The notes under the pieces were generated by a model. It made no database searches and was not told where the DNA came from. It was given only the letters and a program-made list of their open reading frames with translations. 42,878 nt of DNA from a virus, in the IMG/VR virus record IMGVR_UViG_3300009130_000057, positions 1-42,878 of that record; one strand, 5' to 3'. Positions within the stretch are counted from its first letter, which is position 1. Each line of letters starts with the position of its first letter. The position numbers were made by a program, and so were the translations under genes. Shown here piece after piece: positions 1-42,878 of this stretch.

Positions 1-159
1 TATGAAGGTAACGGAGGAGGGGCAATATTTGGTGCTTCCAAGACCGGAGAGACTTTATTCGTGGATGTTACCGGAAGAAAGAAAGCGAAAAAGACTGTTG
101 ATACTTCCCAAATGGATAACAATGAATTCGGTAAATTTATTAGGGGAGAATGCGTATGA
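1..159 (+). CDS. C-terminal part of a small phage protein (5' truncated)
   Basis: Frame 1 is open from the window edge to TGA at 157-159 and gives the last 52 residues of a protein whose start lies outside. The stretch EGNGGGAIFG closely matches EGNGGGVLFG in the next gene, and the residues around it align too, so the two genes look like tandem paralogues. The stop overlaps the start of the next gene, as expected for an operon. Function unknown. Confidence 0.6.
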   Translation, partial: YEGNGGGAIFGASKTGETLFVDVTGRKKAKKTVDTSQMDNNEFGKFIRGECV

Positions 160-398
160 AACAATACAACAAAAATATTTTAGTTGGAGCAACTGTTTCC
201 AATGTGCGCAAGATGAATCAAGAGGAACTTAGCGCCCATTATTGGGATGACAATAGGGGGTTTAATCCTGTCTATGTAGTCGAACTAGATAATGGGGTTG
301 CGCTTTATCCCAGTAGGGATGGAGAGGGAAATGGTGGAGGAGTTCTTTTTGGGGTTGACAGTAAGGACGAATCCTGCTTTACTGTTTACGAAAGGTGA
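156..398 (+). CDS. small hypothetical protein, tandem paralogue of the preceding gene
   Basis: An 80-aa protein. The ATG at 156 is preferred over the one at 150 because AGGGGAG at 142-148 is then correctly spaced as a ribosome binding site. The residues after the middle (GEGNGGGVLFG) resemble the end of the upstream gene. The start overlaps the upstream stop (ATGA), suggesting translational coupling. No motif with a known function is seen. Confidence 0.65.
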   Translation: MKQYNKNILVGATVSNVRKMNQEELSAHYWDDNRGFNPVYVVELDNGVALYPSRDGEGNGGGVLFGVDSKDESCFTVYER

Positions 399-405
399 AA
401 AAACT

Positions 406-702
406 ATGAACAAATATAAAGTAGGAGTAAAAATTTATAATAGCTTTGAAGTCGAAGCTGAATCAGAAGAAGATGCTGAAATGAAAGTCAGAGAAATGGA
501 TTTATATGACACCTTTGAGCATTGTGATTACAACATTTGTTATGTTGACGAGGTGTTGGATTCTGTCAAATTATCGCCAAACGAAGAGGCGCAAATGAGA
601 GGAGAACATCACACTAAATATATAATGAGTGACACTAAAGCGTTGCACGAATCTACAGGTGGAAGAATTTATTGTGACGATGAACATGGGAACACACTAT
701 AA
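406..702 (+). CDS. hypothetical protein with a DpnD/PcfM-like beta-alpha N-terminus
   Basis: A 98-aa acidic protein. The ATG at 406 follows an AAGGTG ribosome binding site, and a longer in-frame version from 292 would run deep into the preceding gene. Residues 3-30 (YKVGVKIYNSFEVEAESEED and on) have the strand, 'AxSEEDA', helix pattern seen in DpnD/PcfM-like small proteins. That resemblance is by eye only. The stop overlaps the next start (TAATG). Role unknown. Confidence 0.65.
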   Translation: MNKYKVGVKIYNSFEVEAESEEDAEMKVREMDLYDTFEHCDYNICYVDEVLDSVKLSPNEEAQMRGEHHTKYIMSDTKALHESTGGRIYCDDEHGNTL

Positions 703-905
703 TGAAAGTAACTGACCGACAAATGAGAGATGGATTACCATCTACCGACCAAATGATGGAAGATTTAGCAGATCGAGAGGCACAAAACATGACTCATTCC
801 GAAATAACGGATATGTTAATACATGGAATTGAGCCACTTTCAGAGATGCCAGAGATTGAGATTCGTGAAGAATGGGAAAATTTTTTTGGAGATTCAAAAA
901 AATGA
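702..905 (+). CDS. small acidic hypothetical protein
   Basis: A 67-aa acidic protein rich in Asp, Glu and Met. Its ATG overlaps the preceding stop (TAATG) and its stop overlaps the next ATG (ATGA), so it sits inside a tightly coupled early operon. No recognised domain. Confidence 0.65.
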   Translation: MKVTDRQMRDGLPSTDQMMEDLADREAQNMTHSEITDMLIHGIEPLSEMPEIEIREEWENFFGDSKK

Positions 906-1105
906 CATTTGAAGAAGCAATGGATTTAGTTTTAAACGAGGCAGAATCATCTGCACTTGGAGAGGGTAACAAGAAAGTCATGGAAGCAGTTAAGATGGTT
1001 AAATGTGTCTATGATGAACGATTGGGTTACTATGCAAAAGCGGATCGCTACTTGGGGAGAAAAGAGTATAATTGCGAAAACATAAAGGAAGAAAAGGGGT
1101 ATTAA
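902..1105 (+). CDS. small hypothetical protein
   Basis: A 67-aa protein beginning MTFEEAMDLVLNEAESS. The ATG at 902 overlaps the upstream TGA (ATGA), which favours it over an in-frame ATG at 872 inside the upstream gene. The sequence is mostly helical and charged. No recognised family. Confidence 0.65.
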   Translation: MTFEEAMDLVLNEAESSALGEGNKKVMEAVKMVKCVYDERLGYYAKADRYLGRKEYNCENIKEEKGY

Positions 1106-1106
1106 A

Positions 1107-1268
1107 ATGAAAGAAGACATCCTAGAACATTTAGTAAAGGTTTGCGAGGGTTGCAAGCTACACATGAACCAACTTGACAATGAGGGATATTGCGAATTGA
1201 GTGACGATTATGTAGTTGCCCTTCATTTCGTTGAGGAATACATTGAATCTCTAAAAGAAAAGTCTTGA
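1107..1268 (+). CDS. small hypothetical protein with a CxxC pair
   Basis: A 53-aa protein starting one base after the preceding stop, with GGGGT upstream as a weak ribosome binding site. It contains VCEGCK early and a further Cys near residue 29, then a helical tail. Three Cys is too few to claim a zinc site. It is the last gene of the first operon, and the next promoter begins in its final codons. Confidence 0.6.
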   Translation: MKEDILEHLVKVCEGCKLHMNQLDNEGYCELSDDYVVALHFVEEYIESLKEKS

Positions 1269-1293
1269 CTATTTAAGAAAACCTACCCATAGT
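1265..1293 (+). promoter_or_regulatory. sigma-70-like promoter for 1329-1964
   Basis: TTGACT (1265-1270), 17-base spacer, CATAGT (1288-1293). The -35 lies in the last codons of the preceding gene. Predicted +1 is near 1300, leaving a ~29-nt AT-rich leader. Confidence 0.6.
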
Positions 1294-1328
1294 GTAGTTT
1301 CTCATTCTAAAAATAAGAAATAAAAAAT

Positions 1329-1964
1329 ATGAAAAATTACTTTGAAACACAAAGAATTAATTGGTCTTCCTTTTCTCCAAAGGATATTATATTCAAGAGC
1401 AATAACACAATAAAGAAATTGTTACCTGCGGAGAATATTCTTTCCTATACGACCAAAACGGATCGTAACGATAAAATGTGCAAACTATCCGGGGGAGAGA
1501 GAAAGAAAACCAAAAGATGGAATGGTCAAGATCATGTTTACTGGAGCAGGGACAAATACAAAGCAATTCATGTAAAACTCACTAACGTTACTAGCGATTT
1601 TCCTTGTGCCACTATCGACATTGTTAATTATACAGAAAGACATGAAAGTTCTGGAGCTAAAAAACCTAGTATAGATGCTTTAGTTTATATTTCATCTTAT
1701 CATTTTGTTCATAAATGGGAAAAAGATTCCAATGGGAATTGGGATAGCGTCAAGGAGTCCGACATTCCTCTCCCCGATGCTGAAGGGTATCGAATTTCCT
1801 ATGGTGGGCAAGGTAGTTGCAATCCTTTTTCGTACAAGGAGTTTATTGAAGTGGTGGACATTTCCCAATCAGTTATTAATTTTCTAGTGAATAGAGTTTT
1901 GCCATTAAAGAATGGTACTCTTGTAGAAGAATGGGAACTTGGCGAGAAGGTAATGGTTGCATGA
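1329..1964 (+). CDS. hypothetical early protein (211 aa)
   Basis: A soluble 211-aa protein with no signal peptide or membrane segment. The middle is beta-rich (residues ~80-130) and there is a Gly/Ser stretch (YGGQGSCNPF) near residue 160. First gene after the promoter at 1265-1293. The leader is AT-rich and lacks a clear ribosome binding site. Its stop overlaps the next start (ATGA). Not recognised. Confidence 0.7.
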   Translation: MKNYFETQRINWSSFSPKDIIFKSNNTIKKLLPAENILSYTTKTDRNDKMCKLSGGERKKTKRWNGQDHVYWSRDKYKAIHVKLTNVTSDFPCATIDIVNYTERHESSGAKKPSIDALVYISSYHFVHKWEKDSNGNWDSVKESDIPLPDAEGYRISYGGQGSCNPFSYKEFIEVVDISQSVINFLVNRVLPLKNGTLVEEWELGEKVMVA

Positions 1965-2125
1965 GCGATAAAGAAATTTTAAATACTGTCTTGACTTCTC
2001 TGGAAGAATGCCTTAGCTTTGATTGGATGACATTTAAGATTCCGGTCTTAAAGTGTCAGGAAAGACCAGAAGACGCTATTGCAGATATTATTAGGTATAT
2101 TAAAGAAAAAAGAGAACAACAGTAA
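1961..2125 (+). CDS. small hypothetical protein
   Basis: A 54-aa protein starting at the ATG that overlaps the upstream TGA. An earlier in-frame ATG at 1931 lies inside the upstream gene and is less likely. Mostly helical with a Lys/Glu-rich C-terminus. Function unknown. Confidence 0.6.
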   Translation: MSDKEILNTVLTSLEECLSFDWMTFKIPVLKCQERPEDAIADIIRYIKEKREQQ

Positions 2126-2134
2126 AAAAAAGAC

Positions 2135-2163
2135 TTGACTCTAAATCCTTTCGGATGTATAGT
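2135..2163 (+). promoter_or_regulatory. strong sigma-70-like promoter for the rIIA-like gene
   Basis: TTGACT (2135-2140), 17-base spacer, TATAGT (2158-2163). Predicted +1 is near 2170. This supports translation from the ATG at 2204 and not from the in-frame ATG at 2134-2136, which lies in the promoter. Confidence 0.75.
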
Positions 2164-2203
2164 GATTGGAGTTTCAAAATTAAAACAAGAAAAAAATAAA
2201 GTT

Positions 2204-4468
2204 ATGATTATAGAAAAAGATAAAAAATTGGTTGTGCAGTCTCACGATTTCGATCAAGTTAATTGTACTATTGATGCCGAAGATATGCGTTATGTTGCAT
2301 CTTTATTGCGTAACAATTATTCTGATTCGCAACTTGCTATCATTCGGGAGATTACGGCAAATGCACTTGATGCAAACATTGAGGCTAAGTCTGGCAAGAA
2401 GGTAGAGGTTCATGCTCCATCTCAAACTAATCCTAATTTTTACGTAAGAGATTTCGGAAACGGATTGAGTGATGAAGAAATATTTGATCTGTACTCCAAG
2501 TATGGAAAGAGTACCAAGAGGTCATCTAATAATTATATTGGTGCGTTTGGAATAGGAAAATTTGCTCCTCTCTCTTATGGAGATAGTTTTACTGTTGTGT
2601 CTCGCAATGGAGGAGTAAAGAATTCGTATAATATCTATGTAGATGAAAACGATGATACGAAAATCATTAAATTGCATTCGGAGTCTTCGGATGAGGATTC
2701 CGGTCTTGAAGTGTCAGTAGCTATTGCAACGGATGACATTAGTAGTTTCAATGGGAAAGTAGTCTCTTTTTTCAAATATTTCAACGAAGATGATCTTCCC
2801 ACTTTCTTTGGTTTGCCTTCTGAAATAGAAAAGGTTTCGAGGACATTGGATGGGAATGGATGGTTTCTGGAGGAAAGCGATAACAGTTATCATTATGGAA
2901 GGCATTATAATGCTCATGCCGTTATGGGAAGAATTCGTTATCCAATCAATGTGGACTCCATGAATTTGGAGAATGAAAAAAACGGAGACATGATTAGGGA
3001 ACTTCTCCAACAAGATAATCTTCATATTGAATTTGAAATAGGTTCTCTAAAGTTGCATCACAGTAGAGAATCAATTGAGTACAATAAACCCACTCAAGCT
3101 ATTTTAGTTAATCGTGCCAACGAGGTTATTTCTGAAGTCGAGACTATTGCTCAAGCAAAACTGGCAGAGGCTAATGATCTTTGGGAGGCAAAGATTAAAT
3201 ACTCTCAAATTTATAATTCAATTCCACATAATTTAAAAAGGTTGTTGGAAAGTTCATTTAGTTGGAAAGGAGTTAAGATTACTTCCCCTTCATTTGATTG
3301 CAATTTTTCTTATGATAATGACTACCGGAGGATTAGGGTACTAAAGTATGTAAAAGACGAAGATGCCGATGTGTCGAATGGATTTCGGGTCGTAAACAAG
3401 AAAGCAGACAAGATATATTGCACAGAAAACACCATAATAGCTATTGCGGATTGTGCCTCACATGGTCTTTCCTTGAGGGCAAGAACCTTGTTTTTGGGGG
3501 ACGAAGATTTATCTGACATCCAAGTTTTAAGTTTCGATTCTCCGGAAGATCAAGAAGCATTCAACAAGCATCACAGTTTTGATTTAATTGGTGCAGATCG
3601 TGTTGTTTATTTGTCTACGATAAAAAAGGCAACCCTTACTTCTAAGACAAAAGCGAAGACCTTGAAGGGTCGAGTGGGACTAAAGGAATTCAACATTCAC
3701 AGTTGGAAGGATAATCCTTCTGCGAATTGGAATCATTCCGATCACGATTCTGATTGGTTGACATCCAATTCAACCGAATGTGTTTATTTTGCTACATTGG
3801 GTAATCGCATAGTGAGGGAGGGTGATGATCCTTGCGAAGAAGTTGTGTCTATTGTTAGAATGAAAAGCGTATTAAAAGCGCTTAAAGATAAATTTGAGGA
3901 AGAGGATAAGACATTTCCGGTCATTTATGGAGTCCAAGAGAAGCAATGCAAGAAACTTCAGAAATCCGTTTGGAAAAATGGATTAGATTGGGTGATAGAA
4001 CAAACAAAAGATTCTTTTGCAGAAGAATCAGTCCAATCTTATCAGAATTTAAATATTCTCAAAAAATTAAAATCGAATGAACAAGAGAATAGTTCTTATT
4101 CTAAGATTTATGATATTTTGGAAAACGATGACATATACAACTCAATTAAATCTTTAGGGAAGGATCATATTTTGGTTAAGAGTGTGAAAATATTCTCTTG
4201 TGACTATAGCAAGTATTCCAATGATTCTCGTAACGATGAATTGCTTTTAAGTTTTAACGAACAGTTCAATCCTAATTTTGATATTTCATCAAACCTTTCT
4301 CTTGGAGGATTAAGGTCTATGTTGAATGAGGTGGTTAGGGATTACCCTGTTCTTGAGCATATTTATATTCATTGGGGAGAGGCGAGCAAGACAGGCAAGG
4401 GCATTCTGGATTATGTAAACTTTTGCGATTCCGTAAAAGAAACAAAGAATGATGAAAATAACTCTTGA
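2204..4468 (+). CDS. rIIA: RIIA-like protein with GHKL-type ATPase domain
   Basis: A 754-aa protein resembling T4 RIIA, which with RIIB affects lysis inhibition and exclusion of other phages. The N-terminus has the GHKL ATP-binding boxes: an N box around residues 49-58 (REITANALDAN), a G1 box DFGNGL at ~83-88 and a G2 box GAFGIGKFAP at ~113-122. The rest is long and less conserved, which is usual for RIIA. An rIIB-like gene follows directly behind its own promoter, the classic gene order. Start chosen at 2204 because the promoter -10 is at 2158-2163. The family call rests on the motifs and the rIIA-rIIB pairing; the biochemical role is inferred. Confidence 0.85.
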   Translation: MIIEKDKKLVVQSHDFDQVNCTIDAEDMRYVASLLRNNYSDSQLAIIREITANALDANIEAKSGKKVEVHAPSQTNPNFYVRDFGNGLSDEEIFDLYSKYGKSTKRSSNNYIGAFGIGKFAPLSYGDSFTVVSRNGGVKNSYNIYVDENDDTKIIKLHSESSDEDSGLEVSVAIATDDISSFNGKVVSFFKYFNEDDLPTFFGLPSEIEKVSRTLDGNGWFLEESDNSYHYGRHYNAHAVMGRIRYPINVDSMNLENEKNGDMIRELLQQDNLHIEFEIGSLKLHHSRESIEYNKPTQAILVNRANEVISEVETIAQAKLAEANDLWEAKIKYSQIYNSIPHNLKRLLESSFSWKGVKITSPSFDCNFSYDNDYRRIRVLKYVKDEDADVSNGFRVVNKKADKIYCTENTIIAIADCASHGLSLRARTLFLGDEDLSDIQVLSFDSPEDQEAFNKHHSFDLIGADRVVYLSTIKKATLTSKTKAKTLKGRVGLKEFNIHSWKDNPSANWNHSDHDSDWLTSNSTECVYFATLGNRIVREGDDPCEEVVSIVRMKSVLKALKDKFEEEDKTFPVIYGVQEKQCKKLQKSVWKNGLDWVIEQTKDSFAEESVQSYQNLNILKKLKSNEQENSSYSKIYDILENDDIYNSIKSLGKDHILVKSVKIFSCDYSKYSNDSRNDELLLSFNEQFNPNFDISSNLSLGGLRSMLNEVVRDYPVLEHIYIHWGEASKTGKGILDYVNFCDSVKETKNDENNS

Positions 4469-4493
4469 CTCACGGATAAAGATTTAGTAATAT
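4465..4493 (+). promoter_or_regulatory. sigma-70-like promoter for the rIIB-like gene
   Basis: TTGACT (4465-4470), 17-base spacer, TAATAT (4488-4493), overlapping the end of rIIA. Predicted +1 near 4500, giving a ~32-nt leader to the ATG at 4532. Confidence 0.65.
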
Positions 4494-4531
4494 TGGATTT
4501 GAACATTAGGAAATCATTAATAGAAAAAATT

Positions 4532-5653
4532 ATGAATAAGATACCATACAACATGAGCGAAGATTCCATCACAGTATTTTGCGAAGGCAAACCTTATACT
4601 GTCAGAGAGGATCATCCAAACTTTAAACCCTTGCAAAGAGCATTGATTGAGGCTAGATACGATGACGTGGCTCAGTATGTTGACGTGATGAGTGTCGTGA
4701 AGGATTTTGTCGATGGTGATCTTGAGGTGAAGGATGAATGCTTATTTTTTCGTGGGCATGAACTTCATGGGGTTGTCGTTGAAAAATTGATTCAATTATT
4801 GAAGATGGGATTGAAGGATTCTTCTCCTATCGTCAACTATATCAAGAGACTCCAAAGTAATCCTTCTAATAATTCAGTTAATGAACTTTATACTTTTCTA
4901 GGGTATAAGTCCCTTCCGATTACTGAAGATGGTAAAATTTGGGGATATAAGGGAGTTCGTGACGATTATTGGTCTAGCACCGGAAATACGAATACTGTAG
5001 TAATTCAAGGGAAGACAAATGAGAGTGGTCAAATCTTTAATGGAGTAGGGGAGACTATCGAGGTCGCTAGACATTCAGTTGATGATAACAAGGACAATCA
5101 TTGCTCCAATGGACTTCACGTGGGTTCTTACGATTATGCAAATGGTTGGTCTGGACATTCCGGAAAACTCCTTGTAGTTGAGTTTGATCCTAAAGATGCA
5201 GTTAGTGTTCCCACTGATTGTGACTTTCAAAAACTTAGGGTCTGCAAGTACAAGGTCATTAGGGACATTACTGAGGCTCAAAAGGAATTGAAGAAAAGTG
5301 TTATTGTCGTAAGACGTAGTGACGATGACGAACCTTATGCCGGAGATGAATGCGAGGAAGATTATTCCGATGATTATGGGGATGAAGATTTCGAGTCTTA
5401 TTACGAAGATGATAGTGAAGAATCCGATGGAGAGGGTGTTGAATACAATCCAGAAGAAATGGCGATTAGAAATTACATCGAGAATAAGCACGATGATGGG
5501 GTCGAACCGACAATAAAGCAAGTCTTGAGCCGAATGGTTGGTTCTGGCTTGACTTGTCAGCAGATCAAGTACATAGTCCTAAATCAAGGTTTCAACGTGG
5601 AAGAAGACGAAAACATTTCGTTGTCTCAATCTCGAATTCTGATAGGGCAATAG
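4532..5653 (+). CDS. rIIB: RIIB-like protein
   Basis: A 373-aa protein with the central RIIB pattern: LYTFLGYKSLPITEDGKIWG at ~125-145, then CSNGLHVGSYDYA and VEFDPKDAVSVP with the following 'CDFQKLRVCKY' segment. T4 RIIB partners RIIA at the membrane. The ATG at 4532 is chosen; an in-frame TTG at 4493 falls in the -10 box. Residues ~265-305 form a very acidic linker, followed by a ~45-residue helical tail that looks like a small DNA-binding or interaction module (KQVLSRMVGSGLTCQQIKYI). That tail may be an addition relative to short RIIB proteins. Confidence 0.82.
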   Translation: MNKIPYNMSEDSITVFCEGKPYTVREDHPNFKPLQRALIEARYDDVAQYVDVMSVVKDFVDGDLEVKDECLFFRGHELHGVVVEKLIQLLKMGLKDSSPIVNYIKRLQSNPSNNSVNELYTFLGYKSLPITEDGKIWGYKGVRDDYWSSTGNTNTVVIQGKTNESGQIFNGVGETIEVARHSVDDNKDNHCSNGLHVGSYDYANGWSGHSGKLLVVEFDPKDAVSVPTDCDFQKLRVCKYKVIRDITEAQKELKKSVIVVRRSDDDEPYAGDECEEDYSDDYGDEDFESYYEDDSEESDGEGVEYNPEEMAIRNYIENKHDDGVEPTIKQVLSRMVGSGLTCQQIKYIVLNQGFNVEEDENISLSQSRILIGQ

Positions 5654-5702
5654 AAGCATTCCGAGAGAGATGAATCATTAATACCATAAATAAACTAAAT
5701 AT

Positions 5703-5993
5703 ATGAGTGAAACAGAAACAGAAACAGAATTATTTGAATCAATTAAATCAGCAGGAGAAACTGAATTAGATATATGTTGGTCTTTACTAACAAACCAAAG
5801 AATTGGTATTTATCGAAAAGTCAAAGGATTCTGCTTGGCGTTGAACTTGGACGTTGATTCCGTAATGGATGAGTTGCCCAAGGATGATGAGATTCCGGAT
5901 AGGCTTTTGGATTCAGCAACCAGACACCTTTTGCATTCTAATCTTAAAAAAGCATCCAAGATTCATATAAACGATTATGATGGATTTGAATGA
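5703..5993 (+). CDS. hypothetical early protein (96 aa)
   Basis: An acidic 96-aa protein starting MSETETETE. The ATG is preceded by AT-rich sequence with no ribosome binding site. No recognised domain. Its stop overlaps the next ATG (ATGA). Confidence 0.65.
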   Translation: MSETETETELFESIKSAGETELDICWSLLTNQRIGIYRKVKGFCLALNLDVDSVMDELPKDDEIPDRLLDSATRHLLHSNLKKASKIHINDYDGFE

Positions 5994-6193
5994 TCTCTTT
6001 AAGAAGGGCATTTGAATTTGGGCAAAACCTTAGATCAATAGATGCTTTAATGGATGAAATTGATGATGATGAAGAGGTAATACTCATGCACAAATCAATG
6101 ATTTTCCATCTCGAAAAAGGTAATATTGAAAAATCTTTTTACGAAAGCCAGATACTAAGGGACTTTTTAATCGACTTGACTACGGAATCTTAA
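5990..6193 (+). CDS. small hypothetical protein
   Basis: A 67-aa protein, mostly helical with an acidic run (DEIDDDEE). Starts within the upstream stop (ATGA) and its own stop overlaps the ATG of the microprotein at 6193 (TAATG), so three genes are coupled. Function unknown. Confidence 0.65.
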   Translation: MISLRRAFEFGQNLRSIDALMDEIDDDEEVILMHKSMIFHLEKGNIEKSFYESQILRDFLIDLTTES

Positions 6194-6252
6194 TGGAATT
6201 AATTATTTTTGTTTGCATTTTTTATTTAATATTTTTTGTTCTTGATATATAA
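6193..6252 (+). CDS. hydrophobic microprotein, 19 aa (five-member family)
   Basis: MELIIFVCIFYLIFFVLDI. It shares the pattern ME-x-I-(hydrophobic)-(G/C)-I-(I/F)-YL with four other microproteins at 14276, 17521, 21441 and 25132. Its ATG overlaps the TAA of the preceding gene, the same coupled arrangement seen for the others. It is hydrophobic nearly throughout, so it is predicted to be a membrane peptide. This is the most divergent member, with Cys in place of the conserved Gly and a longer tail. Confidence 0.6.
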   Translation: MELIIFVCIFYLIFFVLDI

Positions 6253-6265
6253 AAAAAATAAAACC

Positions 6266-6294
6266 TTGACTTCTCTTAGATTATTTGAGAATAT
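6266..6294 (+). promoter_or_regulatory. promoter giving a leaderless mRNA for 6301-6570
   Basis: TTGACT (6266-6271), 17-base spacer, GAATAT (6289-6294). Six bases then separate the -10 from the ATG at 6301, placing the usual +1 on the A of the start codon. Confidence 0.6.
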
Positions 6295-6300
6295 GCAGGA

Positions 6301-6570
6301 ATGAAGCACGTAAATCACGAAGACTTTTTTGAATACATTGAAAATTACGCTAAAGAAAAAAAAGAAAAAGAATTTGAAGAACATTATCAGCACGTTAAAG
6401 AAACTTATGATAAGTTCTTGACAGAAAATCCAATCTACGTCATTGTTAATGGAGATAGGGTTAATGAAAGAGAAGTTGAATTCTTGAACATCGAAGAAGA
6501 TTATCAAGGACGAGACATTCTCACATTTAATTACCAAGGAAAAAAATACACAAGTTATAGAATAAGTTAA
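6301..6570 (+). CDS. hypothetical early protein (89 aa), leaderless
   Basis: An 89-aa protein with a highly charged helical N-terminus (KEKKEKEFEEHYQ, coiled-coil-like) followed by a small beta-rich half (YVIVNGDRV). Its ATG lies seven bases after the -10 of its promoter, so the message is predicted to lack a 5' leader. No recognised family. Confidence 0.7.
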   Translation: MKHVNHEDFFEYIENYAKEKKEKEFEEHYQHVKETYDKFLTENPIYVIVNGDRVNEREVEFLNIEEDYQGRDILTFNYQGKKYTSYRIS

Positions 6571-6581
6571 AATAAATTAAA

Positions 6582-6836
6582 ATGATAAAAGCAAGTCAAA
6601 TAGAAGACAAGGATGGAAATGTTATTGATACTCCGGTTATGACTGGAAATAACTTCGATGAGAAACTGGCAAATCTCATGGTTTGGAGGTCAGAAAACCT
6701 AAGAGATGGCACTAACATGACGCTCAAGCAGATAGGTGATGCGGTTGGCACGTCTAGGGAATATATTCGGCAAGTAGAGGCAAAGGCTTTAATTAAATGC
6801 CGTAGGCAATACAATACGAATCGTTTGAAAAGATAA
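6582..6836 (+). CDS. sigma-70 region 4-like protein (84 aa)
   Basis: The C-terminal half (residues ~46-75) reads MTLKQIGDAVGTSREYIRQV followed by EAKALIKCRR. This matches the helix-turn-helix of sigma-70 region 4.2, which contacts the -35 element (family pattern TL.EIG..FGVTRERIRQIE.KAL.KLR). Regions 1-3 are absent: only ~45 unrelated residues precede it. It could act as a co-sigma or appropriation factor that redirects host polymerase, or as a plain repressor-like DNA binder. It sits in the same early operon as the leaderless gene at 6301. Assignment to the region 4 fold is confident; the role is inference. Confidence 0.8.
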   Translation: MIKASQIEDKDGNVIDTPVMTGNNFDEKLANLMVWRSENLRDGTNMTLKQIGDAVGTSREYIRQVEAKALIKCRRQYNTNRLKR

Positions 6837-6867
6837 ATTAGATTTAAATATTTTAAAAATAAAAATT

Positions 6868-7059
6868 ATGAATAGAAAAAGAGAAGAAATACTAGCGTCA
6901 ACTGAATCTTACCTAAACAGGGTTGAAGTTGTTCTTAATCGCATAGAAAGGCAGATTGTCTCTACGGATGATACCAGTAGAATTGAATTCCTTTTGCGCC
7001 GATTGGTTAAAGTGGAAGATATTTTGAATAAACGAGAGAAATTGTTGTCAGTCTCTTGA
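6868..7059 (+). CDS. small helical hypothetical protein
   Basis: A 63-aa Arg/Glu-rich protein predicted to be almost fully helical, probably a short coiled coil (LNRVEVVLNRIERQI). AT-rich SD-less start. The promoter for the next operon begins in its last codons. Confidence 0.6.
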   Translation: MNRKREEILASTESYLNRVEVVLNRIERQIVSTDDTSRIEFLLRRLVKVEDILNKREKLLSVS

Positions 7060-7084
7060 CTTTTCAATAGAACTCCGGTACATT
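7056..7084 (+). promoter_or_regulatory. promoter giving a leaderless mRNA for 7091-7348
   Basis: TTGACT (7056-7061), 17-base spacer ending in CTCCGG, TACATT (7079-7084), then six bases to the ATG at 7091. Confidence 0.6.
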
Positions 7085-7090
7085 GTATTT

Positions 7091-7348
7091 ATGAGTTTTT
7101 ATGAGTTTAAAAACATTTCAGATATTGCTGATCTTTATGAAATGGGAGAAAATGTTAGTGCGAAAAAGTGGAGAGCATTGCATAGGGCAATAAGACTTTT
7201 AATGCAAGTGATGCCTCCGATGGATAAACCCAAGACAGATAATGAGCTTATTGTAATTGAACATCACCTTCTGTTGGAATATGGAATTGAGTGGGATGGA
7301 AAAAAATTTCATAAAGGGGAAGTTGGTAATATTGACAATCTTAGATAG
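7091..7348 (+). CDS. hypothetical early protein (85 aa), leaderless
   Basis: An 85-aa protein, helical with a small Trp-containing C-terminal part (YGIEWDGKKFHKGE). The promoter -10 ends seven bases before the ATG, so the mRNA should start at the start codon. No family recognised. Confidence 0.65.
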   Translation: MSFYEFKNISDIADLYEMGENVSAKKWRALHRAIRLLMQVMPPMDKPKTDNELIVIEHHLLLEYGIEWDGKKFHKGEVGNIDNLR

Positions 7349-7353
7349 TTGAC

Positions 7354-7548
7354 ATGAATGAAAGAAAAAGATATATAGTTAGACATTGTTCATCAGAGGG
7401 TAAAAGATGGTATGAGGCTCATTATTCAGCAGGAGCAAATTCAAATCCAAGACTTTTCTCTATTGATGATTATAGAAAATTCTTGCAATTCACAGATTTA
7501 TTAGATCAAAGCGGATATAAATACATAGAAAACGAAGAAGAATATTAA
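7354..7548 (+). CDS. small hypothetical protein
   Basis: A 64-aa protein with a beta-rich N-terminus (RYIVRHCSSEGKRWYEAHYS) and an acidic end. Starts five bases after the preceding stop, so it probably belongs to the same transcript. Not recognised. Confidence 0.6.
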   Translation: MNERKRYIVRHCSSEGKRWYEAHYSAGANSNPRLFSIDDYRKFLQFTDLLDQSGYKYIENEEEY

Positions 7549-7570
7549 AAAAGAACAAGAAAGAAGCGAA

Positions 7571-7927
7571 ATGTTTAAATTAATTGAAAAAAAAGACGGA
7601 AGTTGGGCTATCGAGAACGATGGAGTTGAATTTCCGAATTCGTATGAAAATATCAAAGATGCGATTGAGAGAATAAATGAATTAAAATTAAGATCAAGAA
7701 TGGAGAACCAAGAAAAGCCGGACACTTCTCCGCAACTGGGGTATTCAGAATCATTTAATAACTGTACGGAAGAAATGGCTAAGGTATTAGAGAAGCATTT
7801 CCCCGAAGTTATTGAGATCGAGGACATGAGCAGAATAAACAACTTGGTTGACGAGGAAATTATCGCAGGAGGTCGCAGACAACACGAACAAAACCTTGCG
7901 GATGAAATCAATGGGGGTTCAAAGTGA
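7571..7927 (+). CDS. hypothetical early protein (118 aa)
   Basis: A 118-aa acidic protein. The first 40 residues look like a small beta-hairpin and helix domain (KKDGSWAIENDGVEFP...DAIERINELK). AGAAAGAAG precedes the ATG. The stop overlaps the next ATG (TGATG). No known family. Confidence 0.65.
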   Translation: MFKLIEKKDGSWAIENDGVEFPNSYENIKDAIERINELKLRSRMENQEKPDTSPQLGYSESFNNCTEEMAKVLEKHFPEVIEIEDMSRINNLVDEEIIAGGRRQHEQNLADEINGGSK

Positions 7928-8079
7928 TGGAATATACATCAGAAAACATTGACCAAGTTGCAGAGGAAATTGTTGGAAATATGTCATTAGAAGAATTAAA
8001 GGCTTTTGTTTATGATGAAATTTATGGTGAAATGCTTGAAGATGAAGAAGTATTCCAACTTAATTTGGAGAAAATATGA
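7927..8079 (+). CDS. small acidic hypothetical protein (50 aa)
   Basis: A 50-aa very acidic protein (MEYTSENIDQVAEEIVGNMS at the start, then DEIYGEMLEDEE). Start overlaps the preceding TGA; TGA ends at 8079, three bases before the next ATG. Strong acidity and small size would fit a DNA-mimic or inhibitor, but that is only a possibility. Confidence 0.55.
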   Translation: MEYTSENIDQVAEEIVGNMSLEELKAFVYDEIYGEMLEDEEVFQLNLEKI

Positions 8080-8082
8080 ATC

Positions 8083-8301
8083 ATGGAAATAATTAAAGAA
8101 GTAGATAATGGCAAGCGAAATAACATTCGCGGAATTGTAGTGCATAAGGTTCTTGGTCAAGATTTTGCCGACAAAATAGAGATTCCTGTTCTTTTTTCCT
8201 TGACAGAGGAGAGCGGAAGGGAATATCATCGTGAAACAATGTGCGAATATTTACATGACATTATAGACAACCTAGAGAGGCATGAAGAGTTGTATCATTA
8301 G
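8083..8301 (+). CDS. small hypothetical protein
   Basis: A 72-aa protein with a beta-rich first half (IRGIVVHKVLGQDFADKIEI) and a helical acidic C-terminus. TTGGAG upstream may serve as ribosome binding site. Not recognised. Confidence 0.6.
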   Translation: MEIIKEVDNGKRNNIRGIVVHKVLGQDFADKIEIPVLFSLTEESGREYHRETMCEYLHDIIDNLERHEELYH

Positions 8302-8317
8302 AATTAAGGATTGAAAG

Positions 8318-8539
8318 ATGGCAAGATTTATATTAGACGTTGCAAATTTAGATGAAGAAGGCGTAAAAAAAGTCTTGACAAACTGTTGTGATGAGTCTCT
8401 AATGGGAAACATGGTAACAATAACTTGTATTGATAAAACAAACGAGAATCAATTTTACAATGATGAGAGTCAAAACTATTTAAGTAAAGAGCAAGTGCAT
8501 AATTACAACTCCAGAGAGGAGAATTTTCAAACAGGATGA
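8318..8539 (+). CDS. small hypothetical protein
   Basis: A 73-aa protein starting MARFILDVANLDEEGVKKVL, an alternating strand/helix pattern. AAGGA precedes the ATG at good spacing. The end overlaps the next gene by four bases (ATGA). Confidence 0.65.
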   Translation: MARFILDVANLDEEGVKKVLTNCCDESLMGNMVTITCIDKTNENQFYNDESQNYLSKEQVHNYNSREENFQTG

Positions 8540-8802
8540 ATAATATTGATTCAGAGGGAACAGTTTACGAGGACGATCCAAGATTGTCAGATGAATGCTT
8601 TGAGGAGAAGTTGGCGAATTATATGACCGGATACAGAGAAGGGAAAAGGATTGCTTCGCCGGATTCAAAGAATGAAGAAGGGAACAACGATCTAATTCAA
8701 ATCAATCACAATCTAATTAACATATCAACCAACTTAAAACAATTAAATAAAACATTAGAAAATGTGATAGAAGAAATAGCTTGTTTCGGCAACAAGTTCT
8801 AA
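8536..8802 (+). CDS. hypothetical protein with coiled-coil tail
   Basis: An 88-aa protein, acidic at the start. Residues ~55-82 form an Asn/Leu-rich heptad-like helix (INHNLINISTNLKQLNKTL), a likely short coiled coil. Coupled to the upstream gene by a 4-base overlap. No family recognised. Confidence 0.6.
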   Translation: MNNIDSEGTVYEDDPRLSDECFEEKLANYMTGYREGKRIASPDSKNEEGNNDLIQINHNLINISTNLKQLNKTLENVIEEIACFGNKF

Positions 8803-8865
8803 TAAAAAACAATTTAATCTATTTCAAGTTACAAACATATAACTTTAAAGCATATAGAAAGAAGC

Positions 8866-9111
8866 ATGAATTTAAGACAATCGTCAGGAAGAGTGGTCAG
8901 TTACAAGGTTATTAATGGAGATAACACATATCAATCTGCTTATAGTGCAAATACTCCGGCATGGACGGCAAAGACTGCGTTAAAGTGGGCAAAAGCGACT
9001 GCGGATCATCATTTAGTAAGGGGAAGAGTTATTGCAATTTCCTTAGATGGAGATGAAAAAGTAGTACATACAAATCGGTATATTGAAAGAGGCAGGAAGA
9101 AGGAGTCTTGA
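8866..9111 (+). CDS. small basic hypothetical protein
   Basis: An 81-aa basic protein with two probable beta strands and a Trp/Ala helix (AWTAKTALKWAKATADHH). The leader lacks an obvious ribosome binding site. Last gene before a ~330-base gap. Confidence 0.6.
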   Translation: MNLRQSSGRVVSYKVINGDNTYQSAYSANTPAWTAKTALKWAKATADHHLVRGRVIAISLDGDEKVVHTNRYIERGRKKES

Positions 9112-9439
9112 AGTTGCTTTCTACATACAACCTCATTGGAATGGTCAAAGAGCCTTTTAGATGCCTTCTTGGGCTTGCAAATGATGCTTAATATCATAAG
9201 GAGATTCAGCATTCCCAACAAGAACCCAATCCTTGCGTAACCACACACAAATCATCCCACACATACAATACATCTTATATAAGGATAACATATACTACAG
9301 AATACAATAAAGATATATAAAGAAAAAGAAAGCGAAAAAGGATGGGATTAGGGATTGCCAGACTTACAATGCTCCCAAATATCTATTATATCACGGATTG
9401 CTAGGGGGAGTCAAGTAAAAAAAGGACACTTAAAATGCG
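9112..9439. other. gap with little coding evidence
   Basis: 328 bases between plus-strand genes. The left part is not obviously structured. A 38-codon minus-strand ORF at 9157-9273 (reading ...WLRKDWVLVGNAESPYD...) is protein-like but has no visible start signal, so it is not called as a gene. Near the right end is a promoter (9364-9392) for the gene at 9440. Confidence 0.4.
9364..9392 (+). promoter_or_regulatory. possible promoter for 9440-9622
   Basis: TTACAA (9364-9369), 17-base spacer, TATATC (9387-9392). Would leave a ~40-nt leader. Weaker than most promoters here. Confidence 0.4.
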
Positions 9440-9622
9440 ATGAATATTCCAACTCAAATAAAAGACAAAATAAATCAGATAAAAGAATCGTTACCTTGGG
9501 TCAATGGGAAGATTAAATCAATTGGAAATAAAGTGAAGGAGAAAAGGAAATCCAAGAGGTTAAATAAAGCCAATCGAAATAATCATGGTTATCCGGAGGG
9601 ATTAACAAAGGATGATTTCTAG
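9440..9622 (+). CDS. small very basic protein
   Basis: A 60-aa protein with about one third Lys/Arg (KVKEKRKSKRLNKANRNNHG), a likely nucleic-acid or ribosome binder judged from charge alone. It belongs to a scattered set of short basic early proteins (12448, 13438, 16020, 17260). No family recognised. Confidence 0.5.
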   Translation: MNIPTQIKDKINQIKESLPWVNGKIKSIGNKVKEKRKSKRLNKANRNNHGYPEGLTKDDF

Positions 9623-9724
9623 TGTTTTTCGTGTTTTCTCACGCTATTTGGTTAATTTAATTGAATTTCAAGGGTATTTCGGGCAAATAAGCAGATTTTG
9701 ACACAAGAAATAAGGGAAAAAGAC

Positions 9725-9754
9725 TTGACAATGCGCTATTGATCGTTATATAAT
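9725..9754 (+). promoter_or_regulatory. near-consensus sigma-70 promoter
   Basis: TTGACA (9725-9730), 18-base spacer, TATAAT (9749-9754). Both hexamers match consensus. Predicted +1 is about 9761, immediately before ATG 9763. Confidence 0.75.
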
Positions 9755-9760
9755 ATTGTT

Positions 9761-9873
9761 TTATGAGTATTTGCGGTAAATTAAGGCATAGAGTCGAGAG
9801 ATGCTCTCGGACAAGGGTTTCTGTGGCTAAGTTTTCTATTCGGCTTAGTTTTATTTCCCCTTCATTGAACACT
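9761..9873 (+). ncRNA. candidate small RNA (or 37-aa leaderless ORF)
   Basis: A strong promoter fires into a short region with two hairpins: CGAGAG-ATG-CTCTCG and a longer stem around GGCTAAG...CTTAGTT followed by TTTATTT, which could end transcription. The same stretch also encodes a 37-codon ORF from ATG 9763 to TGA 9876, starting at the predicted +1, with an Arg/Ser-rich product. The sequence alone does not decide between RNA and peptide. Confidence 0.35.
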
Positions 9874-9893
9874 TGATTTACCCTTATTTAAAT

Positions 9894-10109
9894 ATGTCAC
9901 TAAGAACAAATGAATTAAAAGGACTAGAGGGGAGTCTAATAAATCTCTTTTCTTTGTTTACCAAGGAGGAGTTGGATGGTTGGGAAAAAGGGGAAAAGAA
10001 TTTAGGCGAAATATATGTAAAGAAATATGAACCAGAAGAAAGGATTGTTCCGGAAGTGAAATACTTACCAGAAATAATAAAGCTAAATGAAGATGAAATA
10101 CTTAGGTGA
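9894..10109 (+). CDS. small acidic hypothetical protein
   Basis: A 71-aa Glu/Lys-rich protein starting MSLRTNELKGLEGSL. The ATG at 9894 is preferred over an upstream in-frame TTG at 9873. The C-terminal half is charged and probably flexible. No recognised family; the next gene overlaps its end. Confidence 0.55.
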   Translation: MSLRTNELKGLEGSLINLFSLFTKEELDGWEKGEKNLGEIYVKKYEPEERIVPEVKYLPEIIKLNEDEILR

Positions 10110-10278
10110 GTACGATTTTGATTTGTTTACTTCTGACTCCGGAGATGATTATCCCACGTTTGAAGATTTAATAGAAGATGCCGAAAATAATTCGGATACA
10201 GTTGTTAGATTTTATAGCACTCCTGCCGAAAAAACAAATGCGGAAGTAGCTCAGTCGGATAGAGCATCTGCCTTCTAA
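10093..10278 (+). CDS. small acidic protein whose frame runs into the tRNA
   Basis: A 61-aa acidic ORF (MKYLGEYDFDLFTSDSGDDY) overlapping the previous gene. Its last ~13 codons (AEVAQSDRASAF) are read from the 5' half of tRNA-Arg, and the stop lies in the anticodon loop. The coding part before the tRNA looks genuine. The tail is the well-known artefact of translating a tRNA, or the tRNA arrived after the gene and replaced its end. Confidence 0.45.
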   Translation: MKYLGEYDFDLFTSDSGDDYPTFEDLIEDAENNSDTVVRFYSTPAEKTNAEVAQSDRASAF

Positions 10279-10316
10279 GCAGAGGGTCGTGAGTTCAAGT
10301 CTCACCTTCCGTGCCA
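10240..10316 (+). tRNA. tRNA-Arg (anticodon TCT)
   Basis: A complete 77-nt cloverleaf: acceptor GCGGAAG/CTTCCGT (one G-U), D arm TAGCTCAGTCGGATAGAGCA, anticodon loop CTTCTAA with TCT, T arm GTGAG-TTCAAGT-CTCAC, discriminator G and encoded CCA. It reads AGA, a frequent codon in these AT-rich genes, so it probably supports phage translation. Genes overlap it on both strands. Confidence 0.95.
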
Positions 10317-10477
10317 ATTTTTCTAAGTAGGTTTTCTTTTTCTTGCGTGGACATTAATTCATATTGCTTTTTAGCTAGTATCCATGCTACTCTCACTCTA
10401 CAATGATGATTCCCTATGAAATTTTTATCTTTCATTATCTGTATTGTCAAATAATCTATAATTCTTTCTTTATTCAT
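10295..10477 (-). CDS. possible minus-strand small protein, antisense to the tRNA 3' end
   Basis: A 60-aa ORF beginning MNKERIIDYLTIQIMKDKNF, basic and helical. A GAGGG motif lies upstream, but at long spacing. Its last seven codons are antisense to the 3' part of tRNA-Arg. It is one of very few minus-strand candidates here. The peptide looks natural (long amphipathic helix), but no promoter is obvious. Confidence 0.4.
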   Translation of the reverse strand: MNKERIIDYLTIQIMKDKNFIGNHHCRVRVAWILAKKQYELMSTQEKENLLRKIGTEGET

Positions 10478-10504
10478 ATTAATAAATACACCCTCAAATA
10501 AAGT

Positions 10505-10533
10505 TTGACATAACCCCTGTGTTGTGAGATAGT
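10505..10533 (+). promoter_or_regulatory. promoter giving a leaderless mRNA for the SprT-like gene
   Basis: TTGACA (10505-10510), 17-base spacer, GATAGT (10528-10533), then six bases to the ATG at 10540. Confidence 0.6.
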
Positions 10534-10539
10534 ATTGGT

Positions 10540-11040
10540 ATGACACTCGATGAAGCAGAAGAATTAGCGTGGGATTTAATGGAAGAACATGGGATATATG
10601 ATTTTGATTTCCAGTTCAATAATAGCAAGACATCCTTGGGTAAATGCCGGTATGGCAATCATAGGGTAATATTCTTATCTAGATGGTTTGTTCTAAATAA
10701 TTCTAAAGAAGAAATAATAGACACAATCCTACATGAGATTGCCCATGCCCTTGATTTTTACGACAGAGGAACTTCGGATCACGGAAAGAATTGGAGAAAA
10801 CATTGCGTGAGGATAGGTTGTGTGCCGAAAAGTTACTCTAAAAATACAATTAAACCAAATAATCATTACAAGTACGTCGACACCTGTGGTTGCGGAATAA
10901 CCTACAGGAGACATAGGGTGAGGCGACACTCTTTATATAGATGCCCAAAGTGCCGACAGGAATTATATGTGAACGACAGGTACTCTAAGTTACTAGAGAA
11001 AGAGCCGATCTTGGCAGAAATTTATGGTTATTCAAAATAA
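10540..11040 (+). CDS. SprT-like zinc metalloprotease
   Basis: A 166-aa protein of the SprT/Spartan-like family. Residues ~63-72 hold the zinc-binding HEIAHALDFY motif with the catalytic Glu, and a third His lies ~12 residues later (TSDHGKNW). The C-terminus carries a zinc ribbon with Cys pairs at ~116/118 (CGC) and ~135/138 (CPKC). Length fits SprT. Related proteins cut DNA-bound proteins or protein-DNA crosslinks; the substrate here is unknown. Its mRNA is predicted to be leaderless. Confidence 0.85.
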   Translation: MTLDEAEELAWDLMEEHGIYDFDFQFNNSKTSLGKCRYGNHRVIFLSRWFVLNNSKEEIIDTILHEIAHALDFYDRGTSDHGKNWRKHCVRIGCVPKSYSKNTIKPNNHYKYVDTCGCGITYRRHRVRRHSLYRCPKCRQELYVNDRYSKLLEKEPILAEIYGYSK

Positions 11041-11043
11041 AAT

Positions 11044-11072
11044 TTGACATCTTTAAAAAACCGGAGTAAGGT
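11044..11072 (+). promoter_or_regulatory. promoter giving a leaderless mRNA for 11079-11474
   Basis: TTGACA (11044-11049), 17-base spacer containing AAACCGG just before the -10, TAAGGT (11067-11072), six bases, ATG at 11079. Confidence 0.65.
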
Positions 11073-11078
11073 ATTGGC

Positions 11079-11474
11079 ATGGAAACGAAAGACTTTGAAT
11101 TAGAGTTTGAGGAAGAAACGGATAGCACTCACTTCACCTTCTGGGTGGAAGGAGAAGCAAAATGGGATATTGAAAACGATTCCTTTGATTATGCAGGGAC
11201 TCATTGTACAGGAGGAATGTCGGGAACTTGTGAGTTGCCGGATTACGCAGTAGTCGAGGAAATCAGTATTGGGTTTGTTATGATTGAAAAGACAACCGAT
11301 AGTGGTGAAGAAGTAATTAAATATACTTGGAAGAAAAACAAAGACAAGATAAAGGAATTTGAAGAAATTTGGGAGGAGAAGATTAAAGAATTATTGCAGA
11401 CTCGTGAGGATGACACCGGAGATGTGATGCGGAGAATTAAAGATTATTATGAAGAATTAAGATTGGGAATCTAA
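11079..11474 (+). CDS. hypothetical early protein (131 aa), leaderless
   Basis: A 131-aa acidic protein. The first ~80 residues look beta-rich (THFTFWVEGEAKWDIENDSF) and the last 50 helical (DKIKEFEEIWEEKIKELLQ). Predicted leaderless. No family recognised. Confidence 0.7.
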   Translation: METKDFELEFEEETDSTHFTFWVEGEAKWDIENDSFDYAGTHCTGGMSGTCELPDYAVVEEISIGFVMIEKTTDSGEEVIKYTWKKNKDKIKEFEEIWEEKIKELLQTREDDTGDVMRRIKDYYEELRLGI

Positions 11475-11489
11475 TTAAATAAAGATAAA

Positions 11490-11897
11490 ATGCTAAGACA
11501 AAGAAATCCAGAAGACCCTCGGTATAAAATAGATCGCACCAAGAAGGTGTTCGTTTATAAAAATCTACATCAAGACTGTTGGTCTATTAAACAAGATGGT
11601 TTGGTAAAAGTCCATGCCACGGAAATTAATTTATATAATTGCAATTTCAAGATTAATACCAAGGGCAGAAAGAGAGTCCTAAAGGAGAAGAAAAAGAATG
11701 TCCACGCGGGAATTTGTGGTTATATTGTTCATCCGGAGCCGGAATATGCTTGTTGGGACGACTGCTCAGATGATTCTCTTGATGAAATCACCTACAATCC
11801 ATATAAGAACACATCTTTTGTAAATAAACTTAATGAGCCAAGGTGGTTTTCCTGCCTAACTCGTTTTAAACCACACAAAGTGTTAATATCGACATGA
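11490..11897 (+). CDS. conserved phage hypothetical protein (YNPYKxxSFV type)
   Basis: A basic 135-aa protein. It has the order 'VFVYKNLHQDCWSIKQ-G', 'GRKRVLKEKKKNVHAGICGY', then YNPYKNTSFV. This arrangement matches, from memory, a small uncharacterised protein found in many phages. One or two Cys/His could bind metal but no clear site is seen. The start lacks a ribosome binding site. Confidence 0.65.
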   Translation: MLRQRNPEDPRYKIDRTKKVFVYKNLHQDCWSIKQDGLVKVHATEINLYNCNFKINTKGRKRVLKEKKKNVHAGICGYIVHPEPEYACWDDCSDDSLDEITYNPYKNTSFVNKLNEPRWFSCLTRFKPHKVLIST

Positions 11898-12052
11898 ATG
11901 AAATAAATCTAAGTAAAGAAGAAGTTCGGGTGCTAATAGATGCTCTAAATAATTATGACTTTGGTATAATCAAGGAATGTGCCTACCAAGGGGAAATTGA
12001 TGAAAAGATTCGAGCCGAAGTAAGAATTAAATTAAATAAAATAAGGGAATAA
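11894..12052 (+). CDS. small hypothetical protein (52 aa)
   Basis: A 52-aa protein (MNEINLSKEEVRVLIDALNN and on) predicted as two or three helices. ATGA overlap with the preceding stop. No known family. Confidence 0.6.
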   Translation: MNEINLSKEEVRVLIDALNNYDFGIIKECAYQGEIDEKIRAEVRIKLNKIRE

Positions 12053-12056
12053 TAAG

Positions 12057-12416
12057 ATGGGATTTTTTAGTTGGAATTGTAAGTGTTGCAATAAGAGTGT
12101 TTTATCTCCTTATTGCCCACCGGAAGTAGATTGGATGAACAAGATGACTATGGTCTTGAAGACAGGAGAAGTTCTCCAAGGGGAGTACGATGGGTATGGT
12201 GGACTTGATGGTCGTACCGACAAATATGCCGAATCATGGGAAGATGAAGAATTGAATCAATATACAGGGGATGAGCAACTTGTCTTGCATTTTGAGAACA
12301 GGGCGACCATTTATCATACGAAATGTTATGAAGAGAATAACAATCCAGTTTTTGCCGGAGCCTCTACTTCTGCTTCGGATCAAGGTTTCTTCGTTGATTA
12401 TGAAAAATTAATTTGA
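12057..12416 (+). CDS. conserved phage protein beginning MGFFSWNC
   Basis: A 119-aa protein whose start MGFFSWNCKCCNKSV matches the N-terminus of a family of uncharacterised phage proteins (MGFFSWxC type). Early Cys residues at 8, 10, 11 and later ones at ~20 and ~97 could bind zinc. The rest is beta-rich with Gly-containing turns (EYDGYGGLDGR). AAGGGAAT upstream may help initiation. Role unknown. Confidence 0.65.
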   Translation: MGFFSWNCKCCNKSVLSPYCPPEVDWMNKMTMVLKTGEVLQGEYDGYGGLDGRTDKYAESWEDEELNQYTGDEQLVLHFENRATIYHTKCYEENNNPVFAGASTSASDQGFFVDYEKLI

Positions 12417-12441
12417 CTTTTCATAAATTCTAGATTATCTT
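12413..12441 (+). promoter_or_regulatory. promoter giving a leaderless mRNA for 12448-12603
   Basis: TTGACT (12413-12418), 17-base spacer, TATCTT (12436-12441), six bases, ATG at 12448. The -35 overlaps the stop of the previous gene. Confidence 0.6.
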
Positions 12442-12447
12442 AATACA

Positions 12448-12603
12448 ATGAGTAAAACAAATATAGTTCAAAGAGCAGGAAGTAAATTAGGGAAGAAGAC
12501 CTCTCACACCGGAAATAAGCCTTTGGTAGAGTCTCTTTCTGATTCAAATGTAATGGTGACCCAAAAGGTCAGAAAAGCCCAAGAAGGGAGACGGAATCGA
12601 TGA
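12448..12603 (+). CDS. small very basic protein (51 aa), leaderless
   Basis: A 51-aa Lys/Arg-rich protein (MSKTNIVQRAGSKLGKKTSH at the start, ending KVRKAQEGRRNR). Predicted leaderless. Possible nucleic-acid binder by charge. Transcription reading through would enter the structured element at 12607-12704. Confidence 0.55.
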   Translation: MSKTNIVQRAGSKLGKKTSHTGNKPLVESLSDSNVMVTQKVRKAQEGRRNR

Positions 12604-12606
12604 ATT

Positions 12607-12704
12607 TCCCTGAGTTTCGGAGGTTCTCAGCTATATCTACGGATGGGCGTCACACCGGTAACGCCTCAAAACCTCTAAATTTTCCAGTAAAATTCTTCCA
12701 GGGA
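12607..12704 (+). ncRNA. compact multi-helix RNA element
   Basis: Three nested pairings can be drawn: closing stem TCCCTG (12607-12612) with CAGGGA (12699-12704), inner stem GAGGTT (12620-12625) with AACCTC (12670-12675), and hairpin GGCGT-CACACCGGTA-ACGCC (12646-12665). It begins three bases after the stop of the basic protein and lies just upstream of the promoter of the large RNA. It could be a 3' UTR element, a regulator or a terminator-like fold. No known riboswitch motif was recognised. Confidence 0.45.
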
Positions 12705-12727
12705 GCAAAAAAACACAAAAATATTAC

Positions 12728-12756
12728 TTGACAAATAATATTCATTATAGTATAGT
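12728..12756 (+). promoter_or_regulatory. strong promoter of the large structured RNA
   Basis: TTGACA (12728-12733), 17-base spacer, TATAGT (12751-12756). Predicted +1 near 12763. No gene starts shortly downstream. Confidence 0.75.
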
Positions 12757-12762
12757 ATTTAT

Positions 12763-13348
12763 ATTCAAACTTGAGAAGGCTTAACTCAAATAAAACAAAT
12801 AAAGCTTTGATCTTTTACATTTTAGTTTGCAGGTAGGTTATAATTAATAATAATCAAATAAAATAATTTATGTGGTTATGTTAAGAAGCTAACTCTAACT
12901 TGCTTGCAAACGATTTTATCTGCAAATAAGGTTTAACCTTAAATTTCGTGGAAGTTCTAATGGAATTCCTTATTTGTAGAGTCTTTGGAAGGGCTTATAA
13001 TCCTTCCTGTGGGTGACTGAGCAAGCCTGTTGTGAGCGGGCTAAGGTACACGATTCCCCTGTGGTGGGGGTGGTAGAGTCCAATCGGATGAGCCAGAGAC
13101 TTCCAGTCTTATTCGTGGTGCGAAGTAGGAACATTGAACTGATGTTCACACCGAAAAGTCGAGGGTATACAGTAGTCCCTCCCCACACATTTTTTTGTCG
13201 GCATAACTCTGCATCGTGACTCATAATTCGGGCTTCGGGGTTCGTAAGTCCGACTCCATTTCCTTATGTTCGCTTATGTTCAGAGGTGCAAGAGCGAGCA
13301 TTCTATGATTAGAACCCTCCCTGAGAAATCGGGGAGGGTTTTTATTTT
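12763..13348 (+). ncRNA. large (~585 nt) structured non-coding RNA
   Basis: The stretch between a strong promoter and a strong terminator has no convincing gene but many helices. These include a 12-bp stem CTGCAAATAAGG/CCTTATTTGTAG, GGAAGG...CCTTCC, CCCC-TGTGGT-GGGG, CGGATGAG/CTTATTCG, GAACAT-TGAACTG-ATGTTC, GAGGG...CCCTC, GTCGG/CCGAC enclosing CGGGCTT...AAGTCCG, and TCGCT...AGCGA. Size, phage origin and closeness to tRNA-like elements recall the large ornate phage RNAs ROOL and GOLLD. Identity with either is not established; it could be a new class. Confidence 0.7.
13313..13348 (+). terminator. strong intrinsic terminator of the large RNA
   Basis: AACCCTCCC (13313-13321), 10-base loop, GGGAGGGTT (13332-13340), followed by TTTATTTT. 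A 9-bp GC-rich stem with a U-tract. Confidence 0.9.
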
Positions 13349-13367
13349 GAAAAAATTCAATATCGAT

Positions 13368-13396
13368 TTGACATTCGCCGGAAGGTGGATTATAGT
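13368..13396 (+). promoter_or_regulatory. promoter for 13438-13629
   Basis: TTGACA (13368-13373), 17-base spacer, TATAGT (13391-13396). Leaves a ~35-nt A-rich leader without a ribosome binding site. Confidence 0.7.
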
Positions 13397-13437
13397 GTTT
13401 CAAGTTTTAAAATTAAGGTACAAACCCAAGAAAAAAA

Positions 13438-13629
13438 ATGAACATATCAAGAAAAGCGAAAGCGGTTTCAAAACAATCAGATCACAACCGGAAGAATAAA
13501 GCTAGGGCGAGCATTCCAAGAGCCAACTTTAGGAATTATGGTTCTGTCGTAGAGGATAGTCTATTTGCCCAACAAAGAGAGGCAGACGAAAGACTCCGCT
13601 TAATTCAATTAAAAAGAGCTTCGGCATAA
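13438..13629 (+). CDS. small very basic protein (63 aa)
   Basis: A 63-aa Arg/Lys-rich protein (MNISRKAKAVSKQSDHNRKN at the start) with a helical end (QQREADERLRLIQLKRA). The start is SD-less after an A-rich leader. One of several short basic early proteins; function unknown. Confidence 0.6.
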   Translation: MNISRKAKAVSKQSDHNRKNKARASIPRANFRNYGSVVEDSLFAQQREADERLRLIQLKRASA

Positions 13630-13636
13630 AAAGAAT

Positions 13637-13665
13637 TTGACATGAGTCACAACCTATGCGATATT
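13637..13665 (+). promoter_or_regulatory. promoter giving a leaderless mRNA for 13672-13977
   Basis: TTGACA (13637-13642), 17-base spacer, GATATT (13660-13665), six bases, ATG 13672. This argues against the earlier in-frame ATG at 13642, which lies in the -35 region. Confidence 0.6.
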
Positions 13666-13671
13666 GAACCC

Positions 13672-13977
13672 ATGAAATTTGAAACAGAAAACTCATGCTG
13701 GATAGCGGAGGGAACATTCTTCCAAACTATATTGAACGCACCCTATCACATCTTAATGGATTTATTCCAAGTCCCTATGGATGGAGATGGATACAAAACT
13801 CAAGTCGAATGGCAACTAATGTTTGAAGACGGAGAGGTTGCCACGATTTACGATTGGAAGCAACATAAGCCTGTCGGATTGAATTCTATCTGGAATATTG
13901 GGGCTAAAAGCGAGCATATTGCGAATAGGGTTGTAGAACTAGTCAGAAAAGAAATAGAATCAAAACAATTAGTATAA
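13672..13977 (+). CDS. hypothetical early protein (101 aa), leaderless
   Basis: A 101-aa protein starting MKFETENSCWIAEGTFFQTI. It has alternating strands and a helical C-terminus. The start is set by the promoter seven bases upstream. Its TAA overlaps the ATG of the next gene. Not recognised. Confidence 0.65.
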   Translation: MKFETENSCWIAEGTFFQTILNAPYHILMDLFQVPMDGDGYKTQVEWQLMFEDGEVATIYDWKQHKPVGLNSIWNIGAKSEHIANRVVELVRKEIESKQLV

Positions 13978-14276
13978 TGTATACAATAAACGAAACCTTA
14001 GAATACGTAGACTTGTTCTGCGCTAAAGATAAACTCGGCACTCTACCTCCGGTGGAAGAACCTCTATACGATAAGGACTCAGACTCTTGGGACTTATGGT
14101 TCAAGGTGGATGATGAGGTCGTTGACCCTAAGGATTTAGATCATCAAGTTAATTTTAACAATGATGTTCCGATTCCCATTGCTACTGAGGCAGAATGCCA
14201 TTCGGTTATCACCAAAATAGAAGAATCAAGAGTTCAAGTTGAAAAAGCCTTGACTTCCAAAGAGGGGGTTGCATAG
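13977..14276 (+). CDS. hypothetical acidic protein (99 aa)
   Basis: A 99-aa acidic protein (KDSDSWDLWFKVDDEVVDPK in the middle). Coupled at both ends: its start overlaps the previous stop (TAATG) and its TAG overlaps the GTG of the microprotein (TAGTG). No domain recognised. Confidence 0.65.
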   Translation: MYTINETLEYVDLFCAKDKLGTLPPVEEPLYDKDSDSWDLWFKVDDEVVDPKDLDHQVNFNNDVPIPIATEAECHSVITKIEESRVQVEKALTSKEGVA

Positions 14277-14326
14277 TGGAGGCTATACTTTTCGCAGGAA
14301 TTATTTACTTAGCAATAATATTATGA
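14276..14326 (+). CDS. hydrophobic microprotein, 16 aa (five-member family)
   Basis: MEAILFAGIIYLAIIL, starting at GTG 14276 inside the preceding stop and ending at TGA 14324-14326, which overlaps the next ATG. Two residues differ from the copy at 25132 at position 6 only (F for I), so at 15 of 16 positions they are the same. The nucleotide sequences differ at many third positions, which argues for selection on the peptide. Predicted to lie in a membrane. Confidence 0.72.
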   Translation: MEAILFAGIIYLAIIL

Positions 14327-14631
14327 CAAACGAAGAAAAAATAAAAGAGTTTCATAGAAATAAATTCAATCCAGATTTGCCACTTGATTCGGCATATCAC
14401 AATTTGGAAAAAGCAATTAGGCAAGATGAAGAATTCGCAGGGTTTTCTTCATCCCTTGAAGATAAGGGGTTGAGCGTGGACTTGGAAGAAAGCGACTCGG
14501 AGGACGAACTTTCTCTCTTAGACTCAAACATAAATGAATTCGATTCTTTGGAAGAAGAGAATGAAGTCAACATGACGGAAAGATCATACGAGTTTAAGAG
14601 ACTATACGGAGAGGTGGATGAAAGAAAGTGA
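14323..14631 (+). CDS. acidic hypothetical protein (102 aa)
   Basis: A 102-aa protein, very acidic in the second half (LEESDSEDELSLLDSNINEF). ATG 14323 overlaps the microprotein stop (ATGA); an in-frame start at 14269 lies upstream but would overlap two genes. Probably partly disordered. Function unknown. Confidence 0.6.
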   Translation: MTNEEKIKEFHRNKFNPDLPLDSAYHNLEKAIRQDEEFAGFSSSLEDKGLSVDLEESDSEDELSLLDSNINEFDSLEEENEVNMTERSYEFKRLYGEVDERK

Positions 14632-14640
14632 AAATAAAAT

Positions 14641-14669
14641 TTGCAATCCATTCGGAGTTGGTTTATAGT
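14641..14669 (+). promoter_or_regulatory. promoter of the tRNA-like RNA array
   Basis: TTGCAA (14641-14646), 17-base spacer, TATAGT (14664-14669). Predicted +1 near 14676. No coding gene follows until 15223, so this probably transcribes the RNA array. Confidence 0.65.
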
Positions 14670-14676
14670 GTCGGAC

Positions 14677-14703
14677 AAAGTATATTAGAGTATACTTTTT
14701 ATT
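14677..14703 (+). promoter_or_regulatory. hairpin with U-tract at the start of the transcript
   Basis: AAAGTATA (14677-14684), loop TTAGAG, TATACTTT (14691-14698), then TT and a T-rich stretch. It begins at the predicted +1. It could be a premature terminator/attenuator, or a 5' hairpin protecting the RNA. Confidence 0.5.
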
Positions 14704-14723
14704 GTTCTTTTTAATTTTATTGT

Positions 14724-14872
14724 GGGGGTGCATAGCATAATGCGGTAAAATGCGCCGATCTCGTCAGGAGGGTTGATCTCCTTGAAACTCGCTTAGTTCC
14801 ATTTCTAGATTGGGCTAGTTGGGGGAAACGATTAAGGTCGGAGACATGGAGGTTCGATTCCTCCCACTCCCT
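14724..14872 (+). ncRNA. tRNA-like RNA with 73-nt insertion in the anticodon arm
   Basis: Acceptor GGGGGTG (14724-14730) pairs with CACTCCC (14865-14871). D-type hairpin GCAT-11 nt-ATGC is at 14735-14753. An anticodon-type stem CCGATCT (14755-14761)/AGGTCGG (14835-14841) follows, then a canonical T arm GGAGG-TTCGATT-CCTCC (14848-14864). The anticodon loop is replaced by 73 nt holding hairpin AGGAG-GGTTGAT-CTCCT. C32-T33 are conserved at the left edge, as in a tRNA with an intron, but the insert is too small for a group I intron. Four bases (not two) link acceptor and D arm, and CCA is not encoded. Confidence 0.6.
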
Positions 14873-14873
14873 G

Positions 14874-14950
14874 CTCTTTCAGTAGATGCGAAAGCATTGA
14901 ACAACGAGGCGTCAGAACACGCCTACAACCCTTCGGGGAGAGAGAAAGAG
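14874..14950 (+). ncRNA. four-way-junction RNA element
   Basis: CTCTTTC (14874-14880) pairs with GAAAGAG (14944-14950) and encloses three hairpins: ATGC-GAAA-GCAT (GNRA tetraloop), AGGCGT-CAGAAC-ACGCCT and CCC-TTCG-GGG (UUCG tetraloop). It looks like a cloverleaf but has no T-loop or anticodon, so it is not a tRNA. Stable tetraloops suggest a structural RNA. Confidence 0.55.
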
Positions 14951-14968
14951 GTACAAAACACAATTTAC

Positions 14969-15057
14969 GAGGTGAAAGGATGGTAGGTATCCTCCCACAG
15001 AAAGGTTGGGCAAGATTCGTTAAGATACCATGTTAAGTTCGATTCTTAACCGCCTCT
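14969..15057 (+). ncRNA. tRNA-like RNA without a usable anticodon
   Basis: Acceptor GAGGTG (14969-14974)/CGCCTC (15051-15056), D arm GGAT-GGTAGGT-ATCC (14978-14992) and canonical T arm GTTAAG-TTCGATT-CTTAAC (15032-15050). Stems are 6+6 where 7+5 is normal. The anticodon arm is poor: CCCA/TGGG with no U at position 33, then a ~21-nt variable region. It may be a degenerate tRNA or a tRNA mimic. Confidence 0.5.
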
Positions 15058-15064
15058 TCAATTT

Positions 15065-15168
15065 GAGAGTCCATTACAACGCCTTATTAGACTAAAACTG
15101 CGTATGCGGGCAAGGTACATGAGTGGTAAGACACTTTAGGATTTATCGGGTGTGGCGACTCGACTCTC
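15065..15168 (+). ncRNA. structured RNA closed by a tRNA-length acceptor-type stem
   Basis: GAGAGTC (15065-15071) pairs with GACTCTC (15162-15168), with one more T-A pair outside. Inside are AGTG-GTAAGA-CACT (15122-15135) and a larger helix CCTT...AAGG. No T-loop is seen. It ends the array, 20 bases before the next coding promoter. Confidence 0.4.
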
Positions 15169-15187
15169 ATTATTTTTAATTTTTAAT

Positions 15188-15216
15188 TTGACATTAGATA
15201 AAAACCGGACTATATT
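15188..15216 (+). promoter_or_regulatory. promoter giving a leaderless mRNA for 15223-15411
   Basis: TTGACA (15188-15193), 17-base spacer with AAACCGG, TATATT (15211-15216), six bases, ATG 15223. Confidence 0.65.
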
Positions 15217-15222
15217 GTCGGC

Positions 15223-15411
15223 ATGAACAAAATAAAACAACTAGAAATAGAACTTGCGGTCTGGAAGATATTAGAATCTGAATGGAGGATACTTGCAAGG
15301 TCTGCCGAAAATAGAGGAGACACGGAAGTAATGAATCGCCGGAATATTAAGGCAGATGAATATCTTGAGTTTGTCACGAAAATAGAAGAACAAATACAAA
15401 ACATTAAATAA
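15223..15411 (+). CDS. small coiled-coil protein (62 aa), leaderless
   Basis: A 62-aa protein, helical throughout with heptad-like spacing (MNKIKQLEIELAVWKILESE at the start, EYLEFVTKIEEQIQNI at the end). Probable coiled coil. Leaderless start. Its stop overlaps the next ATG. Confidence 0.65.
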   Translation: MNKIKQLEIELAVWKILESEWRILARSAENRGDTEVMNRRNIKADEYLEFVTKIEEQIQNIK

Positions 15412-15509
15412 TGAATTCAGAAATAATAGAAGCAATTTGTTTATTATCTACATGGGTGGTAATGTTTTATTTAATATGGAAATGGGAAAAGGAATTTAAG
15501 AATGGATAA
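15411..15509 (+). CDS. small single-pass membrane protein (32 aa)
   Basis: MNSEIIEAICLLSTWVVMFY then LIWKWEKEFKNG. One transmembrane helix (residues ~5-24) with a charged tail. Start overlaps the preceding TAA, as for the microproteins, but the sequence differs. Coupled to the next gene by an 8-base overlap. Confidence 0.55.
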   Translation: MNSEIIEAICLLSTWVVMFYLIWKWEKEFKNG

Positions 15510-15684
15510 TCCTTTTGAAGGTTGGGGAGGGAAGGAAGACGTGTATCCGGCTCCTCCGGAAGAGAGACTCTCAAGAAAAGAAATAGCAGATAAATTATTA
15601 GATGCATTGATTGTCGCTATGGAAGGTGGCGACAGAGCAGAAATAGAAGCAATCAAAGAACAATTAATTGAAAATAATAAATAG
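15502..15684 (+). CDS. small acidic hypothetical protein
   Basis: A 60-aa protein: Gly/Pro-rich start (MDNPFEGWGGKEDVYPAPPE) and helical acidic remainder. The start overlaps the membrane peptide's end. No family recognised. Confidence 0.6.
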   Translation: MDNPFEGWGGKEDVYPAPPEERLSRKEIADKLLDALIVAMEGGDRAEIEAIKEQLIENNK

Positions 15685-15686
15685 AT

Positions 15687-15860
15687 ATGAATATTAAAAA
15701 ACTAAATAGAATAACAAAAGAAGTAAAAGCCAATAACGATGTTCCGGTTATCCTCCAAACGAGAGGTTGGAAATACAATCAGATTATCCAGGGAGCTAAA
15801 ATATATGGCTGGGTTACGGAAAACGAAGCCACTTCTTTAGTAAAGAGATTGAATAAATAA
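15687..15860 (+). CDS. small basic hypothetical protein (57 aa)
   Basis: A 57-aa basic protein (MNIKKLNRITKEVKANNDVP, then a beta-rich middle ILQTRGWKYNQII). SD-less start two bases after the previous stop. Not recognised. Confidence 0.55.
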   Translation: MNIKKLNRITKEVKANNDVPVILQTRGWKYNQIIQGAKIYGWVTENEATSLVKRLNK

Positions 15861-15861
15861 T

Positions 15862-15890
15862 TTGCTTTTTCAGTAAAGCCGGAGTATATT
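15862..15890 (+). promoter_or_regulatory. promoter giving a near-leaderless mRNA for 15896-16048
   Basis: TTGCTT (15862-15867), 17-base spacer ending AAAGCCGGAG, TATATT (15885-15890), five bases, ATG 15896. Confidence 0.6.
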
Positions 15891-15895
15891 GCACC

Positions 15896-16048
15896 ATGAT
15901 TACAGGAGAAGAGAGAATGAAAGCATGGAAAGAGCTTAATGAACCGAAACCTTCGTGGGAAGGGTTCAAGCGATTATTAAGTCAATTCAAAACAGTTGAA
16001 CAAGCAATGAACCGGTGGCATGAAAAAAGGAAGAAAAATAAAGATTAG
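15896..16048 (+). CDS. small basic hypothetical protein (50 aa), leaderless
   Basis: A 50-aa helical basic protein (MITGEERMKAWKELNEPKPS at the start, HEKRKKNKD at the end). Predicted leaderless or with one base of leader. Overlaps the next gene by 29 bases. Confidence 0.55.
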   Translation: MITGEERMKAWKELNEPKPSWEGFKRLLSQFKTVEQAMNRWHEKRKKNKD

Positions 16049-16142
16049 GAAACCAATTCTTTTTACTAAGTCTCGCCCCATGAAAAGGCGAAACAAGATT
16101 CTAGATAGAAAGAGAAAGCATCGGGGAAATCATGCCGAGTAA
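16020..16142 (+). CDS. very basic small protein (40 aa), overlapping frame
   Basis: A 40-aa protein with about half Lys/Arg (MKKGRKIKIRKPILFTKSRP at the start). It begins inside the preceding gene in another frame, so its reality is less certain. One of the short basic early proteins. Confidence 0.4.
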   Translation: MKKGRKIKIRKPILFTKSRPMKRRNKILDRKRKHRGNHAE

Positions 16143-16161
16143 AAGTTTTTCAAAATAAAAT

Positions 16162-16190
16162 TTGCAATCTAAGCAAAATAGATATATGTT
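16162..16190 (+). promoter_or_regulatory. promoter giving a leaderless mRNA for 16197-16451
   Basis: TTGCAA (16162-16167), 17-base spacer, TATGTT (16185-16190), six bases, ATG 16197. Confidence 0.6.
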
Positions 16191-16196
16191 GTTTGC

Positions 16197-16451
16197 ATGA
16201 AAGAAAAAATAGCACTCGAATTTGGTCCTTGCATGGCTGATATGACTCCAAACTGGTTTGACAAGCAATGGCGCTTGTATTATATGAGAGGCGAAGAGGA
16301 TAAGGTTTTTGCCCTTGCAAATGAAATGGGTTTGCGTGACGAGCCGTTTTTCCATGATATTTGCCAGATTCAAATTAAATCGTTAAAACTTTTAGATTTG
16401 GCTAAATGGTATTACGAGCAAGGAAAAAAAGATATAAACTTGCAAGATTGA
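16197..16451 (+). CDS. hypothetical early protein (84 aa), leaderless
   Basis: An 84-aa protein with several Trp and Met residues (MTPNWFDKQWRLYYMRGEED), mostly helical, ending in a charged tail. Leaderless start. The promoter for the next gene begins in its stop region. Not recognised. Confidence 0.65.
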   Translation: MKEKIALEFGPCMADMTPNWFDKQWRLYYMRGEEDKVFALANEMGLRDEPFFHDICQIQIKSLKLLDLAKWYYEQGKKDINLQD

Positions 16452-16452
16452 T

Positions 16453-16481
16453 TTGACATATGATGCAAACCGTGATTTATT
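16453..16481 (+). promoter_or_regulatory. promoter giving a leaderless mRNA for the GP88-like gene
   Basis: TTGACA (16453-16458), 17-base spacer with AAACCGTG, TTTATT (16476-16481), six bases, ATG 16488. Confidence 0.55.
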
Positions 16482-16487
16482 GTTGCC

Positions 16488-17207
16488 ATGATTAAGCAAA
16501 CTCTATTAACGGCAGGCAATGCCAAGATTATTAAAGGTGAAAAACTTGGTTATATTACCAAGGGAATTCATTTCGCTCCGGCGAATCTGTCGGGATACGA
16601 AGTTTGCGGTTCAAGGTCTAAAGGTTGCACTAAGGCTTGCTTGAATACTTCGGGACGAGGTCAAATGGATTCAATCCAAGATTCACGCATTGCCAAAACA
16701 GTACTTTTCTTTAAGAACAAGTTGCCTTTCATGGAGAAGCTAACTAAGGAAATTGCTTTAGGTATAAAGTCAGCAGTCAAGAAAGAGATGGAAGCAGTCT
16801 TTCGACCTAACCTTACAAGCGATTTACCATGGGAGAATATCAAAGATGCAGAAGAGCAAACTCTAATGCAAAAGTTCCCTCAAACTCAATTTTATGATTA
16901 TACAAAGCACTATAGTCGCATGAAAAAATTCATCAATGGCGAAATGCCCGAAAACTATCATTTAACTTTTTCTCTTTCCGAGGAAAATGAAGAGGATGCA
17001 TTAAAGGTTTTAGATATCGGTGGAAATGTCGCAGTAGTTTTTCGTGATCAAATTCCAGAAACATGGAAAGGTCGAGAAGTGATCAATGGAGATGAAAACG
17101 ATTTGCGCTTTCTAGATAAACAAGGTGGTTATGTTGTCGGGCTAATCGAAAAAGGTCTTGCAAAGAAAGATGAAACTGGTTTTGTTCAAGAAGGAATAAA
17201 TTCATAA
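16488..17207 (+). CDS. GP88-family phage protein
   Basis: A 239-aa protein resembling the phage 'gene product 88' family. Key parts are IHFAPANLSGYEVCGSRSKG followed by CTKACLNTSGRG (Cys at ~40, 47 and 51), 'RIAKTVLFFKNKLPFMEKL', TSDLPWE, FPQTQFYDYTKHYSRM and NYHLTFSLSEEN. The Cys cluster could hold a metal or Fe-S centre, but the biochemical function of the family is unknown to me. Leaderless message with a single-gene promoter. Confidence 0.8.
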   Translation: MIKQTLLTAGNAKIIKGEKLGYITKGIHFAPANLSGYEVCGSRSKGCTKACLNTSGRGQMDSIQDSRIAKTVLFFKNKLPFMEKLTKEIALGIKSAVKKEMEAVFRPNLTSDLPWENIKDAEEQTLMQKFPQTQFYDYTKHYSRMKKFINGEMPENYHLTFSLSEENEEDALKVLDIGGNVAVVFRDQIPETWKGREVINGDENDLRFLDKQGGYVVGLIEKGLAKKDETGFVQEGINS

Positions 17208-17259
17208 ATAAACAAAATAGAACAAAATCAATAAGTATAAATAACGAAACAAGTATAAA

Positions 17260-17376
17260 ATGAAAAATAAAAGAAATGAATTAGGGAAAGCTCAATACCG
17301 CAAATTTCGCAACAAGCAAAGGTTGCAAGAGAAGAACGCAAGGAAAAATCAATTGGTTAAATTAACTCAAGAGTAA
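17260..17376 (+). CDS. very basic small protein (38 aa)
   Basis: A 38-aa Lys/Arg/Gln/Asn-rich peptide (MKNKRNELGKAQYRKFRNKQ at the start). The upstream spacer is AT-rich with no ribosome binding site. Member of the short basic set. Function unknown. Confidence 0.5.
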   Translation: MKNKRNELGKAQYRKFRNKQRLQEKNARKNQLVKLTQE

Positions 17377-17381
17377 GGGTA

Positions 17382-17519
17382 ATGAAAAAACTAATTCTAA
17401 AGTTTATGCGTTATCTGCGTGACAACTGCCCTAACTTCTGGGATAACTACGTTGTTAACAAAGGGAAGAAAGGCGTCATGGTCTGCAACTTTTGGGACTG
17501 GTGCGCAAATAGAAGATAA
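17382..17519 (+). CDS. small Trp/Cys-containing protein (45 aa)
   Basis: A 45-aa basic peptide (MKKLILKFMRYLRDNCPNFW at the start, then VCNFWDWCANRR). Three Cys, possibly metal-binding. AGGGTA precedes the ATG. Ends one base before the microprotein at 17521. Confidence 0.55.
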   Translation: MKKLILKFMRYLRDNCPNFWDNYVVNKGKKGVMVCNFWDWCANRR

Positions 17520-17520
17520 A

Positions 17521-17571
17521 ATGGAATTAATTTTATTTGCTGGAATAATCTACTTAGCTTTTGTATTGTAA
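17521..17571 (+). CDS. hydrophobic microprotein, 16 aa (five-member family)
   Basis: MELILFAGIIYLAFVL from ATG 17521 to TAA 17569-17571. Same length and conserved core (GIIYLA) as copies at 14276, 21441 and 25132. It starts two bases after the preceding stop. Probably membrane-inserted. Confidence 0.72.
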   Translation: MELILFAGIIYLAFVL

Positions 17572-17579
17572 AATAAAAT

Positions 17580-17608
17580 TTGCAATCCAAGCAAAACCGG
17601 TATAGAGT
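17580..17608 (+). promoter_or_regulatory. promoter giving a leaderless mRNA for 17615-17965
   Basis: TTGCAA (17580-17585), 17-base spacer with AAAACCGG, TAGAGT (17603-17608), six bases, ATG 17615. Confidence 0.65.
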
Positions 17609-17614
17609 GCTAAC

Positions 17615-17965
17615 ATGAACGATTGCCCGACTACCATAAATTTGGATGTGCTGAAGATAGTTTTGGATGCGACTACTCCGGCAAACCTTGCCAAGATAAA
17701 CGCCAAGGATACTGCTCCACGTGCAAAGCTAGTCTTGACTAAGGATCAAATCAACGATCAACGCAAGGCTCAACGTAGGTGGAAAGCTCACACTACCGGC
17801 GACACCTATATGCTACAAGTACAGAATCGCACTTGCTCCCACTCTTTCCGCGTACAGTCTAACGGCAAGAATGTTTGGCAAGCGGTTTTGAGATATTACA
17901 AGGGCATGGACGGAGGCACTTGGGTTTGGCAATGCACCAAGGTAATTTCTGCAACTAAAATCTAA
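17615..17965 (+). CDS. hypothetical protein (116 aa), leaderless
   Basis: A 116-aa basic protein. The second half is strongly beta-like with aromatic residues (YMLQVQNRTCSHSFRVQSNG, then GGTWVWQCTKV), suggesting a small beta-barrel or nucleic-acid-binding fold. No family recognised. Confidence 0.65.
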   Translation: MNDCPTTINLDVLKIVLDATTPANLAKINAKDTAPRAKLVLTKDQINDQRKAQRRWKAHTTGDTYMLQVQNRTCSHSFRVQSNGKNVWQAVLRYYKGMDGGTWVWQCTKVISATKI

Positions 17966-17979
17966 ACAAAATAAAAACA

Positions 17980-18225
17980 ATGATAAAACAATTCTTTTTT
18001 CAAACTCTTTTGCGTACTCGCTACCATGTAGGGTTCTCAAAAGGAAAACGTTGGGTGAGAAAATACTTTTGGAGTTTAAGGTCTGCCGAGAACTTCGCAA
18101 GAAATCAGTTAGCTTTTGGGAAAAGTACTGTATGGCGTAAGGACTGGAAAAGAATGTTCACCCATAACAATATGGTTGACTACTCGCTCCACGAAGACGC
18201 AAACAATTTCAGCACAAATATCTAA
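17980..18225 (+). CDS. small basic hypothetical protein
   Basis: An 81-aa basic, aromatic protein (RTRYHVGFSKGKRWVRKYFW). The upstream linker is the AT-rich 'TAAACAAAATAAAAACA' type. Not recognised; same operon as 17615. Confidence 0.6.
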   Translation: MIKQFFFQTLLRTRYHVGFSKGKRWVRKYFWSLRSAENFARNQLAFGKSTVWRKDWKRMFTHNNMVDYSLHEDANNFSTNI

Positions 18226-18235
18226 ATAAAATAAC

Positions 18236-18430
18236 ATGAATACATTATCTTTGATTGTTTTGACTGCGACAGTTTCTATTTCAATTGGAATATTGCTAGG
18301 CTATTGGTCTAGGCATCCGGAAGTCAAATGGATTACGACCAGGTATCGGAAAGCTATAAATGAATTAGATAAAGCTTGCCCTTTAGCGAATCAGCCGGAA
18401 CCAACTAAATTTTCAGCTTTTGTCGATTGA
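18236..18430 (+). CDS. single-pass membrane protein (64 aa)
   Basis: N-terminal transmembrane helix (LSLIVLTATVSISIGILLGY, residues 4-23) followed by a basic 40-residue cytoplasmic or periplasmic part (WITTRYRKAINELDKA). Preceded by TAAATAAAATAAC without a ribosome binding site. Phage inner-membrane proteins of this kind often have lysis or exclusion roles, but nothing specific is seen. Confidence 0.65.
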   Translation: MNTLSLIVLTATVSISIGILLGYWSRHPEVKWITTRYRKAINELDKACPLANQPEPTKFSAFVD

Positions 18431-18432
18431 AT

Positions 18433-18461
18433 TTGACAATAGGGGCAAACCGGTATAGATT
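18433..18461 (+). promoter_or_regulatory. promoter for 18495-19316
   Basis: TTGACA (18433-18438), 17-base spacer with CAAACCGG, TAGATT (18456-18461). Leaves a ~27-nt leader rich in A/C and lacking a ribosome binding site. Confidence 0.65.
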
Positions 18462-18494
18462 GTTTTCAGTTTTACAATTCAAACCACAACAGAC

Positions 18495-19316
18495 ATGAAC
18501 GAAACTCGAAAAATTCTCGCATCAATGCTCACGCAAGGGACTGGACGCCACCTTTTAGACAGTGGAGACCATTACGGCAGACACTGGGAGAAAAACAAAG
18601 AACTAGCCGGAAATGATCCGGTATCTTATTTTGATTCACTTCCGGTTGCAGAAGTTAAGTTTTCATCTTATAAGAATTCTCCCGAAATAGAAATTACTTT
18701 GAATGTATTTCATTTTCTGGCAGACCGGCTTGAATACTCTCCGGAAATGGATGACAAGTTTACAGAATTCACTGCGGAAAGCAATGAGCATGATTTTGCA
18801 GACATGGAAGCATTTGCAGAAAAATTTGATTCAGATAAAATCACTGTAAACACTTATAACAACGAGGACTTACTCTCGCAGGTTTTACAATACGTTGCAT
18901 TTGATTCAGATTTTTATGACGAAGAAACCGGCGAAGATTTAAGAGGCTCATTCATTGCCTTGCAAATTCACCAAGGTTGTGATGTTCGTGGGGGATATAC
19001 TTCGCCTAGGATTTTTCGCGCAATAGACGAAGGCAAATGCATCCTAATGGATAATGCCTCAGCAAGCCTATATGTAGAAAATAGCTTGGATACAAATCAA
19101 ATGACAATTCCGGAAACAGAAGTCACGCAAGATAATTCCCACGGATGGACGACAGATGACGGATATAATTTCTACGGCAACGATTGCAATCAAATTGAAT
19201 TAAAAGATTACGAAACATCCTCGGACAAGAAAGATAAAGGAAATGGGTTAATCTACATAGATGAACAAGGTAATGGATATTCGCCAATAAATGGGAAACA
19301 AATCCAAATAGCATAA
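18495..19316 (+). CDS. conserved phage protein of the TGRHLLDSG type (273 aa)
   Basis: The N-terminus LASMLTQGTGRHLLDSGDHY GRHWEKN (split here) matches a conserved uncharacterised phage/plasmid family beginning with 'TGxHxLDSGxxYGRxWExN', as I recall it. The middle is acidic and mixed alpha/beta; the C-terminus after ~220 looks disordered. Function unknown. Preceded by a CAA-rich SD-less leader. Confidence 0.7.
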   Translation: MNETRKILASMLTQGTGRHLLDSGDHYGRHWEKNKELAGNDPVSYFDSLPVAEVKFSSYKNSPEIEITLNVFHFLADRLEYSPEMDDKFTEFTAESNEHDFADMEAFAEKFDSDKITVNTYNNEDLLSQVLQYVAFDSDFYDEETGEDLRGSFIALQIHQGCDVRGGYTSPRIFRAIDEGKCILMDNASASLYVENSLDTNQMTIPETEVTQDNSHGWTTDDGYNFYGNDCNQIELKDYETSSDKKDKGNGLIYIDEQGNGYSPINGKQIQIA

Positions 19317-19337
19317 ATAAATCTAAATAAAATAAAC

Positions 19338-19502
19338 ATGAAAGAATTTGAAGCATTTTTCAAGGGAAGCAAAATAACAGTTAAAGCCAATTCACTTTGG
19401 GGCGCTAAGCAAAAGGCAATTGAATTACTAGGAGTAAAAAAGAATCAAGAAGGGTTGCTTGCCGTTCAGCTAAAGGGAAACATGGACTTCGTTTATAATT
19501 AG
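19338..19502 (+). CDS. small hypothetical protein (54 aa)
   Basis: A 54-aa protein with strand-helix-strand pattern (MKEFEAFFKGSKITVKANSL and on, WGAKQKAIELLGV). Starts 21 bases after the previous stop behind the recurrent AAATAAAATAAAC linker. Not recognised. Confidence 0.6.
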   Translation: MKEFEAFFKGSKITVKANSLWGAKQKAIELLGVKKNQEGLLAVQLKGNMDFVYN

Positions 19503-19548
19503 ATTACCTTTTAGCGCTATTAGATTTACTACTGCATGAAACTTTTAT

Positions 19549-19577
19549 TTGACTTCGATTGGCAACGGAAGTATAGT
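19549..19577 (+). promoter_or_regulatory. promoter for 19618-20178
   Basis: TTGACT (19549-19554), 17-base spacer, TATAGT (19572-19577). Predicted +1 near 19584; ~34-nt leader. Confidence 0.7.
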
Positions 19578-19617
19578 GACCCTAGTTTATTCAATCGCAA
19601 CTCACTAAAAGAAAAAA

Positions 19618-20178
19618 ATGAATCTAACAACATTACATACAAAATCTATCTCGCTTAATGATCTATTACTATTGGCAAAGGGTTTTTCCGGAACTGGTTT
19701 CGCAAGCCTTGTTCATGTTGGCATTGCCGATCAAATCAAAACGGGTTCGCCTAGTCCAGGTGGGATAGTAAAACAACAACACGTGCAAATTAACTGGGGA
19801 AAATGGCGCTATGGTTCGGCGTTGGAAGCTCAAGCCAAGCGCGAGGGAAAAGAAATTGAATTTGAAATTAAGCCTCGTATCTGGGGAGTTCGTTTGCCTA
19901 ATTCGCCCCTTGTCCATCATATAAAGAAAGATGGTTCAGAGCATTATTATATCGAAGCAAAGGTTGAAAAGGTTCTCTCTCCGGCGATTTACAGTTGTAA
20001 AGACACCGGAAAGATATTTGATTTAGAAGAAGTCAAACCTTACTTGAATTCCTACCGCAAGCCCAAGAAAGAATCTTCAACGCAGGATGGACTAACAAAG
20101 AAAATTTACTTGCGTGACTATGCTTTAACAGGCATTGTTGAAATGAATCACCAGAAAACCAAATACATTCTAAAATAA
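19618..20178 (+). CDS. hypothetical protein, paralogue of 26000-26629
   Basis: A 186-aa protein with the same layout as the 209-aa protein at 26000: GTGFASLV/GTGFATMT near the start, then NWGKWRYGSALE/LWGASMYHGSSLE, and a C-terminus 'DLEEVKPYL-SYRKPK...KKIYLRDYALTGIVE' versus 'DPEEVNACLRPSYKPK...EEIYVRTYSLSGVVE'. No catalytic motif seen. The Lys/Gly content and beta-strand pattern would fit a nucleic-acid-binding fold. Precedes a membrane peptide and a DUF932-like gene. Confidence 0.7.
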   Translation: MNLTTLHTKSISLNDLLLLAKGFSGTGFASLVHVGIADQIKTGSPSPGGIVKQQHVQINWGKWRYGSALEAQAKREGKEIEFEIKPRIWGVRLPNSPLVHHIKKDGSEHYYIEAKVEKVLSPAIYSCKDTGKIFDLEEVKPYLNSYRKPKKESSTQDGLTKKIYLRDYALTGIVEMNHQKTKYILK

Positions 20179-20179
20179 T

Positions 20180-20265
20180 TTGTTGTTGTTGTTGTTGTTT
20201 CGTCAAACTGGCATTTGTAAGACCTAAAATTTCTCAAGGCACTTGTAAGACCAGAGGCGAAACAA
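20180..20265 (+). repeat. (TTG)6 run plus inverted repeat enclosing a direct repeat
   Basis: Six TTG triplets (20180-20197) lead into TTGTTTCG (20195-20202), which pairs with CGAAACAA (20258-20265). The enclosed loop contains GGCATTTGTAAGACC (20210-20224) and GGCACTTGTAAGACC (20238-20252), one mismatch apart. It lies just after a stop codon, so it probably acts as RNA: a 3' end structure, a protein-binding site or a target for the CAA-rich leaders. Confidence 0.65.
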
Positions 20266-20290
20266 TACAAAATAAAATAATCTAAATAAA

Positions 20291-20425
20291 ATGAATTTAA
20301 CAAAAGAAAAGAAAACCAGTTGGGAATTGAAACCTCATTGGGTTTGGTCTGTCGTTCTATATGGTTTCCTTGGAGTTGGTCTTGTCCATCTCATTTACCG
20401 CACCTTGAGCATATATCTTTTCTAA
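20291..20425 (+). CDS. small single-pass membrane protein (44 aa)
   Basis: MNLTKEKKTSWELKPHWVWS followed by a transmembrane helix (VVLYGFLGVGLVHLIYRTLS). The basic N-terminus suggests it stays in the cytoplasm. Preceded by the AAATAAA linker. Not related by sequence to the 16-aa microproteins. Confidence 0.6.
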   Translation: MNLTKEKKTSWELKPHWVWSVVLYGFLGVGLVHLIYRTLSIYLF

Positions 20426-20439
20426 TTGAAAAAAAGAAT

Positions 20440-20468
20440 TTGCTTTTTATTTGAATTGGGTTTATAGT
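20440..20468 (+). promoter_or_regulatory. promoter for the DUF932-like gene 20512
   Basis: TTGCTT (20440-20445), 17-base spacer, TATAGT (20463-20468). A ~37-nt leader of A/C/T follows with no ribosome binding site. Confidence 0.65.
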
Positions 20469-20511
20469 GTTTGCAGTTCACAATTAATCCAACATTAAAC
20501 AAAACAAAATT

Positions 20512-21441
20512 ATGGTACATATATTAGAGCAAAGACAAGCAAAGAGAGTTTTCGGATTGCAAGACATTAGCGATTGCGCAAGCGCCGAAGAAGTAATTGA
20601 GAAACTTGACATCGGAGATTATACCGAAGAGCCGATTGAAGGTTACGCCGGAAAGAAAGGCATTCGTGACGACTTGGGCAATGGTCTTGCTATTGTCGGG
20701 AGCAAGTACGTACTAGCCCAACCTAGCGACGTTATCAAAAGAGTTGATCCAATTAGGGAAAACCTAGGAGCAACCTTTGACCAGTTTGGGTTTCTTGACG
20801 AAGGGCGAAGGTTTTTCTTGCGTTGTAAAATGCCGAATGAATTGGAAATTGATACACCGCAAGGGAAAGATTCTCAGCAAGCGAGATTTTCCACAATGGC
20901 AGGAGTTGATTCTACTATAAAAGAAATTCATTCTTTAGACATTTGGAGAGAAATTTGTTCAAATGGCATGATGGGTTGGGCAAAAAACGTTATCGCAGGA
21001 GTAAAGCACACAGTTAACTTTGACCGAATCGTTACCCAAGCAATCAAAGAGTCGGAGAGTCTTGCGGAAGCATTTGACAGTTTACAAACCAAAATGCAAA
21101 CGTGGTCTAATACAGAAATTACTAAGGTTCAAGCCAAGGAAATAGTTAATCGAGTTTTTCCGGCACAAGGGGAAGTGACCAAAAGACTTGAGAACACTAG
21201 GGAAACTGTATTGGGAGAGTTTACTAATGAAAGGCGCGGAGCATATGGTTCGACCTTGTACGACCTTGCAAATGCCATTACTGCATGGAATACTCACGAA
21301 AGGACAAGAAAAGGCGAAGAGAATTCCACAAGGAGAATAATTGATGGAAAATTGTTTTCAGAAAATCGCTTGTTAGGCTTGAAGGATTCGGAAGGATTGC
21401 TTGAAAGGATGGAACAAAATTCTAATCTGATTCTATCTTAA
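20512..21441 (+). CDS. DUF932-like phage/plasmid protein
   Basis: A 309-aa protein with the DUF932-type core: an early 'GLAIVGSKYVLAQPSDVIKR' segment (~60-80), 'FFLRCKMPNELEID' at ~105, and a long helical C-terminus. DUF932 proteins are common in phages and plasmids; their molecular role is unclear to me. A second member is at 24117, and each is followed directly by a 16-aa microprotein, so the pair appears duplicated. The leader is SD-less. Confidence 0.75.
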   Translation: MVHILEQRQAKRVFGLQDISDCASAEEVIEKLDIGDYTEEPIEGYAGKKGIRDDLGNGLAIVGSKYVLAQPSDVIKRVDPIRENLGATFDQFGFLDEGRRFFLRCKMPNELEIDTPQGKDSQQARFSTMAGVDSTIKEIHSLDIWREICSNGMMGWAKNVIAGVKHTVNFDRIVTQAIKESESLAEAFDSLQTKMQTWSNTEITKVQAKEIVNRVFPAQGEVTKRLENTRETVLGEFTNERRGAYGSTLYDLANAITAWNTHERTRKGEENSTRRIIDGKLFSENRLLGLKDSEGLLERMEQNSNLILS

Positions 21442-21491
21442 TGGAACTAATAATAATTGTGGGAATAATCTACTTAGCTTTTTCCCTCTAA
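21441..21491 (+). CDS. hydrophobic microprotein, 16 aa (five-member family)
   Basis: MELIIIVGIIYLAFSL. ATG overlaps the TAA of the DUF932-like gene (TAATG), so translation is probably coupled. GIIYLA core is conserved. A terminator follows 23 bases later, making it the last gene of its operon. Confidence 0.72.
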   Translation: MELIIIVGIIYLAFSL

Positions 21492-21514
21492 AAAAAGAAA
21501 TAGAAAAGAAATAA

Positions 21515-21548
21515 CCTTTCCGGCAATAAAGCCGGAAGGGTTTTCTTT
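21515..21548 (+). terminator. intrinsic terminator after DUF932/microprotein
   Basis: CCTTTCCGGC, loop AATAAA, GCCGGAAGGG (10-bp stem with one G-U), followed by TTTTCTTTT. Confidence 0.88.
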
Positions 21549-21618
21549 TGTCCAAATAGGAAAGAAATAGATTGGAAATAATAGTTTGTGAAATAATAGA
21601 TTCTAAATAAAATAAAGA

Positions 21619-21717
21619 GTTGCCCACCGGCACCTATGCCCACCGGCACCTATGCCCACCGGCACCTATGCCCACCGGCACCTATGCCTACGCACATGAG
21701 CAACCCAGGCGGGCAAC
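21619..21717 (+). repeat. four tandem 16-bp repeats flanked by a 7-bp inverted repeat
   Basis: TGCCCACCGGCACCTA is repeated four times without change (21621-21684), followed by a partial copy. GTTGCCC (21619-21625) can pair with GGGCAAC (21711-21717) around the array. The 16-bp unit shifts frame each copy, so it is unlikely to be coding. GC content is far above the flanks. Confidence 0.85.
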
Positions 21718-21779
21718 GCATCGGGAATCCCAGCAAACAAAAGGGATTGAAAAAAAATGAAAAAAAAGTGCGATTCGAT

Positions 21780-21808
21780 TTGCGTTATATTGAAAACCGT
21801 GCAATGTT
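21780..21808 (+). promoter_or_regulatory. promoter giving a leaderless mRNA for 21815-22168
   Basis: TTGCGT (21780-21785), 17-base spacer with GAAAACCGTG, AATGTT (21803-21808), six bases, ATG 21815. The upstream A-tract and GCGATTCGATTTGC are shared with the promoter at 25505. Confidence 0.55.
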
Positions 21809-21814
21809 GTTTTC

Positions 21815-22168
21815 ATGACCAAGAAACAACAACTCGCCGAGATACAAGACTTCATCCCCGGAGGCTTTATCTTAATTGGAAACGCCAGAGCAAAAGTTAA
21901 TTCAAACTTTGCTAATGTCATCTTGCCGGAAGTGGTAAGAAACAGTAAAGAGATTATCTCAAATGCGGAAGCGATGAGAGAGCATGAAAAAAGCATTGCT
22001 CCGGCAATCTCTTTCATCAATCCCGAATTGCTTATTTCAGCATCGGAGAAGATTCTTGACCTTGTCGGGGAAAAGATAGATTATCCGGAAATGTCAACGG
22101 AAGCAGAAGATGAAGCAGAAAGGCTTTCTCATACCGAAGAATGTCCAGAGGGATACGACTACTATTAA
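21815..22168 (+). CDS. hypothetical protein (117 aa), leaderless
   Basis: A 117-aa acidic, helical protein (VVRNSKEIISNAEAMREHEK). Predicted leaderless from the promoter seven bases upstream. No family recognised. Confidence 0.65.
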   Translation: MTKKQQLAEIQDFIPGGFILIGNARAKVNSNFANVILPEVVRNSKEIISNAEAMREHEKSIAPAISFINPELLISASEKILDLVGEKIDYPEMSTEAEDEAERLSHTEECPEGYDYY

Positions 22169-22183
22169 AAAGGAATTAAAATT

Positions 22184-22501
22184 ATGATACCATCAGTATT
22201 ACTTGCAAGGGCAGAAGCCCAATTGGATGAACTTCGGGCAATGGATGACGGCTTGCCACCATCGCAGAAGCTAAGAGCATTGCTTGAAGAAGCGGAAGAA
22301 GCAGTTGCCAAGGCGAAGATTGCTTGCGACAATTGGACACCGCCGGAACCTAAGCCGGTAAGGAAATTCTCTTACGACTATTTTGCTCCGGCTCCTATTG
22401 ATGGAGATTACCTTGACCCAAATGAGGAAACCGATATTGAAGAAGAAATAGATTTAATTATAAGATCAGAAAGAAGGGGAAGATTCTTTCCGGCGAAATA
22501 G
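22184..22501 (+). CDS. hypothetical protein (105 aa)
   Basis: A 105-aa protein, helical N-terminal half (LLARAEAQLDELRAMDDGLP) and a Pro-rich middle (NWTPPEPKPVRKF). Starts 15 bases after the previous stop behind AAAGGAATT, a plausible ribosome binding site. Not recognised. Confidence 0.65.
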   Translation: MIPSVLLARAEAQLDELRAMDDGLPPSQKLRALLEEAEEAVAKAKIACDNWTPPEPKPVRKFSYDYFAPAPIDGDYLDPNEETDIEEEIDLIIRSERRGRFFPAK

Positions 22502-22581
22502 AAATGAAAAACCTTTTCCGGCAATAAATAAAATAGAAAAGAAAAAAACCTTTGGCAATAAATAAAAAAGGAATTGAAATA

Positions 22582-22746
22582 ATGACTCCTAGTGAACAAC
22601 GAGAGTTTGAGAACAAACATATAACGAGATCCGGAACCGGATGGCGATTGACCAAACCAACCAGGTACGGCGGGACGATGTGGTTTCTTGATCGGTACAA
22701 GGCTATTGAACATTTGAAACTAATTCAATTAGGAAAGTACTCCTAA
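22582..22746 (+). CDS. small hypothetical protein (54 aa)
   Basis: A 54-aa basic protein beginning MTPSEQREFENKHITRSGTG. The ATG at 22582 follows AAAGGAATTG; an in-frame TTG at 22552 is less likely. Pattern suggests a small alpha/beta domain. No family recognised. Confidence 0.55.
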   Translation: MTPSEQREFENKHITRSGTGWRLTKPTRYGGTMWFLDRYKAIEHLKLIQLGKYS

Positions 22747-22766
22747 AAAGAAAAATGAATTAAAAT

Positions 22767-22795
22767 TTGCATTCTCGGCAAAACCGGTTTATGGT
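22767..22795 (+). promoter_or_regulatory. promoter with a very short leader for 22805-23047
   Basis: TTGCAT (22767-22772), 17-base spacer with AAAACCGG, TATGGT (22790-22795), nine bases, ATG 22805. Confidence 0.6.
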
Positions 22796-22804
22796 TGTTG
22801 GACA

Positions 22805-23047
22805 ATGACAAATGCAGAGCAAAAGAAACACAAAAGGAACCTGGGAAAGCTTTTCCCTAATTCTTTTATATCTACAACGCAAGAGTTCTCCGGTCAGCCC
22901 GGTGGACTATGGACAGGGTTCGGGGAGGACGGCACGGTTGACTATTGGACGCACTACGTCGCCCCCAAGCTCCAGAAGTACTTGGACAAGCACGGCTTGT
23001 TCCTAGAGCCTAACGACCCCGGAACCTATATGATCTGGAAGGCTTGA
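22805..23047 (+). CDS. hypothetical protein (80 aa)
   Basis: An 80-aa protein with a Gly/Trp-rich middle (FSGQPGGLWTGFGEDGTVDY) and a more GC-rich codon use than genes to the left. An overlapping +1 frame also stays open for 64 codons but its product is a Ser/Thr/Arg low-complexity string. Short-leader start. Function unknown. Confidence 0.65.
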   Translation: MTNAEQKKHKRNLGKLFPNSFISTTQEFSGQPGGLWTGFGEDGTVDYWTHYVAPKLQKYLDKHGLFLEPNDPGTYMIWKA

Positions 23048-23066
23048 AAGAAAAACGAAATAAAAT

Positions 23067-23095
23067 TTGCGTTCTATCAGAAACCGGACTATAGT
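23067..23095 (+). promoter_or_regulatory. promoter for 23136-23381
   Basis: TTGCGT (23067-23072), 17-base spacer with GAAACCGG, TATAGT (23090-23095). The ~34-nt leader ends in repeated CAA/ACAA units. Confidence 0.65.
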
Positions 23096-23135
23096 GTTTT
23101 TAGTTACAGAGATCCAACAAACAACAAACAACAAC

Positions 23136-23381
23136 ATGATAAAATTAATTCAAATTCTCAAGTTCCTCGGAATGATCTACAACACGGAAGAGTGCCGGAT
23201 CTGGGTGAACGACTACCAGAACATGAACACGGAGAGCGGCAAACTTTTCCAACATTGCCTAGATTCTAAATTGATTGAAACTTATTCAGATCATAATCCG
23301 GATCCAGGAACGTATGCAGAGACATACGCCCAACTAAGTCCGCTTGGGGTGGATCTCTACGACCTAGGGAGGGGCAACTAA
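23136..23381 (+). CDS. hypothetical protein (81 aa)
   Basis: An 81-aa protein starting MIKLIQILKFLGMIYNTEEC. The CAA-rich leader directly precedes this ATG; a longer in-frame reading from 23067 would begin in the promoter. Winged-helix-like spacing is possible (SGKLFQHCLDSKLIETY) but weak. Its TAA overlaps the next ATG. Confidence 0.6.
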   Translation: MIKLIQILKFLGMIYNTEECRIWVNDYQNMNTESGKLFQHCLDSKLIETYSDHNPDPGTYAETYAQLSPLGVDLYDLGRGN

Positions 23382-23605
23382 TGGAAGGTTGCCCTTACGA
23401 CTGGAAATCAGGGTGGCAACACCCTTACCAAATCGGTTGCGGTGGGAATGAGGTTCCGGGGATAGTATCCGGCAAATGGTATATCTACGTATGGAACTGC
23501 ATCGAAAAAACTAATTGCTATTATTGCTTCAATGACGATCTCTTTATCTCAGAGGCAGAACATGAGGAAATAGTAAATAATCAGAAAGCTTACAATTTCA
23601 AATGA
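23381..23605 (+). CDS. small Cys/Trp-rich hypothetical protein
   Basis: A 74-aa protein with Cys at ~4, 20, 40, 46, 49 and several Trp/Tyr (KWYIYVWNCIEKTNCYYC). The CYYC pair with upstream Cys might form a zinc site. Coupled start (TAATG) and coupled end (ATGA). Confidence 0.6.
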   Translation: MEGCPYDWKSGWQHPYQIGCGGNEVPGIVSGKWYIYVWNCIEKTNCYYCFNDDLFISEAEHEEIVNNQKAYNFK

Positions 23606-23691
23606 GATCCGAAAAAATAGAACTCTTAATAATCTTTTCAGGGATCTCCATTTGTTGGATCTTGATAGAGCTAGTTTATAGATTCTTTTAG
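23602..23691 (+). CDS. small membrane protein (29 aa)
   Basis: MRSEKIELLIIFSGISICWI then LIELVYRFF. One transmembrane segment. It overlaps the preceding stop as the microproteins do, but is longer and lacks the GIIYLA core. Might be a distant relative or an independent case. Confidence 0.5.
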   Translation: MRSEKIELLIIFSGISICWILIELVYRFF

Positions 23692-23735
23692 AAAAGAAAA
23701 ATAGAATAGAAAATAAAATATCTTAATAAATAAAT

Positions 23736-23790
23736 TTGTTGTTGTTGTCATGGGAGGGATCCGGCTCGAAAGAGCCGGACCTTTTCGTTT
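23736..23790 (+). terminator. (TTG)4 run and GAAA-capped hairpin terminator
   Basis: Four TTG triplets (23736-23747) precede CCGGCTC-GAAA-GAGCCGG (23761-23778), followed by ACCTTTTCGTTTT. The stem with U-rich tail should end the operon started at 23095. Confidence 0.75.
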
Positions 23791-23799
23791 TCAGATCCT

Positions 23800-23945
23800 C
23801 CCGGATCTGACCGGATCCACCCGGACCCGGCTCCCGGATCTGACCGGATCCACCCGGACCCGGCTCCCGGATCTGACCGGATCCACCCGGACCCGGCTCC
23901 CGGCTCCCGGATCCACCCGGCTCCCGGCTCCCGGATCCACCCGGT
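23800..23945 (+). repeat. 33-bp tandem repeats, CCGG-rich
   Basis: Three 33-bp copies (23800-23832, 23833-23865, 23866-23898) beginning CCCGGATCTGACCGG and containing GGATCC, then shortened units CCCGGCT and CCCGGATCCACCCGGCT. The array is full of overlapping CCGG/GGATCC palindromes. In one frame it would encode repeats of LPDLTGSTRTR, but an ATG at 23750 sits in the terminator, so a non-coding role is more likely. Confidence 0.85.
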
Positions 23946-24004
23946 CCAGGCTAGTAGTTCGGCTAATGTAGCGAATTAGATTTATAGCAAAATGACCATA
24001 AAAT

Positions 24005-24033
24005 TTGACTTCGTTTCTTTCTCATTCTATATT
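24005..24033 (+). promoter_or_regulatory. promoter giving a leaderless mRNA for 24040-24114
   Basis: TTGACT (24005-24010), 17-base T-rich spacer without the CCGG motif, TATATT (24028-24033), six bases, ATG 24040. Confidence 0.6.
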
Positions 24034-24039
24034 GTTGCC

Positions 24040-24114
24040 ATGTTTATTTTAATTCTTTTCGTTTCCTGCCTCACCGGAGGAAGCACTAACAACAAACAAA
24101 CCAAGGTTATATAA
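24040..24114 (+). CDS. lipoprotein-like or leader peptide (24 aa), leaderless
   Basis: MFILILFVSCLTGGSTNNKQ then TKVI. A short hydrophobic N-terminus with FVSC could be a lipobox, giving a ~15-aa lipopeptide. It starts at the predicted +1 and ends two bases before the DUF932-like gene, so a leader-peptide role in coupling is also possible. Confidence 0.5.
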   Translation: MFILILFVSCLTGGSTNNKQTKVI

Positions 24115-24116
24115 CT

Positions 24117-25130
24117 ATGTCACACATGATCGGAGAACGAGACGCGCAGTTTGGGCTTGCCCAAGCATGGCACGGATTAACGCGAGTAGTCGAGGCAATC
24201 GACACGCTCACAATTGCGGATGACTTCCTTTATCCTCAAGTATGCAGGCAATTGCAGTTTGAAAACGAGCTTGGCGATGCCGTAAAGGTTCAAGCCAAGC
24301 AAATCGTAAGTCTTGACGATGAGTTGCCAATCGGGCTACCCGTGGGCATGGACTATAAATTGCTTACGAATAAGGACATTTGGGAGGCTATCGCAAGGGC
24401 ATTGATCGGAACAAGGCACGAAATCGTCAGCGCCGGAAGTGTAAGAGATCGGGAGCTATGCTTTGTTTCTATTAAACTTGCCGACAGTTTCACAGACGGC
24501 AAAGGCAATGAGACTCAGCCCTATCTCAACATTCAGTGGGGGCATGGGTCAAAGTTCGCCGTCTACGTGGTGAACGTGGCTACCAAGATCGTTTGCGCCA
24601 ACACCTTCACAATGAGCTTGAACGGAAACAAATTGTTCAAGATGAAGCACACCAAGAACGCCGACGAGCTACGCATAGAGGAAGCTATTGACGCGCACTT
24701 TGGAGTGGCGCAAGAGTTTGACCTTGCAATGCAGGAAGCTGAAAGCAAAGACATAGCGCCGGAAGATGCTCGCAAGGTCTTTGCCGGATTCATCTCCCAA
24801 GGCAGAGAAGTAAAGACGCAAACCGGAGCGAGTCGCTTGCTTAACACCACCGACAGACTTTGTGAGCTTTTCCAACATGGGAAAGGGAACTTTGGTTCTA
24901 ATCGGTTGGACGTATACCACGCCGGAACGGATTACTACTCTCACGAGTCCTCTGGATACGCCGGAACGGACAAGTTCGACCAAGGCAAACAATTCGTTTC
25001 AAGCGAATTCGGCACCGGAGCGGAACGCAAAAACGAGTTGCTCAACATCATCACGCAAGACGATGAATGGACAAAGACCCGCGAGAATGGCGAAAAGGTT
25101 TTGCACTCAATTGCCTTGTCTCAAGTTTGA
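24117..25130 (+). CDS. DUF932-like protein, second copy
   Basis: A 337-aa protein opening with 'AQAWHGLTRVV', the usual DUF932 N-terminal signature, then YPQVCRQLQFENELGD and 'GDELPIGLPVGMDYKLLTN'-like segments. The C-terminal half is helical and charged. GC content is higher than in the copy at 20512. It is followed one base after its stop by a microprotein, matching the first copy's layout. Role unknown. Confidence 0.75.
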   Translation: MSHMIGERDAQFGLAQAWHGLTRVVEAIDTLTIADDFLYPQVCRQLQFENELGDAVKVQAKQIVSLDDELPIGLPVGMDYKLLTNKDIWEAIARALIGTRHEIVSAGSVRDRELCFVSIKLADSFTDGKGNETQPYLNIQWGHGSKFAVYVVNVATKIVCANTFTMSLNGNKLFKMKHTKNADELRIEEAIDAHFGVAQEFDLAMQEAESKDIAPEDARKVFAGFISQGREVKTQTGASRLLNTTDRLCELFQHGKGNFGSNRLDVYHAGTDYYSHESSGYAGTDKFDQGKQFVSSEFGTGAERKNELLNIITQDDEWTKTRENGEKVLHSIALSQV

Positions 25131-25131
25131 T

Positions 25132-25182
25132 ATGGAAGCAATACTAATCGCCGGAATAATTTACCTTGCGATAATACTATAA
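25132..25182 (+). CDS. hydrophobic microprotein, 16 aa (five-member family)
   Basis: MEAILIAGIIYLAIIL, one base after the DUF932-like stop. 15 of 16 residues match the copy at 14276 although codons differ (GGA ATA ATT TAC CTT against GGA ATT ATT TAC TTA). A terminator follows. Confidence 0.72.
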   Translation: MEAILIAGIIYLAIIL

Positions 25183-25201
25183 GAACAGAAGAGAAAACTA
25201 A

Positions 25202-25235
25202 AAGACGCCTCCGTAAGTGGGGGCGTCTTTTTTTC
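25202..25235 (+). terminator. intrinsic terminator after DUF932/microprotein
   Basis: AAAGACGCC (25202-25210), 12-base loop region, GGCGTCTTT (25223-25231), followed by more T. Confidence 0.88.
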
Positions 25236-25330
25236 GTTCAAATACAAATAGAAAAGAAAATAGACTCGATAAAATAGAAAAGAAAATAGATGCAATAAAA
25301 TAGAAGAAGAAGAACGAGAGGAACCGGCGC

Positions 25331-25446
25331 CGGATCGGGAGGAGAATCCTTAAACGTAAACTAAGGATCGGCGGTCTCGACCTCCCGGATCGGGAGGAGA
25401 ATCCTTAAACGTAAACTAAGGATCGGCGGTCTCGACCTCCCGGATC
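25331..25446 (+). repeat. two tandem 55-bp repeats with internal hairpins
   Basis: Identical 55-bp units at 25331-25385 and 25386-25440, plus the first six bases of a third. Each contains ATCCTTA-9 nt-TAAGGAT, and GGATCGGGAGG can pair with CCTCCCGGATC across unit borders. Exact identity suggests a recent duplication or active maintenance. Confidence 0.9.
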
Positions 25447-25504
25447 TTGGGCGCGCATCTATTATATACGCACAAAAGCCCACGAAAAAAAAATGCGATT
25501 CGAT

Positions 25505-25533
25505 TTGCAATCCCTTAAAAAGTGTGCGTTGTT
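25505..25533 (+). promoter_or_regulatory. possible promoter for 25594-25998
   Basis: TTGCAA (25505-25510), 17-base spacer, GTTGTT (25528-25533), a weak -10. Upstream A-tract and GCGATTCGATTTGC match the promoter at 21780. The leader ends in A/CAA-rich sequence. Confidence 0.45.
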
Positions 25534-25593
25534 GATTGTGTGCCGAAGGTGGCACTAGTTAAAATTCATTCACCTAAACAAAAAAACAACAAC

Positions 25594-25998
25594 ATGAACA
25601 AGTACCAAAAACTTCTCGCCTCCCTTCTCCTAGCCTTGGCGCATAGTCAAGCAAACCTAGGGAACGGACATAGTCCCAACCGAGTCCTTCGCCTCAAGTA
25701 CATCATTGAAAAGGTGGAGCAAAAAATCTTCGACCTAAACAATGAGCCTCCTACCGATGACACGAAGGAGTTGCTTGAAATGTCAGAAGAGGAATGGGAG
25801 AAAAAACAGCAAGACGCCAAGGACGATATGCATTACAAGTTTATGCATGACATAGAGCAAGGAAGGTATGACCGACTTACCCCAGTCAAATGGGATGAGG
25901 TAGAGACCTACCAAGACCCCAACGCCGGAACCTCATTAGAGGAAGAACTAGAACAATTTGAATTCGATAACCGCAACTTGAACCAAGGAGAACGCTAG
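25594..25998 (+). CDS. hypothetical acidic protein (134 aa)
   Basis: A 134-aa protein. First 20 residues (MNKYQKLLASLLLALAHSQA) look like a short amphipathic helix or weak signal sequence, then helical acidic sequence (LLEMSEEEWEKKQQDAKDDM). ATG 25594 follows the CAA-rich leader; a longer in-frame reading from 25522 begins in the promoter. Not recognised. Confidence 0.6.
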   Translation: MNKYQKLLASLLLALAHSQANLGNGHSPNRVLRLKYIIEKVEQKIFDLNNEPPTDDTKELLEMSEEEWEKKQQDAKDDMHYKFMHDIEQGRYDRLTPVKWDEVETYQDPNAGTSLEEELEQFEFDNRNLNQGER

Positions 25999-25999
25999 A

Positions 26000-26629
26000 A
26001 TGTCGCTTACAATCAACACCACCACCCCCGGAGGAATCCGGGCACTTAGTCAAGCCGAGTTCAAGAATGAACTCTTAACCTTCCGGGGAACCGGGTTTGC
26101 CACGATGACGGCGAACACGTGCCCGGCAATGAAAGCCGGAGGACAGTTCCGAACCGGGGAAGTGACTAAGCGCTACCACGGGCAAATTCTTTGGGGAGCG
26201 TCAATGTATCACGGAAGCAGCTTAGAACGCGCTTGGCTAAAAGAGAATCCAGGAAGGAGCCGGGCAGACCTTCCCGACTTCGACGTTGCGCCCCCTCCCT
26301 TTGGAGAGCGACTTGTCAACCCGGAGACCGGGAAGGTTTCAAGCGTAGTTGCTTGCACTCCTAAGTCCGGACCCAACAAGGGCAAGTTGACCCATTACTT
26401 GCGTTGCCGAATGGGAGAGCGCTTGTCGCCTTTGCGCTACTTCGAGACGGCAACCGGGATGGAACTAGACCCGGAGGAAGTGAACGCTTGCCTCCGTCCA
26501 AGCTACAAGCCAAAAAATCAAGAACCCTTGAAAGAGGAGATCTACGTCAGAACCTATTCCCTTTCGGGAGTTGTTGAATTCGTTACCGCCGGAGAAGTCT
26601 GGCAAATCTTAAAAAAGTTGGACTTGTAA
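26000..26629 (+). CDS. hypothetical protein, paralogue of 19618-20178
   Basis: A 209-aa protein with the same organisation as the 186-aa paralogue (GTGFATMT, LWGASMYHGSSLE, DPEEVNACLRPSYKPK, EEIYVRTYSLSGVVEF). This copy is longer in the middle and more GC-rich (CCGGGG-type codons). AAGGAG precedes the start. Last plus-strand early gene before the convergent junction. Confidence 0.7.
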   Translation: MSLTINTTTPGGIRALSQAEFKNELLTFRGTGFATMTANTCPAMKAGGQFRTGEVTKRYHGQILWGASMYHGSSLERAWLKENPGRSRADLPDFDVAPPPFGERLVNPETGKVSSVVACTPKSGPNKGKLTHYLRCRMGERLSPLRYFETATGMELDPEEVNACLRPSYKPKNQEPLKEEIYVRTYSLSGVVEFVTAGEVWQILKKLDL

Positions 26630-26647
26630 GGGAAGGAACCGGGAACC

Positions 26648-26681
26648 GGAAGCCGGGAGGAGAAAGCGCCTCCCGGCTTCC
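26648..26681 (+). terminator. 13-bp GC-rich hairpin closing the early region
   Basis: GGAAGCCGGGAGG (26648-26660), loop AGAAAGCG, CCTCCCGGCTTCC (26669-26681). A very stable stem but only TTGCG follows, so it is not a classic U-tract terminator. It may work as a transcription barrier or mRNA 3' end. Confidence 0.6.
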
Positions 26682-26699
26682 TTGCGTCCAGATCCCACG

Positions 26700-26923
26700 C
26701 TTGAGTTCACTTCCAAACGCCTTGGAAGTTAAATTGTAGACTTCCAAATGTCACCACCCTCCCCCATTATTCAAAATTATGAATGCGATAAGCGGAGCGC
26801 ATAGGCCCGGGGGCCTATTCTTCAATATCCCCTCCTTCGAATTCATTACGGTTTCTGTGTGGGCGGCTAACTGGGAAGGGCTACTAGCTTAACAAGCGTC
26901 TTAAAGGAGGGGGTATTATTGAA
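26700..26923. repeat. cluster of inverted repeats at the convergent junction
   Basis: ACTTCCAA-ACGCC-TTGGAAGT (26709-26729) with a third ACTTCCAA at 26740; ATAGGCCC-GG-GGGCCTAT (26801-26818); and TTCAATATCCCCTCCTT (26821-26837) facing AAGGAGGGGGTATTATTGAA (26904-26923). No confident gene lies here. It probably stops transcription from both directions and could also serve replication or packaging. Confidence 0.7.
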
Positions 26924-27068
26924 AATCTATGAATTTGGAAAGTGTTTTGATTTCTTCGATTCCATAAAAATTCCCAAGGTAATATAGAAAAAGGGAAAAA
27001 TCTTTATGCGAAAGGAATTGAACTTGCATGGCGACTTGGTCGTACTTGCCGTCATACCACATATCCAT
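26916..27068 (-). CDS. small minus-strand protein (50 aa)
   Basis: MDMWYDGKYDQVAMQVQFLS then HKDFSLFLYYLGNFYGIEEI and KTLSKFIDFQ. The ATG overlaps the stop of the upstream minus-strand gene (TGATG), so the two are coupled. Aromatic-rich, predicted helical. Not recognised. Confidence 0.6.
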   Translation of the reverse strand: MDMWYDGKYDQVAMQVQFLSHKDFSLFLYYLGNFYGIEEIKTLSKFIDFQ

Positions 27069-27286
27069 CAGCCTAAATATTTCGTCGGTTTCCACGTAGG
27101 TTTAGAGAATAAAAGAGTATTGAAGCAGAATTTCTTAGTATCCTTCATAAGTTTGCATCCTAGGCATTCTAGGCGGCTAATCATTTCTTGTTTATGCCTC
27201 ATATTGACAAAAACGACAACTTCATTTGGTTCTTCGACAAAATGATCGGAGAATTCTTCGCAGATTGCAGTAATAATTGATTTCAT
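27068..27286 (-). CDS. small minus-strand protein (72 aa)
   Basis: A 72-aa protein starting MKSIITAICEEFSDHFVEEP, alternating helix/strand. Divergent from the gene at 27311. TATAAT on the minus strand at ~27300 could be its -10. With the gene at 26916 it forms the only clear leftward operon in the window. Confidence 0.6.
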   Translation of the reverse strand: MKSIITAICEEFSDHFVEEPNEVVVFVNMRHKQEMISRLECLGCKLMKDTKKFCFNTLLFSKPTWKPTKYLG

Positions 27287-27310
27287 TCGTGTAATATGTA
27301 TTATACAGTC

Positions 27311-27760
27311 ATGAAGGTTAAAATTCTTTTGTTTTTATTTTTATTGTTCAGCATGGGATGTGGATCAATGAACGTAATAAAGCACTTCAAGCCCAACGAG
27401 CATCTTCCCCAGCCGCCGAAAGTAAGTGCGGAAGAGGCATTCAATTACGTTGACAGTAACAATGACAATACAATTAGTAAAGAGGAATTTGCCGCCGAAG
27501 ATATAACTGTGGCCGCGAAACCGGCCATTCAGGAAATTGACGGGGAGACGCCTCTAATAATATTCTTATGGCTTATGGGTGGAACTTGTCTTTTATTGGC
27601 AGTATTAAAAATAAAGCCGATATCCAGTGCAGCCAGCAAGGCCAGCATGAAAATCTGTGAAGCTTCGTTTGACGGTCTCACTGTAATAAAAGCTAAATTT
27701 AATGGACTACGCAAAAAGGGAATACTACCGAGCAAGGAACGAGTGGAAGACGCTGAATGA
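27311..27760 (+). CDS. membrane lipoprotein with EF-hand-like loop
   Basis: A 149-aa protein. Residues 1-17 are a lipoprotein-type signal (MKVKILLFLFLLFSMGCGSM), with Cys 17 as likely lipidation site. Residues ~52-63 (DSNNDNTISKEE) have Asp/Asn/Asp/Thr/Ser/Glu at EF-hand positions 1, 3, 5, 7, 9, 12. A transmembrane helix follows at ~85-106, then a basic tail. A lipid anchor plus C-terminal TM helix is the layout of a one-piece spanin, but the ~45-residue tail after the TM is unusual. ATG 27311 is chosen over 27296. It overlaps the next gene by 59 bases. Confidence 0.65.
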   Translation: MKVKILLFLFLLFSMGCGSMNVIKHFKPNEHLPQPPKVSAEEAFNYVDSNNDNTISKEEFAAEDITVAAKPAIQEIDGETPLIIFLWLMGGTCLLLAVLKIKPISSAASKASMKICEASFDGLTVIKAKFNGLRKKGILPSKERVEDAE

Positions 27761-28244
27761 AGAGAAAGATTCTATTGAAAAAATAGAAAAGATGGCATGG
27801 AGCGAATTCTATGCAGCTGTCATGGGTTACGTTGACGATAATAACCTAGCATCTCCATTTACAAAGAAAAAAACTGAAGACGAGAATGACAGTAAAATGT
27901 CCTTCGACGACGAGGTCGTGAAGAGTGCATATAGGCAGGCTGCCCTAAGAAGTCACCCAGACAAGGAATCCGGCAATGAGGAATTATTTCAAGAATTGTC
28001 CCAAGCGAAACAGGAGGGAAATTTAAATAAATTCATTGATTGCGCGAAACAATTGGATGTATCCATAGAGGATATTTCGATATCTCATGTAGAAGCTCTT
28101 GAGCAAGAGGTGGAGAAGATGAGAAAAAGCGTTTTAGATATGACTTCAAGCCCTCATTGGGTTTGGTTTCATTCGAGTAAAAATAAAAAACAGTTAATAA
28201 TAGAAAGGATTTGTAATGCCTCAACAGAAGAACAAGGACAGTAG
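27702..28244 (+). CDS. J-domain-like (DnaJ-type) protein
   Basis: A 180-aa protein. Residues ~72-100 contain 'VVKSAYRQAALRSHPDKESG' with the essential HPD (85-87) and preceding helix II; helix III follows. No Gly/Phe or zinc-finger parts, so it is a type III-like J protein. J proteins stimulate DnaK ATPase, so it may recruit host chaperone to assembly or replication. It starts inside the preceding gene; MAWSEFY at ~27792 is a possible alternative start. Confidence 0.75.
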   Translation: MDYAKREYYRARNEWKTLNEEKDSIEKIEKMAWSEFYAAVMGYVDDNNLASPFTKKKTEDENDSKMSFDDEVVKSAYRQAALRSHPDKESGNEELFQELSQAKQEGNLNKFIDCAKQLDVSIEDISISHVEALEQEVEKMRKSVLDMTSSPHWVWFHSSKNKKQLIIERICNASTEEQGQ

Positions 28245-28944
28245 CAAGGGCAACCAGGAGATAATGCCGAAATTATATATCAAGCACAAAAAGTTCACTG
28301 CGAAACAGAATGAATTTCTTGATATAGCTTTCGACCAACAGACCAAGATAATGTTCATTAGTGGTCCTGCCGGGAGTACTAAGACTTTTATGTCTGTTTA
28401 TGCGGGCCTTAAGGAAATGAGTGGTAATGACGACTTGGATATTCTTTACGTTAGAACGGTCATTGAAAGTGCTGAGAAGGGATTGGGCTTTCTGCCGGGA
28501 GACATGGAAGAAAAGTTAAATCCTTATATGGCCCCACTCAAGGATAAGCTTGATGAGATGCTGCCAGTAAAGACAAGCCCTACGATTCAGCGTCAGTTGC
28601 TCGAAAGGGGTAGGGTCCAAGCGATGCCCATAAACTACTTAAGGGGGGCTAGTTGGACCAATAAGATCATAGTGGCAGACGAAGCTCAGAATTTTACGTT
28701 TCAAGAGCTTACTACTTTGATAACTAGGTTGGGGGAGGACAGTAAATTGTTTATTTGCGGAGACCCGATGCAGAGCGACATTAACTCAAGATCTGGTTTC
28801 ATGCCGATGTACAATATCTTCAATGATAATGAAAGCGAATCAAAAGGCATTCATTGCTTTGCCTTTACGGAGAGTGATATAAAAAGGAGTCAAATTTTAA
28901 AATACATAATAAAAAGGTTAAAATACTACAAGAAGAATGTGTAA
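28216..28944 (+). CDS. phoH: PhoH-like ATPase
   Basis: A 242-aa P-loop protein of the PhoH family. Walker A GPAGSTKT at ~50-57, Walker B IIVADEAQN at ~151-159, and a 'LFICGDPMQSD' sensor-like segment. AAAGGA upstream serves as ribosome binding site. PhoH genes are common in tailed phages; proposed roles include RNA metabolism, without firm proof. Overlaps the J-protein gene by 29 bases. Confidence 0.88.
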   Translation: MPQQKNKDSSKGNQEIMPKLYIKHKKFTAKQNEFLDIAFDQQTKIMFISGPAGSTKTFMSVYAGLKEMSGNDDLDILYVRTVIESAEKGLGFLPGDMEEKLNPYMAPLKDKLDEMLPVKTSPTIQRQLLERGRVQAMPINYLRGASWTNKIIVADEAQNFTFQELTTLITRLGEDSKLFICGDPMQSDINSRSGFMPMYNIFNDNESESKGIHCFAFTESDIKRSQILKYIIKRLKYYKKNV

Positions 28945-28952
28945 TATATCAT

Positions 28953-29318
28953 ATGGAGAACATTTTATTCGTCGCGACAAGAGATCCGGCAAAGCGTCGG
29001 GCAAATTACGCACTCTCTAAATTTGACGAAATGATTGAATTCTCCATTAGATTCATGATGAGTGTTCACGGACAAGGCAGATGGCCGTCCTCAAGGGCAA
29101 GCAGGGGTCAAGCAAGGTTCGTCTCCAATTTGACAAAAGATGATATAGATTGGGCGTATAGAATAATCATTATGGATGACACGCCCCCCTTATTTAATGA
29201 AAAAGACGATTATAAAAATAAAATTGACCACTGGGAGATTAACGAAAGAATTCCTTGGTACAATCAAAAAAAATTAATAAAAGATAAAGTTTCGTCTCTT
29301 CTAAATGAGATTAACTAA
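28953..29318 (+). CDS. hypothetical protein (121 aa)
   Basis: A 121-aa basic protein (MENILFVATRDPAKRRANYA at the start, Arg/Ser-rich region GRWPSSRASRGQARF around 65). Its stop overlaps the next start (TAATG). Not recognised. Confidence 0.65.
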   Translation: MENILFVATRDPAKRRANYALSKFDEMIEFSIRFMMSVHGQGRWPSSRASRGQARFVSNLTKDDIDWAYRIIIMDDTPPLFNEKDDYKNKIDHWEINERIPWYNQKKLIKDKVSSLLNEIN

Positions 29319-29500
29319 TGGATTGTAAGATTCTTACTCCCGACTTAGGTTTGCAAAAGGCCTGTATCATTAAGGAGTTCACTCAGACGGGTGGGCAACA
29401 TCATGGAGAAAAGATGGTTGTCTTAAGATTAAAGAACCGCTCATTGTCTATTTGGCAAAAAGAAAGAATTTCTCTAAAAAAGGATATAATTCTCGAATAA
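29318..29500 (+). CDS. small basic hypothetical protein
   Basis: A 60-aa protein (MDCKILTPDLGLQKACIIKE and on) with beta-like pattern. Coupled to the preceding gene. No family recognised. Confidence 0.6.
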   Translation: MDCKILTPDLGLQKACIIKEFTQTGGQHHGEKMVVLRLKNRSLSIWQKERISLKKDIILE

Positions 29501-29561
29501 AGTGTACATTTAAAGAAATTTAATTGATTTTTTTAAAATTTTCGATAGTATATCCTTATAT

Positions 29562-29942
29562 ATGAATGAGATATCACAAATAGGATCTAACGAGGTAATA
29601 ATAGCAGTCATTAGTTCTTTGACTACTTTGCTTTTGGCATGGCTAAAAATAAAGCATAATAAAGGCAAGCAAGAGAAGGAAGAAAATGAGATACAAAATA
29701 AAGCGGAGACGCTAATCGAGAACCTCCACGCTGAAAAGATAATATTCATCCGAAAGGGAAAAAAAGAATTCGAGATTCAGGCTGGGATTCTCAACGAAAA
29801 AGTGTTCCCAGTCAAAGACAAAGAGGGAAATCATATGGGAGAATTAAAGATAGTTTTCTCGAATAAAAAAGAATTAAGCCAAGAGGACGAAGGGTTAATA
29901 ATAGATTACCTTAAGTTGTTTTGGAAGAAATCAAAACGATAG
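29562..29942 (+). CDS. membrane-anchored hypothetical protein (126 aa)
   Basis: N-terminal transmembrane helix (EVIIAVISSLTTLLLAWLKI, residues ~11-30), then a charged helical linker and a small beta-rich domain (KKEFEIQAGILNEKVFPVKD). Preceded by AT-rich TATA sequences that may be a late promoter. Function unknown. Confidence 0.65.
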   Translation: MNEISQIGSNEVIIAVISSLTTLLLAWLKIKHNKGKQEKEENEIQNKAETLIENLHAEKIIFIRKGKKEFEIQAGILNEKVFPVKDKEGNHMGELKIVFSNKKELSQEDEGLIIDYLKLFWKKSKR

Positions 29943-29951
29943 GAGGTTACC

Positions 29952-30311
29952 ATGGCTCACTTATATTGCCCGGAATGCGGCGCAAAAATAGAATACTCTT
30001 TACAAAAACCCCAGTTCTGTTCGGCTTGCGGAACTCCTCTAGATGGAAAGCATGCCTCAGCTTCCAAAAAGAAAGCTCCTAGGCACAAATACGAAGAAAG
30101 GGAGGAGGAAAAGGAGTCTGTTCCTCAAATAAGCGACTTAGATGTAGACATTGATTATTCTTTTGGTAAAAAATTCACTTTTGAGGAATTGGCCGAAACA
30201 CCCAAAGAAGAGTTGGGTAGAATTTCGAAAGGGAAAACGAAACAAAGTGAAGATCCCATTAAAACATCCATGGACGACTGTTTGCCTGGTCGCCGGCATT
30301 CAATTGGTTAA
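29952..30311 (+). CDS. zinc-ribbon protein
   Basis: A 119-aa protein with CPECG (6-10) and CSACG (22-26), a classical zinc ribbon. The rest is charged and probably disordered. Strong AGGAGG ribosome binding site. It directly precedes the sigma factor gene (1-base overlap) and may cooperate with it in transcription. Confidence 0.75.
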   Translation: MAHLYCPECGAKIEYSLQKPQFCSACGTPLDGKHASASKKKAPRHKYEEREEEKESVPQISDLDVDIDYSFGKKFTFEELAETPKEELGRISKGKTKQSEDPIKTSMDDCLPGRRHSIG

Positions 30312-31006
30312 TGAGTAAGAAAAAGTTTACGTATGAAGATAAATCAAAAGAAATTGACCACGAGATAGTCAAAAGGAGAGGAAAGTGGAAATTAAACTCC
30401 TTGGCTTGGATAGACTTTAATGACGTTGAACAAATAATTCGAGCACATATATTCAGGAAATGGCATCAATGGGATCAGGAGAGATCTTTATTGCCTTGGA
30501 TAAATAAAATAATATCCAATCAGTTAAAAAACATACTGAGGAATTATTACCATAACTTTGCTAAGCCGTGTGTTAATTGCCCGTTTAGTTCTCCTGAGAT
30601 TGACGGGGATTTATGCTCGTTCACTCCGAGTGGGTACCAGGACACTAAATGCCCTTTGTTCGCTAAATGGTATGCGTCTAAGAGGCATGCCCATGATATA
30701 AAAATGGCAGTATCCATAGAAAAGATTCCCGTGGAAATGAGCGGAGAGTCAAAAAACTCAGACAATATTGACAATGCGATAACAAAGATGAACAACTTAT
30801 TGAAAGAAAATTTATCTGAAAAGCATTATAATATATACGAAATGTTATTTATAAAAAACATCCCTGAAGAAGAGGTTGCGGCAATTTTAGGATATAAAAC
30901 ATCCGAGAAGGGTAGAAAAGCAGGGTATAAACAAATCAAGAATCTCAAGAAGATGCTTCGACAAAAGGCAGAAAAAATAATAGACAGAAACGATTTTTTT
31001 TATTGA
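30311..31006 (+). CDS. sigma factor-like protein (late sigma candidate)
   Basis: A 231-aa protein. Residues ~28-80 resemble sigma-70 region 2 (DVEQIIRAHIFRKWHQWDQE, then LLPWINKIISNQLKNILRNY). Residues ~168-220 resemble region 4 (IPEEEVAAILGYKTSEKGRK with a DNA-recognition helix). Between them are four Cys (87, 90, 102, 114) with spacing suitable for zinc. This fits phage late sigma factors such as T4 gp55 in general design. It probably directs transcription of the structural genes. Confidence 0.8.
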   Translation: MSKKKFTYEDKSKEIDHEIVKRRGKWKLNSLAWIDFNDVEQIIRAHIFRKWHQWDQERSLLPWINKIISNQLKNILRNYYHNFAKPCVNCPFSSPEIDGDLCSFTPSGYQDTKCPLFAKWYASKRHAHDIKMAVSIEKIPVEMSGESKNSDNIDNAITKMNNLLKENLSEKHYNIYEMLFIKNIPEEEVAAILGYKTSEKGRKAGYKQIKNLKKMLRQKAEKIIDRNDFFY

Positions 31007-31007
31007 T

Positions 31008-32057
31008 ATGGACTTAACTGAGGAACAAAAAAAATTCATAGACAAGAACTACTTAAGTATTCCGGACTTGATTTTGCTTACTCAAGCAGTATACAAGAAT
31101 AAGAAGATAGACGGGAGGAGCAAGGAGGGGAAAATTGTCGCGGCATATATGGTAAAACAAAAATACAAATACAAAACAAGGAACAACACAAAGAAAACTG
31201 CGGTTAGGTTGTCCGACGAACAGAAAGAGAAAATTCTCGAATTATACGAAAGTGGGTTGAAGTCCCTTGCTATAGCTCAGATTATATTCTCCGATAGGGA
31301 AGTTAAGAACCTTGGGTTAGAACAAAGGGCTGTTGCTAAATTTCTCAAGAATAACTCTCCAGATTTCATAAAGGCCCAAAGGGATGACGAGAAGATGGTG
31401 AGGTATATCCCTCCCAGCGGCAAATCAAAATTGGTCAACAAGGTGAATGAAAAAGCCCAAGCAGATCTAAATTTAGAGAATCTTAAAAGGCTAGAGATAG
31501 ATTGCATTACTCAACTGGAAAAATATTTGAACTCTCCAAGATTCTCCCAAATAATAACGGGATACGGCAAAGATGATGCTGCTTTATTTGAGGCGGAGTT
31601 CGTCCGGGCAACTTGGGATAAACCCGATTTAACAAACGATGAAATTAATCTTTATATCAATGTATGTATAGATTATGTAAATTTAAAAAACATCAATAGA
31701 AACATGGAGAAATTGAACCGCATGTTTGACGATGCTGAAGACCAAACTGAAATGACGGTAAGGTTAGCAGAAATCCTAAAAGCCAAAAGCGGAGAATATC
31801 ACCAATGTGAACAACGGCAGGAATCATTAATAAAGAAACTTAACGGAGATAGAGCTGTAAGACTGAAGAGCAAGCAAGATTCTAATGCTTCTATGTTATC
31901 TTTAGTCCAAGCGTTCCAAGAAGAAGAGGAGAGGAAGCGTATGCTGGACATGGCTGAGAAGCAAAAACTATTAATACAAGAAGAAGCGGATAAAATAGAG
32001 AACATGGACTCCTGGAAAGCCAGGGTTTTGGGCATTGATAAATCAGACGTCATATAA
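31008..32057 (+). CDS. possible small terminase-like DNA-binding protein (349 aa)
   Basis: An N-terminal pair of helical DNA-binding-like segments (residues ~1-60 and an HTH at 65-110, ILELYESGLKSLAIAQIIFS) is followed by long charged helices (300 onward, EEEERKRMLDMAEKQKLL). It sits one base after the sigma gene and upstream of TerL, where a small terminase is expected, but its length is unusual. Another DNA-binding role is equally possible. Confidence 0.5.
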   Translation: MDLTEEQKKFIDKNYLSIPDLILLTQAVYKNKKIDGRSKEGKIVAAYMVKQKYKYKTRNNTKKTAVRLSDEQKEKILELYESGLKSLAIAQIIFSDREVKNLGLEQRAVAKFLKNNSPDFIKAQRDDEKMVRYIPPSGKSKLVNKVNEKAQADLNLENLKRLEIDCITQLEKYLNSPRFSQIITGYGKDDAALFEAEFVRATWDKPDLTNDEINLYINVCIDYVNLKNINRNMEKLNRMFDDAEDQTEMTVRLAEILKAKSGEYHQCEQRQESLIKKLNGDRAVRLKSKQDSNASMLSLVQAFQEEEERKRMLDMAEKQKLLIQEEADKIENMDSWKARVLGIDKSDVI

Positions 32058-32389
32058 TGTACGAATACAAAATCAAAGAGGTTATAAGGGTTGTAGACGG
32101 AGATACTGTGGACGTATTAATTGATTTGGGCTTTAACATAATGACTAAAAAGAGAATAAGACTTGCAGACATTGATGCTCCTGAAACAAGAACAAGAAAT
32201 AAAGAAGAAAAGAAAAGAGGGTTTATATCAAAAGATAAACTTTCTCATTTACTATATAATGAACCTGAGCTCATATTAATATCAAAGAAGATAGGAAAAT
32301 ACGGTAGAATAATAGGGGAGATATTCGACAGCAATAACAAATCTCTCAATAGGGCAATGGTAGATGGTGGATTCGCGACAAAAATTTAA
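32057..32389 (+). CDS. staphylococcal nuclease-like (SNase) protein
   Basis: A 110-aa protein with the SNase core: VVDGDTVDV at 12-20, 'RIRLADIDAPETR' with Arg 35, Asp 40 and Glu 43 in the same spacing as the catalytic residues, and GKYGRIIGEIF at ~79-89 supplying the second Arg. No signal peptide, so it acts inside the cell, cutting DNA or RNA with Ca2+ if active. It overlaps the next gene by 26 bases. Confidence 0.85.
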   Translation: MYEYKIKEVIRVVDGDTVDVLIDLGFNIMTKKRIRLADIDAPETRTRNKEEKKRGFISKDKLSHLLYNEPELILISKKIGKYGRIIGEIFDSNNKSLNRAMVDGGFATKI

Positions 32390-33335
32390 ATGTAAAATCT
32401 GTGAAAAAGAGTTTAAATCGATTAGTGGTCTCCACAATCATTTATCAAGAATTCACAAAAGCACTCAAAAGGAATATTATTTAACTTATTACCCGCGAAA
32501 GAATAAGTTGACGGGAAGCCCCTTGCCCTTCAAGAATTGGGAATCGTATTTTAATTCTGATTTTACTTTCAGACCCCAAATGATAAAGTGGTGCTCCCAG
32601 GCTCCAAAGGAGGAGGTGAAGAGTTACATATTTAATTTGCTTAAAAACAGGATGAAATCCAAAAAGCTGGAGCTTGCCCCCAACTCCATTGAACTAGAAA
32701 CATCCAAATTGCCGCCTATGGATACCTACAGAGAGGTTTTCGGCTCATACGCGAATGTATGTAAGGAATTAGGGAAAGAGGCCCTTTACGGGCAGGGAGC
32801 ACCCCCCGGCTTTTTCAAGCAGGAACCCACGAAAGGATTACCTATCTTCGTTGATACCAGAGAACAGAAGCCGTATTCCTATATTAATTCCGAAACGTTA
32901 AAGCTGGACTTTGGTGATTATACCCTTGGTGGAGATAGTTATAATTACATATACATCGATAGAAAAAGCGAAGAAGATTACAAGGGAACTTTATCCGCAG
33001 GGAACATCGATAGATTCAAGAGGGAGCTAGATAGGGCTAGGCAATTTGGAGCATTTCTATTTATTTTGGTTGAAAGTGATTTATCACGAATATGGAGAAA
33101 CAACCAGTTCTCTTCTCATAAGCATAAGCTAGGCTTCATATATCACAATATGCGAGTTGTGACTCATGACTATCATGATGTTTGCCAATTTGTATTTGCC
33201 GGAACGAGAAGCGAAGCATATAGACTTACTCCTTTGCTTTTAGAACACGGGCAAAAAGTAAAGAAATCAGACGTTCAATATTTTTTAAACAAAGACATGG
33301 AAGATTATGACTTGGGAGATAGGATCACAACTTAG
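32364..33335 (+). CDS. C2H2 zinc finger-XPF/ERCC4-type nuclease fusion
   Basis: A 323-aa protein. An N-terminal classical zinc finger (C10-x2-C13-x12-H26-x4-H31) is followed by a ~120-residue linker and then an ERCC4 nuclease domain from ~160 on: VDTREQKPY, FGDYTLGG and YIYIDRKSEED, the GD...(E/D)RK pattern of XPF/Mus81 nucleases. All key acidic residues are present. XPF-type nucleases cut branched DNA. Next to TerL it could process replication intermediates before packaging. Confidence 0.82.
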   Translation: MVDSRQKFKCKICEKEFKSISGLHNHLSRIHKSTQKEYYLTYYPRKNKLTGSPLPFKNWESYFNSDFTFRPQMIKWCSQAPKEEVKSYIFNLLKNRMKSKKLELAPNSIELETSKLPPMDTYREVFGSYANVCKELGKEALYGQGAPPGFFKQEPTKGLPIFVDTREQKPYSYINSETLKLDFGDYTLGGDSYNYIYIDRKSEEDYKGTLSAGNIDRFKRELDRARQFGAFLFILVESDLSRIWRNNQFSSHKHKLGFIYHNMRVVTHDYHDVCQFVFAGTRSEAYRLTPLLLEHGQKVKKSDVQYFLNKDMEDYDLGDRITT

Positions 33336-35181
33336 ACAAAAATACCCTGACTACAATAAGGAGCTTAGCGAAATAGAGGGCGTCGTAGACGAAGAAGAAG
33401 CCCGAATTTTGTTATATAAGTTCTTAAGGGAAAACACTACTTTCGCGGTAAGCCTGTTATCCGGAGTGGATCTTTTCCCATTTCAACATATGGCCATCAA
33501 GGGAATGATGAAGACCGATTACTTCCTTGGTATATGGAGTCGGGGTTTATCGAAATCCTTTACTACCGGAATTTTCGCATTTCTTGATGCGATATTAAAC
33601 CAAGGAGTTGAGATCGGTATCCTGAGTAAATCCTTTAGACAATCGAAACTCATCTTCAAGAAGATTGAAGATATTGCCGCGAAGCCGGAAGCAAAGATGC
33701 TGGGTCAATGCATAACCCATAAATCCAAAAGCAACGACGAATGGCTTATGGAAATAGGCTCCTCACGCATACGGGCATTGCCGTTAGGCGATGGCTCTAA
33801 GCTGCGTGGTTTTCGTTTCCATAGGATAATTATCGATGAGTTCCTGTTGATGCCGGAATCGATCTATAACGAAGTTATAGTTCCGTTCTTGTCTGTCGTG
33901 GAGAACCCCATGGAACAGCAACGGATGCACGATCTAGAAACCAAATTAATTAACGAAGGCAAAATGAATGAGGAGGATCGCTATAAATGGCCTCACAACA
34001 AGCTAATAGCTTTGTCATCGGCTTCATATAAATTTGAGTACCTCTACAAAGTATACGAGAAATTTGATAATCTAATAACGGGAAAAGACACCGAAGGAGA
34101 AAATAGCGATGCGACGAGATGCATTATGCACCTTAGTTACGATTGCGCTCCCGAAAAACTATATGACTCGAATTTGATAGAACAATCGAAATCCACGATG
34201 TCCCAAAGTCAGTTCGATAGAGAATTCGGTTCTTTATTTACTGATGACAGCAGTGGGTATTTCAAGAACTCTAGAATGGCTGCATGTACGGTTCAAGACG
34301 GAATGGAGCCTTCCATGGAAGTGGCGGGTAACCCCAAGGACAAATACCTCTTGGCTTTTGACCCAAGTTGGGCGGAATCAGAAAGCTCTGATAATTTTGC
34401 GATGCATGTATTTAAACTACATGATGAAAAACAGATGGGAACATTAGTTCATTCGTATGCGTTGGCGGGGACTTCCTTAAAGCAGCATATAAATTACTTC
34501 CACTACTTGATAAAGTATTTTAATATTGTTTCTATAGTGGGGGATTATAACGGAGGGGTTCAATTTTTAAATGCGGTGAATGAGAGTAAGAAGTTTAAGG
34601 ATTCCAACATAAAGATAGATTTTATCACTGCTGATTTTGATAAACCCGAGGAGTATGAAAACGATTTAAGAAAAGCCAGAAGAGAGTATGACTTGGACTC
34701 GAAAAAGATTTGTATATTAAGAAAGCCCACCAGCCAATGGATTCGCAGGGCAAATGAATTACTACAAGCTAGTTTCGACCATAAGAGAATTGCATTCGGC
34801 AGTAGGCCAATTGATGATTATTATACGGCGGAAATAAAAAAGAAGATACCCATAAAAAACCTTAAATTTGCAAATTTTGTAGAGCAGGACGAGAAAGAGT
34901 CTGCAGCAGCAAAGATGATTGATTTTGTTGAGCATCAATACGACATGGTGAATTTGACTAAAACAGAGTGCGCTTTAATTCAGATTAAAACCACACCACA
35001 AGGCCATCAAAGTTTTGACTTGCCTGATGTATTGAAGAGAACTTCCGGGCCTAATAAAGCAAGGAAGGATTCATATTCTGCAATTGTTCTTGGAAATTGG
35101 ATGATTAAGACTTATTATGATTACATGAATGTAGATTGTACGAATTGGCAAACGACTTTTCAGCCGATGTTTATAGGGTAA
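33307..35181 (+). CDS. terL: terminase large subunit
   Basis: A 624-aa packaging motor. ATPase motifs: WSRGLSKSFTTG at ~77-88 (Walker A with Arg in the atypical TerL form), IIIDE at ~174-178 (Walker B). Nuclease: LLAFDPSW with Asp ~352, and VGDYNGG with Asp ~413. Length is typical. It overlaps the ZnF-XPF gene by 29 bases. With portal it translocates DNA into the prohead. Confidence 0.92.
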   Translation: MTWEIGSQLRQKYPDYNKELSEIEGVVDEEEARILLYKFLRENTTFAVSLLSGVDLFPFQHMAIKGMMKTDYFLGIWSRGLSKSFTTGIFAFLDAILNQGVEIGILSKSFRQSKLIFKKIEDIAAKPEAKMLGQCITHKSKSNDEWLMEIGSSRIRALPLGDGSKLRGFRFHRIIIDEFLLMPESIYNEVIVPFLSVVENPMEQQRMHDLETKLINEGKMNEEDRYKWPHNKLIALSSASYKFEYLYKVYEKFDNLITGKDTEGENSDATRCIMHLSYDCAPEKLYDSNLIEQSKSTMSQSQFDREFGSLFTDDSSGYFKNSRMAACTVQDGMEPSMEVAGNPKDKYLLAFDPSWAESESSDNFAMHVFKLHDEKQMGTLVHSYALAGTSLKQHINYFHYLIKYFNIVSIVGDYNGGVQFLNAVNESKKFKDSNIKIDFITADFDKPEEYENDLRKARREYDLDSKKICILRKPTSQWIRRANELLQASFDHKRIAFGSRPIDDYYTAEIKKKIPIKNLKFANFVEQDEKESAAAKMIDFVEHQYDMVNLTKTECALIQIKTTPQGHQSFDLPDVLKRTSGPNKARKDSYSAIVLGNWMIKTYYDYMNVDCTNWQTTFQPMFIG

Positions 35182-35183
35182 GA

Positions 35184-36026
35184 ATGATACAGGAAAAGAT
35201 AGCTAATCCAGAACTCGTCGTTTCAGAAAGGGTTCGTTTCGAAGAAATGATAAGCAATTATGATTATAGTAATGACCCCCATTCTGTGGATTTTGAAGTC
35301 GGCGTTTTAATAGCTTTTCGTTCCAGGCATAATGTTCTAAAGGCCACGGTGGATATGTTATGTCGGCAAACCCTTAAGCCTGCCGTCATTTTGGTCGCGA
35401 GTCATAAAGAGGATATTGATTTCGCAAAAGATGCTTTCGGTAAATATGAAAACGTATTTTTATGCCTTTCTCAAAATTACCCATTAGGAGGGAAATGGTC
35501 GGATGGAGTTAAGTATGCTCAGAAATTCGATCTTAAAGGACTGGCAATATTGGGGTCGGATGATTTTCTGTCTCTTAACTATCTTGAGTATTGTAACGAG
35601 TTAGTCAAAGGAGGAGGAGTTGATGCAGTGGGAACAAAAACTTGGCATGTTTACGAGACTTACGATAAGAAAAATGAATTATATAAATTCAATCAAATTC
35701 CGTCCCAGCCGATTCCATTGGGTGCAGGCAGATTTTATTCTAGAAGAATGCTCGATTTGTTGAGTTGGGAAATATTTGAAAGGATCTTTGATTATCACTT
35801 GGACTCAAAAGGTTATTTCGATACCTATGCTTATGGTGGAAATACCCATCAGATGATCGAAAATGATGACACCTCGGTCTTGTCGCTTAAGGGTGACTGG
35901 CTGACATTGAATCCTTCCGAAAATTTAAAATCATCAAATAAAATGAAATATGAAAAAATTAAAAATGAAGAAAAATATTTCAAAAAACATTTTAATTGCA
36001 ACTCTAATTCTTTTTTAATATTATGA
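35184..36026 (+). CDS. glycosyltransferase-like (GT-A) protein
   Basis: A 280-aa protein with a Rossmann-like start (VGVLIAFRSRHNVLKATVDM) and AILGSDDFLSL at ~109-119, the acidic Asp-Asp motif used by GT2-type enzymes to bind metal and nucleotide sugar. Related to the protein at 38858 (ILGSDDFIS). ATG 35184 is three bases after the TerL stop and favoured over 35136. Probably modifies phage or host glycans. Confidence 0.65.
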   Translation: MIQEKIANPELVVSERVRFEEMISNYDYSNDPHSVDFEVGVLIAFRSRHNVLKATVDMLCRQTLKPAVILVASHKEDIDFAKDAFGKYENVFLCLSQNYPLGGKWSDGVKYAQKFDLKGLAILGSDDFLSLNYLEYCNELVKGGGVDAVGTKTWHVYETYDKKNELYKFNQIPSQPIPLGAGRFYSRRMLDLLSWEIFERIFDYHLDSKGYFDTYAYGGNTHQMIENDDTSVLSLKGDWLTLNPSENLKSSNKMKYEKIKNEEKYFKKHFNCNSNSFLIL

Positions 36027-36877
36027 CGTCAAAGCATCCCGGATATACATATAGGCAGTTTTGTGAAAAACTGGTGAGCGCCGCAGGAGAGGGAAATGTT
36101 CGACCATTTTCTGATTTCTCATTTAAAAAAACAGAAGGCTTTCCATTTGATATAGATCCAACTCAAACAGAAGGCAAAAAGAACATCATCATGAGGCATG
36201 ATGTGGATCATGATCCGGAAGTTGCTCGAAATCTTGCTAGAGTAGAAAAGGAAACCGGGGTTAGGTCTACTTTTTTTGCACTTACCGCAGATGCATCCAG
36301 GAGATGGTGGATAGATGAAGAAGCTCGAAAGAAAATGATAGAATGGTATCAAGAGATACAGGGCATGGGTCACGAGGTTGGGCTTCATTATGATTTTTTG
36401 GGAGAATATTTCTCCCTAGGAAAGGATCCCAAGGAAAGTTCTGAGGAAATATTATCCGTTTTCAGAAGTAACGGCTTAAAAATTTCTGGGTGCGCTTCCC
36501 ATGGATCATCAACAATGAGATCTATCGTTGGGGCTACGGGGAATATTCCTTATCCCCTCGAATATGTAAATTATAAAATATGGGATGAGGTAAACAAAGA
36601 TGCAATCGAGTTAAGCCCGAATTCAAAAACATTAAATGTTCCGTATATGAGCCTTGAGTCTCAAGGCCTAAGGTATGAATCTTACTTTGTTAAAAAACAA
36701 TGGTATTTATCAGATAGTGGGGGCAACTTCTGGACTGGGGGCTATTGCGGTTCGGACAAATTTGAAAATTTGCCTAATGCAATAAACGATCCCCTTGAAA
36801 CATCCTCAGAGCTTATGAAAGAGGGGGAGATTTTGCAAATATTAGTTCACCCTATTTGGTGGAAGAATAATCTTTAA
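36023..36877 (+). CDS. polysaccharide-deacetylase-like protein
   Basis: A 284-aa protein with NIIMRHDVDHDPEVARNLAR at ~54-73 (the His/Asp motif of NodB-type fold), 'TGVRSTFFAL' and GHEVGLHYD at ~118-127. These motifs fit CE4-like deacetylases, though the order differs somewhat from classic NodB. Coupled to the glycosyltransferase by ATGA. May deacetylate a sugar it builds. Confidence 0.7.
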   Translation: MTSKHPGYTYRQFCEKLVSAAGEGNVRPFSDFSFKKTEGFPFDIDPTQTEGKKNIIMRHDVDHDPEVARNLARVEKETGVRSTFFALTADASRRWWIDEEARKKMIEWYQEIQGMGHEVGLHYDFLGEYFSLGKDPKESSEEILSVFRSNGLKISGCASHGSSTMRSIVGATGNIPYPLEYVNYKIWDEVNKDAIELSPNSKTLNVPYMSLESQGLRYESYFVKKQWYLSDSGGNFWTGGYCGSDKFENLPNAINDPLETSSELMKEGEILQILVHPIWWKNNL

Positions 36878-36885
36878 ATTTTAGA

Positions 36886-37614
36886 GTGAAAATCTTAAAC
36901 GTGAATATAGGGCAAGGCCCTCAAGCGAAAACCTTCATTCAAAAAAACGGCATATATTTTTGTCGCGAAGGAAAGGCAAGAGAAGGTCAACAACTAGAAT
37001 CTGCGATAATGACCACCCCTTCGACCATAGATGAATATCTTTCTCAGATGAGAAAAGTTCATAAAGGGAATGCCGTAAGAGATGCAAACAAGGCGAAAAA
37101 AATGAAATATTACTGCAAAGAGTTTGCAAGGCAAAATCATATTGTTGATATAGTGGATATCAATTTGTCTTCCGAAATTAGGCAGGGAAAAAAAATGACG
37201 AGCAGTTACCAAAGAAGTGTCGAGGAAATGGGGGGTTATCCTACCGTTGAGGCAGAGATTCCAGAGCTTGTATCCAATACTGATTATAATAAATTATTTG
37301 GGGTTTTTTTTCCTCAGGAAAATCATAAGCAAGGTAAACTATCACTAGATTGCAAATTATGCGGATATATCTCATTTACAAGAATGGGGGAGATATCTTT
37401 ATATGGTCAAATATTGGGCCATCGCGATCACTTAAGGAACGGCATAATGTATTTATTGAACGAGTTTATAGTAAATCTTGTTTCAGCTAAAGACACTCCG
37501 GATTTTCGAGGAATAAAATATATCATGTATGGCAGTCATTGCTCTGGTACGGATGGTTTGAAAATGTGGAAGAAAAGGACTCTATTTAAACCTTATTATT
37601 TAAATATACTATAA
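36886..37614 (+). CDS. hypothetical protein in the sugar cassette (242 aa)
   Basis: A 242-aa protein, start at GTG 36886. Middle part KLCGYISFTRMGEISLYGQI then LGHRDHLRNGIMYLLNEF resembles acyltransferase-like (GNAT) spacing but without clear proof. Could transfer an acyl or amino group to a sugar. Confidence 0.5.
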   Translation: MKILNVNIGQGPQAKTFIQKNGIYFCREGKAREGQQLESAIMTTPSTIDEYLSQMRKVHKGNAVRDANKAKKMKYYCKEFARQNHIVDIVDINLSSEIRQGKKMTSSYQRSVEEMGGYPTVEAEIPELVSNTDYNKLFGVFFPQENHKQGKLSLDCKLCGYISFTRMGEISLYGQILGHRDHLRNGIMYLLNEFIVNLVSAKDTPDFRGIKYIMYGSHCSGTDGLKMWKKRTLFKPYYLNIL

Positions 37615-37631
37615 AAACCAAAGGAATTGCC

Positions 37632-38159
37632 ATGAGTATTTTTCCAGAATCAGAACTTGACGAATGCCAAAGTGCCGTTTTTTTCTTTTGTGCGGCTTTC
37701 GGGGGGCGGAATGATGTGATATACGCCCACAAACGAGAAATGAAGGATGTTGTTCTTAACGATATTGTTGAGGATAAACTAAATGAAATGAAAAATACCT
37801 ATAGTTCCCAGTGGGAGTACATTCACGGAGACGCTTTCGAAGAAGCCATTCGGTTTTCAGATGAAGGGAGGAAATTTGATTTGGTTAGTTGTGACCCATT
37901 TACAAGATTAGAATCGAAGGTTATGAGAAACCACTTTCTAAATTTTTACAATATCGCCAATAAGTATATGTTTTGCATGATTACGAAAAACCATTGGCAT
38001 TCCTTGGGGATAGATATCACAAACACAGTCCAGATATCTTCCTATCTGTCAAGCTTGCATAATTTAAATATTAATGTATCATCCATTGTAAAAAGAAGTG
38101 ATTTCAAGGGAGAAGGCGCGGAGCATAGCGGAGTTTACTGGGCTGTCATAAAAAAATAA
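37632..38159 (+). CDS. SAM-dependent methyltransferase-like protein
   Basis: A 175-aa protein. 'VVLNDIVEDKL' then WEYIHGDAFEEA and KFDLVSCDPF look like the acidic and DxxxxDPP-type loops of class I methyltransferases, but the Gly-rich motif I is not clear (FCAAFGGRND). AAAGGAATTG precedes the ATG. The tRNA-like element begins three bases after its stop. Confidence 0.55.
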   Translation: MSIFPESELDECQSAVFFFCAAFGGRNDVIYAHKREMKDVVLNDIVEDKLNEMKNTYSSQWEYIHGDAFEEAIRFSDEGRKFDLVSCDPFTRLESKVMRNHFLNFYNIANKYMFCMITKNHWHSLGIDITNTVQISSYLSSLHNLNINVSSIVKRSDFKGEGAEHSGVYWAVIKK

Positions 38160-38161
38160 AT

Positions 38162-38226
38162 GGGGACGCAAACGGATTTGGCACGTTTTAGGGCGTGGTG
38201 TGGTTCGACCCCACACGTCTCCACCA
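38162..38226 (+). ncRNA. minimal CCA-ending tRNA-like RNA with G3:U70
   Basis: Acceptor GGGGACG (38162-38168)/CGTCTCC (38216-38222), with G3-U70, then A73 and encoded CCA (38224-38226). D-type hairpin CAAA-CGGA-TTTG (38169-38180), short stem CACG-TTTTAGGG-CGTG (38182-38197), and a canonical T arm TGTGG-TTCGACC-CCACA. Total 65 nt, about 11 shorter than a tRNA. G3:U70 and A73 are the alanine identity elements and are also used by tmRNA, whose tRNA-like domain has the same GGGGaxG...CUCCACCA ends. It has no normal 7-nt anticodon loop. Confidence 0.72.
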
Positions 38227-38258
38227 TTTTTAAAGTAATCCGAGCTCACTAAGATACT

Positions 38259-38861
38259 ATGAAAGACTACGAAGAGTTTTATTCAAATGGGGGCTTTGGC
38301 TATAACAAAGAGAGCAGTCATAAATGGATCTTTAATAAGATCTTCTCCAATCCGCCCCCCGAGAGCGAAACTCTCCTAGATGTTGCATGTGGAGACGGTT
38401 TTTGGAGCTTTATTTTAGCTTCAAGATTTAAAGTCACCGGAATCGACGTCTCTCAATCGGGGATTAATATAGCACGACAAAAAGCACACACGGAAACTTC
38501 TCAAAGCATAAAATTTACCTGTGGGGATGCCCTGGAATTAGACTCCAGTTTTGATATTGTGTTCTGCCGAGGCCCCTCTTTTCTGAACCTGCCTCCAGCG
38601 GACCCTAGATTTATTGGAAATATAACAAAGATGTATTCTCTGTGCAATAAGGAATTGATCTACATTCAATATACGCAAAAACCCTATGGCCGCTGGGATA
38701 AGTCTAATTTATTTGATAAAGACTCGGACTCGAAAACATATTATAATTCGAAGTGGTATTACCATGATCCGGAAGAGTTGTATAAAGTGTTTAGCCAATT
38801 GGGCAATGCAGAGATAAGGGACATTGATTCGTATATTGTGGGAAAAATAAAAAAGATATGA
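38259..38861 (+). CDS. class I SAM-dependent methyltransferase
   Basis: A 200-aa protein with the standard Rossmann set: LLDVACGDGFWSF at ~39-51 (motif I), VTGIDVSQSGINIA at ~59-72, FTCGDALELDSSFDIVFCRG at ~84-103. Methyl group acceptor unknown; gene context suggests a sugar. Its stop overlaps the next start (ATGA). Confidence 0.8.
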   Translation: MKDYEEFYSNGGFGYNKESSHKWIFNKIFSNPPPESETLLDVACGDGFWSFILASRFKVTGIDVSQSGINIARQKAHTETSQSIKFTCGDALELDSSFDIVFCRGPSFLNLPPADPRFIGNITKMYSLCNKELIYIQYTQKPYGRWDKSNLFDKDSDSKTYYNSKWYYHDPEELYKVFSQLGNAEIRDIDSYIVGKIKKI

Positions 38862-39685
38862 AAATGGTTATTTTAACAGCCTTGTGGAAAAGGCCTGCTC
38901 TTACGGAAATTTTTCTTTCTTACTATAGCAACATGAAGGAAAGGCTTGAGGGGCAAATAGACTTAAAATTGGTTGCTGTAGGATCCGAGGGTTTAATTAC
39001 TGAAAAAATCTCAAAAGATAATGGATGGAAATACACTGAAGCACCTAATAATCCGGTTAGTCAGAAATGGAATGCCGGGATTAAGTCTCTGAAGGATATT
39101 AATGCTGATGCCGTTATTATATTAGGGTCAGATGATTTTATATCAGATAACCTTCTCTTAGAATATAAAAAACGGTTAAACGAGAATTACGTACTCATGG
39201 GCGTTAAGGATATGTATGTACTTGATGTGCCTACGGAAAGATTTGGAAGGTGGAGGGGCTACCGGCCAAACATATATGAGGATCGAACCGGAGAGACTAT
39301 AGGAATGGCCAGATGCATTAGTCGCAAGGTTATGGAAATGGTTAATTACGACATATGGCTAAACATTGGAGCGGATTCCGGTTTAGATGGGATTATGTCT
39401 TCAAGATTTAAATCTCTTGGACTGGAATATTGTTCTGAATCAAATGCCCCCTTATGCGAAATAAAGGGAGATTCAAAAATATATAAATGGGGTCATGTGG
39501 GTTACTATCTTAGTGATCTCGAGTCTGTTGGGGTAGACATTAAGGCATCAACTAATATCACAAGTCTGGACATGTGTATTAGGTCGAACCCTTTATGCAT
39601 GGAGTGGATAGAGGATGCCGAAAGGTTTTTCTCCGAGAATTTACCGCATTTGAATTTCCAAGAGATAATGACAGCAAGTGGGTAA
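38858..39685 (+). CDS. glycosyltransferase-like protein (GT2 type)
   Basis: A 275-aa protein starting MKMVILTALWKRPALTEIFL, typical of the GT-A fold, with VIILGSDDFISD around 85-96 as nucleotide-sugar motif. Shares LGSDDF with the gene at 35184. Coupled to the methyltransferase (ATGA). Confidence 0.68.
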   Translation: MKMVILTALWKRPALTEIFLSYYSNMKERLEGQIDLKLVAVGSEGLITEKISKDNGWKYTEAPNNPVSQKWNAGIKSLKDINADAVIILGSDDFISDNLLLEYKKRLNENYVLMGVKDMYVLDVPTERFGRWRGYRPNIYEDRTGETIGMARCISRKVMEMVNYDIWLNIGADSGLDGIMSSRFKSLGLEYCSESNAPLCEIKGDSKIYKWGHVGYYLSDLESVGVDIKASTNITSLDMCIRSNPLCMEWIEDAERFFSENLPHLNFQEIMTASG

Positions 39686-39748
39686 TTTTCCACACAGGGC
39701 CAAGGCTACAGCCCAATTATAGACAGATGAAGAGTGTAACTTACTTCT

Positions 39749-40063
39749 ATGAACTTGATCATAGAAGCTCCCCTCTCAGCCCCTCCTAGTGAGATTTCTT
39801 GTTTCCGGGATGTTACTCTTTACGGGAAGATATTTATATTCGAAGACGTTTTATTAAAATGCGAGAAAGGATCTAGAAGTTTTTATTGGGAGTGGTTAAA
39901 AGCCCATGGAGCGCATGACTTCATATCTCAATTACTAAAAGAAAGCGAAGATGTATCCGGGTTTGTTATAGGAGAAAAGAAAAGTAATTTAAATATCCCT
40001 CGAATTGATGCCTTTAATTTGAGCTTTATCATTTCTGCGATATCGTCTGTTAGTGACAGATAA
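39749..40063 (+). CDS. hypothetical protein (104 aa)
   Basis: A 104-aa protein beginning MNLIIEAPLSAPPSEISCFR, Ser-rich at the end. A short overlapping frame in the preceding 60 bases ends at 39789. Start is the first ATG after an in-frame stop. Weak evidence, no family. Confidence 0.5.
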   Translation: MNLIIEAPLSAPPSEISCFRDVTLYGKIFIFEDVLLKCEKGSRSFYWEWLKAHGAHDFISQLLKESEDVSGFVIGEKKSNLNIPRIDAFNLSFIISAISSVSDR

Positions 40064-40132
40064 AACCCTAAAGTCCAAAGTCGACTTTTAACTTTTGTTA
40101 GACTTTTGAATTTGTGTGTGTATTATAATAAT

Positions 40133-42121
40133 ATGCCGCAAAAACGTAAATATACAAAAAGATCCGAGTATTGGCAAAAGTTCCAAACTAAAAACCTTCC
40201 CTTAGAAAGCCTTATTAGTCAGGAGAACACAGGCCCTATATTGGCTGGAGACAATTACTATGTGAGTACTTATGCCCAAGCTAGCTCAGCGGGGACCGCA
40301 TCTTATGATAGAAGTTCGTCCAGAGTTAACCAAGGATCTTCCAAGAGAAGTCAGGGAGTAGGGTCTCCATACGCAAATATAAAAGAAGGAATACTCCCGT
40401 ATGACTTTAAGTCGAATGGGGTGGACATAAGGGAAACCGTAGACTTGTGCCAAAGAGCTTACGCTAATGTTCCTATATTTAGAAACGCAATAGATATAAT
40501 GTCAGAACTGGCTAATTCAGCCATACACGTCGAGGGAGGGACAGAAAAGTCAAGAAAATTTGTAGAAAAATGGTTTGCTAAAATTAACCTTTGGGATCTT
40601 AAGGATCAATTCTTTCGTGAATACTATAGATCCGGAAATGTTTTCCTGTATAGAGTAGATGGCAAATTCACAACCAAAGACTTTGCGAAATTAAATAAGA
40701 TATACGGAGGAGAAGGGTTAAAGCCCGGGCAAATACCTATTCGATACATTCTCCTTAACCCTTATGATGTTATAGCAACAAGGAGCACCTCTTATAAGGA
40801 CGGGGTATATAAAAAAATTCTGTCGGAGTATGAACTCGAGGAGCTTAGGGAGCCCAAGACGGAACACGACAGAGAAATTCTTAAGAACCTACCAAAAGAA
40901 GCAAGAGAAAAAATTAAGAAAGGAACATGGTCTCCAAATGGGATAGAGATAACCCTAGATTCTACAAAACTGTCTAGCACTTTTTATAAGAAACAAGATT
41001 ATGAGCCATTTGCTGTTCCATTTGGTTTCCCAGTATTGGATGACATCAACTGGAAACTTGAATTAAAGAAGGTTGACCAAGCGATAAGTAAAACCATCGA
41101 GAATGTTATTCTTCTTATAACTATGGGAGCAGAGCCTGAAAAGGGAGGAATAAATCCAGAGAATCTTTCTGCAGCAAGATCTTTATTTCAAAACGAAAGC
41201 GTAGGAAGAGTTATGGTGGCCGATTATACCACTAAGGCTGAGTTCGTGATTCCTGATATTAGCAAAATAATAGGTCCCCAGAAATATCAAATAGTCAACG
41301 AGGACATTAAAGAAGGATTGCAAAATGTTATTGTCGGCAATGATAAATTCGCGAATACCCAAGTAAAAGCCGAGATATTTTTAGAAAGGCTAAAGGAAGC
41401 CAGATTGTCTTTTTTGAATAATTTCCTTCAAGACCAGATTAAGATGGTGTGCCAAAATTTAGGATTCAGGGATTATCCTGTGGCTAGATTTGAGGAAATA
41501 GATATTAAGGATGAGGTTCAATTCCAGAGAGTCGTAACAAGATTACTTGAAATAGGCATAATTACTCCAGAGCAAGGGATTAAGGCTATGAAGACGGGGA
41601 TATACCCTGATTCTAAAAACTTGAAGGAAGCCCAAAAGGAATATGTCAAGGAAAGAGAGGAGGGTTTATTTAATCCCTTGATCGGTGGTGTTCCCATGAT
41701 AGAGTCTCCGGAAAGCAATGAAACGACAGGGCAACCATCGGCTGGAAGACCTACAGGCACAAAGGAGATAAAGCAAACCAATACCACTAGAGCTGAGGAG
41801 TTGTACAGTAGAAAAGAAATTCAATCTATTATATATGAGGTCGAAGATCTTTATTCTCACTCAAAAGACAGAATGAATAAAAAAATGAAAACCAAGTCTT
41901 TGAGCAAAGAACGGGAAGGGATGCTAATGGATTTGTGCAAATCGGTAGTTTCATCAAGAGAGAAAAAGAACTGGAAAAGAGAAGTTACTAATTGTATAAA
42001 GAATTTTGACAAAATAGAGTCTCTGTTGCCCATCTCTGAGATTTTGGAATTATCCCAAAAGCACGAACTCGATTTATACCCTTCTTCATTGCTGTATCAC
42101 AGTAATAAAAAAGAAGTGTAA
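40133..42121 (+). CDS. portal protein
   Basis: A 662-aa protein placed between TerL and the prohead protease. It shows portal-type features: 'NVPIFRNAIDIMSELANSAI' then 'EGGTEKSRKFVEKWFAKINL', a GNVFLYRV strand and IRYILLNPYDVIA, plus a long helical C-terminal crown region with Glu/Lys. The ring channels DNA into the head. ATG 40133 follows a T/A-rich TATTATAATA stretch, possibly a late promoter; an in-frame start at 40106 is less likely. Confidence 0.82.
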   Translation: MPQKRKYTKRSEYWQKFQTKNLPLESLISQENTGPILAGDNYYVSTYAQASSAGTASYDRSSSRVNQGSSKRSQGVGSPYANIKEGILPYDFKSNGVDIRETVDLCQRAYANVPIFRNAIDIMSELANSAIHVEGGTEKSRKFVEKWFAKINLWDLKDQFFREYYRSGNVFLYRVDGKFTTKDFAKLNKIYGGEGLKPGQIPIRYILLNPYDVIATRSTSYKDGVYKKILSEYELEELREPKTEHDREILKNLPKEAREKIKKGTWSPNGIEITLDSTKLSSTFYKKQDYEPFAVPFGFPVLDDINWKLELKKVDQAISKTIENVILLITMGAEPEKGGINPENLSAARSLFQNESVGRVMVADYTTKAEFVIPDISKIIGPQKYQIVNEDIKEGLQNVIVGNDKFANTQVKAEIFLERLKEARLSFLNNFLQDQIKMVCQNLGFRDYPVARFEEIDIKDEVQFQRVVTRLLEIGIITPEQGIKAMKTGIYPDSKNLKEAQKEYVKEREEGLFNPLIGGVPMIESPESNETTGQPSAGRPTGTKEIKQTNTTRAEELYSRKEIQSIIYEVEDLYSHSKDRMNKKMKTKSLSKEREGMLMDLCKSVVSSREKKNWKREVTNCIKNFDKIESLLPISEILELSQKHELDLYPSSLLYHSNKKEV

Positions 42122-42130
42122 TCCTTTCCC

Positions 42131-42878
42131 ATGGGATTGCCGTATAAGTATATAACATCTTTTAACGACGAAGTTCGAGCTTCATCTGAGAGCGTAGAAA
42201 ATCTAAGTTCAGGATTATCGGAAGCTTCTCTTTCTTCATTGAAGCCATTGATACCTCAGGATATTGATTTTGATAGAAATATTGATCTCCTTGGAATTGC
42301 GTTCAACGCGGCTGTAGTTAATAGATTTAACAAGAATGATGATGGGATAACAACCGAAACTGCATTAGCGGCCCTGGATTACTTTATAAATAAACCAACG
42401 AATATAGAGCACAATAAACAAAAAGTCGTTGGCCATGTAGTTTCAGCAGGATTCTCTAAATACGGCGAAGCTTCATTGATCAGGAGGGATGAAATTGACC
42501 CCGAAGACTTAACCCCTTTTAATATAGCTTTGGCATCTGTAGTATATAAAGCAGTAAATTCAGAATTTGCTTCTTTAGTAGAAAGATCCGTAAACCCCGA
42601 AGATGAATTATATCAATCCGTTTCCGCTAGTTGGGAAATAGGCTTTAGTGATTACGTTATCGCTCTTGGCAGCAAAAACCTTGAAGAAGCCGAAATCATA
42701 GAAGACGAAAAGCATATAGAAGAATTAAAAGCTAGCCTTAGAGCATTTGATGGTTCTGGCAAACTAGAAGACGGAACAGAAGTATATAGATTAGTGACTG
42801 GAGATGTTTATCCGCTAGGCATAGGATTTACGGCGAACCCGGCAGCTGATGTCAAGGGGATCTTCTTGCATGGAGAAG
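42131..42878 (+). CDS. prohead-protease-like protein (3' truncated)
   Basis: Open from ATG 42131 to the window end (249 codons). 'FINKPTNIEHNKQKVVGHVV' with its HN, SVSASWEIGFSDYVIA and YPLGIGFTANPAADVKGIFL match the layout of phage head maturation proteases that follow portal. The protease trims scaffold and capsid in the prohead. No stop in the window. Confidence 0.7.
   Translation, partial: MGLPYKYITSFNDEVRASSESVENLSSGLSEASLSSLKPLIPQDIDFDRNIDLLGIAFNAAVVNRFNKNDDGITTETALAALDYFINKPTNIEHNKQKVVGHVVSAGFSKYGEASLIRRDEIDPEDLTPFNIALASVVYKAVNSEFASLVERSVNPEDELYQSVSASWEIGFSDYVIALGSKNLEEAEIIEDEKHIEELKASLRAFDGSGKLEDGTEVYRLVTGDVYPLGIGFTANPAADVKGIFLHGE

Follow-up and report, generated by a model that had tools for sequence, protein, structure and literature searches.

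Positions 12763-13348 of a 42,878-base virus record (the whole record, called "the window" here) form a promoter-to-terminator stretch without a gene. The only strong Rfam match in this stretch is manA (RF01745), which is matched over its full length (model positions 1-192) at 76.1 bits, well above the gathering threshold of 55.2. The unit and its immediate surroundings contain the following features:

12728..12756, plus strand: sigma-70 promoter TTGACA-N17-TATAGT, 11/12 consensus positions, predicted transcription start ~12763
12771..12808, plus strand: 5′ H-type pseudoknot, with loop/tail covariation across leaders (alignment A2)
12809..12819, plus strand: boxA-like element GAUCUUUUACA, relaxed motif G[ACT]TCTTT[AT]ANA
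12825..12980, plus strand: 5′ insert between boxA and manA, with two long hairpins
12987..13191, plus strand: manA RNA core (RF01745), cmscan 76.1 bits, E 9.4e-18
13192..13310, plus strand: 3′ insert between manA core and terminator, 119 nt, seen in this phage only
13311..13348, plus strand: intrinsic terminator, hairpin 13311-13342 with 14 pairs (7 G-C), -23.1 kcal/mol, then a T run
13368..13396, plus strand: promoter of the next gene, TTGACA-N17-TATAGT, 3′ of the terminator

This stretch is a non-coding, highly structured RNA unit, which bears out the original prediction of a large structured RNA of about 585 nt, without a gene, transcribed from its own TTGACA-N17-TATAGT promoter. The whole 586 nt folds to -187.5 kcal/mol, compared with -150.1 ± 6.4 for dinucleotide shuffles (z -5.8; 0/100 shuffles as good). 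That the structure exceeds chance is also indicated by the core, whose match to an independent Rfam covariance model has an E of 9e-18. The helices that were said to fill the unit are also there, including two long stems in its 5′ part: one of 16 bp (12825-12840/12896-12911) and one of 13 bp (12919-12931/12968-12980). Short ORFs exist on both strands and are what one could cite for a coding region, or for structure arising by chance. However, each plus frame of each of 36 homologues contains stops, no minus frame is open throughout the set, and the manA domain (205-218 nt long) carries single-base indels between homologues, so examining frames and indels in all 36 revealed no conserved protein across the unit. 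With the z of -5.8 and the covariation described below, a coding or chance origin has a negligible probability.

The homologues come from pattern scans of IMG/VR, which gave two groups: group A, i.e., 36 distinct window-like sequences including the window itself, and group B, i.e., cyanophage-type loci. Rfam confirms manA in 31/31 group-A records tested (13 to 206 kb), with one copy in each. Many small genes are common to group-A members and lie in similar order, and the group, the source of all 36 homologues, is one clade of large marine phages. The terminase of the window phage has only a remote likeness to those of Firmicutes phages, and blastn of the whole unit against named phages gave weak matches only, none of which covered more than 7% of the query. 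Using the Rfam consensus as query, cyanophage-type manA was found in 42 records. Two further manA matches, in genome collections, are MAG contigs from two different phyla and are probably phage contigs.

Within the core, P1 is formed by 12987-12993/13001-13007, the closing helix by UGUGGG (13008-13013) and CCCACA (13182-13187), and the 3′ hairpin by GAGGG (13161-13165) and CCCUC (13177-13181). Double compensatory changes occur at 19 of the 48 predicted pairs across the 36 sequences; the closing helix is invariant among them and hence lies outside this test.

A resemblance to ROOL and GOLLD had also been suggested for this RNA. It is indeed large, structured, non-coding, phage-borne and of unexplained function, as they are (PMC12286853), but it has no sequence or covariance-model match to them and its core is much smaller. 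Membership was rejected, as neither family gave an Rfam match over the window at the gathering threshold or on 12700-13400 at E≤10, and the core is manA. An ornate RNA that assembles into RNA-only cages, as a ROOL/GOLLD-like molecule would, could account for the similar size, phage origin, own promoter and terminator, modular build and the tRNA 2.5 kb upstream, but the lack of a match even at E≤10 and a conserved core of only ~205 nt make this very unlikely.

In 2010, manA was described as a certain RNA, certainly cis-regulatory and probably a riboswitch, occurring in marine metagenomes, gamma-proteobacteria and cyanophages (PMC2864571), and its Rfam type is Cis-reg. The window RNA is like the published motif (RF01745; Weinberg et al. 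2010, PMC2864571) in its full-length model match, helices, conserved loops, and phage and marine origin. It is unlike that motif in being free-standing, whereas the known form is part of the 5′ UTR of metabolic or phage genes, and in adding its own promoter, a leader of pseudoknot and boxA, exchangeable inserts and a terminator. Cyanophage-type manA does sit in 5′ UTRs: in named cyanophages it precedes gp32 (P-HM2), a purL fragment and hsp20 (P-SSM2) or a hypothetical gene (P-SSM3). In P-HM2 (GU075905.1), two annotated hypothetical proteins overlie the manA RNA at 4849-5023 and are probably spurious gene calls. In the S-CREM1 genome, the wcaG, manA and abiF RNAs all fall within some 820 bases (PMC9964418), a spacing which suggests that manA in cyanophages, too, may be part of an RNA-rich block.

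The two kinds of locus differ in the terminator. The original prediction was right that one is present but gave it 9 bp, an undercount of its 14 pairs. A terminator that does not overlap the core precedes the next ORF in 32/36 homologues versus 1/33 cyanophage-type loci (32/36 is from a folding-based scan; a stricter scan with limited loop length gave 23/36), and in most relatives a promoter-like match follows the terminator, ahead of the next ORF. In the window, manA is likewise separated from the next gene by a terminator and that gene's own promoter, i.e., it is not placed as a 5′-UTR element. Judged from sequence, its fold thus makes the window RNA a manA-core RNA, but its position places it outside the cis-regulatory class.

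The neighbouring genes point the same way. A 63-aa ORF (13438-13629) follows the RNA in the window, and its relatives precede the RNA in 22 other loci; conversely, a 135-aa ORF (11490-11897) lies upstream in the window and has relatives downstream in 28 loci. The unit has thus changed place relative to these ORFs and is not tied to one downstream gene. There are exceptions in the clade: in L002 and L007 a gene begins 18-27 nt past manA with no terminator and no promoter, L073 has no terminator, and in L083 the gene that comes after the terminator has no clear promoter. Some phages may therefore use manA in cis, and the three terminator-less loci together with L083 keep alive two alternatives to a free-standing RNA, a cis-acting leader and an antitermination element.

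The first is that manA regulates the next gene in cis, as a riboswitch or mRNA leader, which is the class given to it by Rfam (type Cis-reg) and Weinberg 2010. The riboswitch proposed for manA from marine metagenomes and cyanophages (PMC2864571), the 5′-UTR position of the cyanophage loci, and L002 and L007 with their missing terminators are all consistent with this, but a non-overlapping terminator in 32/36, usually followed by a new promoter, and a downstream gene in the window that differs from that of relatives make it quite unlikely as the explanation here.

The second alternative involves the boxA of the leader. A promoter-like match of at least 10/12 occurs within 120 nt upstream of boxA in 34/35 testable leaders (~10% in mononucleotide shuffles), although in L106, L109 and L112 the scored match falls in the pseudoknot and a better-placed TTGACA promoter lies further upstream. 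In the window, the pseudoknot pairing was assigned by eye and not by script: the stem is UUGAG (12771-12775) with CUCAA (12785-12789), and the second helix pairs the loop AAGGCUU (12776-12782) with AAGCUUU (12802-12808), leaving an A-rich linker in between. Across leaders, loops and tails covary, with an own-pair score of 197 compared with 140.8 ± 10.7 when tails were re-dealt (0/5000 as good), so the covariation that the original prediction had proposed seeking in homologues exists in both core and leader. Most leaders carry the pseudoknot; in about one third of distinct leaders the loop is too short for the second pseudoknot helix, and a few have no pseudoknot altogether.

The boxA-like motif G[ACT]TCTTT[AT]ANA is present in 33/36 leaders (0.7% per 260 nt in shuffles) and in 0/38 cyanophage-type manA loci. 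The published boxA consensus is GYTCTTTAANA (PMC5725501), which 9/36 leaders match exactly. The window copy, GATCTTTTACA, has two mismatches to this consensus, which is gamma-proteobacterial.

When IMG/VR was searched with the leader alone, 36 stretches were found. Three of these (L167, L170 and L174) seem to match by chance, and L146 has another core, but nearly all genuine matches run into manA, which indicates that the leader is specific to RNA units of this sort. L146, whose leader lies on the minus strand at reverse-complement 3490-3560, has a promoter, pseudoknot, boxA, terminator and downstream gene as in manA units. Its core of ~430 nt gave no manA model match at E≤1 and by eye holds manA-like motifs, so it could be an expanded relative or a swapped core.

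Leaders of rRNA operons open with boxB-boxA. Like an rRNA operon leader, where the Nus complex assembles, the window unit has the order promoter, folded element, boxA and untranslated structured RNA. It is unlike one in that its 5′ element is a pseudoknot, its RNA is not rRNA, its boxA is a two-mismatch variant and its Nus binding is putative. At E. coli rRNA, the main role attributed to the Nus complex is the promotion of folding, the rRNA itself being Rho-resistant (PMC5725501), and boxA is necessary and sufficient for assembly of the rRNA antitermination complex (PMC10250234).

A boxA-like site beside a structured RNA is also found in nut sites, and the second alternative is accordingly a processive antitermination element: boxA and the manA fold would modify RNA polymerase in cis, as put/nut RNAs do, giving read-through of the adjacent and later terminators. 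A terminator directly downstream of the manA unit, the L083 arrangement, and the placement of cyanophage-type manA before unrelated genes would all suit such an element. However, for most downstream genes a promoter of their own directly follows the terminator, cyanophage-type manA lacks both boxA (0/38) and terminator (1/33), and put RNAs are far smaller and less conserved than the manA core. We consider antitermination unlikely, if not strikingly so.

Between leader and core, and again after the core, the unit accommodates inserts. At the boxA-manA junction, about half of the homologues have a spacer of 6-7 nt and the others an insert of ~50-213 nt; these 5′ inserts are mostly closed by a terminal stem and have little sequence in common. 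In most relatives manA runs straight to the terminator with no 3′ insert. That of the window had no blastn match among the homologous loci compared and, at the gathering threshold, matched neither tRNA nor any other family. A tRNA-like reading of it (GUCGG...CCGAC-UCCA) was rejected, as ARAGORN and Rfam gave no tRNA. Some relatives do have inserts between manA and terminator (L026, L094, L059, L069, L113). Those of L026 and L094 appear by eye to have a module in common, and that of L059 contains a second copy of the leader-type pseudoknot.

The gene structure of the unit, i.e., its boundaries, promoters, pseudoknot, boxA-like site, insertion point, core and non-coding nature, is well supported by the comparison. 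Transcription, Nus recruitment, trans action and the molecular target of the manA RNA are what we infer from it. On balance, we think it somewhat probable that this is a free-standing phage RNA made in the manner of rRNA and acting in trans. Trans action is suggested because the unit has a terminator and the next gene has a separate promoter. The strong sigma-70 promoter would give an untranslated transcript of roughly 585 nt that opens with the pseudoknot and boxA-like site. The latter would recruit host NusB/S10 to the polymerase, keeping up elongation and helping the RNA to fold, as for rRNA. Transcription would stop at the unit's own terminator, and the released RNA would work in trans via its conserved manA core, with the insert at the boxA-manA junction as an exchangeable accessory domain. 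Antisense action on the phage's own genes found no support, in that the rest of the window contains no exact antisense match of at least 13 nt. The first place to seek a target would be the host translation or transcription machinery.

The manA fold was already known, but as far as our searches reached, the gene architecture in this clade is undescribed. Since 2010, manA has counted as a certain RNA and probably a riboswitch, but one with neither a ligand nor a function assigned to it. If a whole phage clade carries it as an RNA gene in its own right, looking for a ligand that acts on the gene downstream may be misdirected, and RNA pull-down from infected cells becomes the experiment to do. 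The insertion point supplies natural variants of the RNA that have accessory domains or lack them.

The window contains a second structured RNA of this kind, with the following features:

14641-15185: second structured RNA, an ORF-less stretch led by a promoter and boxA, seen in the window
14703-14718: boxA-like site of the second RNA, at the start of this other ORF-less stretch
14726-14872: tRNA-like element with 74 nt replacing the anticodon loop, Rfam tRNA 28.1 bits, just below the 29-bit cut-off

In this RNA the tRNA-like element is fused to a conserved domain, GAACAACGAGGCGU...CACGCCUACAAC, which occurs in 42 distinct IMG/VR loci (the loci listed are the window, L046, L069, L073 and L117-L166). 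Its 510-nt stretch folds only slightly better than shuffles (z -1.6), so the evidence for it is comparative. The closing stem of the domain covaries, with an own-stem score of 616 versus 491 ± 14 and 0/1000 re-pairings as good. This direct stem test was used because RNAalifold on the domain (domain B) gave an invariant hairpin only, the alignment being poor outside the core. A looser scan found a boxA-like site in 20 of the 41 loci with enough upstream sequence, window included. The domain matched no Rfam family at E≤10 (window) or at the gathering threshold (three relatives), blastn against named phages found nothing, either with the tRNA-like element and domain of the window together or with one domain variant alone, and a literature search with the 13-letter core string returned no relevant paper. 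The second RNA looks like an undescribed phage RNA family.

The two RNAs also have a part in common. A structured module of ~110 nt (GAGAGUGCAGUAC...) is the 5′ insert of the L008 manA RNA (L008 3789-3904, minus strand) and also the 3′ module of the second RNA (window 15062-15169, L069 6743-6843), with about 70% identity. Modules therefore appear, from these alignments, to be exchanged between the manA RNA and the second RNA. More tentatively, large marine phages might carry rRNA-style RNA-gene cassettes, with manA as the trans-acting core of one and the second, tRNA-like family as another, often led by boxA. Such a cassette would consist of promoter, pseudoknot, boxA, exchangeable structured domains and terminator, and if non-coding RNA genes of phages do have a boxA leader, this would mean that phages use the rRNA transcription-folding machinery for RNAs of their own. 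One member of the clade, L007, also has a phage-encoded tmRNA (10941-11374, minus strand; ARAGORN call) with an unusually long basic tag peptide, GAKKHVRALGFKNRIAAKRFGYKSRKLALAA.
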